The notes below the pieces were generated by a model. It was not told the DNA's origin. It worked only from the letters and a program-made list of their open reading frames with translations, and did not search any database. This document shows, one piece after another, positions 1 through 64,000 of a stretch of 64,000 nt of DNA (its first letter is position 1; the number at the start of each line of letters is the position of its first letter). The DNA is taken from positions 1,054,001 through 1,118,000 of the forward strand of contig CM059621.1 of assembly GCA_030435675.1 (NCBI GenBank), in the 5' to 3' direction. Both the position numbers and the translations under genes were made by a program. This DNA comes from Steinernema hermaphroditum. Its lineage: Eukaryota > Nematoda > Chromadorea > Rhabditida > Steinernematidae.

Positions 1-227
1 ATTCTTGAACTGTTATAGTAAAAGCACTTCCGTGGCAGGAGTCTAGAACCCTAGGATGGCATATATTTTTTGAATAAAGGCCTTTGTCGGTCGGAGACAT
101 AGTGGTGAATAATCACATCACATAAAAAATCTATGTTTGTGTTGGGCAGCCGTCTGTACACGTGGCAAAGTAAGATGAAGACACAACTTCAAACTGGACT
201 CTAGAACCTAAAGAGTTAATCTATAGT

Positions 228-470
228 TTGAAATCTATAGTTTTTCGCGGCGTAGATGTCGAACCGGTCGTAGACAGCGCACTTCACGGGACATCTGGGA
301 ATCGGCAAATCTTCAGCTGCGGCAGCGGAACATCTTTTGCGGCACAGCGGACACTTCTGAGCCTGCATCTGATGCTCCGTGGTCCGGGAGTTGCTTCTTC
401 GCTGGTCATCAAGGCGTCGGCGACCTTCGGGATGACATCTCATGCAGCATTGGGCGTCGGATTCTTGATC
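228..470 (+). repeat. Dispersed repeat, family R1, copy 1
   Basis: This stretch shares blocks with 2262-2480, 10650-11152 and 23225-23345, including GTCGAACCGG, CTTCACGGG, CATCTGGGAATCGGC and GACCTTCGGGATGACATCTC. Short open frames cross it on both strands, but none is conserved between copies, so I read it as a non-coding dispersed repeat. The remainder of 1-1173 shows no gene I can support. Confidence 0.6.
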
Positions 471-1173
471 TTGGAGAAACTACAGTGAACTGTTAACTGT
501 CAGCTGATGGCTTGTACCCTTTAGAAAAGTGGGGTATCTTTTCTATGACATCGCCTTTTAATATGGTGCCTGTAAAGTAGTGTCCGGCTCCCAGAAGGCC
601 TGGAACACCAGAGCGCTGCAGTTTCACCGTATCGACAACATGACTGTCGCTGTCCCTGACTCCACTACGCCGCCCAGTGAAGCCGAAGTTCGCTGTGATT
701 TCGAGGTCGGTCCGATGCCGGTAATCTACCTTGTTCCGTCTGCCTGTAGCCTCCGCCTCGCCGGTTGGTTCCTTTTATACTTTAGCAACCATTCAGGACG
801 AGCGGTACGAGAGAGTGCAGACGACCGGCGAAAAGGGAATGGTTACGGTGTCCTTTGTTCGTCACCTAATGTCAGGTACATTCACGTGAAACCGTAAACA
901 ACAAATCATTCCCATGAACAATAATGGGGTTGTTTTGAAAGGAATACTTAAGTAATGATATATTGCAGGGAGCAGTACAGCGAAATTTTCCATGTTTACA
1001 TCACTTTCACAAAAGAGAACATTAGCTTTACGAACAAGCATTGTCTCTAGTTGCATTACCTTCACATAAAGTTCGACCTATGTGGCGTACACTTCCCTAG
1101 AAAATCATCTGCCCTTCCCACGCCAGAATATTAAAGGAATAATTCTGGCTGGCAGCTTATAGTTCTCGATCCC

Positions 1174-2160
1174 ATGTCCTGTGTCATGTCTACCTACATC
1201 AAGTCTGCTGTCTACCTCACTCTTCTTGACATCAGCGCCGCCATTCACGTACCTGTAAAGCTGTTCTGCATGTACATCGTTTACCGTCATTCACCCAAAA
1301 ACATGGGTTCACTACCATTATTCATCTTAAATGTGATGTTATGGAATTTGCCCCTTGGCCTTTTCGGGGCGTTTATACGCATTCAGCCTCTGTTTCCAGA
1401 CGAATGTCTCCATATTGACCGGCATATTAATCTTTTCGATTCCAGTGAATTGAATACACATTTTGTATTTGGCACGGCTGTTGTCTGTGTAGGAAATAGC
1501 TGCGTAGCTGCACTTCATGCATTCCCTTATCGTTACTGTTTATTCACCTATCCAGATTTCATGAACAAGATCGATCGGAAATGGGGTATTGCCTTCTTCT
1601 GCGCTGTTCACACGCTCTGTTCCATTGTTTCTGTCATCGTTTACGTCAACTTGATTGTTCTATATGATGACTATCCCTTTGAAAATGGGCGCCCACCCAG
1701 GAGTGGAGTTGTATGCTTTATGCCTACTGGGTGGGTTAGGCTTGCCGCTGGCACATCTGCAGCCGTCGTGGTTTCCGGATTGATAATAATGGTTGTATTG
1801 TTTTCGTGCCTTTTGCGATATCAGCTTCGGAGAACGACTGACGTCTATTCACAACAGACCCTTGATCTGCACCGTAGATTTCTTCGATATTTGATCATCA
1901 TCACTGTTCTGCCCATAGCCACAGGAGAGCTTCCTCTTTTAGTGGCGGGAATGAGCGCGATCTTCCGTCATTTACAGCACTCACGTGATGTTTTTATGGC
2001 TGCCATAGTAGTGCTGTACAATTATGGAACCGTCTTCTCTATAGTGTGTGTTGCAACGTTTCGACCGTATCGACACGCTGTTCAGAAAATTGGCTCTAAG
2101 CTGGTAAGCTCGTTCCACTGCCCTGAGTTGCAGCCTACTAGGCTAGTTCCTTTGCGATGA
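1174..2160 (+). CDS. SRH-like chemoreceptor, single exon
   Basis: A 328-residue seven-transmembrane receptor of the nematode Str superfamily, closest in pattern to SRH, presumed to act in sensory cilia. TM1-TM2 carry the array signature MYIVYRHSPKNMGSLPLF (from about residue 31). TM3 ends in FPYRYC (about 115-120). TM6 starts after LDLHRRFLRYL. TM7 is YNYGTVFSIVCVATFRPYR (about 288-306), which resembles the SRH C-terminal K/RPYR motif. The next Met is four codons in (1186) and could be the real start. The reading frame has no intron. It is the first member of the array, and its C-terminal tail differs from the 25-36 kb subgroup. The membrane fold is certain; the exact subfamily is inferred. 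Confidence 0.88.
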   Translation: MSCVMSTYIKSAVYLTLLDISAAIHVPVKLFCMYIVYRHSPKNMGSLPLFILNVMLWNLPLGLFGAFIRIQPLFPDECLHIDRHINLFDSSELNTHFVFGTAVVCVGNSCVAALHAFPYRYCLFTYPDFMNKIDRKWGIAFFCAVHTLCSIVSVIVYVNLIVLYDDYPFENGRPPRSGVVCFMPTGWVRLAAGTSAAVVVSGLIIMVVLFSCLLRYQLRRTTDVYSQQTLDLHRRFLRYLIIITVLPIATGELPLLVAGMSAIFRHLQHSRDVFMAAIVVLYNYGTVFSIVCVATFRPYRHAVQKIGSKLVSSFHCPELQPTRLVPLR

Positions 2161-2261
2161 GTATGTCGTATTTATTAGTGAATAAATTGATTTGTAGTGG
2201 AGAATTGGTAGTCTAAAGAGACTTACACGACTTACACGACTTTATTTCGTTAATCATAGGC

Positions 2262-2480
2262 ATTTCGCCTTGCACGACACCGAAAATAGACAAACAGAGG
2301 ATGTCTGGCAGACGGCTTCATCCCTGGCGTGGCGTTCATGTCGAACCGGTGGGTGGCGGAGCGCTTTATGGAGCTTCTGGGAATCGGCAAATCTTCGGAT
2401 TCAGGAGCGGAACATCGTTTGCGGCACAGCGCACTTCTGTGCTCGAATCTGATGGTCCGTGGCCCGTAACTACCTGGTGG
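2262..2480 (+). repeat. Dispersed repeat, family R1, copy 2
   Basis: It begins with CGCCTTGCACGACACCGA and shares CAGAGGAT, GACGGCTTCAT and GTCGAACCGG with 10650-10760, in the same order. Overlapping reading frames on both strands are short and not conserved between copies. Confidence 0.6.
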
Positions 2481-3868
2481 ATAACTACCTGGTAGAAAGA
2501 GAGCGCTCTCAAAAATGAGATAACAACGCCAAAAAAAGACCGCCACATTCAAGGTTTTCACAAGCATGTCTCCGAGTTTGAAGCGAGCTTATATCCGCTG
2601 CCGGTAGAAGTTCATTATTGAATTAGCTCTGTGAGTGGGCCCATTCTTGCATCAACATCTGCCGGACCCTGTAAAGTAAGGACAAGAAAACTGAAACGTC
2701 CTTAACTAACACCTGTGTGTCTAACATTAACTATTAACTTACAAGTACAGCAAACATGGCGTCAACATTATGAGAGCGACGAGTGGGTTTTCGAACCGTC
2801 AGACGGAATATGACGTGTCCTTATTCGGTTCGACTGCCCCAACTATCAATAAGATTTACACAATACATTCGGCATTCATGGGTGCTGCCGTATAGCCTAG
2901 TTAACAACGCTTCCCTGGAATTCTTGCGGTTAACGGCTGGATGACCAACCTTGATAAAGCAGGTCGTTCTCCGGTGGTTTTCTGTTTATCTGAATCCTAG
3001 GTGGGATCAGATAGCACCGGGAAGTGTCCTTGGACAAGGACAAGAATATTATAATCCAGGTGATCGGCGAAAAGAATAAAAACGGGCGTTGTTATTTCGT
3101 GGAATTTCATGGCAATGCAATCGGTTGATCTATTCTCTCATCTCAGCTATCGTATTGCGTCACCAGCGGTTCCTGTTGTCCTCGTTTTGTCTAAAGAAAA
3201 CGGTATTGCTGAGCAGAGCCTCTTCCGGCATATAAACTGACTAAACACTGTTTTGCGTCATTGATTGTATGTACATATAAAGGAGGTTAATAAAGATCAA
3301 TTCCACTCAACCACTCGTTTCACAGCTTTACGCAGCATGTTCAGCACTACTGCTTACACTCATAGGCCTACAAATATGTTTAGTTTAGTCACGCGTCCTT
3401 ATACAATATGTAGCTGACGGTGACCTCAAAAAACTCTCACACACCAGCAATTTCTTTCGTAGAGAAAAAAACAAAAGGTCTGCTGAAACTAATGTGTCCC
3501 CACCACATGACCAGCAACAGGCGATTAGATACAAATCGCTGTTTTTCCGATTAATTTGCAATAGCTACAGAGCGATAGTACACACCGCGCACGATGTTAA
3601 CCCGTGCGACGATGCGGCGGTCACTATTTCTTCTTCACTGCTGCTTGGATACAATCGAAGCACTACATTTGGGCGATAGATCTTTGAGGTTGCGGGCGAG
3701 CGAAGCGAGCCCGTATTCATTTCGGTGCTTGGCCTAACATCTAGGCTCCGGCTTAGAACTATGCCTAGATATTTAAGGTGTAGATTACAGCTTATGGAAC
3801 GTGCGCCCAAATGATAGGTACCGGGATACAATGTGGCCCTTTGCTCGCTGCTAGACACCTGTATAATA
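2481..3868. other. No gene seen
   Basis: I see no coding region or RNA gene. A 21-bp near-palindrome built on GAGCGAAGCGAG lies near 3695-3716. Confidence 0.5.
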
Positions 3869-4129
3869 GGGATACACCTGGAACGAACCGGAATCAGTCA
3901 GAAGGTCCGGGGTTCGAATCCGCCCGCAGGCCAAACTTTTTTATGTACTTTTTCTGCACGTTTTTCCGCAGATTTAAATTTTGCTTACGCAGAATCAGAC
4001 AGTGAAACAGTTTCCAGAATGTTATGTCGAAAAAATACGAAAATAAAAAAGTTTTGCTCGCGGGTGGATTCGAACCCCGGACCTTCTGACTGATTCCGGT
4101 TCGTTCCGGTTTCTGTTCCGGTGCATCCC
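3869..4129. mobile_element. Inverted-repeat MITE with B-box arms, copy 1
   Basis: About 261 bp flanked by TA on both sides. The arms are inverted repeats of about 70 bp beginning GGGAT(A/G)CACC. Each arm contains AAGGTCCGGGGTTCGAATCC, whose second half is a perfect RNA polymerase III B-box (GGTTCGANTCC). The centre is AT-rich and non-coding. A second full copy lies at 38788-39050, a solo end at 39432-39474 and a decayed copy near 43205-43300. TA target duplication plus long inverted repeats suggest a non-autonomous DNA transposon or fold-back element. Confidence 0.8.
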
Positions 4130-4540
4130 TACTGTATAGGCTATCATTTGTATTGGTACCGATCATCTTGCTAATGCGACGGTTCCCAGCGGCGTGGTAC
4201 AACAATTAGTCAAAGTTGAAAGTCGTTCCCACGGGAACACAACAGCAATGCAGCGTTGCATAAAAGAGCCGCGCTCCTACTTCATTTTTCTTTCTACATA
4301 CAAATAGTCGTCTACTTCGTCAAGGAGAGAACGGCTTCTATCGATCCCTGTCTTTCTACCCACCTCCTTTGTCAACGAAAGAAGTGTTTCTTACCCCTTT
4401 TCATTGTGATATTTGTATCTAACACATTTTGTATCTTTGTATCAAATCCGCGTGGCACACCGACGAGAGCATGGCAGAACTCGGCTTCATCTAGATCGCG
4501 GGGTCGTTTCTGTTTTGATATGATATTTCCTGTTTCAGTG

Positions 4541-5476
4541 ATGTCCGCCTACGACCGTATACTTGACATAAGCAGCTTCGTTTCTATCCCCGTGAAGGGT
4601 TTTTGCATGTACGTAGTCTACAAGGATTCTCCATGTAATATGGATGCACTTCCGTTCTTTATTCTCAATGTAATGGCTTGGGACCTTCTCGGCAACCTAT
4701 TCCGTTCTGTCATTCACGTCTATCCGCTCTTTCCGGCTAAGTGTTTCAAAGTCAGTGGGTTTATAAACATCTTTGCAAAAGATGAATTACTCGATCACTT
4801 CGTCTTTGGAGCTGTCTTTATATGTCTATTCAATTGTGCAGTTGCTTCGTTCTGTGCGTTTCCTTATCGCTATATGGCAGTCGTCCATCCAGGGCTGCTA
4901 TCCAAGCCTAAGCAAGCGATTATACTATGCTTATGTTCTCAAGTTTGTATGACGATTTGCTCATTTCTTGTGTACTTATTTTCTGTGGATTACCCTTCTA
5001 AATTCACGCCACCCACTGCAAACGGAATTATTTGTTTTCAAATGGACAGTTGGCCGAGAAAAAGTATCATATTGGCTGTGGTCGCTTTAAGCCTACTGGG
5101 TACGACCGTCATCATCGTGTGTCCTTTTCTGATGAGGCGCCATCTTCAAAAAACAGTACATTTATATAGCAATCACACTGTTGAACTTCACAGGAAGTTT
5201 ATGTATTATTTGACTATCATCACGGCCTTACCTATTGTCTTTGGGGAGATTCCTCTACTTGCTGCTTGTTTGGGCGCAGTGGTCGAGGGAATTGACAACT
5301 TTAGAGAGATCTCTATGGCAGCTTTTGTGATGCTATACAATTATGGAACGGTCTTATCAATCGCTTCTATCGCCACTTTCAAACCTTATCGTCGGGCTGT
5401 AAAAAGAATATTTGTACTCGTTGCGAAGAAACTGCGCCGACATAATACAATTTCTGTTCCACCGAAGATAACGTAA
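4541..5476 (+). CDS. SRH-like chemoreceptor, single exon
   Basis: A 311-residue seven-transmembrane receptor. The open frame extends upstream to 4256, but I choose ATG 4541 for two reasons. It aligns with the starts of its paralogues (an M...YD..LDIS pattern), and it lies directly behind TGTTTCAG, a good cis- or trans-splice acceptor. Landmarks are MYVVYKDSPCNMDALPFF in TM1-TM2, FPYRYM at the end of TM3, VELHRKFMYYL before TM6 and YNYGTVLSIASIATFKPYR in TM7. The second extracellular loop (DYPSKFTPP...GIICF) keeps the cysteine that probably pairs with the Cys in PAKC. It is most like the 1.17 kb receptor. Confidence 0.88.
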   Translation: MSAYDRILDISSFVSIPVKGFCMYVVYKDSPCNMDALPFFILNVMAWDLLGNLFRSVIHVYPLFPAKCFKVSGFINIFAKDELLDHFVFGAVFICLFNCAVASFCAFPYRYMAVVHPGLLSKPKQAIILCLCSQVCMTICSFLVYLFSVDYPSKFTPPTANGIICFQMDSWPRKSIILAVVALSLLGTTVIIVCPFLMRRHLQKTVHLYSNHTVELHRKFMYYLTIITALPIVFGEIPLLAACLGAVVEGIDNFREISMAAFVMLYNYGTVLSIASIATFKPYRRAVKRIFVLVAKKLRRHNTISVPPKIT

Positions 5477-7501
5477 AAAGAAAAGACGATACCGAAGCGC
5501 TTTGAAAATGAACAATTTGGGTCAACAGGACAGCGGTCGTTTGGGTCCCGGCACCTTTTGCATCGGCAATTCAAACCACCAAATTAAAGCAAGTTTATGA
5601 TGGGTCTTCTAATCCAGGATGCAGTGTATTGGAATTGATGGGATTCCACTTCATACTTCCACTTCGCGCCCGGATTCGCCCTCTTTCCCTTTCAAAACCC
5701 GCTTCTTTCTTCTCTTACAACACCTCCATCACCGAAGTCGGATAAACTATGATGTGATGTTAATAGTTCTTGCCCTTCACTATTTTTATGAGTATAACCG
5801 AGAATGCAATGCAAAATTTTGGTCCAAGGAAGTTCGATCTGAAAGCTCTTAAGTTTCTATTTGTTGTTATGCAGAGTATGTCATCACAGGCAGCGAATAT
5901 GTCTCGCCCCTACTTATTTTCGTTCACTTTTCGGCTTTATTAGAGTCAAAGCCAGAGATGAACACCATGTATTTCGATGCACAAAACTCAGTATTCCATT
6001 ATTGCCATGCAAGGTAAACCAAAGTACGTTTCTCAATAGCTCTGCCGGTCTCAAGTAGTTGTTATTCTTTTTTTTATCGCTCTCGCAGAAAATGGTATGA
6101 ACAATGTGCTTGAGAACAATCTGCAACGAAAGCGTCTGGGAATAAAAACACAAAGTGCTGGATTTGTAAATAAAAAGAGACAAAATCTACTGTTTATTTC
6201 TTCGATTCATTTTGTATTTCTTGCACTATCAACATTAAGGTACGAGTTAACGTTTAGTTTCTTGAGTCAAGGGCAGATATGAAATACCTCACGCAACGGC
6301 TGGAGTATAAGTGGAAAGAATAAGCACGAATATCAGTAGCTAAGGCTAACTTGCTTCGACTGCGTTTAGTTTCTTCAGTCAAGGACATTGTGTCATGTGT
6401 GCTTACGAGTCTAATCGTTTGAGTGAATGACATTAGACCAAACGAAGCACTTATTGTGGTCCAAAAAGAGAAAATATGACACTGTTAAAGAAGATGACTC
6501 TTCTTTCGTTGGCGATTGAGACGATGTCCGAGCGACTCCATTGTACACAGGCTTTAAAGAGCCTGGTTCAGGTGAAGCGCGTCGAACTGTATGGCCGTAT
6601 AGATGCCTGTGTTACTCCAAATGCGGGACCTTCCTTCGCATATTAAGCTGAATTAAGCTTATTGTGGATGAAACAAAGCAAATATCACACCGTTCGCGCA
6701 GGTGACTCTTTTTCCATTGGCGGTTGAGACGATGTCCAAGTAGAGCCAGTGATTCCATGGCGGTTTAGTCGATGCTTCTCTTTCAGCCCCCGATCTTGAT
6801 GCTGCATGACTTCACGTCCGTGTTTGGATAACTGCGCGAACGAGGAGGTGGTCAGAGGTCGATATATCAGATCCGAGAACAGTCACTGAATGGAATCGAA
6901 TGAGCCTGGAAGCGAGCACGAGGTCTATACAGTTCTTCGCACGCTCATCCGGCTAGATTCAAGTCCTCTTCCGTCACGGTCTCGCCTTCAGTAACGTGCT
7001 GACCTCTCGTAGACGCTCGTAGATGTTGAGGACCATTAAGCTGCAAAACGGTTTTTAACTCCATAACATTAGTCAATTGAAATTTGTACGCACATTTTGA
7101 AGGTTCTATGACCTATCGCGCTTTCAAAAAATGAATTAAAGATTAAAATTAAAACCCAAAATAGATTGACCTGGTTTGAGCGCTGGTCACAATGTCATTG
7201 TGCTACTCTTTAATTCATTTTTCATCTAGTTCATTTAGAAATAGGCAGCACTGATTGTGTTGTTGTGCGCTTTTCAAAGGTCACGCTATCAAGCGGTCTA
7301 TTTTCGAATAAAATTGTATTTCAGATCCATTTCATTAACGACCCTTCAAAACAACGTGGCTTTGTCGTAGGTGTGGCTTTAAAGTTCACATCACGACCGT
7401 CGTCATGTCGAAAATCGGATTGTAGTATATCATTACGTTATTGTGAACGGCACCGTTTTCTATGAACATTTATTTTTGCTTCGTTACCTAGTCACCACGT
7501 C
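5477..7501. other. No gene seen
   Basis: About 2 kb between receptors. Only short, unconserved open frames occur. It probably contains the promoter of the 7.5 kb receptor, but I can point to no specific site. Confidence 0.5.
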
Positions 7502-8455
7502 ATGTTCACGGCCATTTACGATCGGTTCCTGGATATTAGCACCGTGGCAAGCATTCCTATTGAGCTTTTCGGGATGTACGTTGTCTACCGTTACTCTCCA
7601 CCGAACATGGAATCTCTTCATTTCTTCATCCTCAACGTTATGGCCTGGAATCTTCTAGGCAATCTGGCCGGCTCCTTAGTTCACATTCATCCTCTTTTCC
7701 CGGCTGAGTGCCTTCGTGCAGATGGACTCACCGGCATGTTCACAGGAAACGACCTGGTCGCTTATGTTATCTTCGCCGTTATTGGTCTTTCTGTTCTTAA
7801 CTTCGCCCTCGCTTCCGTTCTCGCCTTTCCGTATCGATATGTTCTCGTCGTCTATCCAGATTTGGCCGATAAAGTGAGAAGGAAGTGGTGCGCCGCTGCG
7901 TGTGGTATTCTTCATACAGGTTGTAGCCTTATTGCACTGTGGTTTTATACGATCTTGATTGTTCGATTCGATGACTATCGCTTCAATGGAGAACGGCCTG
8001 ATCCGCATGGGGTGTTCTGCTTCCAACCCAGTGGATTCATGAAGTGTTTACTGGGAATTTTGGCCCTTATCGTTACGTCTGGATTGATTGCTATTATCGT
8101 GGTATTTTCTATTTTGCTTCGACGTCATTTGAGGAAAGTTGTGTTGACCTACAATACAAGAACGTTGAACAGCCAAAGGAAGTTTCTTCGATACTTGATG
8201 ATCATAGTTCTCGTTCCTGTGACTTTTGTGGGTATTCCACTATTGTTGGCACTGTCCTGCGGGGCCTTCCCGGCAGTGCCATATTCCCGAGAAATTTTCA
8301 TGGCCACCACCGTTCTGCTTTACAATCATGGAACGCTATTTTCGATTGTTTCCATCGTATCGTTTAAACCTTATTGGCAAGCTGTTCGAAGGATGGGGTC
8401 GAAGTTTATGGAACTGTTCCACTCTAGTAATACTTCTGTGTTTGTAATGAAATAA
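7502..8455 (+). CDS. SRH-like chemoreceptor, single exon
   Basis: A 317-residue seven-transmembrane receptor with start and stop in one exon. The signature blocks are MYVVYRYSPPNMESLHFF, then HIHPLFPAECLRADG leading into TM3, FPYRYVLVVYPD after TM3, SQRKFLRYL before TM6 and YNHGTLFSIVSIVSFKPY in TM7. The tyrosine-histidine change in YNHGT is shared with the minus-strand receptors at 9.05 and 36.9 kb, as are HP[IL]FPAECLRA and the VRFDDY loop. These three form a subgroup although they lie in opposite orientations. Function as a chemoreceptor is inferred from the family. Confidence 0.88.
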   Translation: MFTAIYDRFLDISTVASIPIELFGMYVVYRYSPPNMESLHFFILNVMAWNLLGNLAGSLVHIHPLFPAECLRADGLTGMFTGNDLVAYVIFAVIGLSVLNFALASVLAFPYRYVLVVYPDLADKVRRKWCAAACGILHTGCSLIALWFYTILIVRFDDYRFNGERPDPHGVFCFQPSGFMKCLLGILALIVTSGLIAIIVVFSILLRRHLRKVVLTYNTRTLNSQRKFLRYLMIIVLVPVTFVGIPLLLALSCGAFPAVPYSREIFMATTVLLYNHGTLFSIVSIVSFKPYWQAVRRMGSKFMELFHSSNTSVFVMK

Positions 8456-9051
8456 GCCAATAAAAAATAAAATTTTATGATGGAGCTGCCCAATGAATAA
8501 TGCTGTTCAACATGCAAAGAGCGACGGCCGTTTAAATTAGCGGAACCTTGGTCCAAACCGTCATGGAGAATGGAAATTTATTATCGCAGACTACTCCCAC
8601 CCGCAGGCCTACGGAAGCCGTCGAAGATGCTTCACAACGCCGATATCCGCGCCGCCACAGGAGCTGAGGATGAAAGCTGAAATTGGAGAGCTGAAGTCCG
8701 CTGTGCTCCCCCGTCTCCGGAATCAGCTCTTCGCCTCTGTGATGCCCGCGCACACTGATGGGATCGCCGCGTTCTGATCTGATTCCCTGTTCTGTGCCGA
8801 ACCCAAAAGAAGACCGGCGACTACGGGGTTACAACTCGGCTCTTGTGGATATATACAAGTGAATATCACTGGAAAATAACAACCGGAAGAAATGTGCACG
8901 ACAAGAAACTACAAAACAAGCATAACGAACTAAAGAACTCTTTATTTGACTTCCGCTAAATATGTTGCTGGTCATGTGAGTCACGTTGATTAATAACATT
9001 GGGCTAGTTCCAGTGTAAACTGCCTTTTCTTTTTGCAGAAAACATTCGTTT
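8456..9051. other. Intergenic, convergent receptor 3' ends
   Basis: This is the space between two convergent receptors. AATAAA-type polyadenylation motifs for the upstream gene occur within 15 bp of its stop (8459-8470). I see nothing else. Confidence 0.5.
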
Positions 9052-9981
9052 CTAATGGAGCTTTTTCCCCAGATTACAGACTATCGTTTGTGCGGCATGT
9101 CGATAGGCTTTCAGTGACACAATAGAAACAACTGCGAACACAGTTCCATGGTTGTAGAGTACAACAGTACTGCACATAAAAATCTCATGCGAATAAGAGA
9201 TCTCCGGGAAAGCGCCACAAAGTAGAAGAAGAACAAGAGGAACGCCACCAAAAAGGACGGGCACAATAGTGATGGCAATCAAGTAGCGAAGGAATTTTGT
9301 TTGCGTTTCCAGTCCTGTGGTCCAGGCGTTGTACTGAAGGTAGACTTTGCTGAGGTGACGTTTCATTAGAATCGAAAAGATGATTATGACTAGCAGCAGA
9401 AATAGGGTGCAAATAACAGCCAAAATTCCCATCATGTACTTGAGTGATCCATTGGGCTCAAAGCAGAACACTCCACGGGGGTCAGCTGGTCTCAGTTCCG
9501 GAGGATAGTCATCATACCGCACAACAAGATATGTATAAAAATATATTCCAAAGCAAAAAGCACATAAGTGCACAGCGCCACACACGGCGATGCCATATTT
9601 CCGCTTGATTTTGCTGGCGTATTCACTGTGGGCAACGACGATGTACCGATAGGGAAAGGTCATAGATGATGCCAGAGTGCATTGTATAGCAGCGACGCCT
9701 ACCAGTCCAAATACCGAATATCCCACCAAGTCACTTACGATGAACATGCTCGCAATGCCTTCAGCTCGAAGACATTCCGCCGGAAACAGAGGATGAAAGT
9801 GAACAGCGACCCCTGCCAGGTTCGCAACCAGATTCCAGGCCATAATTTTGAAGATGAAGAGATTGAGAGATCCCATGTTAGGAGGAGAGTAACAGTAAAC
9901 GATGTACATACCGAAGACCGTGACAGGAATGTCGATTGCCGAGCTAATATCGAGTAGACGCTCGTAAATTTGAGGCAGCAT
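9052..9981 (-). CDS. SRH-like chemoreceptor, single exon
   Basis: A 309-residue seven-transmembrane receptor on the minus strand. Signatures are MYIVYCYSPPNMGSLNLF, HFHPLFPAECLRAEG, FPYRYIVVAHSEY after TM3, a DDYPPELRPADPRGVFCF second extracellular loop, TQTKFLRYLIAITIVP before TM6 and YNHGTVFAVVSIVSLKAYR in TM7. The usual C-terminal PYR is AYR here. It is closest to the 7.5 and 36.9 kb genes and converges on the former. The coding frame has no intron. Confidence 0.88.
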   Translation of the reverse strand: MLPQIYERLLDISSAIDIPVTVFGMYIVYCYSPPNMGSLNLFIFKIMAWNLVANLAGVAVHFHPLFPAECLRAEGIASMFIVSDLVGYSVFGLVGVAAIQCTLASSMTFPYRYIVVAHSEYASKIKRKYGIAVCGAVHLCAFCFGIYFYTYLVVRYDDYPPELRPADPRGVFCFEPNGSLKYMMGILAVICTLFLLLVIIIFSILMKRHLSKVYLQYNAWTTGLETQTKFLRYLIAITIVPVLFGGVPLVLLLLCGAFPEISYSHEIFMCSTVVLYNHGTVFAVVSIVSLKAYRHAAQTIVCNLGKKLH

Positions 9982-10649
9982 ATCTGCATAAACAACTTAG
10001 AAGGTATAGCTAGTTGCCAATCGAGAAGCGTTTTATAGGTGTGACGTGTCACGGACAGATTGCTTTATTTGTGCATATAATTGTCCTGCATGGCCTGGTA
10101 TTTGTTTTGTCGTTCACAGATCGGAAGCATGGGCCTCTACAAAGTTCACAAATCGAGGTGTCACGAATCTTTCTACATTGGTACGAAGAGAGTGCAGATG
10201 ATAAGACAAAAATCGTATGCTCTAGCTTCGGCACAGGGCATGGCATCAGAGTAGAACGCTGCGATCCCATCAATGTGCGCGGGCGTTTGAGAGGCGAAGA
10301 GCTGACTGCGGATGACGGAGAAGTGACTCTAAAGGTCGCCAACACTCTTAAGATACCACCACTGGCGAGGACGCAACTTCCAGACCAGTAACCGAAGCAG
10401 ATGCGAGCCGAAGCCTCACTTGTGCCGCAAAAGTTCCGAGAAGTAAAAGCTCCGCTGCTTCATCCGATGTTTCCCGAACGCCAGATGCCTCGTGAAGTGC
10501 GCCGCCACCGCCCGATGAGGCCGGCTGTGATAAAAGACATCCTATTCTTTAGCACCGATTATTCAGTGTCATGCAAGGCGTAATGATTTCATGAAATAAA
10601 TTTCGCGATTTCACGATTTTTCACGATTTTACTTCATGAATCAAAGGCG

Positions 10650-11152
10650 TTACGCCTTGCATGACACCGATTAATAGACAACAGAGGATATCACTTGTAG
10701 ACGGCTTCATTCCTGGCACGGCGTTGACGTCGAACCGGGAGACGGCGCGCTTCACGGGGCATCTGGGAATCGGCGAAACTCCGGAAATGGCGGCCGAACT
10801 TCTTCTTCTCGGGGCGTTTGAAGAGGCTTCTGCGTCAGAGGAGGCTTCTGAGCTCGCATCTACTACGGAGAGATGAGTCCGTGGTTCGGGGGTTGCGTCT
10901 TCCTCAGTATTGGTGTCCTCAGAGCGTCGGTGACCTTCGGGATGACATCTCACGCAGCGTCGGGCGTCGGATTTCTGGCGCCGGACATCTTGTTGTCAGC
11001 GGTGGTGGGACTACGGCTTCCGGGTGTCCCAATTCCCTCTGGAAGCCGGAACACTCACAACTGCCACAGGGTTTGCTGTCTGACCAACCCGACGCTCAGA
11101 GAGCGACCGGAGGGACCGACCGCTCGCCACCGCGACACGAGTGAGACCTCAT
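10650..11152 (+). repeat. Dispersed repeat, family R1, longest copy
   Basis: The first 300 bp match 2262-2480 (CGCCTTGCATGACACCGA onward) and 236-466. The remaining 200 bp, from about 10920, match the minus strand of 47170-47420 at both DNA and conceptual-protein level (SGAGHLV..GG.T.AS.C.NS). Copies in both orientations with different ends indicate a mobile or retro-copied sequence. The rest of 9982-11406 shows no gene. Confidence 0.55.
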
Positions 11153-11406
11153 GAAATAAAGTACAACAAAAATTCGAATAAGAGACAAGGGGCATAACAT
11201 TTTCTCTTATCGTCTGCGCTATGTTCACACCGATGTGGGAAGATACTTGCAAGCTCGATTTTTCAGCTCCCTGTGCGGTATCCGAAGTGTTTGGAAGGCC
11301 GATCGTTCAAAGTATCCCTATCGGCACGTTACACTTTTGTGGAGTTCTTTATGATAAGCATACACAAATCATAACTGTGATCTTCTAAAACCCAAACAAC
11401 AGCTTC

Positions 11407-12435
11407 TCAATGAAAACTAATAGCAGGTGTAACGACGTTCGTCATCCGCAACATCCTCTTCACCGCTTCTCGATATGGAGTGACGAACAAAAGCGTCACC
11501 ACAAACGTAAGGATCAGATCTGCAATCGGAGTGTGCCCGACAAGAGAAACCCACAAATAAAGCGAATCCGCTTTGACATATATCATAAAACACAATATGC
11601 AGATTGGGATGACATCGAAGAGAATGGGAAGAACAGTAAGAACGACTAAATTGATCGTAAGCCGCTGTTGAAGTCGATAGGTCTGCATGGTCATGAGCGC
11701 TTTCTGACAGCGCATCCTTTTAATGGTCATTACAGCCAGTGTCAAACCCGCAAATGCTTGCACAATAAATAGAAATATAACGAACAGAGAGAGCTTCTTC
11801 ACGATATCATAATTACGGTCGTCGGCGCAGAACAGAAACTTTCCATTCAGTTCAATAATCTCTCCATTTCTAAGGAATACATAGAAGAAGCAGCCAGCGA
11901 AAATGGAGATAGTGACGTGCATGACAAGACATATGAGTAATCCTTTCCATGAATGTAGAAATCTGCCACTGTTAACAGGCCTCATTTGCTCGTAGCGATA
12001 GAAGAAACAGATAAGCATGGTTAAGGCCAAGTTCTCCATGCTTATGACCGATAAGAACATAACAGTAATTTGAAATTCTAGCCGAAAGTGCGAAATCAAA
12101 CCATCGATTCTAGCGCAGGATTTCGTCTCAAACGCTGTGTACATCGGCTGGAATAGAATTGAGTAGGTTCCCATCGCAATACAGTACCAAATGGCAAGAT
12201 TGAGGAGCGTATTTCGATAGACCCGTAGCGACGATGGAGACTTAAAGATGGCGATGTAGAAGAAAGGGATTGCAAATGCGTACGCGATGCCGCTTAGGGA
12301 ATAGAAGAGGATTTTGTTCAGGTCATCGGGGGACATCGGTGGGATCTGAGACAGAGTAAAGTTATACGTAAATATCGTGTCGTAATATGACTTTCGCACA
12401 ACATCAGGTGGAGAGAACTGAGCTTTCGGATACAA
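11407..12435 (-). CDS. Divergent Str-superfamily chemoreceptor, single exon
   Basis: A 342-residue seven-transmembrane protein on the minus strand. It has an extended N-terminus of about 45 residues with likely glycosylation sites (NFT). It keeps the SRH/SRI plan: FKSPSSLRVYRNTLLNLAIW in TM1-TM2, FYRYEQMRP at the end of TM3, MQTYRLQQRLTINLVVLTVLP before TM6 and FVTPYREAVKRML after TM7. It lacks the RHSPxNM block of the main array and is a separate branch. The neighbouring fragments at 12.7-13.3 kb may be its decayed relatives. Confidence 0.85.
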   Translation of the reverse strand: MYPKAQFSPPDVVRKSYYDTIFTYNFTLSQIPPMSPDDLNKILFYSLSGIAYAFAIPFFYIAIFKSPSSLRVYRNTLLNLAIWYCIAMGTYSILFQPMYTAFETKSCARIDGLISHFRLEFQITVMFLSVISMENLALTMLICFFYRYEQMRPVNSGRFLHSWKGLLICLVMHVTISIFAGCFFYVFLRNGEIIELNGKFLFCADDRNYDIVKKLSLFVIFLFIVQAFAGLTLAVMTIKRMRCQKALMTMQTYRLQQRLTINLVVLTVLPILFDVIPICILCFMIYVKADSLYLWVSLVGHTPIADLILTFVVTLLFVTPYREAVKRMLRMTNVVTPAISFH

Positions 12436-12688
12436 AGTAACAACAAATATGACTAAGTACAGAAAAATAAGCGTTGGTGTGACATTGTGAGAAATGCGAC
12501 ATTAAACAACAACTAACGAAACGTAAGAAATGAAACATGTGATGTGAACTTGTTAGAAGCGAAGACCTTGTTTTCCTACTTGTTCGCCTCCTAAATCAGT
12601 AGTATTATAATAGTTAACAAAACAGAACACAAACAAGACTGGGTAACTAGTATGTAAAACGAAAACACGCCCGCAAACATACAATAAT

Positions 12689-13656
12689 CTAATGCACAAC
12701 TCCAACGTTTTGACCTTTCGGGACAATAGTCACCGGCCACACCACTACGTCTGCATTTCCTTTGCAAGACTTCAATTTCAGAATCAGTTTGTCCATGTTT
12801 TTCACGATATCCATGTTAGACCTTAATACGACGAAGAAAACACATTTAACAGTTCCATTGATAAATAAAATAATGAACGTTTCAGGGCTGCGGACCAGCA
12901 GAAAAACGATCATCGGAAAAGTGACATCTTCTGGCAGTGAGTAAGATGGCGAATATAATTGCCATGAACAAAGACATGATAGTGAGGACCACTGAATTTA
13001 GCAATCCCCATTCAGTAGGAATTAGGAAAAGAATGTCATTTCCATTAGGAAACTGCCTTTCAAGCGACATTGTAGATGAGATAAGAGTTGGAATCACATA
13101 GCTGGAGAGAGACAAGTGCAATCAAACTTCGAAAGCTTGAATTTGGAAAGCCAGTCTGGATGGACAGACTAACAAGGTGAGGTTTCATCCCACGCCGATT
13201 CGGCTGAAATATAGCATAGACATGGCAGAGTGTAGCAAAGCTTATAGATTTCACCGGTGAACGGACGGCTTAAGCTGTATTTCATATTCGATTTTAACCT
13301 CTGTGATTGTAAGTCCCTGACGTCTCAAGATATACGATATTCGCGTCAGTCTTTGTCGTTTTCTGACTTCTTTTCTAAAGTGAAGTAAAGTCGGCATTTA
13401 AAGCCAAAATTAACATTGTAAACTAACAAGCATGTCCTTGTAGTAAGAGACACAACACTTTTACAAGTACGCTAGAAGTCATAATGTTCAGAATAAACAA
13501 CGAGAGTGAGTTCATGGCGCTGGATAAGTGGCGGTGAACTATGCATACATAAAACTTTGACAACGATTGATGTAGAAGTACTTGCATGTCAATAACCCTG
13601 CTGTAAATAGAGGGCGCCAAAACGAACGAGGACAAGTCGTATATCCCGAATAGCAA
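12689..13656 (-). pseudogene. Decayed serpentine receptor(s)
   Basis: Receptor-like pieces occur in order but in different frames on the minus strand. 13423-13656 holds a TM1-TM2 block (CIVHRHLSSAMNSLSLF and ILNIM). 13060-13254 holds a post-TM3 block (YAIFQPNRRGMKPHLVSL). 12882-13121 holds a TM5-like block (LLNSVVLTIMSLFMAIIFAI). No start-to-stop frame joins them and I find no convincing splice sites. It may be one gene or the remains of two. Confidence 0.55.
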
Positions 13657-13985
13657 GTGCTATGTGAATAGGCAAGAAGCAAACGCTAGATACAATCGGA
13701 AGGTTTTACACGTTGAGAAGATTCCATCTGAAAGCGATCCAATTGTTAATCATCTTATAGCTGAACTAGAAGAACTTAAAGCTCATACATAGTTTTCTTT
13801 CCGCCCTTTCTCCTTTCGTCCTTTCTCCCCATAAGGTCCACTTAAAATGTCAACTTCACTTATGTATGCTCGTTGTGGTGACTATGTTTACTTCTTTCTT
13901 TCAAATACTAAATGTACAAAATATCTGCTTAAATAATTTTCACAGAGTTCCATCTTTGACTTTGAGAAGCGACAGGAAACACGCT

Positions 13986-16900
13986 TCACTCCACCGGTTG
14001 CACATAGCTAGCAGGGAATAAGCCCTTTTGTCCATCCTTCCTACCGTAGCACCAGCCGAGCTGGTCGGGCTCCGAAAGCACTTCGATGATTTCGCCTTAA
14101 AATCGAGATTATTTGCGTACTAACTACTACCAAACCTTTCTCTAGCTTTATTTCGTCATCTTCGACTGGCGTGTAATCGTAGAGCACTTTGGCGTGGCCT
14201 CTGCTCGTGAATTCGCCATATTTGAGCGAGTCGGTGGAATCGGTATTCGCCACGCTTGGCGGTCCACTGTGATGTTCATAATTTGCGGCATCGCCTGTCG
14301 CCGTTGGATCTGAACGTTCCGGGGTTGGCATGGGAAACGGATCCGCCATAGGGTTCGTCGGGGTGTGGCGTTGATTCCGCGTTTTCGACACCGGTGTGTC
14401 CGTCACGTAATCACCGATCGCTGAGAACCTCTTCAAAGCGGACGTTTCTGAGGCGGAAGCGATATTCTGGCTATCTCTGAGGATGTCATCACAGCTTGAA
14501 GAGCCCTTTAAGGGCGTGAGGCCTCCATCTTCCGATCGAATTCTCTGTCGCATAAGAACGACTCCGCCAGTGTCCTTCTGTGAATTTTTCCGAGAGCCTA
14601 TATTTCGTATTTCCGGTGTGTATTCTTCGAATTCCGGCCATTTGGTGGGCGCGTCGACACCGAAAGTGCGGGACCACTCGCTGAGGTCTGCGGAAAGGAG
14701 ATTTTCGCTTGTTTCCGAAAACAGGCGCTGGAGATTTTGATGAACATTTGACAACCTAAAAAATATGAATGTTATGTAAACGATCATGTGCAATGAAAAT
14801 GACAGTTCTTCGTTTGATTCATTTTTTGTTTTTTGCATGTTTCGATGGTTTCAAGAGGAATTTTTTTTACTTTTTATAATCATTGTCTTTGAAAACCGCT
14901 TATATAATAAGAAACGTTTTGGGAAAAAAAATTCGCAGTCAGCAGGATTCGAACCTACGCGGGCAGAGCCCAATTGATTTCTAGTCAATCTCCTTAACCA
15001 CTCGGACATGACTGCACGTCGGAGTGCAGCGGTCACTGTTGTATTATTCACATTGCGATTCAAAAAAGCTCAAATAGAAACTTCGTGATGTCAGTTTTAG
15101 AAGAAGGAGCTTTTTGTAAGTCGGATGTCATTTACGGCATTGTCTTGATTATCTTTTGACGCTAGGGAAGCGACCAGCACAATATCAGAATCATTACCGG
15201 ACACAAGGTCCGGGGTTCGAACCCCCCTGGCGGAGATTCTTTCCTGTTACTAAGTTCAATATTTGCGCTTATGTTTATCAAGGATTTAACAGTTTTTTTT
15301 TGAAAAAACAAATACTTTTGGAACGTTCTCATGAATACTGGATTTGTTTTAATGGTGTACCTAGTGCACTTCCATGGATAATATTGTCTTATACTTATGC
15401 TATTCACTATACTCATTGAGCTTATAATAACTGACGATAGGAAAACATAATCGATTGCCAGCTCCTTTGGAATGCTGCGCGCATTCATTCCTCTCATCGA
15501 TATGATGTTATCGTTGCGCACCAAAGGTCAGGGACTCGCAATCCGTCTAACCCTTCTTATGGACCTTCTTATCGATTAGATTAGAGCAGTCCAGGGTTGC
15601 CTTAGTATCCTACGTTCGTGCGCCATCTGTTTGTTCAACTAATCATCGAAAGAAAAGCCGCCAAACGTTGTTGGTTGTTCACTCATTTCGCACAGTATAA
15701 GAAGATTGCGTCGAGCGCCGCAAATTACTCTGGTACGTACAGGTGTGAGCAAACAAAAGAACATTCATCTCAATGTTTCGAAACACGTCAGCAACACCAC
15801 GCAAAAAGGTTATCAACACAAAAGACGTGCGTTTTTCTGGTGATGAGTCATCCCTATAAGGTGGCGGGTATAGTATGTGCCAGCACCCTCCACTTCAGGC
15901 TCCAGCTGCCTATATCAAGTGTTTGGAAAACATCCTTTACAGTTTGACCGTCTTTACGATTTGATCAGTCAAAAAAACTGCGAAAAAAACATGAACAGTC
16001 TTCTTCACACACTCTGCTATAGCCATCGAAAAATCACCATTCCCTATGATGCTAAAGGCGATCATTAGCCTAATTATCCAATTATCAATTAGCCAGATCA
16101 CTTCGAGATACTAGCTGGGATGTGTTTGAGCATCCGATGTTCGAATTTCGACTTCCCATCACCGACGCGCATACGTTTGCCGTCTCAAAAATAGGCGCCA
16201 AACCGGTTAATTCAAATTTGAATGCCGCATTCCTTCGCAAAGGCGACGATTAGTGAGTGATGACGAAGCGCCATTTAACGAGCTGCATTATTTTCAAACG
16301 CACACGAGATAGGGAGACCATCCGATGTCAACAAAGTTCTTCTATGACTCTACGCCAATCGATAAATGCAGGCCAAAAAACTTGCCTTGACGAGCTGATG
16401 AGATCTATGAGGACCTTCTGCATCCCGCTAATCATCTCGACGACGAACTTCATCCTTTTCATCTCCGTCTGCTGACACTTTTCGAAGACGAATGTCATAT
16501 TTTCGATGTATACACTATTATAGTTTGTAATTTCGCGAAGCTGCGTCTCATAAACGCCTTTCAGTCGACTTGCCTAGAATCAATCGGGTTTGATCGGGTT
16601 AACCAAAATGATTGTAGCAAACCTCATCCTTGCACTTTTCATGTCGTTCCCTGAGCTTATCCGCCGCATCTACCGACACCGATGTGTCCGCCTGCGAATT
16701 CATCAGTTGAACATATGTGGATTTTTCGTTCTTGCACGAACTATGGTAAGCTTTTCGAGCGCACTCGACCTTATCGTATAGTTTTTTCCATTGCCGTTGA
16801 GCCTATAAAATCGTTTTGATGTCGGGAAGGAAAATAGTCTTTACCTTTTCAAAAGCGTCTTCTATATCGCGCATTTCTTTGGGTGCCCGAAAAGCTGATG

Positions 16901-17298
16901 GATGATGGTTTTCTTTCTTGAACAACGCCACGGTCTTCGTGATTTCATCGTTGAGCCTTTCTTTTACATCAAGATGAACCTTTGCCAATTCATGGCCTTC
17001 GTTCAAGACGTTCGCCCAGCAGTTCTTTATTGATCCCGCTGGAACGGACTTGTCAACATGGGCAGCCCACTTCTGATTCCACGCTTGCAAAGCTTTTCCG
17101 TACTTCAGTTCGATCTCCGACCCGCAATTATACGAGTAAGCAAACAAACAAACTGACCACAATGTACCTCTCTTTGATCATTCTAGTGAAATCGTCGATC
17201 TGATCAAGGCCGTCTTTCACTCTCTTCACATTCGACTTATAGGCGCCGATCTCCCAGAATCCAGCGTTTACCGAGTTAGGAATGTTTTGTGCCGACAT
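13986..17298 (-). CDS. sdpn-1: Syndapin (PACSIN), F-BAR plus SH3
   Basis: Membrane-bending adaptor that links the plasma membrane and endosomes to dynamin, WASP and actin in endocytosis. I read six exons (17298-17161, 17114-16845, 16802-16623, 16573-16386, 14755-14136, 14095-13986), giving 501 residues in frame. The F-BAR domain runs from about residue 10 (GFWEIGAYKSNVKRV; KYGKALQAWNQKW; VHLDVKERLNDEI; VFEKCQQTEMKRM). The PACSIN-specific segment is KWPEFEEYTPE. After a disordered linker, a C-terminal SH3 domain follows (KVLYDYTPVEDDEIKLEKG, then LGWCYGRK, GLFPASYV). Intron 4 has a GC donor (GCAAGT). The fifth exon is separated by a 1.63-kb intron that houses a tRNA-Ser gene. This is a single-copy conserved gene inside the receptor array, and therefore a useful synteny anchor. 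I see no PON/NPF-type motif. Confidence 0.92.
14934..15015 (-). tRNA. tRNA-Ser(AGA)
   Basis: An 82-nt cloverleaf on the minus strand. The 7-bp acceptor stem GCAGTCA/TGACTGC has discriminator G. The A box is GTCCGAGTGGTTAAGG, the anticodon loop CTAGAAA (anticodon AGA), the extra arm is long as in tRNA-Ser, and the T arm holds GGTTCGAATCC. No CCA is encoded. It lies inside the large intron of syndapin, on the same strand. Confidence 0.95.
15160..15240 (+). repeat. tRNA-like fragment with B-box
   Basis: It contains AAGGTCCGGGGTTCGAA, identical to the arm core of the MITEs at 3869 and 38788. A CGCTAGG/CCTGGCG pairing could form an acceptor-like stem, but it overlaps the T-stem and there is no proper D or anticodon arm. 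I call it a tRNA-derived or MITE-derived fragment in the syndapin intron. Confidence 0.4.
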
Positions 17299-19328
17299 GA
17301 AGCTTGATGATCACATAAAACCACCTCTGAAAGGGACATATTTAATCGCGCACCCCCAACATCGTATAATGAGTAAACAGCGCGCATCGGCCGGCATGTG
17401 GAACAGGAGATATTATGATTTCGTTATCGGGAACGGATCGGGGACGACAGAGCGAGTAGAGACAGTCGCCAGTAATGCGAGCGAAGAACTCACTCACGAC
17501 TAGAAGGGACGCTAAAACCGGTGATCGATCGTTCGCGCGCAGTACAGAATTCATATTTTGGAGATAGCAGTACGGAAATACTGTTTGATGGCCGCTTCGT
17601 CGTCGCTTAGGAGGAAGACGCGATCGCCTCACCGTCTTCCTCACTAGAAGAGCAGTCAAGCGAAAAACAAGGGCGGACCCGAAGCGTTCGTTGCGGTGGC
17701 ATCAACGAGCTGCGCACGGACAGCTGGGAATAGCAAGCACTGTGCGCGCACACCGCGCGGAGAAGAAGCTGCGCGGGCTCGCCGTAGTGGTCGCACGAGT
17801 GTGACTGCATAACGGGAAAATGGACGGTCGACGCCCGGAGGGAAGTGCGCGAGCCTCTTGCGAGGCGGGAATGCGATAAGGAGGCAAGTCGCTGCATTCA
17901 GCAACCGCAAAAACACGGATCTCGAGGACAGGATTCGACAGATCCTTCGCACTGTCTTCCGCAAAGTACGCCTGAGAGGGAATTTTCGAGATTTGAACTC
18001 GTTCACTCTCCCGCGCTCAAGGACGCCCACCGAAAACGATGTGTGTGGTCGCGCGGCTGCTTGGCGAGACGCGGTCACAGCAATCAATTTGAACAAAAGA
18101 ATCTCACAATAGGCGCGTTTTTATTCGTCGAAACTGAAACTTCTTTTCTATTTTGCATTCTTACAGTCCATCTCCATCGGCGATCACGTTCAAAAAATAG
18201 ACACTGACTGTTTATAATACTTATTTTATCCTTCTGCAGCATCACAAGTTTGAACAAAGTTCCACCTGAATACAGCCACTGATCAGATAAAATATAGGAC
18301 ATTCTTCTCGCTGCTTATTTGACGGCATGGCTTCGAATCTCCAACGCCAGAAGATGGTGATATCGGGACAGGCAGCTTCGGTTTCCTTCGTTTTCAGCCA
18401 TTCTAGGCATTCCCTTGGGAGCCACAGGAACTTGAACGTTATTGATATCATGAACTCAGTGAAGCAAACTGTTCCACCCAGCCACCTTCGAAAATATCAG
18501 CTATCAGTGACGGGAAGCGTTGGAACGATTGGGTTCTTCTGTTGTTGATAGGATCACAGTTTTTGTGGCTTTCGTATAGGGTACGGTTACTACGATAATA
18601 ATTAATCCTTACGATTTCATTTCCCCGTCGTATCATAGATTTACTTAAGGTGGTCTGTTGGTGGTCTCTGAACTTTATAATGTATCATTTTCCACATAGT
18701 AACATTATACTACAAAAATTATCTGTATTTCATCTGTGGGTGTTCCCGTAATAAGAAAAATCTTGCGTTGTGACGAACTTTTGGATTTCGGCAGCAGGCT
18801 TTCAAAAGTACATGTTATACAAGCCCCATGTATGTCCGAGCTCATAAACTCAAAGGCGGAGATAGAAATAATCGACCTATTTAGTGTACCTAGAGTGCTT
18901 GGATTGAGCTAAATTTTGGCACAGAGAATGGGCATGGCCATATTATATATGGGCGGAGATCCGTGGGCGTTTTGTGGGAAACGATCATCATGAGTAAATG
19001 TGCCCTTCCTCAGATAATTGCCTGTCTAAACGAAGTAATTATCTGAGCACTTGGCGGCACAATGTTCCTACCCTAAGTGGTATGATTCACGTGAGACTCT
19101 TTTATTCATGTCGCTTTTTATGCCACTCATTACCTACATGCGTTCCAATGTTCTGGGCGCTCTCTAAGGAAGCAAACTTCTTGACCAGGGAGTGTTGACG
19201 AAGACATTTGATAACAAAGCTACAAATACAGATGGAGTCATACTTCCCACAAAGGAAACCAATTCGGCGCTTGATTGCTTTTTGTTATTGGCAGTCAAAT
19301 CTCACACTCAATCTACGAGACCCCCACA
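17299..19328. other. No gene seen
   Basis: This is the upstream region of syndapin, then unassigned sequence. Arg-rich frames on both strands at 17.6-18.1 kb follow GC-rich composition and have no conserved features. A hairpin (CAGATAATT near 19013 with AATTATCTG near 19039) lies at about 19013-19047. Confidence 0.45.
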
Positions 19329-20312
19329 ATGGATTCTCCTATGTACGATGCTCTTTTCTACTGCAGCACTGTACTTCCCATCCCTTTAAAGATGTTTTGT
19401 ATCTATGTTGTTTATCGCCATTCGCCTAGCAACATGGATGCGCTTCCGTTATTCGTCATAAACGTCATGGTCTGGGACTTCCTTGGGACTCTTCTGGCGG
19501 CAGTTATAAACTACTCTCCCATTATGCCAACCCAGTGCTATCGAATCAATGGACTGCTAGGCGCTGTAACGCAGAGTGAACTGGCTTATCATATTGTGGG
19601 TGGTATGACCACATTCTGTACGATGAACTCGCATATTGTGCAGTTCTATGCATTCCCCTACAGATACATGGTCATTGCGCATCAAAATCTGGCTTCTAAG
19701 ATCAAACGCGCTTGGGTTATTGTCGTTTGTATTGTTGTACAGGCCTGCTATGGAGTTCCCTTCTGGGTCTTCGACGCTGCTAGCATCCTGCCATTCGACG
19801 ATTATCCTTTCGAGGGAGTCGCACCGGAGAGGAGAGCAGTGGCTTGCTTCGGTCTTGACGGATCACTGAGAAATACGTTCTCCATGTTCGTAGCAGTCCT
19901 AACCGTAGCACTCGGATTGCTCTCCATCTTATTCTCTCTTCTTCTTAGACGCCACTTCGGGAAGATGGTCCATCTGTACAGTAAGCAAACTCTTGAAATG
20001 CATCGAAAGTTTCAACGTTACTTGATCGTCATAACGTCACTTCATGTCATCAGTGGCGCTATTCCTCACATCATTGGCGCCATGAACGGTCTTCTTTTCT
20101 ATGGCAGCGGTCACGAGATGCTCATCTTCCAAGTCACGACTCTTATAATCTACGTTCATGGAACTTTATTTTTTGTTGCTGCTATAGTCACCTTTAAGCC
20201 TTATCGACAAGCGGTGGGACGGATGACAGACAAGCTTTTTAACAAAGTCACCTCGAAAAATAGTGTTGTTTCTGTGCTTTCTAATGGTAGTTCTGTGCAA
20301 GAAATAAACTAA
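19329..20312 (+). CDS. SRH-like chemoreceptor, single exon
   Basis: A 327-residue seven-transmembrane receptor. The frame is open upstream to 19275, but ATG 19329 gives the N-terminus (MDSPMYDALF) that aligns with paralogues. Signatures are YVVYRHSPSNMDALPLF, FPYRYMVIAHQN after TM3, a DDYPFEGVAPERRAVACF loop, LYSKQTLEMHRKFQRYL before TM6 and YVHGTLFFVAAIVTFKPYR in TM7. The LYSKQTLEMHRKF block and the SNGSSVQEIN-type tail link it to the 21.7 kb gene rather than to the 25-36 kb group. Confidence 0.88.
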   Translation: MDSPMYDALFYCSTVLPIPLKMFCIYVVYRHSPSNMDALPLFVINVMVWDFLGTLLAAVINYSPIMPTQCYRINGLLGAVTQSELAYHIVGGMTTFCTMNSHIVQFYAFPYRYMVIAHQNLASKIKRAWVIVVCIVVQACYGVPFWVFDAASILPFDDYPFEGVAPERRAVACFGLDGSLRNTFSMFVAVLTVALGLLSILFSLLLRRHFGKMVHLYSKQTLEMHRKFQRYLIVITSLHVISGAIPHIIGAMNGLLFYGSGHEMLIFQVTTLIIYVHGTLFFVAAIVTFKPYRQAVGRMTDKLFNKVTSKNSVVSVLSNGSSVQEIN

Positions 20313-21697
20313 GGAAATGGTGTTTGCTGGGATTGTTGCGCGTGCCAGATTGGCTACATACCGGTCCCTTACCATCTGAATTAGCGATCACTACTACAAA
20401 GAACCTCGAGTAAGCAAGATGAAAATTGTAAAAAATCAGTAATGATAGCCTCATATGCAAACAGTGGGCGAAGTGGAATCCCATCGTTCGAGTAGCTGGG
20501 ATCGCGGGCTTCGGAGTTTCAACTTTGCGGGTGGTCGGGTAGTATTAATGGCTTCTTTGGTGGAAGCATAGCTCCGTGGTGTTTTTGAGAATAGTGGCGA
20601 TCATTGTGCCGCGAAGGACCTTCCGAATGGCGGTGGGGTCATTCCAAACTCATTCCTAAATGGTTATGGGAAATTGAGCGGGAATCTAACATATGATTGA
20701 GCGGTGTACAGTTGATGCTGCAAGTACAATTTGATTTCTCAGTTTTCTGTTTTTTATATTCATTCTGGCCATTTGTAATCGGCCGTCGTGGAGCCGATAC
20801 ACTTGACGCTGGACTCTGAGAGAACAGCTCCACTATGGCTTGGTAGCTACTGGTAGCCTATCCATTTTCTTATTGAGCTAGACTTGAATAGAACCGATGA
20901 AAGCCAATCATACTCCTCGGACTACAACGCCCGTAACGTCTGAAGGGTGCAACAGCCATTATTTTCAGGTAATTGCTATATGAAACGCATAAATAATTAG
21001 GACATCTGGAATGTTGTACCTGTGCTTTAACGCACTAATATTCTAGTGTTTTTATAGAAGCATTCCGTAAATCGATCGCTTGAGGACTTTAGCTTTGAAA
21101 TTTGTCCATAAAACCAGCTTAGCCGCTGAACTGACTAGAAACAGTACCCACATATCCGTCGCAGTTTTTTTCTTTAAGTGAAGCAGACCAATTATCGAAC
21201 GCATAACACATAAACCAAAAACAAATTCGAAGTCGACTGTCCCTAATTGGGCTGTAGTTGTTATGAATTTAGTACGTTTAGTGTAGTGTTTCTCGGAAGA
21301 AATTTTCTGCTTATGTGTACGGCTCAGTTTACTCTTTATGCTCTTCTAAAGGAGAGCTGTAATTGATCAGAATTGCCTGTAATTATATCGTTTCTCAGGA
21401 CAGATAGAATGTCAGATTGAGAACGTTGTCCTGTCCTTTGACCGCTGCGGTTACCCTTCTTCGAAAAACGAAGATTGTTTTCTGTTATAACTTATAGTCG
21501 CTGTATGCACAAGGCGGCCATTATCAGAGCCATTCGCATCCAGTATAAAAACTTTCATGCTGAACTTGAACCGTTGGAAGCGTGACTACTTTTGCAAGTG
21601 ACATTTGAGTCATTATTTATACCAGTACAACTGAAACTACAATATTCGACGACCTAGTCGACGATTCCACAAAAATATTTTCATTTCTACACTTCCT
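20313..21697. other. No gene seen
   Basis: About 1.4 kb without a supportable gene. A TATAAAAA motif at about 21543 lies 155 bp upstream of the next receptor and could be its core promoter. Confidence 0.45.
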
Positions 21698-22654
21698 ATG
21701 TACACTTCTTATTTCGACATAATCCTCGATGTCATCAACGTCGTTCCTATCCCTTTGAAGCTCTTTTCAATGTACATCGTCTACCGCCATTCTCCAGCGA
21801 ACATGGACTCACTTCCCTACTTCATTCTCAACACGATGGCCTGGGATTTTCTGACCAGTCTATCAGGAATAGTCCTGCATTATATTCCAGCTGCGCCATT
21901 TGTATGTTTCCGGGCTACAGGACTCATTACTTTATTCATAAACAACGAAGTAGTCTATCACCTCTGCTATATGACCATCATCGCCTCTGCCGCCAATGCG
22001 ACCCTAGCCCAATTCTTCGCATTTCCCTATAGATACATGGTCATAGTACATCCAGATTTTGTGGACAAACTCAAGAAGACATGGATCGTGGCTTTGTGTA
22101 TCGGACTACATGTCTTCTATGTTATTCTAATCTATATTTGTTGCTACTTAATCATTGTACCGTATGACGATTACCCATTCGCCCCCAAGAAGCCACCCGC
22201 TCGTGTCGATGTATTCTGTTTCCAAGCGCATGGATCCTTACGGGAATCGTTCGTAATGATGGCTTCTGGCATAACTGCATCAATTGGCATCCTCACCGTT
22301 CTATTCACGATCTTACTCTATCGGCACTTTCAAAAAATGGTCCATTTATATAGCAAACAAACTCTGGAAATGCATAGGAAATTCCTTCGCTATTTAGTCG
22401 TCATCACAGCCCTGCCCATTCTCTGCGCCATTTGGCCCCAAGTGGTTGGAGGCATCCAAAATGCGCTGTTTCCTCAGTATGGACTCGAGAACTTCATGTT
22501 CACCACGGCGCTCATCTATGCGCAAGGGACGTTTTTCTGTATTAGATGTATCCTCTGTTTTGCTCCTTATCGACAAGCGGTGGGCAAAATGGGATCTTCC
22601 GCGTTCTCACAAAACAGTGTTGTTTCTACTGTGGTGATTTCTGGAATAAACTAA
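21698..22654 (+). CDS. SRH-like chemoreceptor, single exon
   Basis: A 318-residue seven-transmembrane receptor: MYIVYRHSPANMDSLPYF, FPYRYMVIVHPDF, a DDYPFAPKKPPARVDVFCF loop, MVHLYSKQTLEMHRKFLRYL before TM6, and TM7 in which the usual GTxF is followed by cysteines (GTFFCIRCILCFAPYR). Its 3' third has been copied almost exactly to 26449-26758. It belongs with the 19.3 kb gene by the SKQTLEMHRKF block. Confidence 0.9.
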   Translation: MYTSYFDIILDVINVVPIPLKLFSMYIVYRHSPANMDSLPYFILNTMAWDFLTSLSGIVLHYIPAAPFVCFRATGLITLFINNEVVYHLCYMTIIASAANATLAQFFAFPYRYMVIVHPDFVDKLKKTWIVALCIGLHVFYVILIYICCYLIIVPYDDYPFAPKKPPARVDVFCFQAHGSLRESFVMMASGITASIGILTVLFTILLYRHFQKMVHLYSKQTLEMHRKFLRYLVVITALPILCAIWPQVVGGIQNALFPQYGLENFMFTTALIYAQGTFFCIRCILCFAPYRQAVGKMGSSAFSQNSVVSTVVISGIN

Positions 22655-23224
22655 TTGTGATGAATGACTCCCATAGAAGGCACAGAGTACATTGACCATT
22701 GACAAAAGAGAAAAGGAAGTTGAATAGCGACAGGGAAGTGAATTTCTTTTGTATTTGGAATTGCGGTTGATCAGTGGAATATGGACATGAAGCTCTAAAA
22801 CAAAAGTGCGATGCTATTTTGACGGAAACCGATAAACATATACGCAACAGAATGATCGCTCAGATGCCAACATACAAAGCAGCCGGAGTTCATTTCCCAG
22901 CCAACGTCAGACCTCGGAATGTATAATATAATGAAAAGCATTAGAGGAATGGCGAGCTTTTCGTAGTACAATTACAGAGCTCAGCCGCGCCAAGGCGAAT
23001 CTTTTCCAGGACTGCTTGTGTATTCAAAAAATCTCAAAAGAGACAGTGTGAAGGACGAAACAATGGTGCATCTATTTAAGGACGGGGTGACACGGACGGG
23101 CATGCACATCGATGAGTTGGCAAAGTGTACCTGGGCGGCATCGATGAAAATGGTTTGAAGGTCAAAGGCCAGTCAGGAAATCAAGCATCGGGAAGAAAAA
23201 AAAGGTCGAACAGAAGACGACTTC

Positions 23225-23345
23225 ACGACTCAGACACCTGGTGTGGCGTTGATTTCGAACCGGTCGGTGGCGGCGCGCTTCATGAGGCATGCGGGAATCG
23301 TTCAGTCTTCAGAAACGGCCACGGAACTTCTTGGAGAGTTTGCGA
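23225..23345 (+). repeat. Dispersed repeat, family R1, short copy
   Basis: A short copy sharing GGCGTTGATTTCGAACCGG, GGTGGCGGCGCGCTTCAT and GGGAATCG with the other members. About 250 bp downstream, GCCCGCAGGGCTA occurs three times (23570-23660). Confidence 0.5.
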
Positions 23346-23716
23346 CAAAGGGGGGTCATCGCAAAGGTGGGCTTCGGAGAGATGGTTCTGAACAAGAAAA
23401 CTGTTAATGTTTGTTCATTCGCCATCGATTCAAAGAACATATCACATCCGAATATTGCCGGTTTTCAGGCGGATCTCCAGTCCGATCCAGTTTGTTTACA
23501 GTGCGGATATGTCCTTAGTTGTAATCCAAGACATTATTATGGACTCAGAGCCAATCTTGCGGCCCGCAGGGCTATGGTTTCTCGCTGCCCGCAGGGCTAC
23601 AGTTTTTGGCCCCAACTTCAACCAATTGCATGAGCACCAATCTTGCCGCCCGCAGGGCTACAGGCTAATTGGCTTTTAGTACCTGGAGGGCGCGAATTCG
23701 CGCGCAGCCGGGTTTA

Positions 23717-24230
23717 TTAATGTTTAACTCACAAAAAATGTATTACGAAATGGTCGAGCAAGAGTGCTCCAGCTGTTGACGAGAAGGAGAAAGTCGCACG
23801 ATGAGAAGAAAAAACTCATCCGTCCGAGCCATTTTTTCAAAAACGCTAGAAAACATGACTCAATATTGCCGAATTTCAGACGGAGGCTGAATCTGATCCA
23901 GTGTTAACAATGCGGATATGTGCTTCGTTGAAATGCGGGACATTATTATGCCTAGTGTCGAGAGGTGGACTCAAATAAGTAATACATTTCAAATACAGTT
24001 ACATTAGGAACGCTACAAAACCGGACTCATTTCATTAGGGGCGCGGGATTGGCGGACAACCGGGACACGGAGAAATTTTTATGCATCTTCCGAGGTCGCA
24101 GATATAGCCTTCAGGACATGGAGGGGGGCCTAAACACTTATCTATCACCAGTTCAAAAGCTCTAAGTACTACACTCTAGGTTTATTCTCTGACAGTATAT
24201 TCCGTGGAGACAGACGTAGCCTGGTGGGCA
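23717..24230 (+). repeat. Segmental duplication, copy A
   Basis: About 510 bp nearly identical to 30638-31153 in the same orientation, starting TTAATGTTTAACTC and ending CTGGTGGGCA. It includes the last exons of the minus-strand Cys-rich gene at 24035-24524. The copy at 31 kb breaks off inside that gene. Confidence 0.85.
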
Positions 24231-24524
24231 AGGATGTTCAATGCCTAAGTGATCCATATATATACAAGAAGCGACGTCCTACTTACAATTAGGGAACGGA
24301 GTGGGAGTTGGAGGAGTCTGAGTTGGACAGTTTGGTGGAGTGGTGTGGGTTCCCGGCCCTGCTTGAAGTGCGCGAGGTGTGGGTGTTGGGGTGTGGGGAT
24401 GTAGTGGTGCAGGAGGTAAACGAATCATAGGGTCATCGGCCATTGTTCCGACGGTGCATATCTAAAGTCAGTCTATGGCTGGTCCTTGATAACCAGTAGA
24501 TACCAGCAGAATTATGAGCAGCAT
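24035..24524 (-). CDS. Secreted Pro/Thr-rich protein with Cys-rich tail
   Basis: I do not recognise this as a named family. Four short exons on the minus strand (24524-24504, 24461-24287, 24244-24173, 24129-24035) join in frame to 120 residues. The N-terminus MLLIILLICTVGT looks like a signal peptide. A Pro/Thr/His-rich stretch follows (PTPTPRALQAG, PTQTPPTPTPF). Two cysteine modules then have the same pattern, CPPGYVC....YC and CPEGYIC..GRC, resembling EB or trypsin-inhibitor-like repeats. The end is Pro-rich (CPGCPPIPRP). Frame consistency over three introns of 42-44 bp supports it. A truncated duplicate lies at 30.96-31.15 kb. Confidence 0.65.
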
Positions 24525-25299
24525 GAGTGCAGAGAATGACGGCGATTTTGGAATGCTCCCTTTTTATGTCGGCGCAAAGCTTTGGTCCAAATCGCACGTG
24601 CCTGCTGCAGCTGAAAACAGCATTACATACAACGTAAACATATTGTTTGACCTGTAGATGAATTTTTTACAAAAGCGCAATTTTGTCCTGTCGGTGATCG
24701 TATAGTGCGATGGTACCCAGAAGGCACAGTGCAGTAACAGTGCGGATTCATGACAGCAAAGACGCATTGCAAGGATTACGGTCATGAAAAAAATGAAGAT
24801 GCATATGGGGAAATGAGACAGCAACTGGATTAAAAATCGTTTAATCTGTTTACGAATTTTGCTTCCCATACACGCCAAAATATTGCGTCGAACATAGAGC
24901 TTAAGGACATAGTATGGCTGCATATGTTTCCTCTTCTATTCGGCTTCCTTCAATCCATAGAATATGATAAGCGTAGCTGTTTTTTCCAGTCATTTAGAAT
25001 GAAATCAAATCAAACTTTTGCGGAATTTTGCTTTTCTTTGCCGACTAGGAGCCATCATCCGGGTGGCGCATATGCAGCGGGATTTCGGCTCCTTGGGGCG
25101 GCCTAGGTGGTAGTGGCTTCTTGACGGGACGGTAGAACTACGGGAACCCTGGTTTTACAGGCCTTCTGGGAACCGGGGCGATCATTCCATGAACAGCAGC
25201 CGCAAAAAAACTGGAATTTTCTACGATGCAGCGATTTCTAGAGAGCTTCAAATTGATCAGTCTCGGATCGTATGAATCCCGCTATGTGTGATCAAAACA

Positions 25300-25483
25300 G
25301 TATCCCTTTGTTTTAGTCTTTTTTCACACAATCCCGGCGACGGCTTCTTTGTATTCCAATGTTTTTCATCCAATTCTCATTTCCCTCAAGACACAACACT
25401 CCGTGTTATTGTCTTTGTCGCACATTATTCGCTACGTTTACCTCCCACAGTGTTAGACATAGTTTTCACTCTCTAAACTCAGC
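25300..25483 (+). promoter_or_regulatory. Shared upstream cassette 1
   Basis: About 185 bp directly upstream of the 25.5 kb receptor, nearly identical to 26771-26955, 29400-29583 and 31201-31383. It contains CCCTTTGTTTTAGTCTT, then CACACAATCCCGGC, and ends CTCTCTAAACTCAGC just before ATG. The CTCAG before the start may serve as a trans-splice acceptor. Confidence 0.6.
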
Positions 25484-26449
25484 ATGTCCGGCGCAACCTT
25501 CGACATCCTAGCCGATATTACAAATTTGGTTCCGATCCCGTTTAAGATGTTCTGTATGTATGTTGTATATCGCCATTCGCCGGCTAACATGGAATCACTT
25601 CCATTATTCATCTTGAACGTCATGATGTGGGAGCTGTTAGCAAGCATTTTCGCTGCTATGGAGCATTCACTACCCTATGTTCCCTATCACTGTTATCACA
25701 TTGATGGTCTGATCAATATGTTCACAAACAACGAAATCGTCTATCATATCATCATTGCTTTTGGCTTAGCGGCACGCAAGAGTTCCAGCCTATGTCAGGT
25801 GTTCATTTTTGCGTACCGATACTTGACAATAGCGTTCCCGGAAAGGACATCAAAGATTAACCGAAAATGGGTCTTCGCCTTCTGCGCCTGTCTGCATGTC
25901 GTGTATATTAGTGCATTCTTTGCTGCATATGCAAATGTCATTGGATTCTACGATGAATACCCCTTTGGAGGGAAACCGCCAAAGAAGAAGGAAATTATGT
26001 GCTCTAATTCAAACGTATGGCTCAGAGACACATGGAACATATTCTTCACCGCCTTTACGTTCACTTCGGCTGGCGTTATTGTCGGTTTTTCTCTGCTCCT
26101 CGTCCACCATTTCCACAAAATGGTCCATCTGTACAACGAGCAAACGCTCAAAATGCACAGGAAATTTCTGCGATACTTGATCATCATCACGGCCATCCCT
26201 GTTACGTGCGGTCTTCTTCCACATTCCATTAGCGCCCTCAACGATGTGTTCCTTCCCCACTACGCCCTCGAAATTGTCATGGGCACCTATATTATGATTT
26301 ACATCGACTCAACCCTATTCTTCGTCGTCTGCATCTTCGCCTTTGCACCGTACCGTCAAGCGGTGGCTAGAATGAGATGTGCAGCGTTCGCAAAAAGCAA
26401 TGTTATTTCTGTTTCGTCTACATCCAGGTCACTCTGCGTTAACCGTTAA
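25484..26449 (+). CDS. SRH-like chemoreceptor, mosaic
   Basis: A 321-residue single-exon receptor. Its first 55 or so codons and its last 100 match the 26956 gene, but the middle (INMFTNNEIVYHII through ARKSSSLCQVFIFAYRYL) is identical to the 29584 gene. The conserved FPYRY at the end of TM3 is FAYRY in these two copies only. Other landmarks are MYVVYRHSPANMESLPLF, a DEYPFGGKPPKKKEIMC loop, LYNEQTLKMHRKFLRYL and IDSTLFFVVCIFAFAPYR. A longer tail (SRSLCVNR) follows a late stop-codon difference. Confidence 0.9.
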   Translation: MSGATFDILADITNLVPIPFKMFCMYVVYRHSPANMESLPLFILNVMMWELLASIFAAMEHSLPYVPYHCYHIDGLINMFTNNEIVYHIIIAFGLAARKSSSLCQVFIFAYRYLTIAFPERTSKINRKWVFAFCACLHVVYISAFFAAYANVIGFYDEYPFGGKPPKKKEIMCSNSNVWLRDTWNIFFTAFTFTSAGVIVGFSLLLVHHFHKMVHLYNEQTLKMHRKFLRYLIIITAIPVTCGLLPHSISALNDVFLPHYALEIVMGTYIMIYIDSTLFFVVCIFAFAPYRQAVARMRCAAFAKSNVISVSSTSRSLCVNR

Positions 26450-26758
26450 CCATTCTGTTTACGATCGTACTCTATTGGCACTTTCAAAAAATGGTCCATT
26501 TATATAGCAAACAAACTCTGGAAATGCATAGGAAATTCCTTCGCTATTTAGTCGTCATCACAGCCTTGCCGATCCTCTGCGCCATTTGGCCCCAAGTGGT
26601 TGGAGGCATCCAAAATGCGCTGTTTCCTCAGTATGGACTCGAGAACTTCATGTTCACCACGGCATTCATCTATACGCAAGGGACGTTTTTCTGTATTAGA
26701 TGTATCCTCTGTTTTGCTCCTTATCGACAAGCTGTGGGCAAAATGGGACCTTCACCGA
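26449..26758 (+). pseudogene. 3' fragment of the 21.7 kb receptor
   Basis: Nearly identical to 22297-22600: the fragment starts inside TM5 (CACTTTCAAAAAATGG) and runs through TM6 and TM7 (SKQTLEMHRKF, CILCFAPYRQAVGKMG). It then ends in unrelated sequence leading into the next shared upstream cassette. It has no 5' half, so it cannot encode a receptor. Confidence 0.85.
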
Positions 26759-26770
26759 CCACTCACCACA

Positions 26771-26955
26771 GCGTCCCTTTGTTTTAGTCTTTTTTTCACA
26801 CAATCCCGGCAACAGCTTCTTTGTATTCCAATGTTTGTCATCCAATTCTCATTTCCCTCAAGATACAACACTTCTTGTTATTGTCTTTGTCGCACATTAT
26901 TCACCACGTTGACCTCCCACAGTGTTAGACATAGTTTTCACTCTCTAAACTCAGC
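26771..26955 (+). promoter_or_regulatory. Shared upstream cassette 2
   Basis: A copy of the conserved upstream block, here joined directly to the receptor 3' fragment. It ends CTCTCTAAACTCAGC before ATG 26956. Confidence 0.6.
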
Positions 26956-27909
26956 ATGTCCGGCGCAACCTTCGACATCCTAGCCGATATTACAAATTTG
27001 GTTCCGATCCCGTTTAAGATGTTCTGTATGTATGTTGTATATCGCCATTCGCCGGCTAACATGGAATCACTTCCATTATTCATCTTGAACGTCATGATGT
27101 GGGAGCTGTTAGCAAGCATTTTCGCTGCTATCGAACATTCACTACCCTATGTTCCCTATCACTGTTATCACATTGATGGTCTGATCAATCTGTTCACAAA
27201 CAATGAGATCGTCTATCATATCATCGCTGCTTTTAGCATTATGACACGCATGAATTCCAGCCTGGGTCAGGTGTTCATTTTTCCGTACCGATACTTGACA
27301 ATAGCGTTCCCGGAAAGGACATCAAAGATTAACCGAAAATGGGTCTTTGCCTTCTGCGCCTGTCTGCATGTCATGTATATTATTGCATTCTTTGCTGCAT
27401 ATGCAAATGTCATTGGATTCTACGATGAATACCCCTTTGGAGGGAAACCGCCAAAGAAGAAGGAAATTATGTGCTCTAATTCAAACGTATGGCTCAGAGA
27501 CACATGGAACATATTCTTCACCGCCTTTACGTTCACTTCGGCTGGCGTTATTGTCGGTTTTTCTCTGCTCCTCGTCCACCATTTCCACAAAATGGTCCAT
27601 CTGTACAACGAGCAAACGCTCAAAATGCACAGAAAATTTCTGCGATACTTGATCGTCATCACGGCCGTCCCTGTCGCGTGCGGTCTTCTTCCACATGCCA
27701 TTAGCGCCCTCAACAATATGTTCTTTCCCAGGTACGCCCTCGAGATTGTCATCGGCACCATTGTAATGATTTACATCGACTCAACCTTATTCTTCGTCGT
27801 CTGCATCTTCGCCTTTGCACCGTACCGTCAAGCGGTGGCTAGAATGAGATGTGCAGCGTTCGCAAAAAGCAATGTTATTTCTGTTCCGTCTATATCCGTG
27901 TCATTGTAA
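26956..27909 (+). CDS. SRH-like chemoreceptor, single exon
   Basis: A 317-residue receptor with the standard FPYRYL at the end of TM3, INLFTNNEIVYHIIAAFSIM in TM3, a DEYPFGGKPPKKKEIMC loop and LYNEQTLKMHRKFLRYL before TM6. TM7 is IDSTLFFVVCIFAFAPYR and the tail is NVISVPSISVSL. Nearly the whole frame except TM3 matches 25484-26449, showing a recent duplication. No frame damage is seen. Confidence 0.9.
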   Translation: MSGATFDILADITNLVPIPFKMFCMYVVYRHSPANMESLPLFILNVMMWELLASIFAAIEHSLPYVPYHCYHIDGLINLFTNNEIVYHIIAAFSIMTRMNSSLGQVFIFPYRYLTIAFPERTSKINRKWVFAFCACLHVMYIIAFFAAYANVIGFYDEYPFGGKPPKKKEIMCSNSNVWLRDTWNIFFTAFTFTSAGVIVGFSLLLVHHFHKMVHLYNEQTLKMHRKFLRYLIVITAVPVACGLLPHAISALNNMFFPRYALEIVIGTIVMIYIDSTLFFVVCIFAFAPYRQAVARMRCAAFAKSNVISVPSISVSL

Positions 27910-28660
27910 TTTACTAAAGGCCTGTTTATACTCTGCGCGGCAGCCGCCTGGAGTATAAACGCCCTCTGCGTGTCACGGCGCTGTGCGACCGGTCGCGGCG
28001 CTACGCGGCAACTTTTGCTGCCGCATAGGTGTTCATACTCTGCGCGACAGCTTCGATCACAGATATGGCATATATCGTGCTGTTTAATGGTAAGATCTTG
28101 TGGAACTATCACTTCAACAACGATTTATCGGTGGTTTTCTCTGAAAGGCACTTGACCTGTAAATGTGTTTGGATGTTTTCGTGGTGGGACCAGGTGGGTC
28201 GCAGATTAACCAATCCTCACCAAAAGCTGGCAAATTTGGCATAAATCACCCATCTGTGGGCATTCCAACCTTAGCCGAACGTGCGAACATTCCAAACCAT
28301 GACCTGCTGTAGACAGGTCGAACATGCGAAATTTACTAACATATTAGCCATGTGCTAAAATCTTCCCAAAAACATTTAGCCGAGGTCTCCCGAACGTGCG
28401 ACATTTACCTAATTGTGGCTCGACCGAACGTTCCTAGCATCGGCTTACTGTAGGTTAGAGCAATTGCTGAAGAAAAAAGAAATGGTATGTCCACTGCCCT
28501 GCGACAAGAAGAACTGCTCCCGAAAACAGAGTGATTCCCACTGACTGAAAACGGACGCATCTCGCAAAACGCAAGAAAACTGGGCTCTATTAGGGAAAAG
28601 TGACCAAAACGGTACCGATCTTGACAAAATGGTATTCATTTTGACAGAATGGTATTTATC
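27910..28660. other. Repeat-like intergenic DNA
   Basis: 27925-28055 has a GC-rich imperfect repeat (CTCTGCGCGGCAGC and CTCTGCGCGACAGC, in direct orientation) of the kind found at transposon ends. 28380-28440 (GAACGTGCGACATTTACCTAATTGTGGC) resembles 63090-63130. No gene is supported. Confidence 0.4.
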
Positions 28661-28686
28661 TTGACACAACCACATTCCACTGACAA
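28661..28686 (+). repeat. Left inverted repeat of AT-hook unit
   Basis: TCTTGACACAACC(A/G)CATTCCAC occurs here and inverted at 29213-29241. Just outside, TTGACAAAATGGTATT is iterated with small changes (28619-28665). Confidence 0.6.
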
Positions 28687-28688
28687 AA

Positions 28689-29126
28689 TTATGAATCAAC
28701 CCCTTTGCTTGTTTTGTTCGATTTCTTCTTCGGGGAACCCTTGGGTGACGACGAGCGACTTCGTTCGCGAACATTTTTCTTGTTTTTCGGGGGGCGTCCG
28801 CGGCGCTGACCAGCTGGGGCGGGTCCACACGGTTGAGGTTGTCCACTGTGAGTTGCGGGAGTTGTTCCGGAGCTCTTCTCCTGGTTCGGTCGAGGACGGC
28901 CAGGTCCACGTCGCGGAGGGACATCATGAGTGTGATTAGCGCTATCGGGTAACTGCGACAGGGGAGTGCTAGGTTCGTGGGGTTCGTCGCTATCTACTAG
29001 CTCAGAGGTTTCGTCATCAGCATAGTCATCAAAGTTGCTTTCCCTGTTAGAGGGAACCAGAAAATTCTCATCGTCGCCGTCTTCTTCAATTTCAAATTCG
29101 AAAGGATCAATTTGCGACTCACACAT
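28689..29126 (-). CDS. Small acidic AT-hook protein
   Basis: 145 residues on the minus strand from ATG 29126 (MCESQIDPFEFEIEEDG). The frame is open a little further upstream, but without an ATG. The first half is acidic (DDYADDETSELVDSDEP). The second half has two AT-hook cores, RRGPGRPRP and QRRGRPPKNKK, then a Ser/Lys-rich tail (RSRSSSPKGSPKKKSN). AT-hooks bind the minor groove of AT-rich DNA, so a nuclear role is likely. I recognise no orthologue. The frame sits exactly between short inverted repeats and could be carried by a small mobile element or be a remnant of a larger chromatin gene. Confidence 0.6.
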   Translation of the reverse strand: MCESQIDPFEFEIEEDGDDENFLVPSNRESNFDDYADDETSELVDSDEPHEPSTPLSQLPDSANHTHDVPPRRGPGRPRPNQEKSSGTTPATHSGQPQPCGPAPAGQRRGRPPKNKKNVRERSRSSSPKGSPKKKSNKTSKGVDS

Positions 29127-29212
29127 TTCCCTCAATTCAACCAAGAAACAAGAAGAATGAAGATTATTTTTGTTGTTGTGTTTATAGTAGTTAAAGATTA
29201 AAAAACGTTTTG

Positions 29213-29241
29213 TGAGTGGAATGCGGTTGTGTCAAGATTGG
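29213..29241 (-). repeat. Right inverted repeat of AT-hook unit
   Basis: GTGGAATGCGGTTGTGTCAAGA is the inverted partner of 28661-28686, with one mismatch in the shared core. Confidence 0.6.
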
Positions 29242-29399
29242 CGTTTTCCAGAGAGCTCCAAATTAGTCGTTTTCGGATCGTATACTAAATCACGCTCCGT
29301 GTGATGCAAGAACGAACAATTTCGCTATCCTTTCCTATGAAAGGGCTTGCATCAAACCACGCTCGGCGATCTATTGAGGGTCACCGACCACTCGCCACA

Positions 29400-29583
29400 G
29401 TATCCCTTTGTTTTAGTCTTTTTTCACACAATCCCGGCAACAGCTTCTTTGTATTCCAATGTTTTTCATCCAATTCTCATTTCCCTCAAGACACAACACT
29501 CCGTGTTATTGTCTTTGTCTCGCTTTATTCACTACGTTTACCTCCCACGGTGTTAACCATAATTTCCACTCTCTAAACTCAGC
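29400..29583 (+). promoter_or_regulatory. Shared upstream cassette 3
   Basis: Same conserved block as at 25300-25483. Similarity here extends further upstream (CGGATCGTAT at about 29274 and at 25264). Confidence 0.6.
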
Positions 29584-30537
29584 ATGTCCGCCGTTGTCTT
29601 TGACATACTAGTCGATGTTACCAATTTGGTTCCGATCCCGTTTAAGATGTTCTGTATGTATGTTGTATATCGCCATTCGCCGGCTAACATGGAATCACTT
29701 CCATTATTCATCTTGAACGTCATGATGTGGGAGCTGTTAGTAAGCATTTTCGCTGCTGGTGCTCATGCACTACCCCATGTTCCCTATCACTGTTATCACA
29801 TTGATGGTCTGATCAATATGTTCACAAACAACGAAATCGTCTATCATATCATCATTGCTTTTGGCTTAGCGGCACGCAAGAGTTCCAGCCTATGTCAGGT
29901 GTTCATTTTTGCGTACCGATACTTGACAATAGCGTTCCCGGAAAGGACATCAAAGATTAACCGAAAATGGGTCTTCGCCTTCTGCGCCTGTCTGCATGTC
30001 GTGTATATTAGTGCATTCTTTGCTGCATATGCTAATATCATTGGATTCTACGATGAATACCCCTTTGGAGGGAAACCACCGGAAAAGAAGCAAACTGCAT
30101 GTTTTAATTCAAACGTACGGCTCAGAGAAACGTGGAACGTATTCTTCACCGCCTTTATGTTCACTTCGGCTGGCGTTATTATCGGTTTTTCACTGCTCCT
30201 TATCCGCCATTTTCACAAAATGGTCCATCTGTACAACGAGCAAACGCTCAAAATGCACAAAAAATTTCTGCGATACTTGATCGTCATCACGGCCGTCCCT
30301 GTTGCGTGCGGTCTTCTTCCAATTGCCATTAGCGCCCTCAACGATGTGTTCCTTCCCCCCTACGCCCTCCAAATTGTCATGGGCACCTATATTATGATTT
30401 ACATCGACTCAACCCTATTCTTCGCCGTCTGCATCTTCGCCTTTGCACCGTACCGTCAAGCCGTGCGTAAAATGATATCTAGAGCGTTCACGAAAAGCAA
30501 AGTACTTTCTGTTCCGTCTATATCCAGGTCATTGTAA
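29584..30537 (+). CDS. SRH-like chemoreceptor with FAYRY motif
   Basis: A 317-residue single-exon receptor. The N-terminus (MSAVVFDILVDVTNL) differs from the 25.5 and 27.0 kb copies and equals the 31.4 kb copy. The TM3 region is identical to the 25.5 kb gene, including FAYRYL. The loop is changed to DEYPFGGKPPEKKQTAC. TM6 starts LYNEQTLKMHKKFLRYL, and TM7 is IDSTLFFAVCIFAFAPYR. Intact start to stop. Confidence 0.9.
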   Translation: MSAVVFDILVDVTNLVPIPFKMFCMYVVYRHSPANMESLPLFILNVMMWELLVSIFAAGAHALPHVPYHCYHIDGLINMFTNNEIVYHIIIAFGLAARKSSSLCQVFIFAYRYLTIAFPERTSKINRKWVFAFCACLHVVYISAFFAAYANIIGFYDEYPFGGKPPEKKQTACFNSNVRLRETWNVFFTAFMFTSAGVIIGFSLLLIRHFHKMVHLYNEQTLKMHKKFLRYLIVITAVPVACGLLPIAISALNDVFLPPYALQIVMGTYIMIYIDSTLFFAVCIFAFAPYRQAVRKMISRAFTKSKVLSVPSISRSL

Positions 30538-30637
30538 TTCACTAATGTGATCAATCTGCGTTAACCGTTTGTATCATTTACGTATGCTTATTCATAGTTT
30601 GTATAAACCGTGAAAGATCAAGCTTACCGGTAATTCA

Positions 30638-31153
30638 ATTAATGTTTAACTCACAAAAAATGTATTACGAAATGGTGGAGCAAGAGTACTCCAGCTGTTG
30701 ACGAGAAGGAGAAAGTCGCACGATGAGAAGAAAAAACTCATCCGTCCGAGCCATTTTTTCAAAAACGCTAGAAAACATGACTCAATATTGCCGAATTTCA
30801 GACGGAGGCTGAATCTGATCCAGTGTTAACAATGCGGATATGTGCTTCGTTGAAATGCGGGACATTATTATGCCCAGTGTCGGGAGGTGGACTCAAATAA
30901 GTAATACATTACAGATAGAGTTAGATTAGAAACGCTACAAAGCCGACAAGCATTTTAGTATGGGCACGGGAGTGGCGGACAGCCCGGACACGGACAGTTT
31001 TTGATGCATCTTCCGACGTCGCAGATATAGCCTTCAGGACATGGAGGAGGACCTAGAGCACTTACCTATAATCAGTTCAAAGTTTTAAGTAGTACATTCT
31101 AAGCTTATTCTCTGACAGTATATTCTGTGGAGACAGACGTAGCCTGGTGGGCA
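30638..31153 (+). repeat. Segmental duplication, copy B, with truncated Cys-rich gene
   Basis: Matches 23717-24230. On the minus strand it keeps the last exon of the Cys-rich gene (CPEGYICDVGRC, CPCPGCPPLPCPY) and part of the preceding exon, then breaks at 31153. The signal-peptide and Pro-rich exons are missing, so this gene copy is a pseudogene. A TCTCCGTG-to-CTGTCCGTG type change replaced KISPC with KNCPC. Confidence 0.8.
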
Positions 31154-31200
31154 GTTCTGTGTTGTTCTAAGAGCGTCGGCGACTTTCAACACTCGCCATC

Positions 31201-31383
31201 GCGTCCCCTTAGTTTAACGTTTTTCACACAACCCAGAAAACGACTTCCTTGTATTCGAATGTTTTTCATCCAATTCTTATTTCCCTCAAGATACAACACT
31301 CCGTATTATTGTCTTTGTCTCGCTTTATTCACTACGTTTACCTCCCACGGTGTTAACCATAATTCTCACTCTCTGAACTCAGC
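31201..31383 (+). promoter_or_regulatory. Shared upstream cassette 4
   Basis: The most diverged copy of the conserved upstream block (CCCCTTAGTTTAACG at its start). It ends CTCTCTGAACTCAGC before ATG 31384. Confidence 0.55.
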
Positions 31384-31674
31384 ATGTCCGCCGTTGTCTT
31401 TGACATACTAGTCGATGTTACCAATTTGGTTCCGATCCCGTTTAAGATGTTCTGTATGTATGTTGTATATCGCCATTCGCCGGCTAACATGGAATCACTT
31501 CCGTTATTTATCTTGAACGTCATGATGTGGGAACTGTTAGCAAGCATCGACTCAACGCTGTTCTTCGTCGTGTGCATCTTCGCCTTTGCACCGTACCGTC
31601 CAGCCGTGGGTAGAATGAGATCTGGAGCGTTCGCGAAAAGCAAAGTCCTTTCTGTTCCGTCTATATACAAGTGA
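31384..31674 (+). CDS. Internally deleted receptor, in frame
   Basis: A 96-residue frame. Residues 1 to about 56 are the N-terminus and TM1-TM2 of the 29.6 kb receptor (MYVVYRHSPANMESLPLF, LNVMMWELLASI). The frame then jumps directly to TM7 and the tail (DSTLFFVVCIFAFAPYRP, AKSKVLSVPSIYK). Compared with its 317-residue paralogue, 221 codons (663 bp) are gone, and the reading frame is preserved. The joint lies at GCAAGCATCGACTC, where both parents share a short CAT/ATCGACTC-like sequence. It cannot be a functional seven-helix receptor; whether a three-helix product is made is unknown. Promoter cassette and stop codon are intact. Confidence 0.75.
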   Translation: MSAVVFDILVDVTNLVPIPFKMFCMYVVYRHSPANMESLPLFILNVMMWELLASIDSTLFFVVCIFAFAPYRPAVGRMRSGAFAKSKVLSVPSIYK

Positions 31675-33051
31675 TTGTAATTTTGATCAGTTTGATTAAT
31701 ACCAAGTGCGCACGATGTCGTGCGATTTCAGCTGCGAAAGTGTGAAAAAAGTATTACAGTTGATATTTTGAATTATCAGTCTTTCTTGATTGTGATGGAG
31801 CCCTTATCTTAAAAGCGTAATATCCATGTGAAATGAGACAGAATATACAAGATGCAAAGAAAGTTCTGCAACACATGGGAATGGTGGATTTTTGCTGTGT
31901 GTGTGTGTCGCTAATTATCAAATTTCCATGCAAACCACCAGACTGAACTTGAGTTCAGTGAGAATCGCGCTTTTAATGGCGGCAACAACAACGCAGGGAA
32001 AGAGGTCCTTTCCCATTAAAGCTTTCCACTTATGCAATTATAAGGAAACTTCTCTTATCTAGACATACATTTAAGTACACCTGATCCAATTTTGGGACAT
32101 ACTTGTGTTGAACCAGGTTGATCTACTTCATAGTGCTTCTTAAGGATATCGGTAGTTGGGGTAAAATTGCCTATAATTGCTCGAGATAATCTCTTCGGAT
32201 ATTCTTTTTCTGCTTAGCAAAAACAAAAGAAAGTACACTGTTATGCAAGAGAGCGAGAGATGGACGTTTAGTTTCGTGAGTTCGTATTGATTTTCAGTAC
32301 CACGATCAGTTTTTGCTCTCCAAAGCTGGTTACCATTCTCTCAGGTGAAACACTTTCTTTGCAGCCAGCTCCAGTCGTTGTCATCGATTCATTCCGACTC
32401 AAACTCAATGTACTCCCCTTCGAGAACCCTATCCTGGTCGTAGCCGAGGGTGTTAGCTCGACGCGACCTGGACGCCTTCCGCAGATAACCATGATCCGAT
32501 CGCCGCGGATTCACATGATTCGATGATATTTTTGGGTAAACTTCCACTTCAAAATGGATCATCTTCAATTACCCTTTGTGACAAGTTGTTAACAGTAGTG
32601 CTCGGTGAACGAGCAGTAGTTCCATTGGACTGTCGAGTGCTTCATCTGGGAAATGACCTCTGTCCGGCGCTCTGGCGTTGACATTGCAAGCCAACAGTCA
32701 GCTACAAAACACATTCTCAGTACTATAGACCCTAGCTGAGCCTAGATGGCAGTCATTGCGCGACAGCGCCAAACAAAAAACAGTGACAAATAAGAGTTCA
32801 GACCTTCTACAAATTTTATTGTTCACTGTTCGCCGAACTAACGCTACATGACCACTACAACTCTTTTCTACGTAAAATTCATTGTGAACATTCAAGCTGT
32901 TAATGAGTAATATGGGCGGTCTCATAGGTGAAATACATTGTCCACTTTTCCTTGATAAATAGCATAACCAAACAATGCACATCAGATAGTTGCTACAGCG
33001 CACTTATACCTAACTTCGATTCAACACAAAAGCGTTATATTCAAAAGCGTT
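31675..33051. other. No clear gene
   Basis: A 79-codon frame at 32287-32526 (plus) follows a TTTTCAG-like acceptor, but I could not link it to other exons. A (GT)n run lies near 31897. The rest is featureless to me. Confidence 0.4.
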
Positions 33052-34005
33052 ATGTACGCTTCCTTGTTCGATATAATAGTCGACGTCACCAACGTGCTTC
33101 CCATCCCGTTTAAGCTGTTTTCCATATACATCGTTCGCCGCCATTCTCCAAGTAATATGAACTCACTTCCGTACTTCCTTCTGAACGTCATGATATGGGA
33201 TCTTCTGGCAAGTGTATTCGCCACTATTGAACATGGCCTCCCCATCTTACCTTTCGATTGCTTTCACGTCGACGGTGTAATTATCATATTCACCAAGAAC
33301 GAAATAGTTTACCATATCGCCTCCGCTTGCTACCTTGTCACCCGAATGAACTCTAGCCTGGCTCAGTTCTTTATTTTCCCATACCGATATCTTACGATAG
33401 CTTTTGGGAAGAAAACATCAAGAGTGAACCCTAAGTGGGGCATCGCCTTCTGCGCCTCAATCCACGCCGTTCATGTTATTTCGTTTATTTATGTATACGT
33501 TAATATAATTGGGCTGTATGACCACTACCCTTTTGGGAAGAATCCACCAGCAAAGAAGGAAATTGCCTGCTATGATCATTATGGATCGCTCAAGAATTCA
33601 TACAGCATCTTTTTCACTTTCCTGACCTTTACCCTGGCCGCGCTTACCGTCGTCTTTTCCCTCCTCCTTGTCCGCCATTTCCGCAAAATGATTCATTTGT
33701 ACAACAAACAAACTTTGGAAATGCATCGGAAGTTTCTTCGCTCTTTGATCATCATCACAACGGTCCCCGTTCTATTAGGACTATTTCCCCATGCCATTGG
33801 CGCGCTGAATACTATCTTCTTTCCTGGTTTCGCCACAGAGACTCTTATGATTACAACTGTGATGATATACCTCGACGGAACCTTGTTTTATGTCCTTTGC
33901 ATTGTCGCTTTCGGGCCTTATCGTCAAGTGGTCCGGAGACTGGTGTCAAGACTCTTCAAAATGAAAAACGTTGTTAATGTGTCTTCTATTTCTGTTGTTC
34001 CTTAG
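33052..34005 (+). CDS. SRH-like chemoreceptor, single exon
   Basis: A 317-residue receptor with IYIVRRHSPSNMNSLPYF (Arg-Arg in place of Tyr-Arg, shared only with the 35.1 kb gene), FPYRYLTIAFGKKT after TM3 and a DHYPFGKNPPAKKEIAC loop. MIHLYNKQTLEMHRKFLRSL precedes TM6, and TM7 is YLDGTLFYVLCIVAFGPYR. It forms a pair with the 35.1 kb gene. The shared upstream cassette is absent. Confidence 0.9.
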   Translation: MYASLFDIIVDVTNVLPIPFKLFSIYIVRRHSPSNMNSLPYFLLNVMIWDLLASVFATIEHGLPILPFDCFHVDGVIIIFTKNEIVYHIASACYLVTRMNSSLAQFFIFPYRYLTIAFGKKTSRVNPKWGIAFCASIHAVHVISFIYVYVNIIGLYDHYPFGKNPPAKKEIACYDHYGSLKNSYSIFFTFLTFTLAALTVVFSLLLVRHFRKMIHLYNKQTLEMHRKFLRSLIIITTVPVLLGLFPHAIGALNTIFFPGFATETLMITTVMIYLDGTLFYVLCIVAFGPYRQVVRRLVSRLFKMKNVVNVSSISVVP

Positions 34006-34317
34006 CAGGCCCTTTGTTGAGGTGATGAAATAAACGCTGACTCTGCCAAACGTTCCGTAGCCCTTGAATCAGCTACAGTTCGAAATCTCAGAATAGTAGA
34101 GAGGGTCTACCGAGGGAAAGAGCAGCAAAAACTACAAGGGACATATCGAAGTGATTGCGATGCAACCCTCGAACCGCATTTTGAAAATTCCTCCAAACTT
34201 CGGACAAAAATTGTGTCTTACAATCAATGAAAACGAATCGGTGAAATTCCGCAATCGGAGCTTGTGCTCCGGTCGGGTGGCATCGCCAGGAATTCCTCAT
34301 GCTCTTGCCACATGCCC

Positions 34318-34385
34318 TTATGTCTCTGATCGTCTGTGCTCTCTTCGAACCGCTCCCCGCGAACAGTCGCAATTATCGTTAGCAT
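34318..34385. repeat. Half of hairpin element H2
   Basis: TCGTCTGTGCTCTCTTC through CGCTCCCCGCGAACAGTCGCAATT matches one arm of the element at 44699-44858 and the inserted piece at 60425-60510. Confidence 0.5.
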
Positions 34386-34597
34386 GCAAAATGATTCCTG
34401 AATCGACGGTTTCAGTCGGATCGTCTCGGCTCAGAAGGGATGAGGTCCAACATGTCAGACGTCAATGAAGCTAAAACTTTTGGGAAAGGTAGATGTAATT
34501 AGTAAATCTCCAGCGCCTTTGCGAATGTGTGCGAGAAATTCGCAATCTGAAATCGATTCCTAAGCGGCACTTGTATATATGTACGTCTATGTGCAAT

Positions 34598-34828
34598 AGG
34601 CGCAATCGGCATGCTGCCGGACTGCCAGTCACGGGTTTGCAGGCTAGATTACTGCCGGTGGCATTTTGCCTTTCATTCTTTACTTTTTCTTCTGCACGCT
34701 TAGAGACACAAAAATGTGTTTAGCGCAACGAACATTTTGCGAAAAGAATAAAACTCAAAATGCCACCGGCAGGAATCCAGCCCTTGCGTCGGAGACTGAA
34801 AGGTTACCGGTTGCGCCAATCACACATA
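34598..34828. repeat. Palindromic element with tRNA-like arms
   Basis: The two ends are inverted copies of about 65 bp. Read inward, each begins GGCGCAA(T/C)CGG, resembling a tRNA A box, has a B-box-like GGCT(G/A)GATT(C/A)C and closes with TGCCGGTGGCATTTTG. The centre is AT-rich. This suggests a fold-back or MITE-like element whose arms derive from a tRNA or tRNA-type SINE. Confidence 0.6.
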
Positions 34829-35104
34829 GTTCGTCGTCATCGTTCCCTTTATACTGCCCTCGATGTTTGAAGAGCGGCTTTCAAGGTGTCGATTATGACA
34901 CAAGGTGGCATGCTTTCACTAGCACTCTTTGCTCTTATCCGAACAGACGACCAGCCATATAAAGCATCGCACACAGCCCAATCGCTACAAAGAATTTTGT
35001 ATGTACGCAGAATCACAATCCACACAACGCTTAGACGGAATTGTTTTCACATTTTTAAATAAACAAAGCTATTATCCACTTTGTGTTAGTTGATAGACGT
35101 TGCA

Positions 35105-36061
35105 ATGTACGCTTCTTTCTTCGACGTAACACTCGACGTCATTAACATTATTCCTCTTCCCTTCAAGCTATTCTCTATCTACATAGTCCGTCGACATTCT
35201 CCAAGTAACATGGATTCACTTCCGTTGTTCATCTTGAACGTCATGATGTGGGAGCTTCTAGGAAGCGTTTATGCCATCATTGAGCACGCAGTTCCTATAC
35301 TGCCTTTCCAGTGCTTCCATGTTGATGGCGTCATCATCTTGTTCACAAACAGTGAAGTCGTCTATCACATCATAACCGCGTGCCTACTTATAACCCGTAT
35401 GAATTGTAGCCTAGCCCAATTCTTTGCTTTCCCTTACCGGTACTTGATACTTGTCTATCCAAAGAAGATTTTGAAAGTAAGCCCTAAATGGGGGTCCGCC
35501 TTCTGTGCATCGCTACATGCCGTGTATAGTATCATCTTCGTTGTCATGTACGCCAATATCGTAGGTTACTATGTCGATTATCCATTTTTGGATAATCGAC
35601 CACTGAAGAGGGAAATTTTTTGTTTTGATCCCAACCGAAAGCTCAGAGATGCATGCAGTTTGGCATATACTGTATTAACACTTGTTCTGGTTGCACTTAC
35701 CGTTGTCTTTTCCCTCCTTCTCGTCCGCCATTTCCGCAAAATGATTCAGTTGTACAACAAGCAAACTTTGGAAATGCATCGGAAGTTTCTTCGCTCTTTG
35801 ATCATCATCACGGCTGTACCCATTTTATTTGGTCTTCTCCCACATGCCATTGGAGCGCTGAATACTGTATTCTTTCCTGGATATCCCCTTGAGACATATA
35901 TGCTCACAGCAGTGATGAGCAACCTTGACGGAACGCTGTTTTATGTTGTTTGCATTTTCACGTTTGAGCCCTATCGTCAAGCTGCTCTGAAGATCGCATC
36001 TCAGATGTTCTCACGGAGACAAGTTTCGAAAGTCTCACCTGTTTCCGTGTTACCAATATAG
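35105..36061 (+). CDS. SRH-like chemoreceptor, single exon
   Basis: 318 residues from ATG 35105 (MYASFFDV), chosen over the in-frame ATG at 35090 because it matches the MYASLFDI start of its neighbour at 33.1 kb. Features are IYIVRRHSPSNMDSLPLF, FPYRYLILVYPKK, a second extracellular loop DYPFLDNRPLKREIFCF, LYNKQTLEMHRKFLRSL and NLDGTLFYVVCIFTFEPYR. The PYRQA motif is kept in TM7, and the tail VSPVSVLPI differs. Confidence 0.9.
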   Translation: MYASFFDVTLDVINIIPLPFKLFSIYIVRRHSPSNMDSLPLFILNVMMWELLGSVYAIIEHAVPILPFQCFHVDGVIILFTNSEVVYHIITACLLITRMNCSLAQFFAFPYRYLILVYPKKILKVSPKWGSAFCASLHAVYSIIFVVMYANIVGYYVDYPFLDNRPLKREIFCFDPNRKLRDACSLAYTVLTLVLVALTVVFSLLLVRHFRKMIQLYNKQTLEMHRKFLRSLIIITAVPILFGLLPHAIGALNTVFFPGYPLETYMLTAVMSNLDGTLFYVVCIFTFEPYRQAALKIASQMFSRRQVSKVSPVSVLPI

Positions 36062-36940
36062 TAACCATTTTGTAATGCTGTTTTGACAGAAAAGGATGAC
36101 GATCTGTTTGTTTTATGACGACTTTACACGACTAAGAAAGCGTCCTCCCTCTTATCCTCTTCGTTTAGAGGGCTCTTTCTCTTTTATTACAGAGATGGGA
36201 TTAGTACAGGAAGGAGGGTGCTTTCAAAGTGTAGTCGCTGGTGACGTTGGGTTAGCGACGAGAATACTTGTGAAGAAGCGGTTCATCAAGGGGTCGTCGG
36301 GAAGAAGTACTGATGCTTCAAATGTCTTAGGCCAGAGACTTCTTAGGCGGATTCGGAAGGCGGCGAAGATTCCTGGGAGGTATCGGACTGCTACGGAGCT
36401 AAGTTTCCTACGTTTCGCATGGGGCGCCATCCGAAGAAATGAAGCCTTGTAGAAGTTGTGCCAAAGCACAAGTGCATCTTTGCAGACATCTCTATCTAGC
36501 GTCTAGAAATCACCTTTCTGTCTAGTCTATCGACCAAGAAAGGACTCAGATCCAGTGTTTTGCAAAAAGAAAAGATCAGGTTCAATTCGAAGTGATCTGT
36601 TATATGACAATGCAAGTTCACTATGGATACGACCAAAGTTTACGTTTCTTTTTGATACATAAGGCAGAGCTTGCCTTCAGACCATTCATACGCTCAGATA
36701 ACGGCTGCTATAGCAACTCAATTTTATCCATTGGAATGTAATTTATTAACCTTCTACAAGTAAATTCAAAACAAGCGAAAACAAAACAAGGAATAGGACA
36801 GTTTGTCCTCAGAAGCGATTGAAACTCATAACTCCTGGTTGATACCGGCATTCATATTGAGTGTTTCATTCAGATGAAGGAGCTTCTCATTCGATTGCTT
36901 ACTGGCTGATCCACCAATTTCGATCGATGATAACATCATT
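36062..36940. other. No gene seen
   Basis: Convergent space between two receptors. An Arg-rich 118-codon frame (36096-36452) has no similarity I recognise, and its composition does not resemble coding sequence. Confidence 0.4.
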
Positions 36941-37882
36941 TTATTCAGTTGAATCAGTAATCCGTCTCACCATCATTATCTTATCCATAAGGCATAAGTT
37001 GCACAAAACTATAGACGCCATTCTTTTCAAAGCTCTACAGTACGGACGAAATGTAACAATGGACACAACGGCAAAGACCGTTCCATGATTGTAGAGTACA
37101 AAAGCACTGATCATGAAGAGCTCTTTCGAATACGCTATAGAGGGAAACATTCCACATATCGTGGCCAAGAGAAGTGGAATTCCTCCACAGATCACGGGCA
37201 CCAAAGTGATAGCTATCAAGTATCGAACGAATCTACGATTAAGGTCCATAGTTTGTCTACTGTAGTAGTAGACCTTCATACGTAGATGGTTTCTCAGAAG
37301 TAGAGAGAAAATTATGACCAGAGACGTGAGAACTGCGGTGGCGAATAACGCCGCGATGCCCATTAAATATTTGGGCAATCCACTTGAACGAAAACAGAAA
37401 GCCCCGCTGTGATTAGCTGGCATGTCGACTAAATTGTTGTAGCAGAATAAGGCAATGCCAGTGCAGTTAAGATGAAGCCAAACACAGAGTAAGACACACC
37501 ATTTTTTCTTGATTTTAGACACCTGATTCGGATGAACAACCACAAGATATCGATAGGGAAAAGCTAGTGCAGAGGCCAGGGCACAGTTAGCCACGGAGAT
37601 TCCGATGACGGCAAATAGAAAGTAAGCCACTAGGTCATCCTCTGTAAAGAGGGAGATTAAGCCATCGGCTCTGAAGCATTCGACTGGGAAAAGAGGATGA
37701 ATATGTAGCAGTGCCCCAGCAATATTTCCAATGAGATTCAGTACCATTACATTCAGGATGAACCAAGGCAGTGATTCCATATTGCTTGGAGAATGACGGT
37801 AGACAATGTACATGGAAAGGACCTTTACAGGTATATTGATGGCAGTACTTAAATCGAGAAGTCTGCTATACACATCTTCCAT
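36941..37882 (-). CDS. SRH-like chemoreceptor, single exon
   Basis: 313 residues on the minus strand from the ATG at 37882 (MEDVYSRLLDLSTAINIPVK). The frame is open to 37942, but this start aligns with the 9.05 kb gene (YERLLDISSAIDIPV). Landmarks are MYIVYRHSPSNMESLPWF, HIHPLFPVECFRADG, FPYRYLVVVHPNQ, a shortened second extracellular loop (DMPANHSGAFCF, lacking the usual DDYPF), MDLNRRFVRYL and YNHGTVFAVVSIVTFRPY. It is the outermost member of the receptor array. Confidence 0.88.
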   Translation of the reverse strand: MEDVYSRLLDLSTAINIPVKVLSMYIVYRHSPSNMESLPWFILNVMVLNLIGNIAGALLHIHPLFPVECFRADGLISLFTEDDLVAYFLFAVIGISVANCALASALAFPYRYLVVVHPNQVSKIKKKWCVLLCVWLHLNCTGIALFCYNNLVDMPANHSGAFCFRSSGLPKYLMGIAALFATAVLTSLVIIFSLLLRNHLRMKVYYYSRQTMDLNRRFVRYLIAITLVPVICGGIPLLLATICGMFPSIAYSKELFMISAFVLYNHGTVFAVVSIVTFRPYCRALKRMASIVLCNLCLMDKIMMVRRITDSTE

Positions 37883-38787
37883 GCTGGAAAGGATAGAGGT
37901 ATGTGAAATCTCGTGTGTGGGGAGAACTTTTCGAAAATACAATTACTAGTAGTGTACTAGTGGTTTAATCACATTTCACTGCGTTTCTTGTGACACTGAG
38001 CGACAAATTATATCACCATGAAAGGGACAATTTTGTTATACAATGCAGTATTTTCGGTGGAGAGTACACTCGTAATGTGAAGTGCACAAACAAGTAGGTG
38101 AGTGCAATGTCAAATTAGAATCACTCGTTGTTTTTTAAGAACTTGGATCGTCCTACGAAAGTGATGTTCTTATATAAAAAGGGCCGATTCACTGAAGCTC
38201 AATAGATGAAAATAAGTTAAGAATGACAGTTCACCATGTACATATAGAAACGTTTGGATTCAGTACTATCGGCAAACCAGAAAAAATATATTTCAGCTCA
38301 GGATTCGTGCCGTTCTGTGGAGGCCGTTCTTTCAAAGGACTCGATTCAAAATCTTTTAGATAGACTGCCGAACTGAGAAACTCATTCCATTATATGCAAA
38401 GGAAAAGTTTTAGCGGGCAAACAAGTGGATGATGTTGAGAGCTATATTATAGAGGAAAACGGTCATCGCAAAGGGTCGTAGGAAAGCGTTTGAGCAATGA
38501 TCATTGGAAACAAAAGAAAGCCGGAATTCATAAAGGTTATTAAATACGAAACTTTTGTTATTTGTCCCATATGCTATTATAACCCTCCGTAATAGATTTT
38601 GGCAGTGTCAAACACCACATATATAGTGAACGCTATAGTTATTGTTGTGGGCACACAGAGCGTCATGTCGTTAAAGCGGTTGATCTGAGATAACACCTCA
38701 GAAGGTCCCTTTTAAAATGCTCCAGATCTTCATCCTAGAAGACAGCCCAGTATTCAGTTTTATTATCAATTGGATGTCTGGCGATTA

Positions 38788-39050
38788 GGGATGCATCGGA
38801 ACGGAAACCGGAATCAGTCAGAAGGTCCGGGGTTCGAATCCGCCCGCGGGCCAAACTTTTTTCTTTTCATATTCTCTCGACGCAACATTTTGGAAAATGC
38901 TTCACTATCTGATTCTAAGTAGGAAATATTTAAACATGCGGAAAAATATGCTGAAAAAGAACATAGAAGGAATTTTGTTCGCATGTGGATTCGAACCCCG
39001 GACCTTCCGATTGATTCCGGGTCGTTCCGGCTTCCGTTCCGGTGCATCCC
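38788..39050. mobile_element. Inverted-repeat MITE with B-box arms, copy 2
   Basis: 263 bp with TA on both flanks. The arms start GGGATGCA(T/C)CGGAAC and contain AAGGTCCGGGGTTCGAATCC in each orientation. Same family as 3869-4129. Confidence 0.82.
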
Positions 39051-39431
39051 TACTGGCGGTTGCGCTACTGGCGATCGTTAGATACAAATAAGCACAATGT
39101 GAGCAACGGCCAGATTAGTAGATCTGACGAAGACCTGACCAGCCGCAGTCCCCTCTTTTCATGTTGTCTCACATTGAAAGCATCGTGAAGCATCTTTTTA
39201 GCATGCCCGATCATCGGAGCAGCCAAATGACTGAATCCAAGAAATCCAAGAGAGCCACGATGGTGGAGCATGATACAATGACCGGCTGCGCTGAATTCGG
39301 TGTTGGATGGAACTGCGGCTCCCTGGCGTTCATTTTAAGACCACTCTCCGACATTCAATAATATCTGCCTGTGTGCGAATTTTCAGCTTGATCTGAGGGG
39401 ACATTTCGGAAGGCTCCCTATCTAACGATTT

Positions 39432-39474
39432 TGACTGATTCCGGTTCGTTCTGGTTTCCGTTCCGGTGCATCCC
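39432..39474 (-). mobile_element. Solo end of the B-box MITE
   Basis: TGACTGATTCCGGTTCGTT through CCGGTGCATCCC equals the outer part of a MITE arm, with TA next to it but no partner arm nearby. Confidence 0.65.
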
Positions 39475-39580
39475 TAATGCAGATCATCTTTCTAGTTCAC
39501 CCAGAAGGCAGCCAGTTTTATCATCAATTTACAATGCCTATTTCCATTATAACATTTATCAAATTTCCGTTCTAATCAGC

Positions 39581-42500
39581 TCAATATCCATTCTTGTCCA
39601 ACCACTTCGCTAACGTTTCACCATGTAGCTTCCACTGCCTTCCATAGATATAAATCCTTTCCTTGAGCTCGCCCAAACTTCTATGAATCTGCTCCGCGTC
39701 CTTAGCCGAGAATAGTGCCTAAATCATAACTCTATCGCACGTTCTAATTCGTTTCTCACACACCTTAACTTCGTTTATAACGTTCACATCAGTCGTCGTC
39801 CCCAATAGCCTTGTTATTCCTTCGACAATTGTGTAAGAAGTAGGTGCCTCGTATCTGGCCGCTAGACGTTTGAAGTTCTTCTTCACAAACTGCCAGCCCA
39901 TTTTTTGTCCGATTGGTGTGTGACCAAGTGATCCGATTATGTTGAAAAGGTCCTGCGATCGGACATTGCTCTAGAATACCGGCTTTTCTCTACCATCTGA
40001 GATTTACCGTACCTTGACCAGTATATAATTCAAAAGATCCTTTAAAGCTTCTTCATCAGTTATATAACCTAAAGCCATGCGGAACGTCCTCTTCTCTTCG
40101 GCTACCGTACACTCCTCGAACAACCTCAAAATAGATCTGAAGCCCTTGAGGCCATCTCTGGCGATCACTTTGTACACCACAAGTTTCAACTCTGGGGCGA
40201 AGGCCTTCTTCTCGGCGAAGATAGTTATCGATTCGTTCAGAGTTTTTGCGTCGCCTACAGTAACCATAATGGCTTTGAGAGATTCGCGGGCGTAAGTGAG
40301 CTCTGTATCTTCTCCAGGAACCCGTTCCCATCCGATTTTGTCAGCTGACTGTTTGAACGTCTCCGAGATGAACCTTCTGAACTTGCTGAGGATATTCTCA
40401 TTTCCCGATTGTTCGATGATCTTGTCAAGTTGAAAGATAGCTGCGTCGAGTTCCGTGAGTACCAATGCCGAGTTTTCGTTGGAGGACGCTTTGATGAGGT
40501 CCAAAAAGTGGGTGATGGGAACGCGACCGCCAAGGGTCTGAAATAAACGAGCGATAAAAGCCGGTTGAAAACGAATGGGTCAAAGTTTAGCCATCACCAA
40601 AAAGGCTTTAACCACAGCTTTTCCAACCCCTTCTTTGTTCCCACAAATACTCACCAAATAAGCAGTGTCGGCTAGCAGTGTGAATCTGTTCTCTTTCGTT
40701 ATCTCCTTCCTTTGGTAGGCCTTCAAGAGGCTGTCAAACAAAAGCTCAGAGTACTGCACGTGATAGAACCCCGAACAGGCGTGATTCAACTGAACGTATT
40801 CTGCTTTTTCTATCCGTCCACTTTGGAACTCTCCCTCCTTGCTGGTCCATAGGCTCGTATTTGCATAATCTTTCCCTACTTCGATGTTCAACGGAATCTG
40901 CCAGATCTCCTCATTCTGAGTCTTCTTTCCACTGGCGAGAAACCTCTCTTGAGAGAATTCTAATGCCTCTTTGGAGTCATTGAGTGCTACTGTAACCACA
41001 GGGTACCCAATCTGTTTTGTCCAGCAAGACATAAGCGTTCTGATGTCCTAAAAAGGTACATATAACACCAACAGAATTCCTGAGACCTACCTTTCCAGTA
41101 GCGTCACTAAAGGCACTCCAAAGATCATCGCTTTCCGCATTTGAATATTGATGTTTTTTGATATAACTTCTCAGTCCTTTGACGAAACTGTTCCTTCCAA
41201 GATAAATATACAGCATTCGAATGATGGCTCCCGATTTTTCGTACGATACACCATCGTAGATTAGATCCAACTCGGCCGGATTCTCGATTGGCACTTCGAT
41301 GGGGTGCGAATGTTCGAGTGAATCCAGATCCCGCGCGACGTCCACATCGTTGGTAAGGAACGCCTCCCAGGCGCGGTATTGCGGATAGTTGTCGGCAGAG
41401 AACAGATACTGTAGGAAAGTGGCAAAGCCCTCTTTGAGCCATAGGTTGTCCCACCATTTCTTCAATGGACGCAATTATCAGTGAAGAGGATTAAACAAAA
41501 GAACTTACCATGGTAACAAGATTTCCGAACCAGAAATGCCCGACTTCATGTCCAATGATGGTGACCAGCTTGTCTATTAAGGAGATTGCTGTGGTGTGCA
41601 CGTCCATCAGGAGAAAGCTTTCTCGGTAGGTGATCAAGCCCCAGTTTTCCATAGCTCCTAAAAGCGGCCCATATATCACCTAATTTCACTGAAGGACAGA
41701 GATGCCAATTGGGTCGGAGTCGAGCCTTCACCGAGTCGGAATCTCCGCTAAAGGACTCTCTTTTTCAGCCACTTCATTGATCCACTTAGGACCCTGAGTA
41801 TCCTTAACTTCAATCATAACATACCCAAGGCAAAGTCCGGCAAGGCGATACCATCACATTTCTTCAGAGGATACGGAAAATCGAACAGCTTACTGTAATA
41901 TTCCAGCGCCTTGATGTGGGTCTCCAATGCCAAATGTGCCAGATTCGTTTTTCCTGGAGTTGTGTAGATCCTGACTCGAGTACTATTCGGCCCGTATCCT
42001 TCTAAGTACTCCAGCTCTCCAACGGCCATTGCAATCAAATAGGTGGACATCGGAGGTGTCATCTCAAATTTCACAACTTTCCTTCCATCTCTTTCTGTGG
42101 TTTCCACTTCAGGCATGTTCGAGATAGCTGTTAGTTTCTTGTCCACATCGAGGGTCATCGAGAATTTCGCTTTGAAAAGCGGTTCGTCCCAACAGGGGAA
42201 AGCTCCTCTTGCATAGGTACTTTCGAACTGCGTGGCCAAGAGATGTTTCGTTTCATTCGTAACAGAATCCTTGTACGTACTACGGTAGATTCCATGGAGT
42301 TTATCGCTGATGGTTCCGTTGTAGACGATCCTAATCGTCAAATGGTCTCCTTTCTTGACGGTTAGGGTCAGATTAACAACGAGAAACTGATTTTCAGGGT
42401 CAAGATGGTAGGGCAAGTCCAATTGGCCTAGAACAACTGATCAGAAAGGTATTAAGGCGTCTAACTACCTTCATCTTCTTGTGAAAGCAAAGCAACACCA

Positions 42501-42706
42501 AGGATCTCTAGATCCGTGGAGTGCAGCTTCAGATAATCAGTCTCATTTGTGATCTCCAAATCAACCTTGACCACTCCTTCAATGGTAAACTTCACAAGAT
42601 CGGGACGGATGTATATATCATAGTGCGTCGGGTTAGCAAAGGTTGGTAGTCGAGGATACGCTTTTGTGGTGAAAACAGGTACAACGACGGATAGGAGAAG
42701 TCTGAA
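39581..42706 (-). CDS. M1 zinc aminopeptidase, puromycin-sensitive type
   Basis: A gluzincin peptidase removing N-terminal residues, like PAM-1/PSA. About nine exons are visible on the minus strand. The N-terminal domain starts [20 protein letters not shown] (42.65 kb). Further blocks are [13 protein letters not shown], then [13 protein letters not shown] spliced across 41.66-41.82 kb, the zinc site [14 protein letters not shown] (family usually HELAH) and [14 protein letters not shown] supplying the third zinc ligand Glu (usually WLNEGFA). The substrate-binding [12 protein letters not shown] and the ERAP1_C-type helical domain follow. The final exon ends [14 protein letters not shown] and stops at 39581. 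Upstream of 42706 the hydrophobic [10 protein letters not shown] suggests a signal anchor, so it may be a secretory rather than cytosolic relative. I could not identify the first exon with the ATG. Confidence 0.9.
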
Positions 42707-44508
42707 ATATCAGATTCAACCGAGGCTTAAAGTTTTCCTAAATGCTAAGATTAAATTTTATGAACAGCTCATTTCTCGTAGTTTTGTTAGCTACACAAAA
42801 CTTTCGGCCTGAGCAACATACTTACTAAAAGATGGTATCTTTGATAAGCATTTAGGTAAACTCTGCAGATAACACTGATTAAACGTCACGATATTGATCC
42901 AAAATACCGGAGCCTGCTGGTTTTCAGTGAACCGATAACATCTCTTACCTGATAAACTTGTTTGGACCCCGGAACCTTTGGACCCTTTTTCCGAACCCCG
43001 GACAGTTGAGCTGTATATCTCCGTATCAACCGGTTAACCGGTTGGCCAACCGACTCAACCGATCAGTGAGCCGGTTGACGGATTGCCAGCCTTCAGCCGT
43101 CAACTGATTGATGACTCACGGCTGAGTCGATCCGATCCAATCCGTCAACCGATAGAACGGCTAGCCGATCCGATCCGTTCCTGCCCATCTCTGTCCCGGA
43201 CTTCCTGGTTGATTCCGATTTCTTAAGAGTTCGAATCGAGTGCTGCTCATTTAGAATTAAAATACGAAATATATTCCAGAATGTTGTGTACGAAAAGAAC
43301 TTCAGAAAGCTTGGACAGCTTAAGTCGGCTCACTTGGTTAGCCAACGAGCGAAACGAGCCGAGTCGGCGAGGACACAGATGGCGAAATTTCACCGAGTTA
43401 CTTGATTATTGTTGAAGTCACACTATAGCGCATTACGGTACACTTCCAAGACTGCCAAGGGCAAGCACAGGACTCCCTTAAGACAGCCCTATTTGATAGA
43501 AGTCAGTAGGCACAGGTTGATGTTGGTTGGTGACATTTGATGCTGATCATTTGAAATAATATATAACATATTTTGAAGGTTTCTTATAAGTGCATTGGAA
43601 AAAGTGTAGCGTACATTAATCATTTTTTGGTATAACAACAAAGGAAGAAAAGAATGAATGGTCGAAAATCACCATTTGGATAAGCTTCTAGTCTCGTGGA
43701 TGGCTAACACTGTTACTTCCGGGTATATCTCAACATTTCGCCTCAACTTCAAGAAACTTACAACAGCAACACTACAGAAGACATGGCAGATTAGCAGTGT
43801 CGATGAGAAATAAAAAAGTCGCAAACGCTCGTTTAAAACTTTGGCTGATTAGTCACAATCAATGAGTCGTCATATTACACTTGCGAAACGAAATGATTCA
43901 CGAATACGAAGTTCCAAACGGTGAGATATTTTCGGCACAGACCGTCACCGAAGAACGGAACAAAACGGTCGATGGACGCGAATCGATGCGACTTATCTGT
44001 TTACAGATCAATATCCAAACAAACCGCCCACCACTGCTCTTGTCGTCCACTTACGCCACTTTTTCCGCGTCTCGTTTTTAGCCGATGATATTCGATAGTG
44101 CACGACAGAAATGGCCCGCGAAATATGATATGGAAACCGTATGGAAACAAACATATGTGACCGGTCAGACTTTTAGTTTATGGCAAGGACGGCTAACAGC
44201 GGAGACTTCTGAAGTGACCGCTTCAGATCGAGCTGTCGGCTTGACCATGTATGCACCCTCCGAAAGTGACATGAGCGCGGATGTGGATATAGGCAGGCTT
44301 AACTTTGTCACATTGGCTTCATCGATCCAATGTTTTAGTAATGAAGTGATTAAGACCTATCTGTGTGCCGTTTTTTAGGGAATACCGGAATGAAACGTGC
44401 GACGGATGGTTTCAATTTATGTTTAATTCATACAAGTTAAAACCATTTATATCACACCACCATCAATCACCTTAGTACCGTAGCCAAAACAACAACACCC
44501 TTCCCGAT
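42707..44508. other. Repeat-bearing intergenic DNA
   Basis: 43020-43190 is a degenerate run of CCGGTTGA/CCGATC-type units forming many small palindromes. 43205-43300 is a decayed B-box MITE (GAGTTCGAATCG, then TTCCAGAATGTTGTGT as in the 3869 copy). Two ORFs near 43.9-44.4 kb are not conserved. The first exon of the aminopeptidase is probably here. Confidence 0.5.
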
Positions 44509-45075
44509 TCATTTGAACGGTGAGGGGCTTGAAGCAGAGTAATAGGGTCCTCCATAGCCGGATGTAGCGTAGTATCCATAAGCGAGGACCTAAAAGCAGA
44601 GATACCAACTGAGCCTGAGCCGAGCCGGCTCGGACCACCCGGCTCGGCTCGTGAAACACGAGCTGGCTCAGGCTCGGCTCGAACCTGAACAGGGGTTTTG
44701 CCATATATACTAGGGAAAATTCCGACTGTTCGCAGGGAGCGGTAGCAGACGACGAGAGAAAATCGGATGCCCTTCGCTCTGCCACTGCATGCCCATTGTC
44801 TCTCGTCGTCTGTGCCCCTATTACCGATTCCCGCGAACGGTCGGAATTGTCCTTAGATCCGAGCCGGCCAGAGCCGAGCCGCTAGATGTAGGGGCATCCC
44901 ACTATCCGCTAGATCCAGGGGTAACCCATTGACCGTTAAATACAGAGGTGGCCCACTGGTAACCATGTGGTCCAAGAGTGTATGACTTAGAATACTTTGG
45001 AACGTAATATCATCGGTAACAAGTACGCAAGTACACATCGCACACAAGCATAAACTAATAGGATCGTCATCTTCA
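44509..45075 (-). pseudogene. QWATPG-repeat secreted gene, broken copy
   Basis: The last exon (44589-44509) is well preserved: YGYYATSGYGGPYYSASSPSP. The repeat exon reads GPHGYQWATSVFNGQWVTPG but then meets an in-frame TAG (near 44919). A hairpin element occupies the space between them. It shares exon layout and phases with the intact genes at 47.6 and 50.6 kb. Confidence 0.75.
44596..44865. mobile_element. Nested hairpin elements inside the broken gene
   Basis: The inner element H2 (44699-44858) has inverted arms: TATATACTAGGGAAAATTCC, CGACTGTTCGCAGGGAGCGG, and later CGCGAACGGTCGGAATTGTCC. It is surrounded by a GAGCCGAGCCGGCTCGG-rich palindrome. Related H2 pieces lie at 34318-34385 and 60425-60510. 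Confidence 0.6.
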
Positions 45076-45114
45076 GCACCATCCGTGCCGAAGAAAGGTG
45101 ATAATTGACGACTA

Positions 45115-46365
45115 TCACGGTGTCACGGAAGGCACTGGAGTGACTTTCGGCATGCAGTACGTTCGTATCATCTTCAAAACCGCTTTTCTGTACGGAGCAA
45201 TGAGGAGAACCACAGCAAGGCATTGTGATTGTCGAGTGAAAGCTCATGCAAAGTTCCGTCAAGATGGCCATCTCTAAAACTCCACATAGAATATCTGATA
45301 GCACATAAAAACGATGTTTTCTAGCTTATTTTCTTAACATTGACACCCCCTTAAATTCTAATGTGACCTACCATTTATTATCTGCAGTTCGAAAATAAAG
45401 GCACATAACGTCGTTGAAAGGGGAATGGCAAACAAGATAAAGGGCACGATGGTCTGAAGCAAGCCTGATTTCACGCAACCAGAGGGACTAATGCTAACCT
45501 GAACTGCTAAAGCTCTCATTAGTTGTATGTGAAGCCGATAAGTGTGCGCTGACATGAGCGATTCATGTGCTCTGCACTGCTTGATAGTGGCGGTAGCAAG
45601 CCACGAAACAGCAAGTATCCATAGCAACGTCCAAAACAGCGGAACAGAGGAGAACGTGATAAAACCTTCTTTGCTGTAGCCGACAATCGGAACGCTACCA
45701 AATAGTGTCATAAATTCTGGGTGGTTCTGCAAATGGTTATGTAAATTTTATAAAAGAATTGATTACCTGCTGCACAAAATCCTTAAAGACATCCTCAGGA
45801 ATGTGGCCAAGGAACCCAGCTGCCGACCATGTGCTCGGAGGCACCACCACAAGAAAAGCAATCCCAGTCCAATATTTCCATTTCTCCATCTTTTGGCTGT
45901 TGATTTTCAGTTCATTGTAGCGGTAAATGAAAGCGATGAGCTGGGAGACAAGATATTCGCATATGCAAAAAGCACAAGCGATCTGAGCGGAAGTTAGGAA
46001 AATTGATTACAAGCTGCACCCACAATGCTGACTAATCCAGCAGTAGGGCCCAATGTTTTGGCCAGACCGCCTGAACGTATTGCCAGAATCTCCATGATCA
46101 GCATCGGCAACGAAATTACCTCCGTCACTAAATCGCTGAGAAATGTCCACAACTAAAGTGTTGTTTAATATGCAACGAGACATCCTTCACTTGCCGATAT
46201 ATTAAGAAGCACGAACTTGTAAGCTTTGAAACATTTTGGCGATTTGTAAAGTATTAGATAAACAGTGAATATGTTCAGTAGAAAGGCGACAAACACATTT
46301 CCCATTATAATCCAGCGACAAAGGTTAAATCTGTTTTGATATTCCTGCACTACAACTCCTTGCAT
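45115..46365 (-). pseudogene. Multi-exon Str-superfamily receptor with frame break
   Basis: Unlike the main array, this receptor has introns. Exon 1 is 46365 onward (FTVYLILYKSPKCFKAYKFV, then LLNIS). A GC-AG intron (GCAAGTGAAGG) follows. Exon 2 has LWTFLSDLVTEVISLPMLI. Exon 3 has LIAFIYRYNELKINSQ as the TM3 end. Exon 4 has SAHTYRLHIQLMRALAVQ, and exon 5 has TIVPFILFAIPLSTTLCAF. The last exon reads ILTELCMSFHSTI; the expected C-terminal LLIAPYRKAVLKMIR continues only in another frame after a 1- or 2-bp indel near 45220. It is either a recent pseudogene or an assembly error. Confidence 0.7.
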
Positions 46366-46589
46366 CTGCAAAACTTAAGATCGTATGGGATGCAATGAGT
46401 ATAATAGAAAACCAACTGTTGGGAATGTAATAAAAGTGAAAGCTCTTGAGACATATGGGAAAAAAGTTAATCAGAATTTGAATGACATATAGAATTTTCG
46501 CAGACAATGAAAACAATACATACAAAAACAAAAGAAATAATTATTCGGCTGGGAGCAACAACAGCCAATTGAATTAAAAGGTTTGTATC

Positions 46590-47110
46590 TCACCAGTATA
46601 ATCAGAGTTGTGAGGCCATACAAACAATATCGTTCCCGATACATTTGAACGACGAGGGATGCGGAGCCGTAGGACACGGATGTAGCGTAATAGCCGTAGC
46701 CTAGTAGCGGTACCGAGTGGCCCTGATGTCTTGCGGGATCGCGACGATCGTTGTTCCAATAACGACCGGTTACTCATTTCCGAAGGAGCAAACAGGCATT
46801 ACCGATCGCTACACAAAAGACACAAGCAAAGGATGGCCGACAATCTTCCATGCTTTCCTATTCTGTTGTTGCTTTTTTGAGATGCTTGAGACATAGACAT
46901 TCTCACTCTTTTGTGAAAGTCATATGTTCTTCTTGAACAGCATCCAATGGAATCAATATGATTTATTGAAAATTTACCACCACCCTTGGTCCATAGCCAA
47001 AACAGCAACAGCAGAGGGACAGGAAGCAGAGTCATAGGATAGCGTAGTGACCATAATCGAGGACCTAAAAGACTAAAAGCTATTTGAACGACGTTTTTGT
47101 AATGGAACAT
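46590..47110 (-). pseudogene. Remnants of two QWATPG-family last exons
   Basis: 46640-46700 keeps GYGYYATSVSYGSASL, and 46985-47075 keeps a GPRLW/LDYGHYA piece followed by CCCFGYGP-like codons. The same downstream CCCFGYGTK coding is seen at 44.45 kb. Both lack signal and repeat exons. Confidence 0.55.
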
Positions 47111-47169
47111 TGGAGTGAGATGAGATGAAGATGAAGTTTTCGGTCGAGAAAACTACTATCCTAAACTAA

Positions 47170-47420
47170 ACCCTGTAACATGTGTGAGTTGTGGTTGACG
47201 AGCAGTCGGTCCTTCAGTCGGTTGGTCAAATGGTGAACCCTGTGGCAGTTCTGATCTCCCGGCTTCAAGAAAGAATTGAGACACTCGGATGCCGCAGTCC
47301 AACCACCGTTGGTCACAAGGTGTCCAACGCCAGGAATCTGGAGGCGTAAGAGGTCACACCGAAGGTCGCTGACGCTCTGACGACAGCACGACCGGCGAGA
47401 CGCAACTCCCGAAACTCTCA
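47170..47420 (-). repeat. Dispersed repeat, family R1, tail copy
   Basis: The minus strand matches 10920-11152: GAGCGTCAGCGACCTTCGG, then GGACACCTTGTG, GTGGTTGGACTGCGGC and ACTGCCACAGGGTT. Confidence 0.55.
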
Positions 47421-47573
47421 AACCTTTTTTTATTTCGCAAACAATAACCAATAACAATTCATTAATTTGAGCAATTTATTATCTGCAAGCATTTGAGGCC
47501 GAGCGTCAGTTATAAACAATGGCAAAAGGTTTGTACCACCACCAGCAACAACATCACAACATAATGTTCTTGA

Positions 47574-47938
47574 TTATTTTTTGAACGGCGAGGGGCTTGA
47601 AGCAAAATCATAGGGTCCTCCATAGCCGGATGTAGCGTAGTAGCCATAATAAGGACCTAAAACGCTCGACGACTTCGGGAGGGGAGCTAGCGGTATATAC
47701 CACCGGTATAATAAGGATTCCATCCAGGAGTGGCCCACTGGCCGTTAGATCCAGGGGCAGGCCATCCAGGGGTGGCCCATTGACCATTAGATCCAGGGGT
47801 GGCCCACTGGTAGCCATACGGTCCAGGAGTGTAGGAGTCCTGGGCGATCTAAGCAGACGAAGTTAGCATAGAAACACCTGTACTTCCACTCACAACAGCC
47901 GAGAAGAAGAGAACGAAAAACACAGCGATGAACTTCAT
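47574..47938 (-). CDS. Secreted QWATPG-repeat protein, 91 aa
   Basis: Three exons on the minus strand (47938-47894, 47848-47701, 47656-47574), 276 bp in frame. Exon 1 encodes a signal peptide (MKFIAVFFVLFFSAV). Exon 2 encodes short repeats with the core NGQWATPGW (YQWATPGS, GQWATPGWPAPGS, GQWATPGWNPYY). Exon 3 encodes YYGYYATSGYGGPYDFASS and a Lys-Lys end. Exon 3 is exactly 83 bp, as in the 50.6 kb gene. It is probably secreted; composition (W, Q, T, P, G, Y) suggests a structural or antimicrobial-type peptide, but the function is unknown. Confidence 0.78.
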
Positions 47939-47973
47939 GTTTGGATTGATGATTCTCCCCTTTGATACGTCCA

Positions 47974-47983
47974 CTTTTATATT
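47974..47983 (-). promoter_or_regulatory. TATA box of the 47.6 kb gene
   Basis: AATATAAAAG on the minus strand about 36-45 bp upstream of the ATG. About 170 bp around it (47938-48110) is conserved with 51150-51310. Confidence 0.6.
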
Positions 47984-47999
47984 GGTCTAAATTTGCATT

Positions 48000-49144
48000 G
48001 CCACGTCTTCCATCAATGCCAGATTGATTTCCTGAACAGGTCTGGTAAAACCATACTCCGATCCAAACAAGATTCATATTCAAACCAGACTACTGTTTTT
48101 GCATTTTGCCATCGACCTTGCCACATATCCGTACAGCAATGCACACAAACTTCTTCCGGTAAATTCTTATCTGATCATTCCCCTATCCCTCTCAGTAACA
48201 AAGGTACATCTAAAGTTGTTGAAGAAGTGAGCGACTTAACCTCAAAAATCATGTAACATCCGTGAACGATGTTCCGGTCTCTTCAAACTTTTCAAACGAT
48301 TAGTTTCTTGAACACGTCTGTCAAAACAAGTGCAAAGTGTGGTCCTGTGTGGTCCGGTGCAAACGAGTTTCATATTCAAATTTGATCGTTGTTTTTTTTT
48401 GCATAGCCAGCTGAATACATCAGCCGGGACATGAATGCCGTACTCTGGTAACGGTACTCTGGAAAGTTCTACCTGCCGTAGCCCCCCAATGAGTGCATGT
48501 GTTTCCGGGGAAAGTGGCATTCTCTGCGTTTCCGTGGACAGTCTGCCACATGCGCATGCCGGTTTCTCCGGGAAGCTGCGGAAAATGACAGAGCCAGAAA
48601 CACACCGGGGTGACCCTATAGCTTTGCGCTGCAGTGTATCTCCCTGCCAAACAGCCTTGCCTCGTAACCTTTGTAGTCCTTGCAAACTTCCTCCTTAAAG
48701 AGCGAACCTTAGAGGAGAAGAAAGCGAAAAGTTTACTCTTCTTTGCCACATACAAATCCTTCAGTCTTTCCTAAATAGCGATTTTTGAGACCGATCTATA
48801 CCCTTTGGGAATGGCGCGATCTGCTCGAGGCATGTATTGACGCAATAGCTGATGCTGAATTAATGACAGAGATGTACATCATACAAGATAGTTAGACTTG
48901 AAAATCACGTGTCCTATGTCATTGGCACTAATCAACTGTCCTGTACGGACACTCGCCTTGCCACTAAGGTACAAATTCTTTGTCTTGAATAAATGACTCC
49001 TTAGAAGGTCTATGACCAGTGATCTTTCTGGAAATGACATTTCATAAATGCTTGTTTTCGACTTCGAAAGTTTGCCTACACACGCTTCGTGAACTATAAG
49101 AGTTGCATATAAAGCGGATGTATTCCATTTGCTCGTTTCGAGCT
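48000..49144. other. Duplicated upstream sequence, no gene
   Basis: 48000-48110 matches 51200-51310 (GTCTGTCAAAACA, GATTCATATTCAAA), and a third, fainter copy lies at 48270-48400. The third copy faces no receptor or repeat gene, so it is probably the promoter of a lost family member. ORFs at 48.25-48.75 kb are unsupported. Confidence 0.5.
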
Positions 49145-50426
49145 ATGGTCGCATTCGACAATACATCGTCGTTTGTCTATGGGTCTGAGCTACAAGGACG
49201 AGGCTATGCCACCGATAAAGATGTCATCATTGGCACGGTCATGTTGATAGTATGTGATCAGAAAGCACACTTTAACATAGCCTTTTTTAGATAGCCCTAT
49301 TGGCTGTGTTCTTCGGCTCCCTGAACCTTGTTCTTATCTGGAAAATGGAGGTCTTTCACAATGCCTTTGGTTGGTTCTGGGCAAGTCGAACGATGGCAGA
49401 AGTCATAAATAACTTCGTCCATGTGGTCTACTCGGCTCCAATTACCATAATGTACTTTCAAATCATACAATATGATGATATTAGGCATCGTTTTAGGCAG
49501 CCAAATGACATTCCTCCCTTTTTGGGTGTATCGGTGTTTATGGTGGGATATATGTGCGCTTTTGGGTCATGTATAATGCATCAGATACTCTCTTTGAATC
49601 GTTGCATAGCCCTCTACTGTCCACTGAAGTACAAAACCATCTTTAGCACATCAAATTGTGCAAAGATTATAGTGGCTTGTTGGATACCGGTTCCTTTGGT
49701 CATATCCTGCTATATAGGTAAGCTTTTTCAGAACGTTGACCCTTGTAACTACTCACATACATGTAGTTGAAACACATTGAATAACGGGGTCTTATTTACA
49801 GCGTTTCCATGCAACCTCGTTGGCTACAGTCCTCAACTATACGAATATTCGTTTATCAAATGCTATCCTGACCTGAATCGTAATTATTCCATTGTTGGAA
49901 CCATTGTCAACCGCTCCTGTTGGCTGCTCTGCTGTATCACGATGACAACCGATATCTCAACGCTAATTAGAATCATCTATATTCGAAAGGTGAAGCAAAA
50001 GATTGGATTCGCAAAGTCCATTGTAGGTTCTCAAATTGGGTTCTCACAGCGCGGACTTTAATCGGGATGTTCGACTCTTCATGCAGGTAGAAGAAGTTCG
50101 TATAAGCTCGGTTTCTATTGGTTTAACATTCAGACGACAGTGCAAAACACCACGATGGTCATGGCTACGACGATCGTAGTCATCGCAAATAATGAGTATA
50201 ATGTCGAGGACGAGGTCATCCATATTCTCGGTTTCAACACTGTTATCCTCACACACGTCAACAATGCGTCTGTGTGCCCATTTAGAATGTTACTACTCAG
50301 CCATTTTACAGCCTAGCCTTGCTGATTTTCAATCCAGAAGTTCGCAATCTTCTATGTCGTCGAGTGAGTCCAAGTGACATGCAAAGCAGAAGTGGTCGTA
50401 CACATGCCTTTTCTGGACGTCACTGA
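49145..50426 (+). CDS. SRX-like chemoreceptor, multi-exon
   Basis: A seven-transmembrane receptor of the SRX type. Exon 1 (49145-49249) starts MVAFDNTSSFVYGSE. Exon 2 (49291 to about 49699) holds FGWFWASRTMAEVINNFVHV, SAPITIMYFQ and the SRX hallmark after TM3, LSLNRCIALYCPLKYKTIFS. Exon 3 starts AFPCNLVGYSPQLYEYSF. A following piece encodes NRDVRLFMQ. The end is TTVQNTTMVMATTIVVI, TVILTHVNNALALL and FNPEVRNLLCRR. Most junctions are clean, but the join before DFNRDVRLFMQ (about 50025-50055) does not keep frame with the sites I can see. Either I mis-placed an intron or there is a small indel. Confidence 0.75.
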
Positions 50427-50633
50427 TTTGGATGCTATTACCACATGGTCACATGTGTACCTACAGTGATAAAATGTGTGTTGCCAGTCAATAAATGGTT
50501 AACCTCATACAGTTTGGAGTACAATAAGGAGCAATTTATTATTTATAAGCATTTGAGGCCGAACCTCAGTAATAAGCAACAGCAAAAACGTTTGTATATC
50601 TTGAAGAGTACCACCACCAGCAACAACCTTTGC

Positions 50634-51150
50634 TCATTTTTTGAATGGCGAGGGGCTGGACGCCGAGCCGTACGGTCCTCCATAGCCAGAAGTCGCATAG
50701 TAGCCATAGAAAGGTCCTAAAGCGATCGCTGAGTGGAGAAGGCTAATGAACAGATACCAGAGGAAGGATTCCAGTAGTCGGGAGTGGCCCACTGATAGGG
50801 ATTCCATCCAGAAGTGGCGCCCTGGAACGAGCTCCAGTCGGGGGTGGCCCATTGATTTGGGTTCCAACCGGGGGTAGCCCACTGATTCCATGGGTTCCAT
50901 CCAGACGTTGCGCCTTGGAACGAGCTCCAGTCGGGGGTGGACCACTGATTCCAAGAATCCCAACCAGAAGTGGCCCATTGATCATTGGACCCAGGGGTGG
51001 CCCATTGATCGTTAGATCCAGGCGTGCCCCATTCGAATGGGCTAGGGGTGAAAGAGTCTTGGGCGAACTAAGAACATCTTCCTCTACAGATTCTACCGTA
51101 ATCTCACTCACAACGACCGATAAGAAGAGAAGGAAGCAGATGAACTTCAT
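50634..51150 (-). CDS. Secreted QWATPG-repeat protein, 143 aa
   Basis: Three exons on the minus strand (51150-51112, 51067-50758, 50716-50634), 432 bp in frame. Exon 1 is a signal peptide (MKFICFLLFLSVV). Exon 2 holds about seven imperfect repeats built on Q-W-A/S-T-P/S-x-W (NDQWATPGS, NQWSTPDWSSFQGATSGW, NQWATPGW, YQWATPDYW). Exon 3 encodes FYGYYATSGYGGPYGSASS ending SPFKK. Another frame of exon 2 is also open but gives no consistent repeat with the 47.6 kb gene, so I chose this one. Function is unknown. Confidence 0.8.
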
Positions 51151-51184
51151 GATTGGATTGATGATTCTCCTCCCGATAGGCCAG

Positions 51185-51194
51185 CTTTTATATC
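51185..51194 (-). promoter_or_regulatory. TATA box of the 50.6 kb gene
   Basis: GATATAAAAG on the minus strand about 35-44 bp before the ATG, inside sequence conserved with the paralogue at 47.97 kb. Confidence 0.6.
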
Positions 51195-51841
51195 GTTCAA
51201 AATTTGCATTGCCACGTCTCCCATCGATACCAGATTGCTTTGCCGAACAGGTCTGTCAAAACAATGGTCCGTTCCAAACAAGATTCATATTCAAATGCGA
51301 CCATTATCTTTGCACGTCGAGCCGGAAAACATATCCATAGGCAAGTGCCACGTAGCTGTATGGTCAACTCAAACCAACATAATACAGGGATTTGTCCCTT
51401 TTGGCTCCTAAACCTAAAGATTGCAAATTTTGTAACTTTTGTAATGTTCTTTTCTTATGGCTCTGAGATGTTCATCGGTTTACACACCTCACACCGAGGC
51501 AAATAAGCGCTCACAACCAGTTCAGTCTACATGGACGGCTTTATCGGATGACATCATCACCGCCGTGACGGTTCATCTTCCGAAAAACTTACTTCCATGA
51601 CCATGAACATCGCATGCTTGTGCACCTTTGGAAGCTCGGTCGACGATCTGGGTGATGCCAATGGTCCCGAACGGAAATCGAGTGCGCGAAACAAAATCGT
51701 TTGATTGTCTGTGTCTGTCAGACAGAGACGTCTGTCTTTCCGCCGTCATCTTCATTCCGACCAGATTCTCTCGCGATTTTCTCGTGTTTTCACTCGAACA
51801 TCCCCGATTTCTGTTTTTTCAGAACTCTACACGAATCAGTG

Positions 51842-52460
51842 ATGGACCATCCCGCCGAACCCGAATCCGGTGAGTGAAAACGCGATTTTTGCATGGAATT
51901 CGGCTGTTTTCAGAAGTGAAGGTCGAAGTGTTTGATGCTTTGCAGGAGAAACTCGACGTGGATCGCGAGTGTGACGACAAGGTTTGGGACCTTATCGACG
52001 CCTTCCGGGACGTCCGTGACACGCAGTTGCCGGCGGCGGTGAAGCGGAATGTTGACCGCATTTGTGAAGAGTTGGATATGGTAAGAAGGTTCTATTTTGA
52101 GCTCTGGACTAACTGATCGCGGTTTAGTTCCCTCCGGTGGAAAGCAGAAACGCCGAAATGCATGAACAACTGATGAAGGAAGTCGAGAACCTGGCGAGAC
52201 AGAAGGCTGAAGAGGAGAAGAAGATGCGAGAACTCCGAGCTGAAATTGATGAGGTGAGAGATTTCCCGTGTTTTGTGACGGGTGGTGAGTGATCTCAGAT
52301 ACAGATCATGATCGCTCAGTTTTTTTGGAGTTTCTCTAAATCTTCGTTTATTTAGATCGACCGCGAGAACGAAGCGATCGAAGGAGAAATCGCGGATTTG
52401 ATTTTCAAGATCAGGAACTACGCGGAAAACAAGGGCCGGGTCAAGAAGAATAACTTGTAA
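51842..52460 (+). CDS. Small coiled-coil protein, 141 aa
   Basis: Not recognised. Four exons (51842-51869, 51914-52080, 52128-52253, 52356-52460) join in frame. The N-terminus is MDHPAEPESE. A helical middle follows (DALQEKLDVDRECDDKVWDL, DRICEELDMFPPV). A long, highly charged coiled coil then runs to the end (EVENLARQKAEEEKKMRELR; ENEAIEGEIADLIFKIRNY). It has no signal peptide or membrane segment. The length and coiled coil could suit a small kinetochore or complex subunit, but that is speculation. All introns are 44-102 bp with canonical ends. Confidence 0.75.
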
Positions 52461-52602
52461 TGAGTGGAGTTTTTGTAAGTGTACCTATGCGTTAAACGGT
52501 TTCCAATAATTGCGTTGAAGCATTGGATGTCACAGCATCTTGTTATTGTTCAGTGTTCTGTATAATGTTCGTGTTGCATTAGCCAATATTTCAGAGTCGA
52601 GC

Positions 52603-53415
52603 ATGTGGAAACCAGGTACAGTGGTGAGGGTTATCCCGGCGGAAGAGCGCTTGATCGATCGAAATCAGCTCACTGGACTCAATTTCGCCATCGATACCAC
52701 CTGGGACGGAAAGCCAGTCGATCACGACCCGACTAAGATCAGGATGGCGTGGAACGTCGAAAACCGTCAGAGTTGCACGATCAAGATCTCCATCGAAGCG
52801 CCCCTCTTCGACGAGTGCGAAGAGCCTGACGATTATCTAGGAATCCTAACTGAGGTTTGCTCTTTCCCTGTCCACCAAAGCATCAACAATATTTTCAGCT
52901 TCCGAATGCCGATAAAAACTACCAAGTGGTGCAGTTTTTCTTCGCCAACTCGAAGAATCAGCGTCTCGTTGTCACGCTTGGACCACATGGCCATTGGCTG
53001 GTCACTCTACACGATGGCGACACCGTACTCAACAACGGAGAAGAAATGGAGTTGTCCATTCAAAATGAATTCATGATGGATATGTGGCACTGCACATTCG
53101 AGTTGCCCGTCGCTTATCTGCCGCCAAGTGAGTCGCTAACGTTGTACTACGGAAAGTCATCACTTCCATTCAGAAGCGCACAAGTTCAACGCTTGTGCAG
53201 TCCACGGAACAGCGCCCAACCGCATCTACGAATCTTTGTGTGTGCTGACCGAGGGGTGTGAAGAAAAGCCCGACTTCCATAAGCTAGAAGATTACCGCCA
53301 TATTGATATGCGCCGTGTGGTTCCAGATGCATTCCGCGAGGAGGCGTACATTGCTCCGACGTATGGCGACGTCTGGGGCGTCAAAGGATCGTATGTGGTA
53401 CCCGATATTATGTAG
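52603..53415 (+). CDS. UPF0462 (C4orf33-like) protein
   Basis: 240 residues in three exons (52603-52854, 52899-53127, 53174-53415). A TTTCAG acceptor 15 bp before the ATG suits trans-splicing, and the gene lies only 142 bp behind the upstream gene, so the two may form an operon. It shares the animal UPF0462 blocks: FAIDTTWDGKPVDHDP, RMAWN, ISIEAPLF, VQFFFANSKNQRLVVTLGPH followed by GHWLV, MWHCTFELPVAYLPP, CAVHGTAPNRIYESL and EKPDFHKLEDY. The fold is predicted beta-sandwich; biochemical function is unknown in any animal as far as I know. Confidence 0.85.
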
Positions 53416-53561
53416 TTGATATTTTACGTTTGTAGCTGTTGCTTGAGAGTGTGATAAATTTCTACGGTGAGAGATGTTCGGACATGGAGAGGAGAAAGGT
53501 AATCTCTGTCTTCTAGTCACTAATAGTGCACGTTGGATTACAGACAGTTGTGTCTGCAAAA

Positions 53562-53570
53562 AGCCATAAA
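53562..53570 (+). promoter_or_regulatory. Possible TATA box
   Basis: CCATAAAAG lies about 95 bp upstream of ATG 53662. Confidence 0.35.
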
Positions 53571-53661
53571 AGGGCGTTGCACAGGTGTTGGGCGCCCATT
53601 CGATTGAGAGGAACTTGGAACGATCGGTCGGAGGTCAGTTGCTGGAGTCGGAGACGGCGAC

Positions 53662-55324
53662 ATGAAGGCAAGCAGCGGATCCAGTGGTCATGACAACAAA
53701 CGTCATAGGAAGTCTCGTCGCACGATCAGAGTGTTGCCGCCGAAGCTGGAATCTCCGAAGTCTGATCAGATCTTGACGTCGCTGAAGGGATCGCGGAAGA
53801 AGCTGAGTAAGTCGGCGTAAGACGCTGCTCGCAAAACGTTTCTCTGCTTTAGAGAGCACTATGGTCGAAGGAGGGACGCTGAAACCCGTGACACCGCACA
53901 GCTCTACAGCGACTACTACGAGTTTGAAGAGTGTGAAGAGCGTGAAATATCCGCAGAAGAAGAATGGTGCCGACGATCGCGGTCTCAAAGACAACAACGA
54001 GAACGAGCCGACCGTCTTCGAAGAGATCGCGACGCCTCTTCGTCCGGCCACCGACCATCACGGCTCCCACTGCAACTGCAGCCATTCCAAGCATCGAGCA
54101 AGTCATCAACACCTGCATGGACATGAACACGGCAAGCCTGAGGACTTTGTCACATCGCAGACTGTCGAACCACAGTCGAAGAAAGAGTCAATAACGCATT
54201 CTGACGACGACGCATCGAAAGTCAAGCCCCTCAGCAAGTTCCTGCTCATGCAAGCAAAGTTGCGCGCCCGGCAGAAAGCAAAGGAGGACACTCTCAAGAA
54301 GGTAGACCCAGAGCCGAAGAAAGACTTGCAATCGCATTCTGACAACGACCCATCGCAAGCCAAGACTCTTAGCAAGTTCCTTCTGATGCAATCGAAGTTG
54401 CGCGCTCGGCAGAAAGCAAAGGAAGAGGCTCTGAAAAAGCAAACAAAGAAGGACGAGCTCGCGAAATCTCCGTTGAACGAAATCACACCTCCTAAGGTTG
54501 CGGTAGGTTTTGTTCTTTCAGCTCCATGTAAAGCTTCATCTTTAGGTCCAGAAATTGCCCGCCTCGCCCAAACCTGGCCTGGAGAGCTCGTGCCCCGTCT
54601 CTGTTCAAACATCGGTATCGTCATCAACTTCCACCTCGATGAGTATGACGAAACGAAGCAATCCGTCGGAAGTTCCAAAGATGCCAAGGTTGAAGAAAGA
54701 GTCACGGTCAAGCAGTGTCTCTTCTCTCGGATCGACAACCTCCTGTGGCTCAGCTATTTCTACGACAACGCGCTCTTGCTGTCCTTCCATGTCAAACTCG
54801 GGAACTGGGAGCGTCTCCACATCATCGGGATCCAGAAGTGTTGTGGCATCATTTGGGTCCACAACCGTCAGTTCGGTGGGGCCCCTAAGCACTTCGTCTG
54901 ATTCGGGTACTGCTTCGATGGCCACAACCACGAAAACGTTGGCCAACTTTTGCTCGGAAGTAAATATTTTGCCAAAACAGAAGCTCGATGAACAGGTCGA
55001 AGAGCACAGCTGTAAAATGCCAGTCGCCCATCAGTTCTCCAGTCTGCCGATTTTCACGGAGCATCGGATCCTTGCGAAGGCGCTCCGAAAGAAGAACGGT
55101 CGGAGTCATCGCGATCATGCTCTACGGTAAGGTAGCGCTCGATTTACACAGAAGCACAATGGACTGCTTTCAGATTGGTCTACGGTCGCCAAACGAACTC
55201 TGAGTGCGAAGCGCTCATCGTAAACCCGCGAGCTGTGGCCGCCACGAGACTGAAGCCAACGCCGAAAAAGAAGATCGTTTTGCGTCCATTACCCGCGCTG
55301 AAAATGCCGCAAAAGGCTGGATGA
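53662..55324 (+). CDS. Disordered Ser/Lys-rich protein with internal repeat
   Basis: Not recognised. Four exons. Exon 1 starts MKASSGSSGHDNKRHRKSRR. Exon 2 (about 53853-54502) contains a His/Cys-rich patch (HHGSHCNCSHSKHRASHQHL) and two tandem copies of a basic helix, LSKFLLMQAKLRARQKAKED and LSKFLLMQSKLRARQKAKEE, each preceded by SHSD(D/N)D. Exon 3 (54546 onward) is Ser/Thr-rich (TSVSSSTSTSMSM, VSTSSGSRSVVASF), then FCSEVNILPKQKLDEQVEEH. The last exon ends VLRPLPALKMPQKAG at 55324, with AATAAA about 65 bp on. A nuclear or cytoplasmic scaffold is possible. A longer frame through the exon-2/3 intron exists, but the GTAGGT...TTTAG intron restores a Ser-rich frame to the end. Confidence 0.65.
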
Positions 55325-55443
55325 AAAAGTCATTCAGCGCTTGCCGATTTTCATTGGTTACACGCTTATGCAAAGGGAAGCGGCAAGTTAAATAAAGAGT
55401 TTATTCAAAATGACAATGATTATTTGGGTATTTGTTATTTGAA

Positions 55444-56430
55444 TCACTCTGCAGAAACTCCCGCAACAGAAACTCCTCCAATGCCAGAAATCTGTTCGTT
55501 TTTCTCAGGATCCGTGTCCAGTTCTCCCTTTCTGTGTCCGGACTTCGACTTCTTCTTCTTCTTTTTCTTTTTCTTATCACCATCTGGAATTAATTCAAGT
55601 AATCAAAATGATCTGTAGGGTTGTGCCTTACTAGCAGAGCCAGCCTTCTTTTCCCTCTTGCTCTTGTCCTTCTTCTTTTTCGACGTTCCACCTTCCGCGG
55701 TGGAGCCTTCGTCGGTCGGCCTAGTAGTGCTGGTGGCTTCACTGAGAGTAGCGATTTGATCGGTGACTACCATATCGCTCGGAACCGGAGAGGGAGCCGC
55801 TGACTTTTCAGCAGGTGCCTCGGCAGCTGGACGTTCACTAGAGTGCTCCTGGGTGACATCACAGGCAGAGATTTCAGCGGCTTTGACAGGGCGTCCTTGC
55901 GTAGATGCGGACGAAGTCAGCTCCTCAGCAGTGACCAAATCAACCGTTGAGGCATCACAGACACTTGATTCGATGCACGTTTTGAGCTCTGCAGAAGACT
56001 GTTGCTCTGGAGCAAAGAGGGGAGTGTTCTGCACGACTCCGGGCTCGGCGTCTCCTCCGATAGAGAGTTCCATGACTGCGTTCGATTTGTGTTCGTTGGG
56101 AGTTCTGCTATGACGTTTTTTGGAGCCCTATAAACGTGAAGATAAGATGCAGAAGTTAAAACGGCGAAAAGTCACCTTATGCGACAAGTTAATCTTTTGT
56201 TCAAACTCCTCAACGAGCGACGACACTGACGAACGCTTCGAGAGGGTTCGCCCCGCTGGCGTTTTGGCGGAGCTACTGACTTCGGGTTGAGAATGGCCGT
56301 CATCGTGGTTGACCATATACTGAAACACGGAGCAGGTGAATGTGGAGCGGATGGAGCAACTCACCATCTGGTAGTAGTAGAATCCGATGACCATCGATGC
56401 GGCAGTGGCGGCTACGAAGAGAATAATCAT
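55444..56430 (-). CDS. Single-pass membrane protein with Lys-rich tail
   Basis: Not recognised. Four exons on the minus strand. Exon 1 (ATG 56430) encodes a hydrophobic segment, IILFVAATAASMVIGFYYYQ, likely a signal anchor. Exon 2 has SKRSSVSSLVEEFEQKINLS. Exon 3 starts GSKKRHSRTPNEHKSN and is acidic/Ser/Ala-rich to KKKKDKSKREKKAGSA. Exon 4 is DGDKKKKKKKKSKSGHRKG and ends VSVAGVSAE (stop 55444). The layout (one N-terminal helix and a long, charged, disordered tail) recalls type III membrane or ER-anchored adaptors. It converges with the disordered-protein gene upstream. Confidence 0.65.
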
Positions 56431-56483
56431 TGCGACCGTTCGGGGGTAGACAAAGCGTCTTTAATGATCGCTCCTCTGGCCAT

Positions 56484-56500
56484 CCGCTTTTATAGGCTTT
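56484..56500 (-). promoter_or_regulatory. TATA box for the membrane-protein gene
   Basis: CCTATAAAAGCGG on the minus strand about 60 bp before ATG 56430. Confidence 0.5.
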
Positions 56501-56641
56501 TCTAGACATGTCTCGACATGGAGTCGCCTGTCTCGAATGTTATCGGAGGGCGTTCGTGCATGTTCACTACGATTAAAGTTGAAGAGATTAACGTTAAAGT
56601 CGCAAATCTTAAAAACGGTACGGTAGAAAAGGGTGAATTGG

Positions 56642-56706
56642 CGACAAAGGGCAATCGTTGTGAGACCCACCCCGAAGGGCAATCGTTGTGAGACCCACCC
56701 CGAAGG
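56642..56706 (+). repeat. Tandem 28-bp duplication
   Basis: GGGCAATCGTTGTGAGACCC plus CACCCCGAA occurs twice in direct succession. Confidence 0.7.
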
Positions 56707-56902
56707 GCCGTTATCGAATATCTCGTCGGTATTCATCCTGGCATCTCTTGTGGGAATCGACGTCTATGGGGGACAAAATCTGAAGGATAAATTCTGTGAA
56801 TCTTTTGCCGGTAGACTCGATTAAATGCAAGTGTTTATTAATTGGAAAATGCCCGAAAAGACATCAAGAGACAGATCGGATTACATTTGAACATCTTGAA
56901 AG

Positions 56903-57098
56903 TTACTTCTTTCCATATCCAGCCGCGTAGTAGTTGCTGTAACTGGGATACGTATAGTAGTTCGGATAAGCATAACCGTAGTTATAGCCACCATAGCAGC
57001 CATTGCATCCACCGACTGCTCCAAGGCCGAGTCCGTAATGCATCGCAAAGGGAAGAAGCGAAGATGGCGAGAAGAAGAAGGCAGATGACGGTCTTCAT
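56903..57098 (-). pseudogene. Secreted Gly/Tyr-rich peptide gene with frame break
   Basis: ATG 57098 opens a clear signal peptide (MKTVICLLLLAIFASS). A Gly/Tyr-rich mature region (YGLGLGAVGGCNGCYGGY, YGYAYPNYYTYPSYSNYY, AAGYGKK, stop 56903) lies in the next frame. The shift occurs at TTCCCTTTGCG, and one extra C there would restore SSPFAMHYG. There is no GT donor for an intron. It is of the nematode YGGY/GGY secreted peptide type, some of which are antimicrobial. It may be a true pseudogene or a one-base assembly error. Confidence 0.6.
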
Positions 57099-57135
57099 TG
57101 CTGTAGATGCTGATGGAGGCTATCTCCTAGCTTGA

Positions 57136-57144
57136 GCTTTTATA
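57136..57144 (-). promoter_or_regulatory. TATA box of the Gly/Tyr-rich peptide gene
   Basis: TATAAAAGC on the minus strand about 40 bp before ATG 57098. Confidence 0.55.
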
Positions 57145-58964
57145 GCAGCTCAAACAGGAAATGTTCGGTCACTTAGCGTGAACGTAACCTTTTTAGGTGT
57201 TTGTTGGGCACAAACTTGCAGTTTTTATTGTGATATATGATAAGTGCGGCGATGACGCCGCGCGAAAAGTGTAACAAACGAGGCGGCTGTCTAATGATAA
57301 CAAGGAACCGAAGCGTTGCAAGGTGGAACATTAAAAAGATGATAGAAACAAGTTTCGGATTTTATAGATTTTTTGCACTGTTCATGTTTCCTATCCTAAA
57401 TCCTATCCTAAATTCTTTTCAGCATTTTCCACATCCAAATTGGACCAATTGCTACAGTAAGACTCACTCATCATCAGCAAGTCACCATCTTTTTTTTACA
57501 TTTATTTAGTGTTTATCGCGGCCTCTTAGTAATCACAATGGACCTACACGGGCCCCATGCATCTGAAAGTCGACTGTTTACATTGTTGGCACCGTATCCT
57601 CTTTGCCATTGTGAACATATGCGATAATGGTCCTGATTAGGGACGAGCCGACAGCGGCACCTGTTCTTCATTAAAGGGCGAAAAGTCACCATTGACGAGT
57701 GCCCTCAAGAAACTTTTACGAACGAAGTCCCGACAACTTTGATATCATACGGTAGATAGAGTCACTGAAATGAACTTCAAGTCTCTCTTCCCTAATCCAA
57801 AACGACATTTATGTTGACGATTGCCTGGGAATAGCATAAAAGTTTCCATCAGCGATGAGAACTTCCACACAACAGAGACGCACTACATTTATATTGCGAT
57901 GCACTTTGGTGCACTTTCGGCAGCGTCGGCGGGGTCGGCACCGTCGACGGCGTTTTGCGCCAAACACAGCCAATCGATGTCGGACGATCGGAGCTCTATC
58001 TTTAATTCTACGTAAGTTATTATATTTTTGATTTTAACACAAAGCACCAAAGAGCCAGAGGATGTCCTGAATAGATCGTTAGAAGAGAGGAAGGAAGAAG
58101 AAAAAAGAACGAAAGGATGACCTCAATCCCCATCGTTAGGGCATTATTAACAAACGATGATCTTGAAGCTTGCTTTTTAGGTAATTCCTTTAATGACCCT
58201 GGTCCGGCCCCCCCTACCAACATTCAAGAGAGACATCGCGGACTTCGACCCCTTCTTTGCAGAAACAACAGTTGTTAACAATATCAGTCCGACTTAGGCC
58301 TGGTTGTTTCGTCAAAAATGACGTTGCTCCTTATCAGCAAAGCGCATGCTTGTCGTCTACGATCGGCTGTTTCGAAGCCTATTCCACCGATGCCTGCTGA
58401 GGTGAGCAATACTTTAGTTACTGCGAGACGAGACATGATGATTTTACTTGACCTCGCTAAAAACTAACATTCAGATGCCTGGCAGAACATCGAGCATGAT
58501 CACTGATATTGATTGTTTTCGATGCATGCCAATGCCTTCAGCTTGCAATGAACATTTATGACCTATTATTATCACTGTATCCGATCTCGACTTGGACTTC
58601 AAGAGGGGATCATAGTACGTTGATGACCAGCATTGTGTGACAGCTTGTAATGCACATTTAGACCTATTATCATCACTGTATCCGATCTCGACTTGGACTT
58701 CAAGAGGTCGCAATTCAGATGCTCACTCCATGGTGCGTAAATCGATTAAGAAAAGGAAGCGAGACTACTCAAGTGAGAGCGTTTCGTAAGGCGCCGACGG
58801 CATCTGTGTAAGTTTTTCATTAAAGTAATCATCGTTAAACAGTGACTTTATGTCATTGTCAGAACGAGCATGAGCCCTTTCGATTTAGCTTAGAGACTAC
58901 ATTACAATAAACAAGCTCATTCTTAACAAACGTTGATTTTGTACTGATGTTGCTTTTTTTTCAG
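57145..58964. other. Mostly gene-free, possible exon and direct repeat
   Basis: A possible first exon (57899-58012, MHFGALSAASAGSAPS) ends AATTCTAC/GTAAGT. It could splice to the acceptor TTTTTTTTCAG at 58964 in an open frame reaching 59487, but that frame runs into the reverse-transcribed sequence, so I do not call it a gene. 58541-58612 and 58646-58708 are direct repeats sharing GTATCCGATCTCGACTTGG and ACTTCAAGAGG. Confidence 0.4.
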
Positions 58965-59219
58965 ACGGTCACACAAGCGGCCCGTCGCGCGACGAAGAAG
59001 TCACAACATCAACGAGCCGCCGCCTCAGCCCCCATCTTCGTCGCCACCAGACACCTTCGCTCCTTCGCCAGTCGAACAGTTCGAAGGACGGTCAGCTGCC
59101 GCGCAATCACGCCGTCTCCACCACTACCGTCCTCGTCTCCTCGCGTCGTTTGCCGCTCTGCTTAGTGATCCGTGCCCCCTTATGCCCCGTGCCTTTGTCT
59201 TATATTTCGTGTATATAAA

Positions 59220-59240
59220 GTTTAATTACCCAAGTTTGAG
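59220..59240 (+). other. SL1 spliced-leader sequence in genomic DNA
   Basis: These 21 bases equal nucleotides 2-22 of the conserved nematode SL1 leader (AATTACCCAAGTTTGAG core). In an SL1 RNA gene the leader is followed by a GT splice donor. Here GAG is followed by ATTTCTC, as in a spliced mRNA. It is therefore a copied, already trans-spliced RNA 5' end rather than an SL gene. Confidence 0.85.
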
Positions 59241-59402
59241 ATTTCTCTACAACGCTCTCTCTCGCGTTTTCCTTCATCGTCGTCGACCCTCAGTTCGTCG
59301 TCGATCACCTCAGCAGAAGACCCGCGTGGCAGGACCCCAGGACGAGAAGGCCCATTCTTCCGTTCACTCTCCAATCCAAGACACCACTGAACAGCCAGTT
59401 CA

Positions 59403-59476
59403 TGGTGCATCGGCCGGGAAGCGAACCCGGGCCGCCCGCGTGGCAGGCGAGCATTCTACCACTGAACCACCGATGT
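59403..59476 (-). tRNA. tRNA-Gly(GCC) retro-copy with encoded CCA
   Basis: 71 nt plus CCA on the minus strand, with anticodon loop CTGCCAC (anticodon GCC) and D-arm GGTTCAGTGGTAGAAT. T-arm CCGGGTTCGCTTCCCGG has C at position 58, where tRNAs have an invariant A (usually m1A). Position 1 is A instead of G and cannot pair with C72. A genomically encoded CCA is not used by nematode tRNA genes. Together these mark a copy of mature tRNA, probably not functional. Confidence 0.8.
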
Positions 59477-60204
59477 TGACACCTTGAAAAACTGAAGGAC
59501 CTATACCCTATAAGTTCCGATTTTGTAATGAAATTTGCGAATAAAATTTTCGGATTTTTTGTCTCTAATGAAAACAATTTGTTGTGCAAGATAATCTGCA
59601 GCGTCAACGGGTCTAATAGACGAGTTATGACAGTAAGGTGTATTGACAACTTTCACAGGATATTGTAAACGGCGAGGCATAAATGCCCATCTTCGGATGA
59701 CACCTTTTTCTGGCTGTATCCCTTCTGTCGTGTTTCACATCGTCTACGCGCTTTTGCCATCCCCACTCATCTATAGAACACGGGACGTATAGTGCCGAGG
59801 AAACTCGGTTGGGTCGAGGAGTCTCTGACGGCGATCTTCATACAGCCGGGGTTCTTCTGAGTTGACAACCATGCCACCATAAGCCCATGTGTTCAACGAG
59901 TCTCAAGGAGGATGATCGTAGCAATCGTGCTCCGTTGGCCGACACTATTTCAACCTCCTGTGGATACTTCAGCGGCGAGGAAAGCGGCGACTTTTAACAC
60001 GACTAGATTAACCAACAGGAGCTTCGACCTCCGTCGCCTTCGAAAAGTGCTCTCGTCAGCGATCCCCCCGAAACACTTTCGAATGATCCCCCCTACGTGT
60101 CACTTCGAAGTCGTTCCCGCGCTGGGAAAGATCTACCGGAACGTCGCGATACCACTTCTTTGACGGTACCACATATGCCCCTATCTGATTTTCCTGTGGA
60201 GTAA

Positions 60205-60395
60205 AGGCTCGTTCACGAACCCCCCGACGCGACGCGACGCGACGCGATCACCGCCGATCGGTGTTCACGAACGCGCCGACACGACGCGACGCGACATGAG
60301 CCGACGTCGGCCGACCGTCGCGTCGGGCCACTTTCGCGTTCGTGAACGGGTCACGACGCGACGGTCGGCCGACGGTCGGCTCACACCCATCACGA
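60205..60395. repeat. Left terminal and subterminal repeats of Harbinger
   Basis: The terminal repeat is followed by (CGACG)n and palindromic GTCGGCCGACGGTCGG units. It pairs with 63400-63577 in inverted orientation. Confidence 0.8.
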
Positions 60396-60424
60396 GCCGA
60401 ACCATAGCTGTTACTGGCCGGCCG

Positions 60425-60510
60425 CAATATATACTAGGCAAAATTGCGACTGTTCGCAGGGAGCGGTATGACGCGAGCGCAGACGACGAGAGAAAAATCC
60501 GATGCGCACT
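60425..60510. repeat. Hairpin element H2 fragment inside Harbinger
   Basis: TATATACTAGGCAAAATTGC and GACTGTTCGCAGGGAGCGG match the arm at 44702-44757. Confidence 0.6.
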
Positions 60511-60532
60511 CAGTGGCACCGGCAGTTTTGCC

Positions 60533-60640
60533 CTGAACGCTCAATAACTACGGTAGCTGCTTATTTTTCCTTTTTCTTCGACAATGGGATTTGAGAAAAG
60601 AAAAATAATGAGCTACCGTAATTATTGAGCGTTCAGGGGT
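60533..60640. repeat. Perfect-armed hairpin behind the transposase gene
   Basis: TGAACGCTCAATAA(C)TACGGTAGCT and its inverse AGCTACCGTAATTATTGAGC flank an A/T-rich loop. It lies 110 bp after the transposase stop and could be a small insertion or a 3'-end structure. Confidence 0.65.
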
Positions 60641-60752
60641 GCCGTGTTCAGGAGTGATATGAAAACAGCACTAAGGAGGTACGAAAGTTAAGCAACAAAT
60701 TCATATGGCAACAAATTCAACATACAATCTAGTAAGACCTCCTTGCACGATG

Positions 60753-62044
60753 TTACCATGGAACACGTCCTTGTCGCCGGAAGTACACGGCTAGCTTTCT
60801 TCGCACATTCTTTGCATAAGTCGTCGAGTTCTGACTTCGGGCGGGATGAACAGGTGCTGATTGCATGCGGGCCTGAACGAAGCGTTCAGGATCAACTCCG
60901 TTTTCGTTGTGTCTGCGTCTGGCGAATGGTTCTTCGTCAGACAAAAAGTTGTGCAGATGCAGGCATGCACGAACAATTGAATCGGCCAAGGGTGTGGACG
61001 TTTCGATGTCCTTCAATAGAATCCGCCATCGCGTAGCCAGTATTCCAAAAGCATCTTCTATGACGCGTCTTGCCCGCGACAGACGATAATTGAAAGTAGC
61101 CTGGATCTTCGATGTGGTTCCGGTGAATGGCTTCTGAAGACGTTCTTGCAACGGAAAGCCAGCATCGCCGAGGAAGAAGTAGGGCAATAGGACTTCGGTT
61201 CCCGTCAGGTAACTATCTTCCGGAAACTGGAAACTTCCTTCTTGAAGGCTTCTTCCGAACGAGCTTGATTCGAGAACGTGGCTATCATGATGATGACCGT
61301 AGTTCCCGATGTCGTAATAGAGGAATCGATAGTCTGCATCGCAGATGCCGAGCAGGACCGTTGAAAAGAAGTGCTTGTAGTTGAAAAAGAGGCTTCCTGA
61401 CCTCGATGGCTTTTGAATTCGAATGTGTTTACCATCGATGGCACCTAAAGCCTGTTCATAATTCGTATGTTCTGCAAAAGTAACAACACCTAGTACATGG
61501 GGGAAGTTCCATTCTCGTTCGAAGGCTTCGCTTAGTTCCAGCCATCCGTTTGGTGATTTGGGTAAGCCGATGTTGTTCTTGAGAGCTTTGTGCAAAGCAT
61601 CACATGTCTTCTTGACAACCTTCGAAACTGTCGATCTGTAGCATACGTCGTAGAAATCGGTCATATAACAGTTACAACTTACACTCCCATGCGGAAAGCG
61701 AAGTGAAGCGAGTGGAAGCTGTTCCCTGTCGCCAAATAGCGCAATGTGACAACAAGCATATGCTCAGCAACGATTCCCGTTGTCTTCTTCTTCTTGGGCT
61801 CCAGAAACGGCTCCACGAGATGCAGAAGTTTATAAAATGTCATCGGCTTCATTCGGGTGTACTCCTTGAAGGACTTTTCATCACTTCTCAGTTCGTTGAA
61901 CAGTTTCGCGTACTGGCCAAACTGATTGCGACGTTTGTGGATGTCCTTCAGTTTGCGCAGCGCACGACGTTGCCTCATCATTAATAGGAGCAAAGCATTT
62001 CTTCTGACAACCAATGCATGCGCCTCTCGACAGATAAGAACCAT
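60753..62044 (-). CDS. Harbinger (HARBI1-type) DDE transposase
   Basis: 414 residues in two exons (62044-61683 and 61635-60753). The ATG at 62044 follows TTTCAG. The N-terminal region has the family block FKEYTRMKPMTFYKLLHLVE and HMLVVTLRYLATGNSF; the join reads FRMGVSTVSKVV. The DDE_Tnp_4 catalytic residues are D in GAIDGKHIRI, D in FLGDAGFPL and E in RARRVIEDAFGILATRW. The protein cuts and pastes the element together with the MADF-type partner. No stop or frameshift is seen. Confidence 0.9.
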
Positions 62045-62198
62045 TCTGAAATTTGTTGGATTAGGGTAGTCCTCGAAACCACAGTAAACCGCGCAACGGT
62101 AGCCACGAGTAGATAAACTCAACAACAAATGAAACATGGTCAAAATTCGTATCAACTAATGGTGGATATGCAGGAAAAGCGCAACAAAACAACAAGAG

Positions 62199-62887
62199 TT
62201 ACTCATAAAGTATGTACGATATGCGCTTTTTCTTTTCCATTTGCACGTTTTCGGGCAAGGCATCCAAGATTTGGGCCATTTCCATTGCGAAATGATAGTT
62301 TCGGCAATGTTGCAGATCATCAAGTTGTTTGTTGGACGCTTCAACGAGATTCATAATGGCTTGCGACGTGGGATCCACCTCGTTCTTCTTGCGCTTGCGC
62401 TTCTGGACTGGCGGCGGTGGAGACTCTTCGGCATCGATCCAAATGTCTGTCGGACTGGCGCACATTTCCTTCTTGCATTCATATCCGTCGTCGTCTTCAA
62501 ATCCATCGGACGCGTTCATGCTGTTCACGCTGAAAAGACAAACTTTTAGACGAGCTTAACAATTTTTTGGGGGATTCCTAAACCTTACGTTTTTCGATCG
62601 TCGGTGTAGCTGTCGAGGAACCGCATAGAGTCGAAAAAGACCCAATTTGCTTGCTGGCTGCAACTTCCGGTCGACGGTTTCTTCTTCCTCGAATACACCG
62701 TTCTCAAACTCGACCAACGCGTCTTCACATCCTTGACGGCGTGCTTTTCCTCGGGGAATTCTTTTGACAACTTCTCCGCAATCTCGATCCAAGTCTTCTC
62801 CCGTTGCTTATCGCAATTGTAGAACGGGTCCCTCTTGTCATACAGCAAAGCGTTCTGCTGGACCAATTCGATAAGCCGCGCTTCCAT
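62199..62887 (-). CDS. Harbinger MADF/Myb-like DNA-binding protein
   Basis: 209 residues in two exons (62887-62589 and 62529-62199). The ATG is 10 bp after a TTTTACAG acceptor. The N-terminal half is a MADF-like domain: MEARLIELVQQNALLYD, TWIEIAEKLSKEF, VKDVKTRWSSLRTVYSRKKK and WVFFDSMRFLDSY. The second half is acidic then basic (PVQKRKRKKNEVDP) with a BESS-like C-terminal helix (CRNYHFAMEMAQILDALPEN). In this superfamily the second protein binds subterminal repeats and brings in the transposase. Confidence 0.85.
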
Positions 62888-63399
62888 GACGAATAAACCT
62901 GTAAAAATCAGTGAGTAGTAACGCAAAGACCCGTATTTCGCGCATTCACGCGAAAAATTCGCCGTAGAAACACTGCCAGCTTCAAAGTGAGCCAAAAGCA
63001 GGCGCCATATGCATCAAATGGGAGCAAAATCCCCGTTTCAGGCGCACATTGTGATCTAAAATCACCTTTCCGAAGTCTTCACAGATGGGTACGAACATGC
63101 GACGTTTCCTAATTGTGGCCCGGCCGAACCTGCGAATGTTCCTAGAACAGGTCACAGTTGACAACCATGACAAAACACGGCTTAAATCCACTTAAACATG
63201 AGCCATTCCCTAGCGCGGATAGGCATGGCTATATGCACGTCGATGACCAGCGTCGCCAACCGAAAAATTCGTACCGACCTGAAAATCGGTGTCTAAGCAC
63301 CATGGGCAACCCGTAGGCATCAAAAAATTGAGACCTCGCACAAGGCACCCGCCGAGAATTTCAAATCGTTTTGATATTTTCGATCATAAGGCAAAATTG

Positions 63400-63577
63400 C
63401 GTCGGCCGACCGTCGGCCGACCATGAGTGTTCACGAACGCGCCGACCGTCGGCCGACGATCGGCCGACGATCGGCCGATACCGCGTCGGCCGACTGTCGG
63501 CCGACGGTCGGCGCGTTCGTGAACACCCGTTCACGAATTTCACGTCGCGTCGCGTCGGAAGGTTCGTGAACGCGGCT
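63400..63577. repeat. Right subterminal and terminal repeats of Harbinger
   Basis: Repeated GTCGGCCGAC/GATCGGCCGA units, then GTTCACGAA and the terminal repeat ending CGTGAACGCGGCT next to TAA. Confidence 0.8.
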
Positions 63578-63580
63578 TAA

Positions 63581-64000
63581 ATTGGAAACAGTCGCAGCTG
63601 CTGGCGACGCGGACTTCAGAATTCCTGCGGGACATAGACTTCCCGGGCGGGCGAGTGGTAGTGACGACCGTCTTGATAAGACGTTGGAACCACCGCTCCT
63701 TGGTGATGCGCACATTCCAGGAGCCGGACGATCGACATAGCCATGCGACGGAGCACGGTACCTATTGTTCTCTCTCTCATCTCTCTCTCAAAGTGACATC
63801 TATCTAGAAACACAACTCCAATGTCTAACAAATAGTCACTCTAGCGTGTTGTCGGCCATTTTTATCTGCAGAACTTCCTATCATACAATGTGCGACAATA
63901 ACAAATAACGTCTCCTTGAGTAGGGTTGGCAACCGAGTCAGTTCGAGTCAGTCCAAATAGGCGGCTGATCAGTTAAATTTATTAAGGTTTATTCCAGCTT
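63581..64000. other. Possible 3' exon on the minus strand, otherwise nothing
   Basis: A minus-strand frame at 63616-63745 (SIVRLLECAHHQGAVVPTSY, then YVPQEF and a stop) is suggestive of a C-terminal exon, but its other exons would lie outside or in sequence I cannot link. An ATCTCTCTCTC run lies at 63770-63792. Confidence 0.3.

What the first reader, a model, noticed from the sequence alone, without database searches (positions are those of the whole stretch)
59220..59476. A tRNA-primed, SL1-terminated cDNA frozen in the genome
Read on the minus strand, a full tRNA-Gly(GCC) with encoded CCA runs directly into about 162 nt of other sequence and ends at the complement of nucleotides 22 to 2 of the SL1 leader. 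Chance cannot explain a 21-base SL1 match beside a CCA-tailed tRNA. The simplest reading is reverse transcription primed from the tRNA 3' end on a trans-spliced RNA, copied to its capped end, with the tRNA itself then copied and integrated. The TTCA/TGG joint looks like an LTR/primer-binding boundary, so the RNA could come from a retroelement whose transcripts receive SL1. That combination would be new to me.
Basis: partly seen in the sequence, partly recalled or inferred. Interest (0 to 1): 0.88.

Follow-up and report, generated by a model that had tools for sequence, protein, structure and literature searches.

The report
SL1-bearing LTR fused to primer tRNA
In a roundworm genome, the broken end of a likely Bel/Pao retrotransposon carries the worm's own SL1 leader sequence and runs straight into a copy of the tRNA that likely primed its copying, and many other retrotransposon ends in the same genome carry the identical leader at the same spot, where it would act as the repeat they need to replicate.

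Summary
Window 58973-59402 is a 5'-truncated LTR, 95% identical to ~509-bp solo LTRs elsewhere in this nematode genome. SL1 (nt 2-22, 59220-59240) lies inside it, so the copy does not end at SL1. The LTR end meets a primer-binding site that runs on into the complement of a whole tRNA-Gly(GCC) with CCA (59403-59476). The tRNA copy has C at position 58; of 68 genomic copies of that segment, 66 have A58. This fits plus-strand cDNA reading through a methylated A58 into the primer tRNA. The wider finding: SL1 sits directly after an xATAAA-type motif in 12 clusters of sites (six verified as LTRs here), with Gypsy-type and Pao-type proteins among them, and in both LTRs of nine element pairs. LTR-type SL1 sites (164) are about as many as SL1 RNA gene-type sites (167). 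SL1 is therefore likely these elements' R repeat, acquired or renewed by trans-splicing. SL1 beside Pao elements is published for Brugia; the R placement in two superfamilies and the tRNA read-through were not found in my searches. RNA data are needed.

The parts
58973..59402 (+). 5'-truncated LTR (matches reference LTR positions 81-509 of 509)
   Evidence: blastn 94.9% identity to solo LTR L003; relatives elsewhere in the genome
59214..59219 (+). TATAAA directly before SL1 (polyadenylation-signal-like or TATA-box-like)
   Evidence: sequence; a NATAAA hexamer is at this place in 92 of 99 sites read
59220..59240 (+). SL1 leader nt 2-22, exact, inside the LTR; likely R region
   Evidence: same place in 12 clusters of sites
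59241..59402 (+). U5-like part of the LTR (SL1 end to LTR end ...GCCAGTTCA)
   Evidence: LTR 3' end defined by relatives with 5-bp target-site duplications
59321..59333 (+). CCCGCGTGGCAGG, perfect 13-nt complement of the tRNA-Gly(GCC) anticodon arm (tRNA nt 30-42); likely second primer contact
   Evidence: its 10-nt core is found in 46 of 56 sites of eight clusters and 0 of 43 of four others
59403..59420 (+). primer-binding site, 18 nt complementary to the 3' end of tRNA-Gly(GCC) up to the base before A58
59403..59476 (-). tRNA-Gly(GCC) copy with CCA; nt 1 A, position 58 C
   Evidence: A58 in 66 of 68 genomic copies of the 20-nt segment

Best explanation
This is a broken LTR of a likely Bel/Pao retrotransposon, carrying SL1 inside it and joined at its end to a 73-nt copy of tRNA-Gly(GCC); it was likely made when plus-strand cDNA synthesis ran through the primer-binding site and on through the whole primer tRNA, misreading a predicted methyl-A58, before the fragment entered the chromosome. 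Shown: the LTR, its truncation at 58973, SL1 inside it, the exact LTR/PBS joint, the CCA, and C58 where the ordinary genes have A58. Inferred: the plus-strand read-through, the A58 methylation, and capture of the product without a normal integration (no internal region follows; I saw no target-site duplication). SL1 in this and many other LTRs likely forms the R region: the element RNA would begin with SL1, supplied or renewed by trans-splicing, and would end just after the xATAAA signal within or near the LTR copy of SL1, so that SL1 is the repeat used for first-strand transfer. The 13-nt complement of the tRNA anticodon arm in U5 would be a second contact with the primer.
For: LTR: 7 of 17 window-family rows have TG...CA ends and an exact 5-bp duplication. 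Superfamily: a related LTR+PBS copy (L110) is followed by DUF1759, E 1.3e-08. Primer: of 52 TGGTGCATCGGCC sites the match to the tRNA first breaks after 13 nt in 31, 14 in 4, 15 in 2, 18 in 10, 19 in 3, and 23 and 67 once each; two of the ten breaking at 18 (the window L109 and L096) mismatch at position 58 and then resume. Eighteen nt is where m1A58 stops HIV-1 plus-strand synthesis, and copying to the tRNA 5' end is the product of an unmodified tRNA (PMC13191261, passages). Seven copies read past position 58 (L058, L064, L096, L109; L039, L073, L074): position 58 is substituted in 3 of 7 against 5 of 337 other positions, Fisher p 2.8e-4. The LTR next to the tRNA copy has relatives for L109, L058, L074, L039 and, over 24 nt, L064. 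m1A causes RT arrest and misincorporation (PMC4787781, passages). SL1: 99 non-gene sites in 12 clusters, 76 exact and 86 exact over nt 2-22, with 12 of 26 mismatches at nt 1, the putative cap-side junction. TG...CA ends with exact 5-bp duplications in 28 sites of clusters 0, 1, 2 and 4; in 9 of 10 candidate pairs (clusters 0, 1, 9, 10) both LTRs align (96.8-99.7%) and both carry SL1. Elements include Gypsy-like (RVT_1, RT_RNaseH) and Pao (Peptidase_A17, 2.2e-40) proteins. Among 15 window-family copies SL1 nt 2-22 diverges 0.038 against 0.097 for the whole LTR. Possible trans-splicing scars: a tandem SL1-SL1 (L159, the only one) and TTTGAG duplications at the SL1 end in two clusters (L013, L167). 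Second contact: anticodon-arm complement in 46 of 56 sites of clusters 1-3, 5-8 and 10, and 0 of 43 sites of clusters 0, 4, 9 and 11.
Against: No RNA evidence: transcript ends, trans-splicing and A58 methylation are untested here. TATAAA (55 of 99 sites) is also a TATA box; it would put transcription start near the end of SL1 and SL1 in the promoter. 48 of the 52 tRNA-Gly PBS sites have no SL1-like sequence (<=4 substitutions) within the 350 nt before them, so SL1 is not needed by most tRNA-Gly-primed ends. SL1 sites were collected by SL1 match, so exactness within that set is partly ascertained. LTR ends were not verified for clusters 3, 5-8 and 11, and a tRNA-Gly PBS was seen directly only in clusters 1, 2 and 10. 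L049 of the window family has lost SL1. The tandem SL1 and TTTGAG duplications could be slippage; two further TTTGAG matches were not read. The 18-nt stops may be normal PBSs of intact elements.
Confidence: 0.7

Rival explanations
1. SL1 is self-encoded: LTR transcription starts at SL1 itself, so the element RNA mimics a trans-spliced mRNA without any trans-splicing, and SL1 is kept by selection for that mimicry.
For: SL1 sits at one fixed place in both LTRs of nine pairs; the G-run at its start varies (1, 2 or 3 G) as RNA starts may; 76 of 99 sites are exact, over 12 clusters.
Against: A TATAAA only about 7 nt upstream cannot be a normal TATA box for a start at SL1; the tandem SL1 and TTTGAG duplications look like re-addition.
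Confidence: 0.25
2. SL1 in the LTR is a DNA-level core promoter element lying between a TATA box and the start site, borrowed from the internal promoter that SL RNA genes are recalled to have in Ascaris.
For: TATAAA spacing would place a start just after SL1; TATAAA is the hexamer in 55 of 99 sites.
Against: Other sites have CATAAA (21), AATAAA (12) or GATAAA (4) and L032 has AATACA, which fit polyadenylation signals better; the three SL RNA gene-like upstream flanks read do not resemble the LTR U3 ends by eye.
Confidence: 0.17
3. The tRNA is an ordinary tRNA-Gly gene next to which an LTR happened to insert, with CCA arising by chance.
For: ARAGORN and Rfam call a tRNA; many tRNA-Gly copies exist in the genome.
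Against: The joint is exactly LTR end/CCA/tRNA as in a PBS; a related LTR copy has the tRNA-Gly PBS at the same point (L110); C58 alters a base recalled as conserved in the pol III B box and is otherwise seen only in L073, which also ends in a PBS-like joint; L039 and L058 repeat the arrangement with other LTR families; the tRNA genes L040 and L055 lack CCA.
Confidence: 0.03
4. The SL1 is an SL1 RNA gene or a fragment of one.
For: Same 22-nt sequence; 167 SL1+GTAAACATT sites exist.
Against: The sequence after SL1 is ATTTCTC, not GTAAACATT; the 99 LTR-type sites were those without that SL RNA body at <=2 mismatches.
Confidence: 0.01

Closest known systems
SL1-flanked PAO retrotransposons of Brugia malayi (PMC7181701, passages read)
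   Same: SL1 on the same strand near both ends of some Pao-type elements; 120 SL1 sites outside SL RNA genes, 60 within 1 kb of PAO; authors infer leaders were added to PAO transcripts and integrated with them.
   Different: Here SL1 is placed inside the LTR next to a polyadenylation-like signal, in Gypsy-type as well as Pao-type elements, with LTR pairs and primer sites resolved. I saw none of this in the passages read.
Flatworm SL loci discarded as mobile-element-associated (PMC12582326, passages read)
   Same: 597 loci tied mainly to LTR and LINE elements; same trans-splice-then-integrate idea.
   Different: Described there as partial leader sequences; no LTR anatomy in the passages read. 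Here mostly exact leaders at one fixed place.
HIV-1 plus-strand strong-stop products P1 and P2 (PMC13191261, passages read)
   Same: Stop before m1A58 gives an 18-nt PBS copy; copying to the tRNA 5' end gives the full tRNA.
   Different: Known from HIV-1 reverse transcription; here products of that shape are read from chromosomal copies, with a substitution at position 58 in 3 of 7.
[quoted passage not shown] PMC13191261 passages)
   Same: A second site upstream of the PBS complementary to the primer anticodon loop.
   Different: Here a 10- to 13-nt complement of the tRNA-Gly anticodon arm inside the LTR; interaction untested.
Helenus TRIMs (PMC10886601, abstract and outline)
   Same: LTR element associated with a tRNA-like sequence.
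   Different: In Helenus the tRNA-like sequence lies inside the LTR and is proposed as a promoter; here it is outside, antisense to the element, at the PBS.

Membership tests
LTR retrotransposon (solo/truncated LTR) | TG...CA LTR with short target-site duplication in relatives | tested here: met
   7 of 17 window-family rows; the window copy itself is truncated and shows none
LTR retrotransposon (solo/truncated LTR) | Primer-binding site complementary to a tRNA 3' end directly after the LTR | tested here: met
   TGGTGCATCGGCCGGGAA at 59403-59420
Bel/Pao superfamily (window LTR family) | Pao-type proteins in an element with this LTR | tested here: inconclusive
   DUF1759, recalled as a Bel/Pao gag domain, about 0.2 kb after the PBS of relative L110 (L202); no RT or Peptidase_A17 was found for this family
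Bel/Pao superfamily (other SL1-LTR elements) | Pao retrotransposon peptidase | tested here: met
   PF05380, E 2.2e-40, in the element with LTRs L030/L031
Ty3/Gypsy superfamily (other SL1-LTR elements) | Gypsy-type RT and RNase H | tested here: met
   PF00078, PF17917, PF17919 in elements with LTRs L011/L012 and L178/L177; assignment to Gypsy from these domains is recalled knowledge
SL1 RNA gene | SL1 followed by the 5' splice site and SL RNA body GTAAACATT | tested here: not met
   window has ATTTCTC; 167 gene-type sites elsewhere
Functional tRNA-Gly gene | intact B box with A58, no encoded CCA | tested here: not met
   C58 and encoded CCA; a tRNA is still predicted
SL1-headed element RNA (R = SL1) | RNA 5' end at SL1 nt 1 and 3' end after xATAAA in SL1 | not testable with these tools
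   no transcript data held
Helenus | tRNA-derived sequence inside the LTR | tested here: not met
   tRNA lies outside the LTR at the PBS

The most novel reading that the evidence does not exclude
LTR retrotransposons of two superfamilies in this worm have handed their R repeat to the host: each new genomic RNA receives SL1 by trans-splicing, the 3' LTR ends its RNA in an encoded SL1, and first-strand transfer pairs the two, so the host spliced leader re-templates the element's R region at every cycle.
Probability: 0.33. Interest if true: 0.92.

Novelty: new variant of a known kind. Interest (0 to 1): 0.74.

Why it matters
If SL1 is the R region, host trans-splicing is part of the retrotransposon replication cycle, which would tie two fields together and give one clear prediction (SL1 at both RNA ends). 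It also means that roughly half of the SL1 sequences in this genome are of LTR type rather than SL RNA gene type, which matters for SL annotation. The PBS series may be a chromosomal record of where reverse transcriptase stopped or misread at tRNA position 58.

Tried and rejected
SL1-terminated cDNA: rejected, because the LTR extends 247 bp upstream of SL1. SL1 RNA gene: rejected by the following sequence. Independent tRNA gene plus LTR: rejected by the joint, C58 and repeats of the arrangement. Helenus: tRNA is outside the LTR.

Left unproven: I first took the 18- and 19-nt PBS copies for aborted integrations. Upstream regions for 11 of them plus 4 read-through copies were fetched and showed no clear duplication next to the PBS end; at least some look like short TG...CA LTRs with a normal PBS, so I do not claim they are abortive. 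Older SL1 relics downstream of SL1: 28 representative sites tested; the L018 and L132 types scored well (single-test P 0.0006 and 0.0026, uncorrected), L034, L159 and L167 weakly (0.005-0.017), the other 23 did not (P above 0.1), so this is suggestive only. Within-family SL1 conservation: the first run (17 copies) showed none because L049 has lost SL1 and L047 starts inside it; both were dropped for (15 copies). The internal piece for the C3 2.41-Mb pair (L184) showed no RT-like ORF by eye, so it is not counted. L124/L123 are not a pair. L073 and L096 have no LTR relative among the fetched loci. The RNA fold of the tRNA copy was uninformative. Species not identified; my guess at Steinernema was not confirmed. 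The tool reports no relatives of this genome, so presence in other nematodes was not tested by sequence. An earlier hand count of 4 of 337 mismatches was wrong; one search gives 5 of 337.

Full report
What is there. On the + strand the window reads: LTR fragment 58973-59402, then TGG... and the complement of tRNA-Gly(GCC) to 59476, then sequence with no other copy found over its first 314 nt. The LTR fragment matches positions 81-509 of a 509-bp LTR (94.9%). Of 17 related rows, 7 are solo LTRs with TG...CA ends and exact 5-bp target-site duplications. SL1 nt 2-22 is internal to the LTR at 59220-59240, directly after TATAAA.

The tRNA part. The LTR/tRNA joint is a primer-binding site. A relative (L110) has the same LTR end and TGGTGCATCGGCC, then element sequence with a DUF1759 protein. 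In the window the match continues through the whole tRNA to nt 2. Of 52 genomic TGGTGCATCGGCC sites, the match to the tRNA first breaks after 13 nt in 31, 14 in 4, 15 in 2, 18 in 10, 19 in 3, and 23 and 67 once each; of the ten breaking at 18, L096 and the window (L109) differ only at position 58 and then resume for 5 and 54 nt. Fifteen at 18 or more compares with 0.05 expected from random extension. The base after 18 nt is opposite A58, the m1A58 stop of HIV-1 plus-strand synthesis (PMC13191261, passages). Seven copies go past it, three of these (L039, L073, L074) found with a different pattern. Position 58 is substituted in 3 of 7 (L109, L073, L096) against 5 of 337 other positions (Fisher p 2.8e-4). 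Five of the seven have relatives of the LTR end next to the tRNA copy (L109, L058, L074, L039, and L064 over 24 nt); L073 and L096 have none among the fetched loci, though L073 carries a near match to the anticodon-arm complement described below. Across the genome the 20-nt segment has A58 66 times and another base twice: the window and L073. That pattern is what reading through a methylated A would leave; methylation itself was not tested.

SL1 in LTRs. SL1 with <=1 mismatch occurs 333 times. TAAAGG+SL1 (<=2 mismatches) occurs 164 times with 0 control hits, and SL1+GTAAACATT (<=2 mismatches), the SL RNA gene type, 167 times. I read 102 distinct sites: 3 gene-like and 99 others (L159's tandem counted twice), which fall into 12 similarity clusters; the remaining places were not fetched, and sites with identical flanks were counted once. 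LTR ends were verified by TG...CA plus exact 5-bp duplication in 28 sites of clusters 0, 1, 2 and 4, and by pairs in clusters 0, 1, 9 and 10; clusters 3, 5-8 and 11 are LTR-like but unverified. Of the 99, 76 are exact and 86 exact over nt 2-22; nt 1 carries 12 of 26 mismatches. Because sites were collected by SL1 match, exactness alone is biased. Less biased is the window family, found by a 301-nt query that includes but is not limited to SL1: SL1 nt 2-22 diverges 0.038 against 0.097 for the LTR, 0.124 for the 100 columns of U3 before it and 0.07-0.098 for U5 (15 of 17 copies; L047 and L049 dropped). In nine of ten tested pairs both LTRs carry SL1, with 96.8-99.7% LTR identity, G-rich purine tracts before the 3' LTR and TGG-type primer-site sequence after the 5' LTR. 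Internal pieces show Gypsy-like RT/RNase H (L182, L185) and Pao peptidase (L183). SL1 is not universal: 48 of 52 tRNA-Gly PBS sites have no SL1-like sequence within 350 nt.

Mechanism. A hexamer of the form NATAAA lies directly before SL1 in 92 of 99 sites: TATAAA 55, CATAAA 21, AATAAA 12, GATAAA 4. This fits a polyadenylation signal at the U3/R border with a short R, an arrangement I recall from Rous sarcoma virus. On that reading R is SL1, and the RNA 5' end is SL1 by trans-splicing or by a start at SL1. One tandem SL1 (L159; only such place) and two TTTGAG duplications at the SL1 end (L013, L167) look like SL1 added again onto an RNA that already had one, but slippage is possible. The TATA-box reading remains open.

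Second primer contact. CCCGCGTGGC, the complement of the tRNA-Gly anticodon arm (<=1 mismatch, 150 nt after SL1), is in 46 of 56 sites of clusters 1-3, 5-8 and 10, and in 0 of 43 of clusters 0, 4, 9 and 11; shuffled rates were 0-0.025 per cluster. A tRNA-Gly PBS is seen directly in clusters 1, 2 and 10, all with the motif; TGGCGATC primer-site sequence is seen in clusters 0, 1 and 9; cluster 1 mixes both types. In the window the motif is 59321-59333. HIV-1 has a known contact of this kind (PMC7793103 abstract).

Literature. Passages of PMC7181701 report SL1 flanking PAO elements in Brugia malayi and infer trans-splicing then integration. PMC12582326 (passages) reports 597 SL loci tied to mobile elements in flatworms. 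Cer1 of C. [quoted passage not shown] In the held library, searches showed me no paper that places SL1 at the R region of LTRs or describes LTR-joined full tRNA copies; subscription papers are mostly not held, and I saw only listings, passages, outlines and abstracts.

Noticed in passing
window 14933-15016: tRNA-Ser(AGA) gene on the minus strand, the only other tRNA found in the window.
   Followed up: no
window 57558-58888 and L009 2089-3022: Several stretches (up to 91% over 476 nt) recur in inverted orientation about 20 kb away at C1:1.133-1.136 Mb.
   Followed up: no
L005, L006, L007 (contig C9): The solo LTR recurs with identical flanks at about 34.65-kb spacing on an 87-kb contig, suggesting a long tandem array or assembly repeat.
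   Followed up: no
L187/L188 and L189/L190: Copies of one short LTR family share an 18- or 19-nt tRNA-Gly PBS but have unrelated sequence right after it, possibly small non-autonomous elements with different cargo.
   Followed up: partly
C4:13375647-13386667: Tandem array of SL1 RNA gene-type sites at about 365-470 bp spacing; the listing was cut there, so the array may go on.
   Followed up: no
L202 1482-2000 (-): ORF with a LEM-3-like GIY-YIG domain downstream of a window-family LTR/PBS copy.
   Followed up: no
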